Assembly (NCBI GenBank): GCA_902531885.1 | Contig: CACAFZ010000009.1 | Coordinates: forward strand, 1 to 33,663 | Reading direction: 5' to 3' | Origin: an uncultured Pelagibacteraceae bacterium | Lineage (GTDB): Bacteria; Pseudomonadota; Alphaproteobacteria; Pelagibacterales; Pelagibacteraceae | DNA: 33,663 bases | Shown: piece by piece, positions 1 through 33,663 of the stretch | Position numbering within the stretch: the first letter of the stretch is position 1 | How the letters are laid out: each line of letters starts with the position of its first letter | Position numbers and translations under genes: made by a program | Notes under the pieces: generated by a model | The model's database searches: none | What the model was told of the DNA's origin: nothing | What the model saw: the letters and a program-made list of their open reading frames with translations, nothing else

Positions 1-26
1 TATAATAATTAAATGAGAACATATTA

Positions 27-1142
27 ATGAATAAAAAATTTATTCCACTTTATAAACCTAGTTTATCCTTAAATGAAAAAAAAAATGTTATAAGCTGTAT
101 AGAGCAAGGCTGGATTTCATCAAAAGGCGTATATGTAAATAAATTTGAAAATGAATTTAAAAAAAAATTCAAATATAAATATGCGACAGTAACTTCAAAT
201 GGAACTACTGCTCTTCACTTAGCTTTAATGAGTCTAGGTATTAAAAAAGGTGATGAAGTTATAGTTCCCAATATTACATTTGTTGCTACAGCAAATGCTG
301 TTACATATGTAGGCGCAAAACCTATTTTCGTTGATATAGATTCTAAAACTTGGCTTATGGACTATGATAAAATATTAAGAAAAATTTCAAAAAAAACAAA
401 AGCTATAATTCTGGTTCACCTATACGGTTTCACTTACAATTTTGACGAAATTTTAAAAATTAAAAAAAAATATAAAATTAATATTATTGAAGATTGTGCA
501 GAGTCTATTGGCTCTAAATATAAAAAACAATATTGTGGGTCATTTGGAGATGTCTCTACTTTCAGCTTTTATGGCAACAAAACAATAACAACAGGAGAAG
601 GTGGAATGGTTGTTTGTAAAAAAAATTCAATTTACAATAAAATAGTAAAACTTAAGTCACAAGGTTTAAATATAAAAAAAATAAATAATTTTTATAATCA
701 TGAGATTATTGGATATAATTATAGAATGACAAATATTTGCGCTTCAATTGGATTATCTCAATTAAAAAAATTGGATTATTTTATTAAAAAAAAAAGAAAA
801 ATTTTTTCACTATACCAAAAATTTTTAAATAATAATTACGTAAAATTTCAAGAAAAAATTAATGCAACTGAGAGCACTTATTGGCTAGTAACCATCTTGT
901 TAAAAAATGCTAAGTTAAAAAATAGTCTGCAAAAACATTTATTAAATAACTCTATCGAGACCAGGCCAATATTTACACCTATGAGCAAATTAAAAATGTA
1001 TAAACAATCTAACAAAGAATTCAAAAATTCAAATAAAATTTATTATTCCGGCATCTCTTTGCCCTCGTTTCCAGACTTAAGTAATAATGAGATAAAAAAA
1101 ATATGTAAAATAATAAATATTTATTTATTAAAAAAATTATAA
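27..1142 (+). CDS. DegT/DnrJ/EryC1/StrS family PLP aminotransferase, GDP-perosamine synthase-like
   Basis: ORF 371 aa; motifs WISSKG, SNGTTALHLAL, GDEVIVPNITFVATANAV, EDCAESIG, FYGNKTITTGEGGM, IGYNYRMTN resemble Per/RfbE-type sugar aminotransferases. Confidence 0.88.
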   Translation: MNKKFIPLYKPSLSLNEKKNVISCIEQGWISSKGVYVNKFENEFKKKFKYKYATVTSNGTTALHLALMSLGIKKGDEVIVPNITFVATANAVTYVGAKPIFVDIDSKTWLMDYDKILRKISKKTKAIILVHLYGFTYNFDEILKIKKKYKINIIEDCAESIGSKYKKQYCGSFGDVSTFSFYGNKTITTGEGGMVVCKKNSIYNKIVKLKSQGLNIKKINNFYNHEIIGYNYRMTNICASIGLSQLKKLDYFIKKKRKIFSLYQKFLNNNYVKFQEKINATESTYWLVTILLKNAKLKNSLQKHLLNNSIETRPIFTPMSKLKMYKQSNKEFKNSNKIYYSGISLPSFPDLSNNEIKKICKIINIYLLKKL

Positions 1143-1160
1143 AGGTAAGATTAATTTAAT

Positions 1161-1670
1161 ATGAATGATAAATTTATAAATAAAAATTTACTAAAAAAAT
1201 ATGGTTTCAAAAAATTAGGCTCAAATATAAAAATATCTCAAAATGCTACAATTATAGGTGAAAAAAATATCGAAATTGGAAACAACGTTAGAATTGATGA
1301 TTACACCATTATTTCTGCTAAGGAAGGACGATTAAAAATTGGTTCCAATGTTCATATTGGTGGACAATGTTATTTAGGTTGTGCCGGAGGAATTAACATT
1401 AATAATAATATTAATATTTCGCAGGGTGTAAAAATATATTCAAAAATTGATGACTATTTAAATTTTACAAAGTTTAACAAAACCATCAAAGGTCATGTAA
1501 AAGTTATGAGTAATGTTATAATTGGATCTGGATCAATTATTTTAGGCAAGTGCACAATAAATCAAGGCACAACCATTGGTGCTTTATCATTTGTAAAAAA
1601 AGACTTAAGGTCATGGTCAGTTTATGCAGGAAATCCACTAAAATTTATTAAAAAAAGAAATAAAAAATAA
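1161..1670 (+). CDS. Left-handed beta-helix hexapeptide-repeat acyltransferase (sugar O-/N-acyltransferase)
   Basis: ORF 169 aa; hexapeptide repeats (IGNNVRIDDYTII, IGSNVHIGG, VIIGSGSIILGKCTINQGTTIGALSFV) and C-terminal VYAGNPLKFIKKR. Confidence 0.87.
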   Translation: MNDKFINKNLLKKYGFKKLGSNIKISQNATIIGEKNIEIGNNVRIDDYTIISAKEGRLKIGSNVHIGGQCYLGCAGGININNNINISQGVKIYSKIDDYLNFTKFNKTIKGHVKVMSNVIIGSGSIILGKCTINQGTTIGALSFVKKDLRSWSVYAGNPLKFIKKRNKK

Positions 1671-1675
1671 TTTTA

Positions 1676-2851
1676 ATGAAAAAAATGGTGATAATTACAT
1701 CAGGGATGTATCCTTCCCAAGGTATTTTAAACTTAATTAAATATATTTCATATTGTCTTGTAGATAATAAAAGTTTTAATAAAAAATATAATTTAAAAAT
1801 TTTAATTTTTAATGAAAACCTATATTTAAAAACTAAAAAAATTATTTACAACTCATTTATATTTTTCAAAAACTTTTTTTCTAAGAATAAAAATAGAATT
1901 CATAGCTTCACAACGTCTTCAAAATATTTTTTTAAAGAAAATAAAAAAATACAAAAATATATTACTTATTTTTCAAAAATAGAGGATCATGAAAAATATA
2001 AACCTTATTTAGTTTTTCCAATTCAAAGTAAATTAAAAAATAAGCAATATAAATCATTTAGTTATATTTATGATCTACAACATTTAGATTTACCAAAATA
2101 TTTTAAAAAAAAAGAAATTACTATGAGAAATGAAAATTTCAAAAAAATTATTAGAGAAAACGATGCTATTTTAGTGAATTCTAATTTCGTTAAAAAAGGA
2201 TTATTGAGAAATTATGAAGTTAAAAATAAAAAAATTTTTACTATTCCTTTTTTACCTTATAAATATGATTCCAAAAGTAATCCAAGTATTAATTTAAAAG
2301 AAAAATTTAAAATAAGTAAAAATTTTTTTATTATATGCAACCATTTTTGGAAGCATAAGAATCATGATTTGGCATTTAGCGCCTTTTCAAGATTTTTAAA
2401 TGATAATGATAATTATATACTTGTTTGCACTGGTTTAACTAATGACAGCAGGTTTCCAAATTATTTTAACGAATTAAAAAAAAAATATGGAAAGTTAATT
2501 GAAAATGAAAAAATAAAAATCTTGAACTTAATTCCTAGAGAAGAACAAATATATTTAATGCAAAAAAGTACTGCAGTTATACAGCCATCTTTATACGAAG
2601 GAGGTCCGGGCGGTTTTTCTGCTTATGAAGCAGTTTCTTATTCAAAAAAATTGTTACTATCAGATATAAAAATAAATAAAGAAATAAATTATAAAAATGT
2701 ATTATTTTTTAGTTCCAAATCTTCAAGAGATTTATACATGAAATTGAAAAAAATAACTAAAACAAAAAATACTCTAAAAGTAAAAAATAATTCAAATATT
2801 AACAAGACAAAATTAGGTAACTATTTTTTTAATTTGATCGATAAAAATTAA
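1676..2851 (+). CDS. Glycosyltransferase family 1/4-like
   Basis: ORF 391 aa; C-terminal GT-B motif STAVIQPSLYEGGPGGFSAYEAVSYSKKLLLSDI. Confidence 0.8.
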   Translation: MKKMVIITSGMYPSQGILNLIKYISYCLVDNKSFNKKYNLKILIFNENLYLKTKKIIYNSFIFFKNFFSKNKNRIHSFTTSSKYFFKENKKIQKYITYFSKIEDHEKYKPYLVFPIQSKLKNKQYKSFSYIYDLQHLDLPKYFKKKEITMRNENFKKIIRENDAILVNSNFVKKGLLRNYEVKNKKIFTIPFLPYKYDSKSNPSINLKEKFKISKNFFIICNHFWKHKNHDLAFSAFSRFLNDNDNYILVCTGLTNDSRFPNYFNELKKKYGKLIENEKIKILNLIPREEQIYLMQKSTAVIQPSLYEGGPGGFSAYEAVSYSKKLLLSDIKINKEINYKNVLFFSSKSSRDLYMKLKKITKTKNTLKVKNNSNINKTKLGNYFFNLIDKN

Positions 2852-2870
2852 AATAAATTATTTTTGACTA

Positions 2871-3827
2871 TTAGTGTTTGTATATTTTGTTAATTTTATA
2901 CCAAAAAAATATTTTTTTATAAACAGAATAAAAGCTTGTAAATTTTTTAAAATTTAATTCCTTTTTTATTTTTTTATTTTCTCCATGAGTTTTTAATATA
3001 TCTGCATTGTGTCTTTTAGATAATTTTACATTTATTTGCTTATTATCATTAAAAATGTTCAATATTTCCAATATATTAATAGGCTTGTTTGAACATATGT
3101 TAAAAATTTTATGATTTTTAAATTTTTTAAGTATAATTTTATTTATAATCTTCATTACATCACCTATGTAAGTAAAATCTCTTTCATGATTTCCATAATT
3201 ATTTAAATATAATTTTTTTTTAGTAAAATATGACTTAAATATTTTAAATAATAACATATCTGGCCTTCCCCATTCTCCATAAATTGTAAAAAAACGAAGT
3301 CCAACAAAATTTATCTTTGTTATTTTTTGATATGTATTAGCAATTTTTTCATTAAGTTTTTTTGATACACCATAAATATTAATGGGCTTTGTAATTTCTT
3401 TTTCACTTAATGGAAAATTTTTATTTTCACCATAAACAGAGCTTGATGAGGCATAAATAATTCTATTTATATTTAATTTTTTTGCACAAAATATTATATT
3501 TAAAAAACCACTTATATTGCTATCGATATATTTTGATGGGTTTATAAAAGAATATCTGACTCCAGCTTGAGCAGCCAAATGTATAATTAGCTTTATATTT
3601 TTAGTTTTAATATAATTGTAACATTTTTCCTCATCAGTGATATCTACCTTTTTAAAAAAAAAATTTTTGTATTTTTTTAACTCTTTAAGTCTTAATCTTT
3701 TGATCTTTTGAGAGTAATAACTGTCAATATTATCTAATCCAAAAATTCTGTTATTTTTATTTTTTGAGAGATGCATAGCAATGCTCGAACCAATAAATCC
3801 TGCAGCTCCAGTAATTAATATATTCAT
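2871..3827 (-). CDS. NAD-dependent epimerase/dehydratase, UDP-glucuronate 4-epimerase-like
   Basis: ORF 318 aa; GAAGFIGS, LAAQAGVRYS, YGVSK (YxxxK), FFTIYGEWGRPDM signatures. Confidence 0.85.
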   Translation of the reverse strand: MNILITGAAGFIGSSIAMHLSKNKNNRIFGLDNIDSYYSQKIKRLRLKELKKYKNFFFKKVDITDEEKCYNYIKTKNIKLIIHLAAQAGVRYSFINPSKYIDSNISGFLNIIFCAKKLNINRIIYASSSSVYGENKNFPLSEKEITKPINIYGVSKKLNEKIANTYQKITKINFVGLRFFTIYGEWGRPDMLLFKIFKSYFTKKKLYLNNYGNHERDFTYIGDVMKIINKIILKKFKNHKIFNICSNKPINILEILNIFNDNKQINVKLSKRHNADILKTHGENKKIKKELNFKKFTSFYSVYKKIFFWYKINKIYKH

Positions 3828-4645
3828 TATAATTTCTTGAAATTTTTAATATATTTATAAATAAATATAAGAAGTACCATTAATTTATTTTGTTTATTAT
3901 CTAAACGAATTTGTATTTCTTCAAAAAAATGGTCTATAAATTTTATTTTACTTGAAAAACCTCCTCTTCTAAAAATCCCAAATAATTCATTTTTTTTTGT
4001 TCCAATACCTTGAAGTTTTTCTTTAACAATCATTCTATAAAAATAATCATAATCAGCTGAATATTTATACTTTAAATTGTAAAGACCAACTTTTTTTGCA
4101 GAACTAGTTTTTATAAAAAAACCAGTTGAGTGGCTTGAATAAAATCCCCAACTCCAATGAATTTTGTACGGTTTATAACCATATAAAATCCCCCAATGTT
4201 TTTTAACTGAACCGAAAATAAAATCTTTCTCAGGATATTTAGTTATATAATTATTTAATATTTTAAATGCATCTAAAGTAAAAGTATCATCAGAATTTAA
4301 AAAACAAATATATTCTCCTTTAGCAAGTTGCATACCAAGATTGAATGCATCGTAAATACCTTTATCTTTAACTTGGCACCAATAGTCAATTTTTGACTCG
4401 AATTTTTTTATTATATCTAGAGTTTTGTCTGTTGATCCACCATCAACAATAATATGTTCAAAATTTTTATCTTTCTGAGCATGTAAACTTTCTATGGATT
4501 CTTCTAAGAATTTTTCTCCATTTAACACAACCGTAATAACTGAAATCATCGGGTAAGTACTATCTTTATTTATCGAAATATTTTCTTTTCTTAATCCACC
4601 ATCTTTGATTACATTTTCAGGAAATAAGATGTTTTTAAAGGTCAT
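3827..4645 (-). CDS. Glycosyltransferase family 2
   Basis: ORF 272 aa; ISVITVVLNGEKFLEESIESLHAQ, IIVDGGSTDKTLDI, FLNSDDTF. Confidence 0.88.
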   Translation of the reverse strand: MTFKNILFPENVIKDGGLRKENISINKDSTYPMISVITVVLNGEKFLEESIESLHAQKDKNFEHIIVDGGSTDKTLDIIKKFESKIDYWCQVKDKGIYDAFNLGMQLAKGEYICFLNSDDTFTLDAFKILNNYITKYPEKDFIFGSVKKHWGILYGYKPYKIHWSWGFYSSHSTGFFIKTSSAKKVGLYNLKYKYSADYDYFYRMIVKEKLQGIGTKKNELFGIFRRGGFSSKIKFIDHFFEEIQIRLDNKQNKLMVLLIFIYKYIKNFKKL

Positions 4646-4651
4646 GATTAT

Positions 4652-5593
4652 TTAAATGAAATTAATGAGTTTATTAAATTTGATTTTTGGGTAAATTTTT
4701 AAATCTCTTTTTAATTTTTCTATATTTGCATAATTTTCTTTAATTTCATTTCTTCTATAAAACTTTTTATCGATTTTAGTATATTTTTTATAATCCATTC
4801 TATGTTTTCTAAAAAACAATTTAATAATGTTTTTAAGTTCAGTTGTTTTTCCTGTTGCTATTATATAATCATCCACATATTTAGATTGCATTATTTTTGC
4901 TGAAATATTCATATATTCAACAGACCAACCCCAATCTCTTTTTACACCAGTATCACCAAGAGCTAATTTTTTTTTAAAATTTTGTTTTTTTAAATAATTT
5001 GAAACCTTTTTAAACACAAATTCATTAGATCTTATATTTGACTCGTGATTAAAAAAAATTATGGAAAAAACTGGCAAGTTAAACATTTCTCTATAAGATT
5101 TGACAACTTCAAAGCCAATTAATTTAGATAAACCATATGGACTGAGAGGGTTTTTTTCACTTTTTTCGTTTAGCTTTTTATTTGTGTGATAGCCAAATAT
5201 TTCACTTGAACTTGCAAATAAAAGTTTTGATTTAAAGGATTTTTGCTTTCTAATATATTCAAGAATTATTTTTAAAGGTTTTATATGGCTTTCAAAAGTA
5301 TTTTTTTCTAATTTATTAAAAGACTTAAAAACATTATTTTGTGCACCAAAAAAAAATATATAATCATAATTTTTTTTTAAAATAGCTATTAAATTAGATA
5401 AATTTTTTTTCAATTTAAATACTTTTATTTTTTTTAAAATATTTTTAGATTTTAGATTAATTGACCAATTTTGTTTTTTTCTTGATATGCCATGTACTTT
5501 TATATTTTGCTTAAGCAAAAATTCAGAAATATGTGTACCATCTTGACCAGATATTCCTAATATCAAAGCTTTTTTTATTTTTTTTTTAATCAT
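4652..5593 (-). CDS. SDR-family GDP-mannose 4,6-dehydratase-like paralog (divergent)
   Basis: ORF 313 aa; GISGQDGTHISEFLL, SSSEIFG, PYGLSK, FNHES, RDWGWSVEYM, IATGKTTE parallel Gmd motifs but overall divergent. Confidence 0.75.
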   Translation of the reverse strand: MIKKKIKKALILGISGQDGTHISEFLLKQNIKVHGISRKKQNWSINLKSKNILKKIKVFKLKKNLSNLIAILKKNYDYIFFFGAQNNVFKSFNKLEKNTFESHIKPLKIILEYIRKQKSFKSKLLFASSSEIFGYHTNKKLNEKSEKNPLSPYGLSKLIGFEVVKSYREMFNLPVFSIIFFNHESNIRSNEFVFKKVSNYLKKQNFKKKLALGDTGVKRDWGWSVEYMNISAKIMQSKYVDDYIIATGKTTELKNIIKLFFRKHRMDYKKYTKIDKKFYRRNEIKENYANIEKLKRDLKIYPKIKFNKLINFI

Positions 5594-5613
5594 AAAAATT
5601 ATTAAACAAAATG

Positions 5614-6708
5614 TTATAGATATTTTTTAATTAAATTTAAATATTTTATATTATTTCTTTTATGTGAAAAAATACTTAAACTTTTATGTCCTTCAATAAT
5701 TTTTTTTTTATAATAATTGTTTTTTTTATATTTAATTATAGCTTTAGCAATTGATTTAAAGTCCCCAATTTTTACTAGTTGGCCATATTTACCATTACTT
5801 AAAATTTCAGAGGGACCAGTTGGACAATCAGTAGAAATGATATATTTCTTTAAATAAAGTGCCTCAACTAATACATTTGGTGATCCTTCAAAAATCGACG
5901 AAAGTAAAAATATATCTGCTTGCTTTATATATGGAAAGGGATTTGTTTTATATCCTAGTAATTTAACTTTATTGTTTAAATTATTTTGATCTATAAATTT
6001 TTCTAATTTTTTTTCCTCTTCTCCTTTACCTAAAATTACAAGTTCAATATTTTTATTTTTTAAAATTTTTACCGCTTTTAAAATCGTTAAAAAATCTTTT
6101 TGCGTTGTTAATCTACCCATAGAAATCAATTTTATTGATTTTTTATTATATATTTTTTTTACTTTAAATTTAGATTTTATAGTGATTTTTTTAAATTCAA
6201 ATGGATTTAGAATGCATTTACAATTAATATTATATCTCTCATCCATTTCTTTTTTAAATTTAAAGCTATTAACAATAATTTCATCGGTTATTTTGAAATA
6301 GTGTGAAAAAATCATTTGCTTGAAAGCATTTTTTGACCAACCCGTCGAGGATGAGTTAGATCTTGAAATAACTGATATGCCAAAAAATTTTGATATAATT
6401 ATCACGAATATATTGGCTTGAAATGATAATACAGTATAATTCCTACTGAAAAGTAATATTTTTGCTAAAACAATTAAGCAAAATATATATTTTAAATATC
6501 TTCCTTTAATAAAAGAAAAATTAAAAAATGGGTTAATTATATTTATATTTTTTCTTATTTTTTTTTTTGAATTATTATCAAAAGTAATTAGTATTATATT
6601 TTTTAACTTTAAGCTGAGGTAGTTAAGTATTAAAAATAAATTTTTTTCTACACCACCATCTTCTATAGAAGGTATAAATACTATCAACTTTTTGCTAGCA
6701 TTTTTCAT
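5614..6708 (-). CDS. Glycosyltransferase family 4
   Basis: ORF 364 aa; SMGRLTTQKDFLTILKA, LGKGEEEKKLEKF, LLSSIFEGSPNVLVEALYLKKYIISTDCPTGPSEIL. Confidence 0.88.
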   Translation of the reverse strand: MKNASKKLIVFIPSIEDGGVEKNLFLILNYLSLKLKNIILITFDNNSKKKIRKNINIINPFFNFSFIKGRYLKYIFCLIVLAKILLFSRNYTVLSFQANIFVIIISKFFGISVISRSNSSSTGWSKNAFKQMIFSHYFKITDEIIVNSFKFKKEMDERYNINCKCILNPFEFKKITIKSKFKVKKIYNKKSIKLISMGRLTTQKDFLTILKAVKILKNKNIELVILGKGEEEKKLEKFIDQNNLNNKVKLLGYKTNPFPYIKQADIFLLSSIFEGSPNVLVEALYLKKYIISTDCPTGPSEILSNGKYGQLVKIGDFKSIAKAIIKYKKNNYYKKKIIEGHKSLSIFSHKRNNIKYLNLIKKYL

Positions 6709-6869
6709 ATTTTTTAACTGTAATCAAAAAATTGTCTAATTTATCAGTATAGTTTTTCATAGTTTTTAATTTAAAAAAATATTAATTAGTAATATAAAAC
6801 AGTGAAATACATAATACTATTGCTTTAAAATTACAAACAAGAAAAAAAAATTATAACAAATTTATAGAT

Positions 6870-8030
6870 TTGATTCCAAAAAAAAGAATTTTTTACTGGT
6901 CACCACACCTAACACATATTGCTACATCAAGAGCGGTAATTAATTCAGCATATAGTTTTAAAAAATATAGCAAGGAATACGAATGCTCTATAATAAATTT
7001 TTTTGGTGAATTTAATAAACACCATGAAGAATTAAATACAAAAGGCATCAAAACTCTCAACTTTTTTAACTCTAATATAATTAAATATTTACCTATTTAT
7101 GGAAAAGTAAAAAGTAGATTGTCTTTCTTAATTTTTTTTATATTAGGATTTTTTCCTTTGCTGTCTCTAATAAAGAAAAAAAAACCTAACTTTGTTATTA
7201 TACATTTGATAACATCATTACCATTAATTCAATTAATCTTATTTAATTTTGAGACAAAATTTATTCTTAGAATTTCTGGATTGCCTAGGCTAGGATTAAT
7301 AAGAACATTTATTTGGAAAATAGCTTTTAAAAAAATTTACGCTGTTACTTGTCCAACAAAAAATACTTATAATTATATAAAAAGTTTAAATATTGTAGAA
7401 AAATATAAATTAAAAGTTTTGTACGATCCTATATTAGAAGTTAATAAAATTAATAAAGATAAAAAAAAAAAAATAGATAAAAAGGAAGATTTTTTTTTAG
7501 CAGTAGGCAGGCTTACAAAGCAGAAAAATTTTTTATTTTTATGTAAAGCTATTAATAAATTTATTAATTTATTTCCAGAAAATAAAAAAATCAAATTGTT
7601 TATAGCTGGAGAGGGTGAACAAAAATCTTCTATACAAAATTTTTTAACGAAAAATAATCTTGAAAATAATATTTATTTACTAGGTCACCAAAAAAATATA
7701 TTTCCATATTTTAAAAATGCAAAAGGTTTTATCCTTTCATCTTTATGGGAAGATCCTGGTTTTGTTCTCATAGAAGCTGGTATATGCAGAACTCCAATTT
7801 TTTCTAGCGACGCTCTACCAGGACCTAAAGAAATTATACAAAATAATTTCAATGGTATACTTTTTAAAAATAATAATTTAGATAGTTTTCTTGAAAAATT
7901 TCCAATATTTATCAATAGCTTAAATAATAATAATCTTAGAATTAATAACTTAAAATATATTAAAAAATTCACAATTTTTAATCACTATAATACTTTTTTA
8001 AAAATTTTAGACAGAAGATTGGAGACATAA
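6870..8030 (+). CDS. Glycosyltransferase family 4
   Basis: ORF 386 aa, TTG-type start; AVGRLTKQKNFLFL, AGEGEQKSSI, LSSLWEDPGFVLIEAG motifs. Confidence 0.85.
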   Translation: MIPKKRIFYWSPHLTHIATSRAVINSAYSFKKYSKEYECSIINFFGEFNKHHEELNTKGIKTLNFFNSNIIKYLPIYGKVKSRLSFLIFFILGFFPLLSLIKKKKPNFVIIHLITSLPLIQLILFNFETKFILRISGLPRLGLIRTFIWKIAFKKIYAVTCPTKNTYNYIKSLNIVEKYKLKVLYDPILEVNKINKDKKKKIDKKEDFFLAVGRLTKQKNFLFLCKAINKFINLFPENKKIKLFIAGEGEQKSSIQNFLTKNNLENNIYLLGHQKNIFPYFKNAKGFILSSLWEDPGFVLIEAGICRTPIFSSDALPGPKEIIQNNFNGILFKNNNLDSFLEKFPIFINSLNNNNLRINNLKYIKKFTIFNHYNTFLKILDRRLET

Positions 8031-8113
8031 TAATCTAAATATAATTAAAATAATAATAAATTAAGATTTTATTGAATTGAATTATATAAAGTATATTAAT
8101 TATAAACTAAACT

Positions 8114-8335
8114 ATGAAGATGCTCTATTTATTATTATTAATTTTTATTACTTTAATTTCATTTACTTCTAATAGTTTTGCTTATCTCGATCCTGGAACT
8201 GGAAGCATAATATTACAAGCAATTCTAGGATTTGTAGCTGCCAGTATTGCAACCATAACATTATATTGGAATAAACTTAAAAATTTTTTCAAAAAACTAT
8301 TAAGTAAAAAAGATAAAAAGCCAGATGATTTTTGA
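8114..8335 (+). CDS. Small secreted/membrane protein with YLDPGTGS motif
   Basis: ORF 73 aa; N-terminal signal peptide ending SFA|YLDPGTGS, one transmembrane helix, Lys-rich tail; overlaps the next CDS. Confidence 0.75.
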   Translation: MKMLYLLLLIFITLISFTSNSFAYLDPGTGSIILQAILGFVAASIATITLYWNKLKNFFKKLLSKKDKKPDDF

Positions 8336-9704
8336 TAAAGGTTCTTTTAGAGATCAAGCAGGAAAGGTTTTTTACTCTAACAATAAAGTATATAGAATTA
8401 TCAACAAGGAAGGATTGAATAGATTACACTATATTATTGAGAAGAATATAATTGAAAAATCTATTAATGATAATTATTTGATTCAGACTAAATTAGTTGA
8501 AAAAAAAAATTTTTCTGAAGAATTTTCAAAAGATGATTTGATTTACGAACATGAAAAAATTCCATATATTTCATATCCTTATGAATGGTCATTTTCTCAG
8601 TTAAAAGCTGCGGCATTACACCATTTAGATTTTCATTTATATTTACTTGATCTTGGTGCGACTTTAATAGATGCATCAGCTTATAATATCCAATTTATTG
8701 GTCACAAACCGATATTTATAGATTTACTTTCTTTAAAAAAATATGAAGACGGTGAATATTGGACTGGGCATAAACAGTTTTGTGAAAATTTTCTTAATCC
8801 TCTTATCTTGCAGTCAAAAAAAGGTATAAATTTTAATAATTGGTTTAAAGGAAATTTGGAAGGAATTAAAACACAAGATTTAAATAATATTTTAAATTTT
8901 ACAGATAAAATTTCTTATAATATTTTTTTTCAAGTTTATTTGCTTAGCAAATTTGAAGAAAAATCTAAAAATTCTGAAATTAAAATTGAATCTAAGTTAA
9001 AAAAAAAATTTCCTAAAAAAAGTTATTGTTCTCTTTTGAAACAGTTAAAAAACTTTATTAAAGGACTAAAACCAAAAAAAAGTAAGACCCTTTGGGAGAA
9101 TTATTCAACAACCAATACTTATGATAAGATTGAGGAAAAAAATAAAATAGAATGTGTAAAAAAATTCATATCAAAAAATAGTTTTGATAGTCTATGTGAT
9201 TTAGGATGTAATAATGGTTTGTATTCAATATTATCATTACAAAATGGTTGTAAAAAAGTTATAGGATTTGATTATGATCTAAATGCAGTAGATCAAGCGT
9301 ATAATTTTTCTTGTAAAGATCAACTTAATTTTTTACCTATTTATTTTGACGCTTCCAACCCAAGCACAAGAATTGGATGGAATGAAGTTGAAAGAAAAAG
9401 TTTTAATGACAGAGCAAATTTTGATTGTGTTTTGGCTCTTGCTTTTAAACATCACTTAAGTTTAGCAAAAAACATCCCTTTAGATGAGGTAGTTATGTGG
9501 ATAATATCTTTGGCCCCAAAAGGACTAATTGAATTTGTTCCTAAAAGCGATGAAACGGTTAAAAAAATGTTGGAGATTAAAGGGGATATTTTTAAAAATT
9601 ATACCGAAGAAAATTTTGAAAAATATATAAAAGAAAATGGAAAAATAGTTTCAATAACAAATATAAGCAAATCTGGAAGAAAAATCTATGAGTTTGAAAG
9701 ATAA
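8325..9704 (+). CDS. Two-domain protein: N-terminal kinase-like domain plus C-terminal class I SAM methyltransferase
   Basis: ORF 459 aa; DASAYNIQFIGHKPIFIDLLS resembles a kinase catalytic loop plus DFG-like Asp; SLCDLGCNNGLYSIL...IGFDYDLNAV is SAM motif I/II. Confidence 0.75.
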   Translation: MIFDKGSFRDQAGKVFYSNNKVYRIINKEGLNRLHYIIEKNIIEKSINDNYLIQTKLVEKKNFSEEFSKDDLIYEHEKIPYISYPYEWSFSQLKAAALHHLDFHLYLLDLGATLIDASAYNIQFIGHKPIFIDLLSLKKYEDGEYWTGHKQFCENFLNPLILQSKKGINFNNWFKGNLEGIKTQDLNNILNFTDKISYNIFFQVYLLSKFEEKSKNSEIKIESKLKKKFPKKSYCSLLKQLKNFIKGLKPKKSKTLWENYSTTNTYDKIEEKNKIECVKKFISKNSFDSLCDLGCNNGLYSILSLQNGCKKVIGFDYDLNAVDQAYNFSCKDQLNFLPIYFDASNPSTRIGWNEVERKSFNDRANFDCVLALAFKHHLSLAKNIPLDEVVMWIISLAPKGLIEFVPKSDETVKKMLEIKGDIFKNYTEENFEKYIKENGKIVSITNISKSGRKIYEFER

Positions 9705-11118
9705 TTTATTAATTTTCTTTTGCTTTTTTCCTGTTTTTATTTTTAGGTCAAATTTCAGTAGTAAAGAAATTTTAATTATAATATTTTTTTTTACACTTTT
9801 TATTTTAGTTTTATTTTTTTTAAACAATATTTTAAATAGAAAAAATTTAATCAAAATAAAAATACCATTTATTTGCTTAGTTATTACATATGGGATAGAT
9901 AACCATTTGGGACTATTTAACGGTGTAATTTTACCGAATGAATCTTTTATTAAAATTTTTAAAATTATTTATATTCCTGCAATTTTACTATTATTTTTAA
10001 TTTTTTTTGTAAATTTATTTTTTTTTATATATTCTAAAGAAAAACAAAAAGTTTCTACTATTTTTCTTATATTTGTTTTTACTTTATTTTTATTCAATAT
10101 TTTTGATAACACTAAATCATATAAAAAAATACCAAATGTAATTAAAAAAACTGAATATGTGCCTAAAACAATTGATCTAATTTTAATTTTAGATGAAATG
10201 TCAGGTTTAAACTCTGCTGAGAGCAATTCAGTTTTAGGAAAGGAATTTGTTGATCTAGCTGAGAAATATTTTGAAAATAATAGTTTTGAATATTATCCAA
10301 ATGCATTCTCGACTTCTAAAAATAGTGTAACTGCAATATCATCTTTAATTAATTTAATAGAAAGAGTTACAGAAGAAGAGAGAAAAAAATTTGCAAAGAA
10401 ATCAAATAACTATTTTATTGACTATGATCTTATAGATTCAAAATTATTCGAAAAATTTAATTCAATATCAATATTTCAAAATATGCACGTAAATTATTGC
10501 TTCTTACCCAATGTAAAAAAATGTCAACAATTTAATCCTTTTGAAGCTAATGAATTTTTAAAAGGTTTTAAAAATAATTTTTTAACAAAATATTTTTCTT
10601 TTTGGCATTTAAATGGGTCAATAGTAGGAAAATTTTTTTGGAGAATAGGTAAGCAATTAAGAATTACAGATTCACTATCTGAACCAGAAGGACAAAAAGC
10701 ATCAATTGCTAAAACCTTAAGAGAGATAAATAATGATATTAGCAAAAATAAATTTGACTTAATTTTTGCACACTTATTGTTTCCCCATGTTCCATATGGA
10801 CTTGATAAAAATTGCAAATATTCAGGCAACCTAAGTAATATGAACAATTTTTTTAGCAAAAATAAAAAAACTAAAATTCACAATATTGAAAGAAAATGTG
10901 TTTTGTTTTTTTTAGATAATTTTATGAAAAAAATTTCCAATAATCATAATTTAAGAGTTATTTTACTTTCTGATCATGGTTCCAGAATTGAAGATACGCC
11001 CGAAAGTTCTAACTCAATAATTTTTGCTGTTAAAAACTTTAAAAGTAAAAAAGGTAAGAAAAATAATATGGAAATTTCTTCCCAAAGAATATTTATTGAT
11101 CTATATGGTGAAAAATAG
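9688..11118 (+). CDS. Membrane-anchored alkaline phosphatase/sulfatase superfamily protein
   Basis: ORF 476 aa; ~4 N-terminal hydrophobic segments, then DLILILDEM, FSTSKNSVTAISSL, HLLFPHVPY, VILLSDHGSR (AlkP-superfamily metal/nucleophile motifs). Confidence 0.75.
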   Translation: MSLKDNLLIFFCFFPVFIFRSNFSSKEILIIIFFFTLFILVLFFLNNILNRKNLIKIKIPFICLVITYGIDNHLGLFNGVILPNESFIKIFKIIYIPAILLLFLIFFVNLFFFIYSKEKQKVSTIFLIFVFTLFLFNIFDNTKSYKKIPNVIKKTEYVPKTIDLILILDEMSGLNSAESNSVLGKEFVDLAEKYFENNSFEYYPNAFSTSKNSVTAISSLINLIERVTEEERKKFAKKSNNYFIDYDLIDSKLFEKFNSISIFQNMHVNYCFLPNVKKCQQFNPFEANEFLKGFKNNFLTKYFSFWHLNGSIVGKFFWRIGKQLRITDSLSEPEGQKASIAKTLREINNDISKNKFDLIFAHLLFPHVPYGLDKNCKYSGNLSNMNNFFSKNKKTKIHNIERKCVLFFLDNFMKKISNNHNLRVILLSDHGSRIEDTPESSNSIIFAVKNFKSKKGKKNNMEISSQRIFIDLYGEK

Positions 11119-11895
11119 ATGAAATCATCAATATTGATCACATCATATAACAAGGGCAAATATTTGGAGCAATGTATATTGTCTTGTTTAAATCAAAATT
11201 CAATAAATGAATCTGAAATATTAGTTTTAGACAATTATTCTAATGATAACTCTGATCAAATTTTAAATAAATTTAAAGATAGAATCAAATTATTTAAAAA
11301 AAAAAAAATAAGCGAATCTCCAGCATTAAATCAAATTGATTTAATCAAAGAGGGCATGAAAATGAGCAAAGGCGATATAATTTTTTTTTTAGATGGTGAC
11401 GATTATTTTATAGAAAATAAAATATCTACTGTAAATAGTTTATTCGAAAAAAAAGTTAATTTAGATGTAGTTTTTGATCTACCCTTAAAAAAAAGAAATG
11501 ATAAATTTTCTAAATTTTTACTTAAAAAAAAGCTTAATGATAATGTTTGGCCCACAATAATTAATACAAGTTCTATAAGTGCAAAAAGAGAATTTGTTTC
11601 AGAAATATTAAATAAAACATTCATAGATCATTTTAACTTGTTAGAAATAGACTTTAGAATTAATGTTTACTCAAGGAATATAAAAAAAAATTTCACTATT
11701 ATTGAAAAACCTTATACAGTTTATAGACAATTAGACGACTCAATTATGGGTAACATAAAAAAATATTCTACCAAATGGTGGAAAAAAAGAGGACAGGCTC
11801 ATGAATTTATGAAAAATATATATTTTAATAATGGGATTAAATATAACAATAGAATAGATTTGTTACTAACCAGTATTATTAACAAAATAATTTAA
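11119..11895 (+). CDS. Glycosyltransferase family 2
   Basis: ORF 258 aa; SSILITSYNKGKYLEQCILSCLNQ, LVLDNYSNDNS, FFLDGDDYF; ATG immediately after upstream stop. Confidence 0.87.
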   Translation: MKSSILITSYNKGKYLEQCILSCLNQNSINESEILVLDNYSNDNSDQILNKFKDRIKLFKKKKISESPALNQIDLIKEGMKMSKGDIIFFLDGDDYFIENKISTVNSLFEKKVNLDVVFDLPLKKRNDKFSKFLLKKKLNDNVWPTIINTSSISAKREFVSEILNKTFIDHFNLLEIDFRINVYSRNIKKNFTIIEKPYTVYRQLDDSIMGNIKKYSTKWWKKRGQAHEFMKNIYFNNGIKYNNRIDLLLTSIINKII

Positions 11896-11901
11896 TAGTA
11901 A

Positions 11902-13545
11902 GTGAATTTACTAATATTTATAACTTTTTATATATTAATTACATTGTCCATAATAGGTTATGGATTAATTTTTGGTAAAATAATTTATAAAAAAAATACT
12001 CTCGAAATTGGTCAATCAGGTATATTTGGAATTTTCTTTATTACATTTTTAGCATATTTAACAAATTTTTTTTTACCTTTATCAAATCAAGTAAACCTTG
12101 CCATCCATTTTATTGGAATCGTATCCTTTTTTTATTTTTTTAAAAAAAAAAACTATTTTAATAAGAAAGAATTAATTACATTAATTTTTACAATTTTAAT
12201 TGTTATTTTTTTTATATTATCAGCAAAACCACACGATGATTTTCCATATTATCATTTTCCATATATAAATTTATTAAATAACGAAAATCTGCAAATCGGA
12301 ATAGGAAATTTTAATCATGGATTTAGAACATCTTCATCAATTTTTTATTTTTCATCTACTTTTTATTTACCAATTATAAAATATGAAATTATTCATATTG
12401 GATCGGCATTTTTTTTAATATTTGCAAATCTAATTTTATTAAAAAAATTAATCATTGACAAAAATAAATATAATAAATTTATACTAATCTTAGCTCTTCT
12501 ATCTTTTTCAATGATAAATATTTTCTTTTATAGAATTGGTGAACACGGGACAGACAAATCAGCACAGATTTTAATGATTTTGTTCGTGATTGAAATTTTA
12601 ATAATTTTAAATTACAAAAAAATCAATTTAGAAAATGTATCATTTGCGATAATATTAATTATTTTAGCAGCATCACTAAAAGTAATATATTTAATTTATT
12701 TATTATTCTTTTTAACTTTTATTTATTATACAAAAAATAAAATAAAATTTATTTTAGAAATAGTGAGATCTAAAATATTTGTGTTTTCATCAGTATTTAT
12801 CATTTTTGTAATTTCTGTAAATTTTTTTAACACAGGATGTTTATTATATCCTGCACCAATTACTTGCTTTGAAAATATTTATTGGTCTATCGCCCCAGAG
12901 GAAGTAAATGAAATGAACAAATGGTATCAACTTTGGGCAAAAGCAGGAGCAACTCCAATCTTTAGAACGAATAACCCAGAAGAATATATCAGTAATTTTT
13001 ATTGGGTTTCAAATTGGTTAAATAATTATTTTTTTAATAAAGTTTCCGATTACATTTTAGGCTTATTTTTTTTATCAATAATAATTCTGATAACATTCTA
13101 TAAAATAAACAAAAGTAGCTTTTTAACTCCTAAATATTTATTGATTTATTCTTTAGTGATAGTTTTATTTATTACATGGTTTATAAATCATCCTTCATTA
13201 AGATACGGAGGCTATCACTTAATATCGCTTATTTTATTTATTCCATTTTCAGTTCATTTATCAAAAAATACATATAATAATAAAAAATTTTATAGTAAGA
13301 TAATTTTAATTATTTCTATAATTTCATTAATATTTGTTGCAAGAAATGTTCAAAGAATATCCAAAGAGAATGAAGTTTATAATTATAATTTTTTAAAAAA
13401 TCCATCTTATGTTGAAAAATTTGAAAATCATGAATTGTATTCAAAAATTAATGCTACAAAAAAATGCAATATAGATAATTGTGTAGAAGCCACAATATTT
13501 TCTAAAAAAATTTTTGGAAGATATATATTTTTTAAAAAAAGATGA
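11902..13545 (+). CDS. Polytopic membrane protein, possible GT-C type glycosyltransferase
   Basis: ORF 547 aa with GTG start; many hydrophobic helices; early loop with PHDDFPYYHFPY. Confidence 0.55.
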   Translation: MNLLIFITFYILITLSIIGYGLIFGKIIYKKNTLEIGQSGIFGIFFITFLAYLTNFFLPLSNQVNLAIHFIGIVSFFYFFKKKNYFNKKELITLIFTILIVIFFILSAKPHDDFPYYHFPYINLLNNENLQIGIGNFNHGFRTSSSIFYFSSTFYLPIIKYEIIHIGSAFFLIFANLILLKKLIIDKNKYNKFILILALLSFSMINIFFYRIGEHGTDKSAQILMILFVIEILIILNYKKINLENVSFAIILIILAASLKVIYLIYLLFFLTFIYYTKNKIKFILEIVRSKIFVFSSVFIIFVISVNFFNTGCLLYPAPITCFENIYWSIAPEEVNEMNKWYQLWAKAGATPIFRTNNPEEYISNFYWVSNWLNNYFFNKVSDYILGLFFLSIIILITFYKINKSSFLTPKYLLIYSLVIVLFITWFINHPSLRYGGYHLISLILFIPFSVHLSKNTYNNKKFYSKIILIISIISLIFVARNVQRISKENEVYNYNFLKNPSYVEKFENHELYSKINATKKCNIDNCVEATIFSKKIFGRYIFFKKR

Positions 13546-13572
13546 ATTATTTAAGTTATTAATTTTTTTCGT

Positions 13573-14610
13573 TTAAAAACCTTGCATAGCCTTAAGCTCT
13601 TCTTCGACCATCTCGTCCACTAATTCTTTTACGCTTATTTTAGGTTTCCAATTAAGGTCTTTTCTTGCTTTTTTTGAGTCACCGAGCAAAGTATCTACCT
13701 CTAATGGTCTATAATAAGATTTGTCACACTCGATAATACATTTATCATTCATATAGCATTTCGTGTTTAAACCTTTTCCTTTCCACTGGTATTTTATATT
13801 TAATTTTTTTAAAACAAGATCCACAAATTGTTTAACAGTATATTGTTTGCCTGTAGCTATTACATAATCAGAAGGTTTCTTTTTTTGTAGCATTTTCCAC
13901 ATTGCTTCAACATAGTCTTTTGCATGCCCCCAATCTCTTTTCGCACTAAGATTTCCTAAATATAATTTTTTTTCTAAACCTAATTTAATTTTTACCATTC
14001 CATTTACAATTTTTTTTGTAACAAACGTTCCTCCCCTTACTGGGCTTTCGTGATTAAATAAAATTCCATTACAAGCGAATATATTGTAGGCTTCTCTATA
14101 ATTAATTGTTATCCAGTGGGCATATACTTTAGCTACACCATATGGACTTCTTGGATAAAATGGAGTTTTTTCATTTTGAGGAGTTTCTACAACTTTACCA
14201 AACATTTCAGAGGTTCCTGCTTGATAAAATTTAGTTTTTTTTTCTAATTTGTGAAACCTAATTGCTTCTAAAATTCTCAAAGAGCCTAAAGCATCGGCAT
14301 TTGCAGTGTACTCTGGAACTTCAAATGAAACAGCAACATGTGATTGGGCTGCAAGGTTATATATTTCATTTGGAGCTATTTTTTTTATTAAAGACGAAAC
14401 TGAAATCGCATCAGTTATATCTCCATAATGCAAAATAAACTTTCTATTTTTTTCATGAGGATCTTGATACAAATGTTCAATTCTGGCAGTGTTAAAGGAC
14501 GAAGACCTTCTTATCACACCATGTACTTCGTAATTTTTTTTTATCAATAGATCTGACAAATAAGATCCATCTTGTCCAGTCACACCAAATATTAAAGCTT
14601 TTTTTTTCAT
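13573..14610 (-). CDS. gmd: GDP-mannose 4,6-dehydratase
   Basis: ORF 345 aa; GVTGQDGSYLSDLL, GVIRRSSSFNTARIEHLYQDPH, NLAAQSHVAVSFEVPEYTA, AGTSEMFG, SPYGVAK, FNHESPVRGGTFVTKKI, RDWGHAKDYVEAMW. Confidence 0.97.
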   Translation of the reverse strand: MKKKALIFGVTGQDGSYLSDLLIKKNYEVHGVIRRSSSFNTARIEHLYQDPHEKNRKFILHYGDITDAISVSSLIKKIAPNEIYNLAAQSHVAVSFEVPEYTANADALGSLRILEAIRFHKLEKKTKFYQAGTSEMFGKVVETPQNEKTPFYPRSPYGVAKVYAHWITINYREAYNIFACNGILFNHESPVRGGTFVTKKIVNGMVKIKLGLEKKLYLGNLSAKRDWGHAKDYVEAMWKMLQKKKPSDYVIATGKQYTVKQFVDLVLKKLNIKYQWKGKGLNTKCYMNDKCIIECDKSYYRPLEVDTLLGDSKKARKDLNWKPKISVKELVDEMVEEELKAMQGF

Positions 14611-14696
14611 ATGTTCTTTTAACCAATAACACTTTCAATAAATTTAAACACTATTAATTATTTATATAAATTTATGATGTTATAACTAAGGCAATA

Positions 14697-15404
14697 CTAT
14701 ATTTTACTATTTTTATAAATATATTCAAAAGTTTTACGAAAATACATTTTTAATTTTAGTTCTTTTTTAAAGCCATTTTTTGTTAAATATTCATGTATGT
14801 CTGAAAAGTTATAGTTTTTTTTTAACATATCGTCAAAATGATGTTCAAAATAAATATAATTTATATTGTTAATTTTATCATTTGCACCTTTAATCACACT
14901 CAACTCATAACCCTCAGTATCAATTTTCAAAATATCAACATTATTTATTGAATGTTCTTTCATAAATTCACTTAAACAATTCATTTCTACATTAATTTTT
15001 GTTATTTCATTTTTTTTTAGGTTTAGAAAGTTAAGTATTTTATTTTTTTTTTTATAGTAATTAGAATCTTTATTTATATCAACCAATGTTGAAGATGAAC
15101 TTTCATCTAGCTGGTAAAAATTTACTTCCTCTTTTTTTTCACCTAATCCAAAATTGAAAATTTTTATATTTTTCTTTATTTTTGAAATTTCTTTTTTTAA
15201 ATAATTAAAATTAATTGGACTTGGTTCAAAACAATAAAATTGGTCAATATTAAAATTATTATTAAATAATTTCACAGTCTCTCCTTTATGTGCCCCTACG
15301 TCAAAGAAAATATTGAAATTAGTTTTTTCTGATTTAAAGTAGTTAATTATTTTTTTTTGATTATAATTATCAAATAAAGACAATATATAGATTATTAGTC
15401 TCAT
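14697..15404 (-). CDS. FkbM family methyltransferase
   Basis: ORF 235 aa; FDVGAHKGETVKLF, FEPSPINFNYL, VDILKIDTEGYELSVIKGA. Confidence 0.9.
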   Translation of the reverse strand: MRLIIYILSLFDNYNQKKIINYFKSEKTNFNIFFDVGAHKGETVKLFNNNFNIDQFYCFEPSPINFNYLKKEISKIKKNIKIFNFGLGEKKEEVNFYQLDESSSSTLVDINKDSNYYKKKNKILNFLNLKKNEITKINVEMNCLSEFMKEHSINNVDILKIDTEGYELSVIKGANDKINNINYIYFEHHFDDMLKKNYNFSDIHEYLTKNGFKKELKLKMYFRKTFEYIYKNSKI

Positions 15405-15504
15405 TAATTTAATTTTTTAAAATTTAATTTTTAAATGCATACTATATAATTTATTAATAAAATAATTGTATTATATAACTTATTTTTTAGATCGATAAAA
15501 TTTT

Positions 15505-16239
15505 ATGCAACTAGTTTCAGTAATAATGCCCTATTATAGAAAAAAAAGGCACGTTAAAAATTCAATCATTTCAGTTATCAATCAGTCATATAAGAATCTT
15601 GAATTAATAATTATTTATGATGATAAAGACTTAAATGACTTTGAATATATTCAAAGTATAACTAAAAAATATAGCAATATAAAAATTATTAAAAACAATA
15701 ATAATATTGGAGCGGGTTTATCTAGAAATAACGGAATCGAAAATTCAAAAGGAGATCTAATTGCTTTTTTAGATGCGGACGATAGTTGGTATGAAAAAAA
15801 AATAGAAAAACAGGTAACCTATCTAAATAAACAAAATTTAGATTTTGTATTTTGTGATTATGTAAAAAAAACTGGATCTAAATCAAAAAAAATTATTACT
15901 AACCGAAAAGCTCTTTCCTATAAAGATTTGCTTTATTCTTGTGATATTGGACTATCAACTGTACTAATTAAAAAAAAAATAATTTCCAAATATCCTTTTC
16001 CTTCCTTAAAAACAAAGGAAGATTTTGTTGTTTGGTTAAACATTGCAAAATCAGGAATAGTTCCAACAAATTTAAATGAAATACTTGTAGAATGGAATAA
16101 TGTTAGTGATTCTCTTTCATCTAATATCTTTCAAAAAATAAAGGATGGATACAGAGTATATCGAAATTTTCAAAACTTTAATTTTTTAGTATCTATTTAT
16201 TTTTTAATTGTTTTAAGTATTAATTCTTTAAAAAAATAG
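15505..16239 (+). CDS. Glycosyltransferase family 2
   Basis: ORF 244 aa; VSVIMPYYRKKRHVKNSIISVINQSY, GAGLSRNNGIENSKGDLIAFLDADDSW. Confidence 0.92.
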   Translation: MQLVSVIMPYYRKKRHVKNSIISVINQSYKNLELIIIYDDKDLNDFEYIQSITKKYSNIKIIKNNNNIGAGLSRNNGIENSKGDLIAFLDADDSWYEKKIEKQVTYLNKQNLDFVFCDYVKKTGSKSKKIITNRKALSYKDLLYSCDIGLSTVLIKKKIISKYPFPSLKTKEDFVVWLNIAKSGIVPTNLNEILVEWNNVSDSLSSNIFQKIKDGYRVYRNFQNFNFLVSIYFLIVLSINSLKK

Positions 16240-16244
16240 TTTAT

Positions 16245-17252
16245 CTATCGAATTTTAGCTTTTAAGAAATTATATGACAGAACATATACAATTACATTAT
16301 TTACAATTAGATACACTAGAATATCTGTGTGATAATAAAATTTAAAAGCAATTATAAAAGAAAATAAATTATAAATAATTATTATAAATGCGGTAATAAA
16401 ATGGTTTGTATTTTGTTCAAGATTATTTTTGGAACTTACATATTTGTAAATCATTTGATGAAGATGTTGTGTATCTGGATTGTAAGAATTTAATCCATTA
16501 ATTTGTCTTCTTATAATTGAAAAAAGTAATTCAAAACATGGATACCAAAGCAGCAATACAACAAAATAAGGTGAAATTAATATACTAGAATTAGAAAAGT
16601 CAATTAATTGTAAACCCAAATACAAAGATAGTAGATATGAACCTGAGTCTCCCAATATCAAGATACCAAATAAATTAAAGATAAGGAGTATAAAAACAAT
16701 GTAACTCAAATTTTTTATTGAGTCAGCATTATTTATAAACCCAGTAAAATTAATTAACATCAGTATAAAAATAATTAGAACATAAGATATTAATAAAGAG
16801 TTAATTCCGTCTACAAAATTGCTTCCGTTGATTAGTACTAATAAACAAAAAACTACAAAAAAATAATTAAACACATTATATTTCAACAATGTGTCAATAG
16901 GAATTAATCTCGTTTCTAAAATTTGTATATCTAACAAAACTATAAAAGGTAATAGTGTAATAAATTGTATTAAAAGTCTTTTATTAGGATTATTTAATAA
17001 TTTTAAATCTGAACAAAAACCAATTACAAAAAAACTAAAATAGAATAATAGAAAGTAAAAATCATTTTTTAATATTGCTTCATAAAATAAGAATGCAAAA
17101 ACAATTAAACCTCCAATAAAATAACTATTTTTTTTACCTACATATTTTTTATGTCTATCAATTTTATTATCTAGAAATATTTTATATTTTTTTGATACAA
17201 GAAGAACTATTCCAATTAAAATGATAACTAAGATATTGAATATATAGGACAT
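16245..17252 (-). CDS. Undecaprenyl-phosphate sugar-1-phosphate transferase (WecA/MraY family)
   Basis: NGSNFVDGINSLL, LGDSGSYLLSLYLG, HLHQMIYKY motifs; start placed at internal Met (MSYIFNILV) instead of the ORF-track start at 17366, which overlaps the divergent CDS. Confidence 0.83.
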   Translation of the reverse strand: MSYIFNILVIILIGIVLLVSKKYKIFLDNKIDRHKKYVGKKNSYFIGGLIVFAFLFYEAILKNDFYFLLFYFSFFVIGFCSDLKLLNNPNKRLLIQFITLLPFIVLLDIQILETRLIPIDTLLKYNVFNYFFVVFCLLVLINGSNFVDGINSLLISYVLIIFILMLINFTGFINNADSIKNLSYIVFILLIFNLFGILILGDSGSYLLSLYLGLQLIDFSNSSILISPYFVVLLLWYPCFELLFSIIRRQINGLNSYNPDTQHLHQMIYKYVSSKNNLEQNTNHFITAFIIIIYNLFSFIIAFKFYYHTDILVYLIVNNVIVYVLSYNFLKAKIR

Positions 17253-17349
17253 CAAAAATAATAATAATGTAGTGAAATGTTTATCATATTGTATAAAAGA
17301 TACTAATATAAAAAAATTTAATTTTTTAATATAAATAAAAATAAATAAA

Positions 17350-18240
17350 ATGAAGAAAAAAAACACAATCTTAGTAATAGGAGGCGCAGGATTTGTTGGT
17401 TCAAATCTAATTGAGTTCTTTTTAAAAAAAACTAATTATAAAATTATAAGTTATGATAACTATTCTACAGGAAGTTCAAAAAATCATATAAAAAATAAAA
17501 AAGTAAGATATTTAAAAGCTCATACAAAAGATATTTCAAAAAAAATGAATAAATTTAAAAATAATATTAATGCAGTTTTTCACTTTGGTGAATTTGCTAG
17601 AATTTATCAAAGTTTTTTAAAAATGGATGAATGTATTGAATCTAATACAATAGGAACCCATGCGGTTTTTAGATTTTGCATGGCAAATAAAATCAGATTA
17701 ATATATTCTGCTACTTCGGCAAGTCTCGGAAACCGTGGGACTGACAAAGATTTATCACCGTATGCGTTTACTAAAGCAAAAAATCTTGAAATGCTGGAAA
17801 ATCTAAAAAAATGGTTTGGATTTAAATATGAAATTATTTATTTTTATAATCTTTATGGACCAAGACAAATTTGTGAGGGAGAAATGGCAACGGTAATTGG
17901 TATATTTGAAAAACTTTATAAGGAAGGAAAGCCGATTACAGTTGTAAGGCCAGGGACACAATCGAGAAGATTTACTCATATTGATGATGCAATAAAGATT
18001 TGTTTTGAGGCTTGGTCAAAGAAGAAAAATTTACATTACAGTATTTCTCATAAAAAAGTTTATTCTCTTAAAACTGTGGCAAAACTTTTTAGTAAAAATA
18101 TAAAATTTTTACCTAAAAGACCTGGAGAAAGATATGCATCTGCACTTACTAATATGCACCTTTCCAATAAAGTATATAAAAGATTTGGAAAAATAGATCT
18201 TAAAGACTACGTTATTAAAATAAAAAAAATCATAAAATAA
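17350..18240 (+). CDS. NAD-dependent epimerase/dehydratase (extended SDR, UDP-glucose 4-epimerase-like)
   Basis: ORF 296 aa; VIGGAGFVGSNLIEFF, YAFTKAK (YxxxK), NLYGPRQ, RRFTHIDDAI. Confidence 0.85.
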   Translation: MKKKNTILVIGGAGFVGSNLIEFFLKKTNYKIISYDNYSTGSSKNHIKNKKVRYLKAHTKDISKKMNKFKNNINAVFHFGEFARIYQSFLKMDECIESNTIGTHAVFRFCMANKIRLIYSATSASLGNRGTDKDLSPYAFTKAKNLEMLENLKKWFGFKYEIIYFYNLYGPRQICEGEMATVIGIFEKLYKEGKPITVVRPGTQSRRFTHIDDAIKICFEAWSKKKNLHYSISHKKVYSLKTVAKLFSKNIKFLPKRPGERYASALTNMHLSNKVYKRFGKIDLKDYVIKIKKIIK

Positions 18241-18242
18241 TA

Positions 18243-19475
18243 TTAATCAAAAGTTTTAAAATTTCTTAAAGCAATTGAATAATTTATCCAAAATAATGTT
18301 GCCGTATATGATGTAAAAAAACTTCCCGAAGGAATAATAGGAAGCAAGCTTGCAAGAATAAATAATGTTGAAACTAATGCATAATCATCATCATTATTTT
18401 TAAATTTTTTTAAATTTTTAAAAATAAAATATATAAAATAACCAATAAGTAAAATATATCCAACAATCCCTAATTCCGAGAGTATTTCAAAGTGAACTTG
18501 ATGCGGATGAGTTGATCCACAATAATGAACATTTCCATCTGGTTTAGGATGTGCGTATTTTTCTTTCCAACTTTCCAATCTATATTTTTTTAATCCAACT
18601 CCAAAAATTGGATTATCCTTAAAAACTTCAATTCCAGTATTATACTGACAAATATGATTACTTCGTGTTTTGCTAAATTCTAATGTAAATAAATCTATTG
18701 TTGAGTCGTAAAATCTATTTTTTAGAAGTTCGCTATTATAAATTATAAAACATGAGATTATAGTGATAAATAAAATGCTAATTATTTTTTTATAAAAAGA
18801 AATATTTTTCAATAATAAAAAAAACAAAAAACTCATAAAAAATATTTTTATAAAATTTGACCTTTCTCCAATTAAAAGCGATACTGTTAAGAAAATAATG
18901 AAAAATATATAAAATATTCTATTATTATAATTTTTTATAAAGATTGTTGAAATCATTATAAAGGCAAAATAAAATCCACCTATTTTTAATTCATCACCTG
19001 TAAAGCTAGCTAGTCTTCCTTCATAATTTGATTGAAATTTTAATAAATTGAAACCAAAAATATACTCAAAAATTAAGTCAATTGTTACTACAATAAAAAC
19101 AAAAGTCCAAAATTTAAAAATAACTTTTTCATATTGTCTATTATTTATATTTAAGTAATAATAAATTGCATATGCAAGCAATATATATCTAAAGAATCCA
19201 ACGGCTCTAATAAGGCTATCACTGTTTATTCCGGTTAAAACTGAGTTTAAAATTAAGTAAATATTAAAACCAATCAAAAAGTAAAAATTTCTATCCTTTA
19301 AAAAAAAGATTTTTTTATCTCTTTTGCAATCTAGTAAAAAAATACAAATTATTAAAAATGTAGTAATATTTGTAAATGTAGAGTTAATTAATAATGATAT
19401 TGGCAAGAAAAAAATTAAATATATATTTTTTTTCTCATATAATGTGAAATTGGGCAAATTTTTGCTGAAGTTCAT
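18243..19475 (-). CDS. O-antigen ligase/polymerase family membrane protein
   Basis: ORF 410 aa; polytopic; GVGLKKYRLE...STHPHQVHFEILSELGIVGYIL characteristic Wzy_C/O-antigen ligase region. Confidence 0.87.
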   Translation of the reverse strand: MNFSKNLPNFTLYEKKNIYLIFFLPISLLINSTFTNITTFLIICIFLLDCKRDKKIFFLKDRNFYFLIGFNIYLILNSVLTGINSDSLIRAVGFFRYILLAYAIYYYLNINNRQYEKVIFKFWTFVFIVVTIDLIFEYIFGFNLLKFQSNYEGRLASFTGDELKIGGFYFAFIMISTIFIKNYNNRIFYIFFIIFLTVSLLIGERSNFIKIFFMSFLFFLLLKNISFYKKIISILFITIISCFIIYNSELLKNRFYDSTIDLFTLEFSKTRSNHICQYNTGIEVFKDNPIFGVGLKKYRLESWKEKYAHPKPDGNVHYCGSTHPHQVHFEILSELGIVGYILLIGYFIYFIFKNLKKFKNNDDDYALVSTLFILASLLPIIPSGSFFTSYTATLFWINYSIALRNFKTFD

Positions 19476-19551
19476 TATTTATATCAATTTAACATTAATT
19501 TTAATTGCTTGAAATAAAAAATTATATATTTTTAATAAATATTAAATACAA

Positions 19552-20487
19552 ATGATCTCAAAAAATTCTAAAATATATGTTGCTGGACATAATGGATTAG
19601 TTGGAAGTGCAATTGTTAGAAAATTAAAACAAAAAGGTTATAATAATATTTTAACAGCTAGCAAAAACAAATTAGATTTAACAAATCAAAATAAAGTTTT
19701 TAATTTTCTAAAAAAAAATAAACCAAAATTTTTATTTATAGCAGCAGCAAAAGTTGGAGGAATTTTATCTAATAATAAATATAAAGCAGATTTTATTTAC
19801 AATAATTTATCTATTCAAACTAATCTAATTCACTCAGCGTACTTAAACAAAATTAATAATTTAATATTTTTGGGTTCGAGCTGTGTTTATCCAAGAAATT
19901 GTAAACAACCAATAAAGGAAGAATATCTTATGAATGGAAAATTAGAGGAAACAAATGATGCTTATGCAGTTGCGAAGATTGCAGGTCTTAAAATGTGTGA
20001 AAGCTATAATCAACAATATGGAACAAACTACAAATGCTTAATGCCAACAAATACTTTTGGCCCAAATGATAATTACGATGATATGAACTCACATTTCTTT
20101 CCAGCTTTAATAAAAAAAATTCATAAACTAAAAGTAAAAAAAAAATACAATCTTAAGATTTGGGGAAATGGAAAAGCAAAAAGGGAAGTAATTTATGTAG
20201 ATGATGTTGCGGATGCATGCATATATTTTATGAAAAAGAAAATTAAAGAAAGCATCATAAATATAGGAACTGGAAAAGATTATACTATTAAAGATTATGC
20301 TAAAATCATAATTTCAGAAATTTACCCAGATAGTAAAGTTAAAATAATTTTTGACAACTCTAAACCAAATGGCACTCCTAGAAAAGTATTAAATGTATCG
20401 CTCGCAAAGAAATATGGATGGGTAGCGAAAAATAAATTGAGAAATTCAATTCAAAAAACTTATAAAGATTTCGTAAAAATATTTTAA
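19552..20487 (+). CDS. fcl: GDP-L-fucose synthase
   Basis: ORF 311 aa; YVAGHNGLVGSAIVRKL, AAKVGGI, LGSSCVYPRNCKQPIKEEYLMNG, YAVAKIAGLKMCESY, FGPNDNYD, SHFFPALIKKIH. Confidence 0.96.
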   Translation: MISKNSKIYVAGHNGLVGSAIVRKLKQKGYNNILTASKNKLDLTNQNKVFNFLKKNKPKFLFIAAAKVGGILSNNKYKADFIYNNLSIQTNLIHSAYLNKINNLIFLGSSCVYPRNCKQPIKEEYLMNGKLEETNDAYAVAKIAGLKMCESYNQQYGTNYKCLMPTNTFGPNDNYDDMNSHFFPALIKKIHKLKVKKKYNLKIWGNGKAKREVIYVDDVADACIYFMKKKIKESIINIGTGKDYTIKDYAKIIISEIYPDSKVKIIFDNSKPNGTPRKVLNVSLAKKYGWVAKNKLRNSIQKTYKDFVKIF

Positions 20488-20495
20488 ATACCTTT

Positions 20496-21164
20496 CTACT
20501 TTCCAAAATTTTTTATTATTTCAACAAGTATTAAAAAACCATCTTTAAGTACATTCACTTTTTTTTTCCCTGCGTGTCTTTTTCTTTCAAAAATAGGTAT
20601 TTCAGAATACGAAAAGTTGTTTTGTTTTACTTTGGCCGGAAGCTCTATACACAATTTAAAATCATTATTTTTTAAATTTAATTTATTAAATTTTTCAACA
20701 TTACATAAAACATATGTAAATAAAATATCTGTTAATTTAATTTTTAAAATTTTATTAGTAATAAAAGAAAATATTTTATTTCCAACAAAAGTTATTATTG
20801 TATCATCATCGCTTCCTGATCGTTCATTATATCTAGTTCCAAATATAAAATCATTTTTAACCGTTTCTTCAGCTAACTCTTTAAGGTATTTTGGATCAAA
20901 TGAAAAATCTGCATTAAATATGCAGCCAAACTCATTATTTGCATTTTTAAAGCCCTCGATTATTGCCGCACCGTAACCATTCTTTTTTTGTACAATTAAA
21001 TTACAATTAAATTTTTTTGCAATTGGCACCGAAGTATCTTGTTCATTGTCTACTATGACTATTATTTCTCCTATCAATTTATTTTCCATTACTTCTGAAA
21101 GAACTGCTTCGAGACTTTCCACTTCATTTTTAGCTGGTATAATTAATGATATTTTTTTTGTCAT
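20496..21164 (-). CDS. Glycosyltransferase family 2 (polyprenyl-phosphate glycosyltransferase-like)
   Basis: ORF 222 aa; SLIIPAKNEVESLEAVLSEV, VIVDNEQDTS, GYGAAIIEGF, FNADFSFDPKYL. Confidence 0.88.
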   Translation of the reverse strand: MTKKISLIIPAKNEVESLEAVLSEVMENKLIGEIIVIVDNEQDTSVPIAKKFNCNLIVQKKNGYGAAIIEGFKNANNEFGCIFNADFSFDPKYLKELAEETVKNDFIFGTRYNERSGSDDDTIITFVGNKIFSFITNKILKIKLTDILFTYVLCNVEKFNKLNLKNNDFKLCIELPAKVKQNNFSYSEIPIFERKRHAGKKKVNVLKDGFLILVEIIKNFGK

Positions 21165-21205
21165 TTTTGTTATTAATTTTTGTAATATTCATTAATTTTT
21201 TAATG

Positions 21206-21233
21206 TTTACAAATAAAAGTTTTAAGATATAAA
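21206..21233 (+). promoter_or_regulatory. Putative sigma70-type promoter of the 5S rRNA gene (TTTACA-N16-TATAAA)
   Basis: TTTACA at 21206-21211, 16-nt spacer, TATAAA at 21228-21233; expected start ~21240 coincides with the 5S 5' end. Confidence 0.4.
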
Positions 21234-21239
21234 ACCCGT

Positions 21240-21357
21240 TGCCTGGTAATTATTGCGAAAGTGTAATACCCGATTCCATTCCGAACTCGGAAGTCAAGCC
21301 TTTCTGCGCCGATGGTACTTTGTCTTAAGGCATGGGAGAGTAGGTCGTTGCCAGGCT
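21240..21357 (+). rRNA. rrf: 5S ribosomal RNA
   Basis: tgcctggtaattattgcg...cccgattccattccgaactcggaagtcaagcc...gccgatggtact...tgggagagtaggtcgttgccaggct; terminal stem GCCTGG/CCAGGC and conserved loops. Confidence 0.96.
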
Positions 21358-21367
21358 TAGAAACAAT

Positions 21368-21493
21368 ATGAAAATTAAAAGCTCATTAAAATCTTTAAAA
21401 AAAAGAGATTTAAACTCCAAACTAGTTAGGAGAAGAGGGCGCATATACATAATAAATAAAAAAAACCCCAAGTATAAAGCTAGACAAAAATAA
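21368..21493 (+). CDS. rpmJ: 50S ribosomal protein L36
   Basis: Read directly from sequence; absent from ORF track (too short): [41 protein letters not shown], matches the alphaproteobacterial L36 pattern. Confidence 0.96.
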
Positions 21494-21506
21494 TCTTTAA
21501 TTTTTT

Positions 21507-22595
21507 ATGATAATTGGTTCAGTATCAGAAAATAGAGATTTAGAGAAAAGGATATCAATAACTCCAGAAATTGCAAAAAAATATATTGCTTTGGGATTTA
21601 AGGTTCAGTTAAGTAAAAATTATGGAAAGCATTTAGGCTTTGAAGATAAAAAATACAGTGATTTTGGAGTTACTTTTGTTGATAATGAAAAATCTTTAAT
21701 AGAAAGCTCAGATATTATAATTCAAATGAGTTTATTAGATGAAGATAAAACTTCTTTTTTAAAATCCAATCAAATATTTATTGGTGTTTTAAATCCATTT
21801 GAAAACCAAAATAAACTTGAAGAATTAATAAAAAGAAAAATTAATCTATTTTCTTTGGAACTATTACCTAGAATTACTAGAGCTCAGTCTATGGATATAC
21901 TTTCTTCTCAAGCAAATTTAGCCGGTTACAAGGCTGTAGTTGAATCGTTTTCAACTTTTGAAAAAGCTATACCAATGATGATGACTGCAGCCGGTACTAT
22001 TCCTGCGGCAAAAGTTTTAGTTGTTGGTGCCGGAGTAGCGGGTTTACAAGCAATAGCTACTGCAAAAAGGATGGGAGCAATTGTATTTGCCACAGATGTA
22101 AGGATGGCTTCAAAAGAACAAGTAGAAAGTTTAGGAGGAAAATTTTTAACTGTAGAGGGAGCTGAAAATTTAGAAACAAAAAGTGGATATGCAAAAGAAG
22201 CATCTGAAGAATTTAAAAAAAAACAAGAAGAATTATTAAGTGAAACACTTAAAAAAATTGATATTGTGATTTGTACAGCCTTGATACCAGGAAAAAAAGC
22301 CCCATTAATAATTAAAGAAAATATGTTAGAAAATATGAAACCCGGGTCAGTAATTTATGATTTAGCAGCTATCCAAGGAGGCAACGTAGCATTTACGGAG
22401 GTAGATAAAATTGTTGAAAAAAATGGAGTTAAAATAATGGGTGAAAGAAATATATTGAATAAATTGCCCACATCTTCTTCTAATCTTTACGCAAAAAATG
22501 TATTTAATTTTGTTACAAACCTATATGACAAAGAAAATAAAAAAATTAATATTAATTTAGAGGATGAAATTATTGCTAAAACAATAATAAAATAA
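21507..22595 (+). CDS. pntA: NAD(P) transhydrogenase subunit alpha part 1
   Basis: ORF 362 aa; EKRISITPEIAKKYIALGF, LPRITRAQSMDILSSQANLAGYKAV, VVGAGVAGLQAIATAKRMGA. Confidence 0.96.
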   Translation: MIIGSVSENRDLEKRISITPEIAKKYIALGFKVQLSKNYGKHLGFEDKKYSDFGVTFVDNEKSLIESSDIIIQMSLLDEDKTSFLKSNQIFIGVLNPFENQNKLEELIKRKINLFSLELLPRITRAQSMDILSSQANLAGYKAVVESFSTFEKAIPMMMTAAGTIPAAKVLVVGAGVAGLQAIATAKRMGAIVFATDVRMASKEQVESLGGKFLTVEGAENLETKSGYAKEASEEFKKKQEELLSETLKKIDIVICTALIPGKKAPLIIKENMLENMKPGSVIYDLAAIQGGNVAFTEVDKIVEKNGVKIMGERNILNKLPTSSSNLYAKNVFNFVTNLYDKENKKININLEDEIIAKTIIK

Positions 22596-22599
22596 ATTT

Positions 22600-22911
22600 A
22601 TGGAGATAGACCCATTTATATTTAGATTTAGTATTTTTATACTTTCTATTTTTATTGGATACTATGTTGTTTGGAGCGTTACCCCTTCATTGCACACGCC
22701 TTTAATGTCGGTAACAAATGCTATTTCTTCAGTAATTATTGTTGGAGCAATTATAGCAGCTTTAGCAGGTAAATCTGAAAATGTATTTGATACAGCAAAC
22801 ATTTTTGGATTTTTGGCTATAATTTTAGCTGCAGTTAATATTTTTGGGGGTTTTTTAGTAACCCAAAGAATGTTGGCTATGTATAAAAAAAAAAAGAAAG
22901 ATAAAAAATGA
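22600..22911 (+). CDS. NAD(P) transhydrogenase subunit alpha part 2
   Basis: ORF 103 aa; GYYVVWSVTPSLHTPLMSVTNAISSVIIVGA, FGGFLVTQRMLAMYKKK. Confidence 0.95.
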   Translation: MEIDPFIFRFSIFILSIFIGYYVVWSVTPSLHTPLMSVTNAISSVIIVGAIIAALAGKSENVFDTANIFGFLAIILAAVNIFGGFLVTQRMLAMYKKKKKDKK

Positions 22912-24305
22912 TCTCATCAAATTTATTAGCCGTTTTTTATCTTATTTCAGGTGTATTATTTATTTTAGCTCTTAGAGGTCTTTCATCACCAGAAACATCG
23001 AGACAAGGAAATTTATTTGGAATAATCGGAATGGCAATAGCAATTAGTGTTACAATTTTGTCTGCTGGTAACTTTTCAACAGGTTTTTTATATTTATTAA
23101 TTTTATTACTTGTAGGAGGATCAATAGGAGCATTTATTGCTTTTAAAATACCAATGACAGCAATGCCAGAACTTGTAGCTGGTTTTCATAGCTTAGTTGG
23201 ACTAGCTGCTGTTTTTGTAGCAATATCAGCATTTTTAAATCCTGAAGTATTTAATTTAGGATTTCCGGGTAAAATTAAAATAGCAAGTTTAATTGAAATG
23301 TCTTTAGGAGCGGCAATAGGAGCGGTAACTTTTACAGGATCAATTATAGCATTTTTAAAATTAAGAGGCCTGATGTCAGGATCTCCTATTATTTTTGTTG
23401 GTCAACATTACTTAAATTTGGCACTAGGTATAATTTTAATTAGTTTAATATTTTACTTATGCAAAACTCAAATTGACACATGGTTTTGGACAATAATTAT
23501 AATTTCATTTTTATTAGGAGTTTTGTTAATCATACCAATAGGTGGTGCAGATATGCCTGTTGTGATTTCTATGCTTAATTCTTACTCAGGTTGGGCAGCA
23601 GCTGGAATTGGTTTTACTTTAGAAAATACTGCATTAATTATCACAGGTGCATTAGTTGGTTCATCAGGAGCAATATTATCTTACATTATGTGTAAAGGGA
23701 TGAATCGTTCATTCTTTAATGTTATACTTGGTGGCTGGGGTGGTACAGATCAATCTTCTTCTAACAAATCCAAAGAAAAAAAACCTGTAAAAAGTGGAAA
23801 TTCAGATGATGCAGCTTTTTTAATGAAAAATGCATCTTCAGTAATAATAGTGCCAGGCTATGGAATGGCAGTAGCTCAAGCCCAACACGCTTTAAGAGAG
23901 ATGGTAGATGCTTTAAAAAAAAATGGAGTGAAAGTAACCTATGCCATTCATCCTGTTGCAGGAAGAATGCCAGGACATATGAATGTTTTATTGGCCGAGG
24001 CAAACGTTCCTTACGACGAAGTTTTTGAATTAGAAGAAATAAATAATGATTTTGCAAATTGTGATGTAGCTTATGTAATTGGTGCTAACGATGTAACAAA
24101 TCCTATTGCAAAAACAGACCCACAAAGTCCAATTTATGGAATGCCGATTCTTGATGTAGAGAAATCTAAGTCAGTTCTTTTTGTAAAAAGAAGTCTTTCT
24201 CCAGGTTATGCGGGTATTGATAATGATTTGTTTTATAGAGACAATACTTTAATGTTATTTGCTGATGCAAAAAAAATGACGGAAGATATTATTAAAAGTC
24301 TTTAA
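22908..24305 (+). CDS. pntB: NAD(P) transhydrogenase subunit beta
   Basis: ORF 465 aa; GGADMPVVISMLNSYSGWAAAGIGF, VPGYGMAVAQAQHALREM, GRMPGHMNVLLAEANVPYD. Confidence 0.97.
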   Translation: MISSNLLAVFYLISGVLFILALRGLSSPETSRQGNLFGIIGMAIAISVTILSAGNFSTGFLYLLILLLVGGSIGAFIAFKIPMTAMPELVAGFHSLVGLAAVFVAISAFLNPEVFNLGFPGKIKIASLIEMSLGAAIGAVTFTGSIIAFLKLRGLMSGSPIIFVGQHYLNLALGIILISLIFYLCKTQIDTWFWTIIIISFLLGVLLIIPIGGADMPVVISMLNSYSGWAAAGIGFTLENTALIITGALVGSSGAILSYIMCKGMNRSFFNVILGGWGGTDQSSSNKSKEKKPVKSGNSDDAAFLMKNASSVIIVPGYGMAVAQAQHALREMVDALKKNGVKVTYAIHPVAGRMPGHMNVLLAEANVPYDEVFELEEINNDFANCDVAYVIGANDVTNPIAKTDPQSPIYGMPILDVEKSKSVLFVKRSLSPGYAGIDNDLFYRDNTLMLFADAKKMTEDIIKSL

Positions 24306-24306
24306 T

Positions 24307-25668
24307 ATGAGAAAAAAAATAATTGTTCTTTTAACAATTATAATTGTTACTTTATTTACTGTAATATTTGGCAGTTTATGGAGCTTAGTTTCAGATAATT
24401 ATGATAAACAAAATAAAGTAATTATAGTACTAAAAAAGATTATTCCTAGAAATATAGCCACATCAGTCAGAGATACAATTTTTATAATTCCTAAACTTAA
24501 GACTGAGAATAAACTATTAGATCTTCAGGTTAGAAAATATGAACAAGGTTTTGATGGAAAATTATTTAATGAAACAAAAATTTCTTCAGAAGGAAAAAAA
24601 GTTTTTATATTTAAAGAATTTTTTTTACCATTTAAACAATTAGATATAAAACAAGGCTGGAATAAACTGTCTAATACATTTAGAGCTCATTATCTTGAAA
24701 TTATAAACGATAAAATCATTGTACTTTCAGGTGAAGGTCAGACAATTTATTTTGATAAAAAAAATATAAATAAAAAAGAATTATTACAAAAAAATTTAAA
24801 AAATAACATTTTTAAGCTGGCCTCAGAAAATCAATTTAAATTTATGGGTGTCAGAGACATTCTTTATGATTCAGGTAAAATTTACATTTCTTTAATTTTT
24901 CAAAATTCTAAAGGATTTTCAATGAACATATATGTTGCTGAATATAATTTAAATTATCTTAATTTTTCATTATTTTTTGAATCTAAAGAATATTCCAAAA
25001 ATTATACAGTGCAAACAGGGGGAAGATTGGAAAAATTTAATGATAAAAAAATCTTACTTAGTTTAGGATCTGCAGAAAGTTTAAAAGATAAAGCTCAAGA
25101 CATAAGATCAACAGTTGGAAAAATATTATTGATTGATAAAAATACTTCTGAATTTGAAGTTATTTCATTAGGTCATAGAAATCCCCAAGGATTACAATAT
25201 TTAAATCAATTTGATTTAGTAATTAATTCTGAGCATGGACCAAAAGGTGGAGACGAAATTAATTTTAATTATTTATCAAACAAAACTCCAAAAAATTTTG
25301 GCTGGCCAATTTCTTCATACGGAGTTCCGTATGAAAGAAATAAAAATGAAAATTATAAAAAATCTCATAAAAAATATGGATTTGAAGAACCTATAAAAAT
25401 TTATACACCGGCTATTGGAATAAGTGAAATTCAATTTTTAGAAAAAAATGACAAATTTGAAAATTATCAAATATTACTAGTTTCATCTCTTAGAGCAGCA
25501 TCTATTTATATTATTTATTTTAACAATAAATTTAATTTAATTGAAAAACAGGACAGAATTTTCTTTTCTGGACAAAGGATTAGAGATTTAGAATATGATA
25601 AAGAAATGAATAAAATTTTTATGATTTTTGAAGTAACTCCTTCATTCGCAGTCTTAGACTTAAATTAA
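24307..25668 (+). CDS. PQQ-dependent sugar dehydrogenase/sorbosone dehydrogenase-like beta-propeller protein, membrane anchored
   Basis: ORF 453 aa; N-terminal TM; TVQTGGRLEKF, SLGHRNPQGLQYL, SEHGPKGGDEINF motifs. Confidence 0.72.
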   Translation: MRKKIIVLLTIIIVTLFTVIFGSLWSLVSDNYDKQNKVIIVLKKIIPRNIATSVRDTIFIIPKLKTENKLLDLQVRKYEQGFDGKLFNETKISSEGKKVFIFKEFFLPFKQLDIKQGWNKLSNTFRAHYLEIINDKIIVLSGEGQTIYFDKKNINKKELLQKNLKNNIFKLASENQFKFMGVRDILYDSGKIYISLIFQNSKGFSMNIYVAEYNLNYLNFSLFFESKEYSKNYTVQTGGRLEKFNDKKILLSLGSAESLKDKAQDIRSTVGKILLIDKNTSEFEVISLGHRNPQGLQYLNQFDLVINSEHGPKGGDEINFNYLSNKTPKNFGWPISSYGVPYERNKNENYKKSHKKYGFEEPIKIYTPAIGISEIQFLEKNDKFENYQILLVSSLRAASIYIIYFNNKFNLIEKQDRIFFSGQRIRDLEYDKEMNKIFMIFEVTPSFAVLDLN

Positions 25669-25691
25669 ATATATTTAAAATTAGAAATTTA

Positions 25692-26414
25692 TTATAAAAT
25701 TTTTTTTAAAAAGAGTGCTTCAGTATGATCTGTTTTTGGTTCATTAACTAATACAAAATTATTTTTTTCTAGAAAATTTTTTAATTCATTCCAAAGCACT
25801 CCACCTTTATAATATTGTTTTTTACTTATTTCTATAAAAATGGATTTGCAAAATTTTATTGAGTCTCTTGCACCTTCTAAGCATTTAAGTTCAGAACCTT
25901 GAACATCTAATACCCAGTGATTATAATTTTTAAGATCTATGGCATTTTGTTTAATAAAATAATCTAAGGTAACCATATTTTTTTGTATTTTTTTTATCAT
26001 TTTCATATCTTTCCATGCACTATTATTTTTTATCTCTTCAGTAAATTTAAAAATTGAAGAACTAGCAGAGTCATTGCTTGAAATATAAAAATCGTGTTCA
26101 CAATTTTTGTCACCAATTAAAGCACAATATGCTTTTTGATTATAATAGTTTTGGACGTGATCTTTTAGCTCTACAAATATTTCATCTATTGCTTCAATCC
26201 AAATTACTTTTTTGTTAAGCCAATTATAATTTTCCGCCTCCATTCCTCTATGGCCACCTATATGTAGTATTCCATCAGAATTAACTATCGCTTCAAAAAG
26301 TTCTTTGGTTGGCTGTGGGGATGTATAAGAAATAGGTTTTCTCCTATTTATTTTAATTATTTTCCAACTAAATATTCTTAAAATTTTTTTAATTATTTCT
26401 TTAAGTATTTTCAT
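25692..26414 (-). CDS. FkbM family methyltransferase
   Basis: ORF 240 aa; LHIGGHRGMEAENY, WIEAIDEIF, WVLDVQGSELKCLEGA, FIEISKKQYYKGG. Confidence 0.85.
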   Translation of the reverse strand: MKILKEIIKKILRIFSWKIIKINRRKPISYTSPQPTKELFEAIVNSDGILHIGGHRGMEAENYNWLNKKVIWIEAIDEIFVELKDHVQNYYNQKAYCALIGDKNCEHDFYISSNDSASSSIFKFTEEIKNNSAWKDMKMIKKIQKNMVTLDYFIKQNAIDLKNYNHWVLDVQGSELKCLEGARDSIKFCKSIFIEISKKQYYKGGVLWNELKNFLEKNNFVLVNEPKTDHTEALFLKKIL

Positions 26415-26457
26415 AATCTTTCAAATATAAATTGAAATTTACTTTTCATGTTATTTT

Positions 26458-26534
26458 TGGTTGCGGGGGACGGATTTGAACCGCCGACCTCAAGGTTATG
26501 AGCCTTGCGAGCTACCAGGCTGCTCCACCCCGCG
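26458..26534 (-). tRNA. Initiator tRNA-Met (anticodon CAT, CCA encoded)
   Basis: Reverse complement CGCGGGGTGGAGCAGCCTGGTAGCTCGCAAGGCTCATAACCTTGAGGTCGGCGGTTCAAATCCGTCCCCCGCAACCA; C1-A72 mismatch and CAT anticodon typical of fMet. Confidence 0.96.
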
Positions 26535-26539
26535 TTAAT

Positions 26540-26734
26540 TTAAAATCTGTTTTTAAGTTTATTTAATTTCTTTACTCTTTTAATATTTTCTTGAAGAATT
26601 CTCTTTTTTTTCTCAGATGGCTTCTCATAATTACTTTTTAATTTAATTATTTTATAAAAACCATCTCTTTGGAGTTTTCTTTTTAAAACTCTAAGAGCTT
26701 GCTCTACATTATTGTCTTTAACTTCTATCTTAAT
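26540..26734 (-). CDS. rpsU: 30S ribosomal protein S21 (start reassigned to ATT codon at 26732-26734; ORF-track start is TTG at 26746)
   Basis: KIEVKDNNVEQALRVLKRKLQRDGFYKIIKLKSNYEKPSEKKKR matches S21; GGAGG at 26740-26744 lies 5 nt upstream of ATT. Confidence 0.9.
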   Translation of the reverse strand: MKIEVKDNNVEQALRVLKRKLQRDGFYKIIKLKSNYEKPSEKKKRILQENIKRVKKLNKLKNRF

Positions 26735-26791
26735 AACATCCTCCAAAAAAAGACACTAGTTATCATTTTAAAATAATATTGTCCAATATAA

Positions 26792-27373
26792 TTAAACATT
26801 AGTTTTTTTTAATAATTCTTCTTTTTCATGTTCTTTTTTTTCTCTTTTTATTCTTCTTTCTGCTTTTTGGATTGCTTCAAATAATTCTTTTTGTGTAAAC
26901 AATCCAATTGCAACTGGATCTTTCGAATTTAAATTATTATAGTTCCAATAATTTTTATTTCTAATTGCTGTAACAGAATTTTTAGTTATTCCAACTAATT
27001 TAGCAATTTGGGAATCTTTTAGAATTGAGTGTTGTTTAATTAGCCACAGTGCCGAATCCGGTTTATCCTGCCTTTTAGATAAAGGTATATATTTTTTATC
27101 TTTATTTTCAGAGGCAGAGATTTGTATTTCGTTAACATTAATATTTAAAGGTCTACTATTGTCTTTAGAAGATTTTTCTAACTCTTCTCTTGTTAGCTGA
27201 CCAGATATTATTGGGTTGTAACCTTTGATTCCTTTGCCAACCTCTCCATCTGCAATTCCTTGAATTTCAACTTCATGTAAATTACAAAACTCCGCTATTT
27301 GTTTAAATGTTAATGAAGTGTTTTCAACTAACCAGACGGCTGTCGCCATAGGCATAAGAGGAGTTTTTGACAT
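26792..27373 (-). CDS. DUF1013 family cell-cycle transcriptional regulator TrcR-like
   Basis: ORF 193 aa; PLMPMATAVWLVENTSLTFKQIAEFCNLHEVEIQGIADGEV...DSALWLIKQHSILKDSQIAKLVGITKNSVTAI. Confidence 0.85.
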   Translation of the reverse strand: MSKTPLMPMATAVWLVENTSLTFKQIAEFCNLHEVEIQGIADGEVGKGIKGYNPIISGQLTREELEKSSKDNSRPLNINVNEIQISASENKDKKYIPLSKRQDKPDSALWLIKQHSILKDSQIAKLVGITKNSVTAIRNKNYWNYNNLNSKDPVAIGLFTQKELFEAIQKAERRIKREKKEHEKEELLKKTNV

Positions 27374-27603
27374 TAGCTCTTTTTCTCTGACCTAAAATTT
27401 TGGAATTTTTTATTAAATTTGCTTACTCTACCTTTGTCCAGAATTTTTTGTTTTCCACCTGTCCAAGCCGAATGTGACTTCGGATCTATTTCTAATTTTA
27501 AAATATCTCCCTCTGATCCCCATGTAGATTTGGTTTCAAATTGACTTCCATCAGTCATTTCAACTTTAATTTTGTGGTAGTTAGGATGTATTTTCTTTTT
27601 CAT
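27373..27603 (-). CDS. rpmE: 50S ribosomal protein L31
   Basis: ORF 76 aa; [29 protein letters not shown]...[28 protein letters not shown]. Confidence 0.95.
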
Positions 27604-27638
27604 TTTGCGTTTTATAACAAAAGATCGATTAAAAACAA

Positions 27639-28379
27639 TTAAAAGTTATCTATATTATTTAACATTTTGTTATGTATGGAATTATTTGATGCATAGATTT
27701 TTATATTATCGTTTATTTCAAGATTTATATCGTTTACCTTTCCTCCAGACTCCTTAATTAAAACTAACCCTGCGGCTATATCCCATAATTTAAGATCTTT
27801 TTGAAAAAATCCATCAAATCTGCCTGCGGAAACATAAGCCAAATCTAAAGCAGCACTTCCAAATTTTCTTGTATTTAAGTTTGATCTTATTTTTTTTTTC
27901 CCCCCAGTAGCAAAAAGGCAATTTTCAATATTATTTTTTTTTGAAACTCTAATTCTTTTATTATTTAAATATGCTCCATTATTTTTTTCTGCATAAAACA
28001 TTTCATCTTTAATTGGGTCATAAATTACACCTGATATTATTTCATTTTTTATTTTTAAAGCAATAGAAATAGCAAAGTGCGGAATTCCATTTAAAAAATT
28101 TGTAGTTCCATCAATTGGATCAATTATCCAACAACCACTTTTATCTTGATTATTAATTTTTCCAGATTCTTCGCTAATCAAGAAATATTTTTTTTTTGAT
28201 TTTAAAAGTTCATTAATAATTATTTTTTCTACTTTAAAATCTGAATTTGTTACAAAATCCATTGGTCCTTTTACAGAAACTTGTAATTTTTCAATTTCAC
28301 CAAAATCTCTAATTAAAACTTTTGAAGCCTTTTCGCATGCTTTAATCATTAAGTTAAGATTTGGAGAAATTGAATTCAT
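27639..28379 (-). CDS. suhB: Inositol monophosphatase family protein
   Basis: ORF 246 aa; [52 protein letters not shown]. Confidence 0.92.
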
Positions 28380-28383
28380 TTAT

Positions 28384-28944
28384 TTATATTTTTTTTATAT
28401 ATTCAAATGATCTTGTATCTAAAATTATTTCATCGCCACTTTCGATAAATGGTGGAACTTGAATACTTAATCCATTATCTAAAACTGCTGGTTTATAAGA
28501 AGATGAAACTGTCTGACCTTTTAAAGCAACATCTGTTGATTCTATTTTGCAATTAATTTGATTAGGTAATTCTATTCTAATAGGTTTATTATCATAGAAT
28601 TTAACGTTTACTTCCAAATTTTCTTTTAACAATTTTCCTTTTTCTCCTAAATTATTTTTTGCTACATTAATTTGCTCAAAAGTTTTTTGGTCCATAAAAA
28701 AATAATTGTTTTCATCGTCATAAATATAGGAATATTTTTCTTCTTCTATAGTTGCCCTTTCCACGGTTTGTTCAGATCTAAATCTTTCATTTAGTTTAGT
28801 TTTTTTGTTTATACTTTTCATTTCTACCTGATTAAAAGCTCCACCTTTACCAGGTTTGACGTGTTGGGTTTTTAAAACTTCCCATAAATCATCTTTATAT
28901 TCTATTAACATTCCAGGTTTAATTTCGTTAGCTGATATTTTCAT
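28384..28944 (-). CDS. efp: Elongation factor P
   Basis: ORF 186 aa; MKISANEIKPGMLIEYKDDLWEVLKTQHVKPGKGGAFNQVEMKS. Confidence 0.97.
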   Translation of the reverse strand: MKISANEIKPGMLIEYKDDLWEVLKTQHVKPGKGGAFNQVEMKSINKKTKLNERFRSEQTVERATIEEEKYSYIYDDENNYFFMDQKTFEQINVAKNNLGEKGKLLKENLEVNVKFYDNKPIRIELPNQINCKIESTDVALKGQTVSSSYKPAVLDNGLSIQVPPFIESGDEIILDTRSFEYIKKI

Positions 28945-29561
28945 TTTAGTTTCCTAATAGCTTCAGATGGTTTTAAATTTTTATTTTTCCAAATGAAACC
29001 TGAAATAGCCAAAAAGTCAGCTTTATTCAATAAGAGTTTTTTATAATTTTTAGAGTTTATACCTCCTATTGCTACGATAGGAAGTTTTGTAATTTTTCTC
29101 AAATATCTTAAATTGTTAATACTTGCTTTAAACTTAGTTTTTTTTGTTTTTGATGTAAAAAAAGAACCTAAAGCAACATAATCTGCATTGTTTTCTTCTG
29201 CACTTTTTATTAACTTTGGAGAATTGTGGCAAGTGATACCTACAATTTTATTTTTTAAGATTTTTCTTGCTTTTTTTATATTCATATCTTTTTGCCCAAT
29301 ATGACATCCATCAGCTCCAACTTTTTTTGCAATTATTGGACTATCGTTGATTATAAATTTTACTTTATATTTTTTACAAATTTTTTTAATTTTCTTAGAA
29401 ATTTCGATAATTTTTTTATTTCCTTCTGATTTTAATCTTAATTGAAAAAATTTAACTTTTCTTAAACTGAATATTATTCTCAAATCTTCGAAAAATTGGT
29501 TGTTATTTATTCTTTTTGGAGAAATAAGATATATAAATTTCTTTTTTTTAGTTTTTATCAA
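28941..29561 (-). CDS. thiE: Thiamine phosphate synthase family protein
   Basis: ORF 206 aa; FFQLRLK, FIINDSPIIAKKVGADGCHIGQKD, GITCHNSPKL, DYVALGSFFTSKTK, LPIVAIGGI. Confidence 0.85.
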   Translation of the reverse strand: MIKTKKKKFIYLISPKRINNNQFFEDLRIIFSLRKVKFFQLRLKSEGNKKIIEISKKIKKICKKYKVKFIINDSPIIAKKVGADGCHIGQKDMNIKKARKILKNKIVGITCHNSPKLIKSAEENNADYVALGSFFTSKTKKTKFKASINNLRYLRKITKLPIVAIGGINSKNYKKLLLNKADFLAISGFIWKNKNLKPSEAIRKLK

Positions 29562-30555
29562 CTTCCTCAGTCCATTTGCCCATTGAAGCTAAAGAGCACA
29601 TGTTCGCTCTATGATTAAAAACTTTTTGGGTTCCTTCAACATCATTTATATTACTTGACCAATGCTTTAATGCACTTTGTTGTAATGCTCTTCCGTAGGA
29701 ATAAGTCATTATAAATTTTGTCCTATTATTTTTATTTATTGTATTTAAATTTTTTGTTGCTTCAAATTCACTTTGTCCTCCAGATAAAAAAGCTATACCC
29801 GGCACTTCGCTTGGCACACTATTAATTATACAATTAAGTGTTAATTCAGCAATTTGATCACTTGAGATTTGCTGATTTGAATTTAATCCTGGTAAAATCA
29901 TATTTGGCTTGAGCAAAACCCCTTTAAGGTCGACTTTTTGAAAAATTAATTCATCAAAACATTTTTTTATTACTTCCGAAGTTTTATTAAAACAATCTTG
30001 AGCGGAATGATTTCCTTCCATTAAAACTTCTGGCTCTACAATAGGAACCATTCCTGCTTCTTGAACAAGAGATGCGTATCTTGCTAACGCATGCGCATTA
30101 ACATTTATTGCTAACTTGCTTGGATAATTGTCTGATATTAAATATACAGCTCTCCATTTTGTAAAACGTGCACCAAGCTCATAATAATTTTTCAATCTTT
30201 CTCTAAGCCCGTCTAAACCTTCAGTAATTTTTTCTTCTTTTACTTTTGCAAGCATTTTTGCTCCCGTGTCTACTTTAATTCCAGTTATTGCTCCTGATTT
30301 AGATATCAACTCGGGGATTGTACTACCATTGTATTTTTGCTTAATAGTTTCATCGTAAAGAATAACTCCTCCAATACAATTATTCATACTCTTTGATGAA
30401 AATAAAATACTTCTAAATTTTAATCTATTTTCTTCACTAGATTGAATTTTTACACTTTCCAATCTTTTTGACATGGTGCCGGTACTTTCATCTGCAGCTA
30501 AAATTCCTTTGCCAGATGAAACAATATTTAATGCAATTTTATTTAATTCAGACAT
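29548..30555 (-). CDS. Fructose-bisphosphate aldolase class I
   Basis: ORF 335 aa; SSGKGILAADESTGTMSKRL, ARFTKWRAVY, PIVEPEVLMEGNH, LLKPNMILPG, FLSGGQSE. Confidence 0.95.
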   Translation of the reverse strand: MSELNKIALNIVSSGKGILAADESTGTMSKRLESVKIQSSEENRLKFRSILFSSKSMNNCIGGVILYDETIKQKYNGSTIPELISKSGAITGIKVDTGAKMLAKVKEEKITEGLDGLRERLKNYYELGARFTKWRAVYLISDNYPSKLAINVNAHALARYASLVQEAGMVPIVEPEVLMEGNHSAQDCFNKTSEVIKKCFDELIFQKVDLKGVLLKPNMILPGLNSNQQISSDQIAELTLNCIINSVPSEVPGIAFLSGGQSEFEATKNLNTINKNNRTKFIMTYSYGRALQQSALKHWSSNINDVEGTQKVFNHRANMCSLASMGKWTEEVDKN

Positions 30556-31738
30556 TTTGATTTAATGCTTTTATACCAGGTAAAGTTTTTCCTTCAAGAT
30601 ATTCCAAAAAAGCACCACCAGCAGTTGAAACAAATGTTAATGAGTCAAATTTTTTAAATTTATTTATTGCAGCGACAGTTTCTCCTCCACCTGCTACAGA
30701 AAAGATTTTATCTTTATTTGTTTTTTGTGAAATTGTCTCAAGTATTTCTTTAGTTCCATTTTGGAAACTTGGATTTTCAAAATATCCTGCAGGTCCATTC
30801 CACAAAACTGTGTTTGAGTTATTAATTATTTTTTTTATAGATGAAATTGTTTTTGGCCCAATATCTAAAATCATTTCATCATTATTAATTTCTGTAATAT
30901 CTTTATTATTTGCCTTTCCTTCAAGATTTTTTGAAACACTAACATCAATAGGACAAAAAATATTACAATTATATTTTTTTGAATTTTTAATAATTTCTTT
31001 AATTAAATTTTCACAATCATTTTCACATATTGATTTACCTATATTTGAGCCAGTATGCTTTAGCATTGTGTTGGCCATTCCTCCAACAATAATAATATTG
31101 TTAAATTTTTTTATTAAATTGTTAATAATATTTATTTTAGTTGAAATTTTTGAACCACCTATAATAAGTGTAATTGGTTTTTGTATTTCTGAAGTAATTT
31201 TTTTTAACGCATTAATTTCTTCTGAAATTTGTAAACCAAAATATGCAGGAATATATTTTGTAATTCCTTCAATCGATGCGTGAGACCTGTGAGAGCATGA
31301 AAAAGCATCATTTACGTAAATATCTCCCAAACTTGATATTTTTTTTGAAAATTCTACGTCATTTGTTTCTTCGCCTTTGTTAAAGCGAATATTTTCTAAC
31401 ATTATTATTGAACCATTTGGCATCTTGTTTACTTCATTTATTGTGTTCACATCAATGATATCTTTTATAAATAGAATTTCCTTGTTCAATAAAGAAGATA
31501 GTTTTTTTGAAATGGGCTCTAAAGACAAGCTTTTGACATACTGACCTTTTGGTCTACCAATATGAGATAAAATTATTATTTTTGCTTGTTTTTCAATTAA
31601 CAGTTTAATTGTTGGAATTATTTTTTTTATCCTAGAAGACTCAGTAATAGCGCCATCTTTCATTGGTACATTTAAATCAACCCTAAGTAAAACTTTTTTT
31701 CCTTTAAGCTCTAAATCTTTATTTAAAATATTATTCAT
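30548..31738 (-). CDS. pgk: Phosphoglycerate kinase
   Basis: ORF 396 aa; KKVLLRVDLNVPMKDG, ILSHIGRPKG, NDAFSCSHRSHAS, VLWNGPAGYFE, GGGETVAAI. Confidence 0.97.
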   Translation of the reverse strand: MNNILNKDLELKGKKVLLRVDLNVPMKDGAITESSRIKKIIPTIKLLIEKQAKIIILSHIGRPKGQYVKSLSLEPISKKLSSLLNKEILFIKDIIDVNTINEVNKMPNGSIIMLENIRFNKGEETNDVEFSKKISSLGDIYVNDAFSCSHRSHASIEGITKYIPAYFGLQISEEINALKKITSEIQKPITLIIGGSKISTKINIINNLIKKFNNIIIVGGMANTMLKHTGSNIGKSICENDCENLIKEIIKNSKKYNCNIFCPIDVSVSKNLEGKANNKDITEINNDEMILDIGPKTISSIKKIINNSNTVLWNGPAGYFENPSFQNGTKEILETISQKTNKDKIFSVAGGGETVAAINKFKKFDSLTFVSTAGGAFLEYLEGKTLPGIKALNQNV

Positions 31739-31744
31739 AAAAAA

Positions 31745-32749
31745 TTAAATTTTATGAACATATTCTGCCAAGTCACACATCCTGGATGCAAATCCCCACT
31801 CATTATCGTACCACGCTGAAACTTTTCCCATTTTATTTCCCACAATATTTGTCAGTGATAAATCTACTATAGCGGAATTTGGATTATGATTAAAATCGAT
31901 AGAAACCAACTTTTCTTCTGTAACATCAAGAATATTTTTTAATTGTTTTTTTGATGCAACTATAAATGCATGATTAATTTCGTTAATAGACAATTTGTTT
32001 TTTGAATTGAACACTAAATCTACTAATGAAACATTGGGAGTAGGAACTCTAATTGCCAAACCTTCAAGTTTACCTTTTAAATCAGGAATAATTTCACCAA
32101 TAGCTTTTGAAGCTCCTGTAGACGTTGGTATAATGGACTGAGCAGCAGATCTTGCTCTTCTTAAATCTTTATGAGAATTATCTAAAAGTCTTTGATCAGT
32201 AGTATAGGAATGTATAGTTGTCATAAATCCTTTTTCAATTTTAAATTCTTTGTTAAGAACATATGCAACAGGAGCTAGACAATTTGTTGTACAAGAAGCA
32301 GCGGAAATTACTAAGTCATTTTTGTTTATTAAATTGTGGTTTATTCCAAAGACAACTGTTTTATCAGCATTTTTGCAAGGAGCTGAGACAATGACTTTTT
32401 TCGCTCCATTATTTATATGTGTTAAAGATTTATTTTTTGAATTATTTTTCCCCGTACATTCAAGAACAATATCTACACCATTTTTTTTCCAATCGATTTT
32501 ATTTAAATCAGTTTCTCTTGAATAAAAAATTTTTTTTTTATTAATAAATAAATTTTTTTCATCAAAATTAATATTTGCATTAAATTTTCCATGTATCGAG
32601 TCATATTTCAATAATTCACTGGAAGTTTTTAAATCTGTTCTATTATTTATATGTTTAATTTCTATATTTTTATTATCGTTTTCAATAACAGCCCTTATAA
32701 CCATTCTCCCAATTCTACCTAATCCGTTAATTCCAATTTTGACTGACAT
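31745..32749 (-). CDS. gap: Glyceraldehyde-3-phosphate dehydrogenase
   Basis: ORF 334 aa; KIGINGLGRIGRMVIRA, SAASCTTNCLAPVAYVLN, STGASKAIGEIIPDLKGKLEGLAIRVPTPNVSLVDL, WYDNEWGF. Confidence 0.98.
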   Translation of the reverse strand: MSVKIGINGLGRIGRMVIRAVIENDNKNIEIKHINNRTDLKTSSELLKYDSIHGKFNANINFDEKNLFINKKKIFYSRETDLNKIDWKKNGVDIVLECTGKNNSKNKSLTHINNGAKKVIVSAPCKNADKTVVFGINHNLINKNDLVISAASCTTNCLAPVAYVLNKEFKIEKGFMTTIHSYTTDQRLLDNSHKDLRRARSAAQSIIPTSTGASKAIGEIIPDLKGKLEGLAIRVPTPNVSLVDLVFNSKNKLSINEINHAFIVASKKQLKNILDVTEEKLVSIDFNHNPNSAIVDLSLTNIVGNKMGKVSAWYDNEWGFASRMCDLAEYVHKI

Positions 32750-32751
32750 AT

Positions 32752-33663
32752 TTATTTATTAATCATTTCTTTTATTTTTTTGACTATTTTTTCATTTGTT
32801 AAACCAAAGTGTTTAAATGCATCTTTGTATGGGGCACTTTTACCAAAACTATTTAAACCAAAGCTCAAACCATTTTCTCCTATAAATTTTTTCCAACAAT
32901 CAGTTGAGCCTGCTTCTATAGACACTTTATATTTGGTTTCATTTAAAATTTTTTCTTTGTATTTACTCGGTTGTTTTTCAAACAAATTTTGGCATGGCAC
33001 TGATACCACTTTTGAATAAATATTTTCTGTGGCCAATTTATGACTAACTTCATTAGCTAAATTTAATTCTGATCCAGTTGCAAATATTGTTAAGTCTATT
33101 TTTTCATTATTTCTTGATAATTCGTATGCTCCATTCAAACATTTATTTTCTTTAGAAAATTCTTTTCTAATTTGATTAACTTTTTGTCTAGTTAAAGCTA
33201 TTACACTTGGAGTACTTAAACTATTCAATGCAATCTGCCAGCATTCAAGTGTTTCCATTGTATCAGCAGGCCTTAACACATTTAAATTTGGTATTGATCT
33301 TAAACTAGATAATTGTTCTACAGGTTGATGGGTTGGACCATCCTCACCTAGGCCTATTGAATCGTGTGACATTACATAAATTACTCTTTGTTTCATGAAA
33401 GCAGATAATCTTATTGAGGGTCTACAGTAGTCACTAAAAATAAGAAAAGTTCCACCATAAGGTATCAGTCCACTATGAAGAGCAATTCCATTCATAACTC
33501 CACTCATAGCATGTTCTCTGACACCATAGTGAATATAGTTACCTTTAAAATTACCTGGTTCGATAATTTTATGATTTTTTGTCTTAGTATTGTTTGAACC
33601 TGATAAATCTGCAGAACCTCCAATTAAAGTATCAATTTTTTCAACTAAAAAACCTAATACTAT
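32752..33663 (-). CDS. tkt: Transketolase, C-terminal part (runs off the window edge)
   Basis: ORF track starts at internal Met 33507, but the frame is open to 33663: IVLGFLVEKIDTLIGGSADLSGSNNTKTKNHKIIEPGNFKGNYIHYGVREHAMSGVMNGIALHSGLIPYGGTFLIFSDY; SHDSIGLGEDGPTHQPVEQLSSLR. Confidence 0.96.
   Translation of the reverse strand: MVLGFLVEKIDTLIGGSADLSGSNNTKTKNHKIIEPGNFKGNYIHYGVREHAMSGVMNGIALHSGLIPYGGTFLIFSDYCRPSIRLSAFMKQRVIYVMSHDSIGLGEDGPTHQPVEQLSSLRSIPNLNVLRPADTMETLECWQIALNSLSTPSVIALTRQKVNQIRKEFSKENKCLNGAYELSRNNEKIDLTIFATGSELNLANEVSHKLATENIYSKVVSVPCQNLFEKQPSKYKEKILNETKYKVSIEAGSTDCWKKFIGENGLSFGLNSFGKSAPYKDAFKHFGLTNEKIVKKIKEMINK

Follow-up and report, generated by a model that had tools for sequence, protein, structure and literature searches.

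The window analysed here is a stretch of 33,663 nucleotides from an uncultured Pelagibacteraceae bacterium and corresponds to contig C9 of a 0.88-Mb assembly, which is 71% complete and whose nearest relatives in the genome collection also belong to the Pelagibacteraceae. Three genes, here called P, K and A, form a compact cassette in this window. They are transcribed from the same strand and overlap end to start, as already noted in the initial annotation; in the ORF list the overlap is 11 nt for P and K and 17 nt for K and A. The start of the next gene, at 11119, is the base that follows the stop codon of A. The cassette and its surroundings include the following features:

6870-8030, + strand, GT4 glycosyltransferase gene of the upstream context (PF00534, 8.7e-30)
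8114-8335, + strand, P, small membrane protein of 73 aa (ORF calling)
8114-8182, + strand, predicted signal peptide of P, residues 1-23 (AxA-type site before the conserved Tyr)
8183-8206, + strand, predicted start of mature P, YLDPGTGS (motif read from the sequence)
8325-9704, + strand, K, NoeA-type kinase-methyltransferase of 459 aa (ORF calling)
8325-9074, + strand, kinase-like domain of K, residues 1-250 (AlphaFold2 model and fold matches)
8670-8687, + strand, D116/N121 of K (alignment of 17 homologues)
8721-8723, + strand, D133 of K (alignment of 17 homologues)
9093-9701, + strand, class I SAM methyltransferase domain of K (Foldseek match to methyltransferases)
9198-9218, + strand, SAM motif DLGCNNG of K, residues 292-298 (sequence motif)
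9688-11118, + strand, A, NoeB-type AlkP-superfamily membrane enzyme of 476 aa (hhalign to NoeB, family alignment)
10192-10194, + strand, D169 of A (family alignment)
10324-10326, + strand, nucleophile S213 of A (family alignment)
10786-10788, + strand, H367 of A (family alignment)
10972-10977, + strand, D429-H430 of A (family alignment)
11119-11895, + strand, GT2 glycosyltransferase gene (PF00535, 2.6e-19)
11902-13545, + strand, gene for a polytopic membrane protein of the LIC_10190 family, within the polysaccharide cluster (NF047510, 2e-32)
13573-19475, no strand assigned, remaining part of the surface-polysaccharide cluster (Pfam)

The window cassette sits within a Pelagibacteraceae surface-polysaccharide cluster. 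To the left of it are genes coding for an aminotransferase, a hexapeptide transferase and glycosyltransferases. The right part of the cluster codes, according to Pfam, for a GDP-mannose dehydratase, an FkbM methyltransferase, a GT2 enzyme, an epimerase, a polyprenyl-phosphate sugar transferase (PF00953) and a Wzy_C O-antigen ligase family protein. The cassette is accessory within the family, with a full-length match in 6 of 197 Pelagibacteraceae genomes. Glycan-related genes also surround the Novosphingobium, Smac51 and phage copies, and two other Pelagibacteraceae cassettes (L004 and L005) have housekeeping genes as neighbours and no glycan cluster.

P reads MKMLYLLLLIFITLISFTSNSFA^YLDPGTGSIILQ..., ^ marking the predicted cleavage point. 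It has hydrophobic segments at residues 1-19 and 32-50, the latter being the transmembrane helix, and ends with a basic tail. This arrangement and the YLDPGTGS motif are as initially described, while removal of the signal peptide, part of the same description, is a prediction. In 42 of 46 members of the P family the residues ahead of the Tyr match an AxA-type signal-peptidase site; two homologues from viruses have no signal and begin with M-YLD. A signal-bearing P cut before the Tyr would therefore yield the same mature protein as the viral form. Mature P is predicted to have the Tyr near its N-terminus outside, a single helix and the basic tail inside. Among 44 distinct P motifs, position 1 is Tyr in all 44, and Asp at position 3 and Gln at position 12 are each found in 43. 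Phosphorylation of the Thr or Ser of PGTGS was considered as a general function and rejected, because Ala, Gly, Asn, Leu and Ile also occur there. Window P had no match above the cut-off in Pfam, NCBIfam, PHROGs and PADLOC, nor did its S. meliloti homologue in Pfam, NCBIfam and PADLOC. A search of the plasmid collection with the P consensus returned nothing and was blind, missing even the S. meliloti copy present there.

A search of K against Pfam and NCBIfam returned a weak methyltransferase match alone, and predicted structures were more informative. The AlphaFold2 model of whole K (ten homologues; pLDDT 85, pTM 0.88) is matched by Foldseek to methyltransferases in the PDB with E about 1e-7. 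When the N-terminal 250 residues were modelled alone (AlphaFold2; pLDDT 84, pTM 0.84), all 50 of the 50 PDB fold matches listed were kinases, the best E being 2.1e-5 and the TM-scores 0.3-0.5. A fold other than kinase-like in this part had been named in the initial annotation as a refuting result; the predicted fold is kinase-like. DASAYN, running from D116 to N121, and FIDLLS, containing D133, are at the positions initially given for the catalytic loop; the SAM half has the DLGCNNG motif together with D316 and D318. Across 17 diverse K homologues D116, N121, D133 and R24 (the last one in an N-lobe strand) are invariant, and so are the SAM-site residues D292, G294, N296, G298, D316 and D318. 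As modelled, K has an intact kinase-like site and an intact SAM site.

K shares 40% identity with Sinorhizobium NoeA in an alignment covering 99% of K (E about 1e-101) and is a member of the NoeA / Lani_1194 kinase-methyltransferase family. According to PMC9758233, this family has Arg in place of the usual kinase Lys, and the ion-pair Glu could not be identified. Both points leave room for K being an atypical or even inactive kinase. K was also considered as a part of a defence system; this was dropped, as PADLOC gave only a weak generic match, to the methyltransferase part of NoeA.

A begins with a hydrophobic region reaching to about residue 140, in which hydropathy shows several hydrophobic segments. 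Its catalytic domain would be periplasmic. The family alignment gives D169, S213, H362, H367, D429 and H430 as catalytic residues. Window A scores weakly against PF00884, NoeB and several homologues score above the cut-off, and a profile of four A sequences aligns with NoeB (hhalign P = 1.8e-14). In an alignment of 47 A sequences, all those that cover the nucleophile region have Ser or Thr as the nucleophile (one is truncated at this point), and the metal-binding Asp and His residues are mostly retained. The CxPSR motif of formylglycine sulfatases was not found in the aligned homologues. Since the nucleophile is Ser/Thr and not Cys, A fits phosphotransferases or phosphodiesterases and not formylglycine sulfatases, and sulfatase activity was ruled out for it. 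Of the initial label “AlkP/sulfatase-like”, the superfamily assignment is borne out by the catalytic residues and by the similarity to NoeB, while “sulfatase-like” misleads as a statement of function. No PDB sequence was matched by a profile of A. The Singulisphaera homologue is annotated as LTA synthase family.

Association of the three families was examined in two sets. Among 399 Pseudomonadota genomes K was found in 9 (including G321 with a divergent form), P in 17 and both in 8. P is thus present in 8 of 9 K-bearing genomes versus 9 of 390 others (Fisher p = 1.4e-11), so the co-occurrence is not due to chance. In 8 of the 8 genomes with both, P and K are at most about 2 kb apart. The second set, 45 non-redundant K loci, covers Pelagibacteraceae, other Alphaproteobacteria, a further Pseudomonadota class, Gemmatirosa, Singulisphaera, a deltaproteobacterial plasmid and three viral contigs. 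In 41 of these loci K has P no more than 3 kb away, in 38 it has A at this distance and in 38 both, counts to be read with the shared ancestry of the loci (ten are from Pelagibacteraceae) and the non-systematic sampling of phyla beyond the genome set in mind. An AlkP gene about 4.4 kb from K in G883 was left out of the count, and one in G058 was missed by the profile and recognised by eye alone. In 33 of the 45 loci P is the gene immediately upstream of K, the two overlapping or lying at most 50 nt apart; P is missing from the surroundings of K in four. Some of the 45 loci carry A on the opposite strand. P-K-A, P-A-K, A-P-K and A-K-P orders were all observed, which indicates that the linkage is more than inherited synteny. 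Lack of co-occurrence was the other refuting result named in the initial annotation; the three families in fact co-occur widely, in several phyla and in viral contigs, and the statement that similar PGTGS proteins accompany these genes in other bacteria is borne out. P is the most constant partner of K.

Relatives are encoded in the classical nodL-noeA-noeB operon of S. meliloti pSymA, with a P homologue between nodL and noeA:

L017, 3715-3963, ORF between nodL and noeA on S. meliloti pSymA

The product of this ORF is 82 aa long, with AHA^YLDPGTGSMLVQ at its predicted cleavage site. The ORF overlaps noeA by 23 nt, and noeB starts 6 nt past noeA. The counterpart ORF in Ensifer canadensis is annotated as a hypothetical protein. 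The noeA/noeB operon is needed for nodulation of particular Medicago species and so affects host range, and Nod-factor modification by NoeA and NoeB has been put forward as a hypothesis only (PMC9048898, PMC4053727).

Three of the K loci are on viral contigs:

L059, 6180-10019, P-K-A on viral contig G594
L050, 2582-5533, and L060, 920-2393, P-K-A or P-K on small viral contigs

G594 is a 40.8-kb, tailed-phage-like IMG/VR contig with terminase-, portal-, capsid-, tape-measure- and tail-like ORFs, in which P-K-A directly follows a tail-fibre-like region and is itself followed by FkbM-like and glycosyltransferase-like ORFs; these names come from reading of the sequences, with no library match. One of the small contigs carries P-K-A, and in the other P-K runs to the contig end. 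Both encode a Zot/pI-like ATPase, identified in one of them, and it is their P that has no signal peptide and begins with M-YLD. Lysogenic-conversion genes are often located right after tail-fibre genes, and phage genes in this position often alter the host surface. The phage-borne cassette may likewise alter the host surface after lysogeny. PHROGs gave weak methyltransferase and unnamed matches only for the viral copies, and tblastn of two viral kinase-methyltransferases against the annotated phage collection found no match; membership in a known phage gene family was rejected on these grounds.

P-like proteins also occur without K. Such matches mostly carry a variant motif, AxA-Y[IV]GPG. Homology of this subfamily with P is shown by hhalign (P 3.6e-10) and by its profile, which finds window P at 1.4e-6. 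Nine loci were inspected:

L091, 1446-1685, YxGPG homologue of P
L093, 6638-7183, YxGPG homologue of P
L094, 5357-5560, YxGPG homologue of P
L096, 6442-6753, YxGPG homologue of P
L162, 6464-6769, YxGPG homologue of P
L097, 5669-5986, YxGPG homologue of P
L157, 6365-6646, YxGPG homologue of P
L158, 6532-6813, YxGPG homologue of P
L159, 6231-6497, YxGPG homologue of P

At all nine, genes for a cytosolic sulfotransferase of PF13469 type and a membrane-anchored arylsulfotransferase of PF14269 type share the strand of the homologue and lie no more than 2 kb from it; the K loci that were scanned contained neither. Some of these loci have an extra membrane ORF of about 125-131 aa between the sulfotransferase and the arylsulfotransferase. 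In G309 (L092, 5095-8522) a P homologue with YIDPNAGS is located between a sulfotransferase and a PF00884 enzyme. This locus is possibly an intermediate between both systems.

A third type of partner was seen in one genome, G690, where P is the N-terminus of a 432-aa protein and the rest matches PF04464, with a cytidylyltransferase and an EamA-type transporter encoded nearby:

L160, 4633-5931, - strand, P fused to CDP-glycerol glycerophosphotransferase

PF04464 enzymes are cytosolic. The fusion therefore suggests that the C-terminal side of P is in the cytoplasm. Three unrelated cytosolic enzymes for anionic groups (phosphate/methyl, sulfate and glycerophosphate) use one small membrane module, and for two of these enzymes the partner is a transferase that is probably periplasmic. 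Sharing of P by the three enzyme systems suggests that it would be a membrane docking or coupling subunit, with K as the loader and A as the periplasmic transferase.

Overall, the probable role of the cassette is to add phosphate groups to sugars or lipids of the cell surface. In its specific form, our preferred reading is that P, K and A make up a three-component membrane-spanning machine which adds a phosphate-based group to an envelope molecule, a lipid-linked or surface glycan being the likeliest; we give this form an about even chance. In the cytoplasm, K would phosphorylate a membrane-tethered acceptor or carrier and methylate it, plausibly on the new phosphate. P, with YLDPGTGS in the periplasm, one helix and a basic cytoplasmic tail, would be the small membrane subunit which docks K and links it to A. 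As a periplasmic phosphotransferase, A would transfer or rearrange a phosphodiester group on the outer face. Methylated phosphate seems the likeliest added group, methylation of the phosphate being argued by analogy.

This three-component reading is favoured by the linkage of P and A to K, the K active sites, the Ser/Thr nucleophile of A, the glycan-cluster setting, the Medicago host range, the phage copy, the sulfotransferase pairing and the fusion. The glycan capping or modification proposed initially is plausible in view of the gene context, the NoeA/NoeB link and the phage copy beside tail fibre genes. Against the three-component reading speak the housekeeping setting of L004 and L005, which also fits a lipid or a common acceptor, the opposite strand of A in some loci, the four loci with K and no P, and the Arg and ion-pair Glu points, which allow an atypical or inactive kinase.

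Among the alternatives, K alone might act as a chain terminator of WbdD type, capping the non-reducing end of a lipid-linked polysaccharide with methyl phosphate in the cytoplasm, with A and P in secondary roles (editing, export, docking). WbdD, the O-antigen terminator of E. coli O9a, adds phosphate to the terminal mannose and afterwards a methyl group to this phosphate (PMC3482155), so the pair of activities is the same. Like K, it has kinase and methyltransferase in one polypeptide; it acts on glycans at the membrane, as K may. The many fold matches of whole K include WbdD (4azs), with the match lying in the methyltransferase part, and the 7SK methylphosphate capping enzyme (6dcb). However, WbdD has the methyltransferase first, then the kinase and a coiled coil, belongs to a separate sequence family and is defined without a small membrane protein or an AlkP enzyme. 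In sequence, K matches it at the SAM motif only (E 0.25 or worse), with no full-length similarity. The comparison with WbdD made at the outset survives as an analogy of activities and not as homology over the full length. Given also that P and A are nearly always present and that the cassette occurs outside glycan clusters (L004, L005), we find a terminator of this kind unlikely.

A purely lipid-modifying system, in which the head group of a membrane lipid receives phosphate and methyl from K, and A exchanges head groups among lipids with no glycan acceptor involved, would agree with the combination of a membrane domain and an AlkP domain in A, as in LtaS/EptA, with the annotation of the Singulisphaera homologue and with the cassettes standing among housekeeping genes. 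The window, Novosphingobium, Smac51 and phage copies are located among glycan-related genes, and this possibility too looks unlikely to us.

The first mature Tyr of P could itself be the carrier: the cytosolic enzyme would esterify it (to methylphospho-Tyr, or to sulfo-Tyr in the sulfotransferase version), P would be exported and A or the arylsulfotransferase would pass the group to the acceptor. The Tyr is invariant in the 44 distinct motifs and is kept in the sulfotransferase-linked subfamily. According to PMC13426309, arylsulfotransferases take aromatic sulfates as donors in place of PAPS, so a phenolic carrier that receives its sulfate from a PAPS-type enzyme would explain the pairing of both enzymes. 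However, the Tyr is expected on the periplasmic side, out of reach of the cytosolic enzyme unless modification precedes export, and one protein would be spent or recycled per transfer. We regard this relay as improbable. A broader proposal is that the P family comprises unrecognised membrane partners common to the kinase-methyltransferase/AlkP, sulfotransferase/arylsulfotransferase and glycerophosphotransferase systems, and that its N-terminal Tyr carries or positions the anionic group en route to the periplasm; in this full form we consider it rather unlikely. Decoration of a secreted molecule such as Nod factor, or an effector role of the proteins, is suggested by the part of NoeA/NoeB in nodulation host range and by the Legionella members listed as putative effectors in PMC9758233, but it is very improbable, since the cassette is also present in free-living SAR11, Planctomycetota, Gemmatimonadota and phages, and A and P look like resident membrane proteins.

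With the three-component machine as the preferred reading, the hitherto unexplained NoeA and NoeB gain a third, overlooked partner and a place in a widespread bacterial and viral envelope-modification cassette, and their chemistry becomes testable in a laboratory rhizobium. Occurrence of P beside sulfotransferase and arylsulfotransferase points to a shared mechanism by which anionic groups bound for surface molecules are handled at the inner membrane. We know of no settled physiological donor for arylsulfotransferases, and the pairing with P proposes where to look for it.

Enzymes of the EptA/LtaS/OpgB type consist of an N-terminal membrane domain and a periplasmic AlkP domain with a Ser/Thr nucleophile and Asp/His metal ligands; EptA/LtaS-type phosphotransferases have about 5 TM helices and take their head group from a phospholipid-derived donor. 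A resembles them in its N-terminal membrane region, AlkP domain, nucleophile and ligands, and differs in having no sequence match to a solved structure. The Lani_1194 kinase-methyltransferases were described in 2022 with NoeA as a homologue, and in PMC9758233 they share with K the N-terminal kinase-like domain with Arg for Lys, the C-terminal class I methyltransferase and the common AlkP-fold neighbour (Lani_1195/NoeB). The K and A neighbourhood is, accordingly, already known from that source. A second conserved neighbour, Lani_1193, is reported there for 65% of neighbourhoods and may be a P homologue. The sulfate parallel and the viral copies found here are absent from the passages of PMC9758233 available to us. 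With the proviso on Lani_1193, the constant small partner, its sharing across systems and the viral copies appear to be new within the libraries and literature searched. In the nodL-noeA-noeB operon (nod box n5), NoeA corresponds to K, NoeB to A and the small ORF overlapping noeA to P. Unlike the window cassette, that operon is plasmid-borne, under nodulation control and next to nodL, and its small ORF is unnamed, whereas the window copy is part of a marine polysaccharide cluster.
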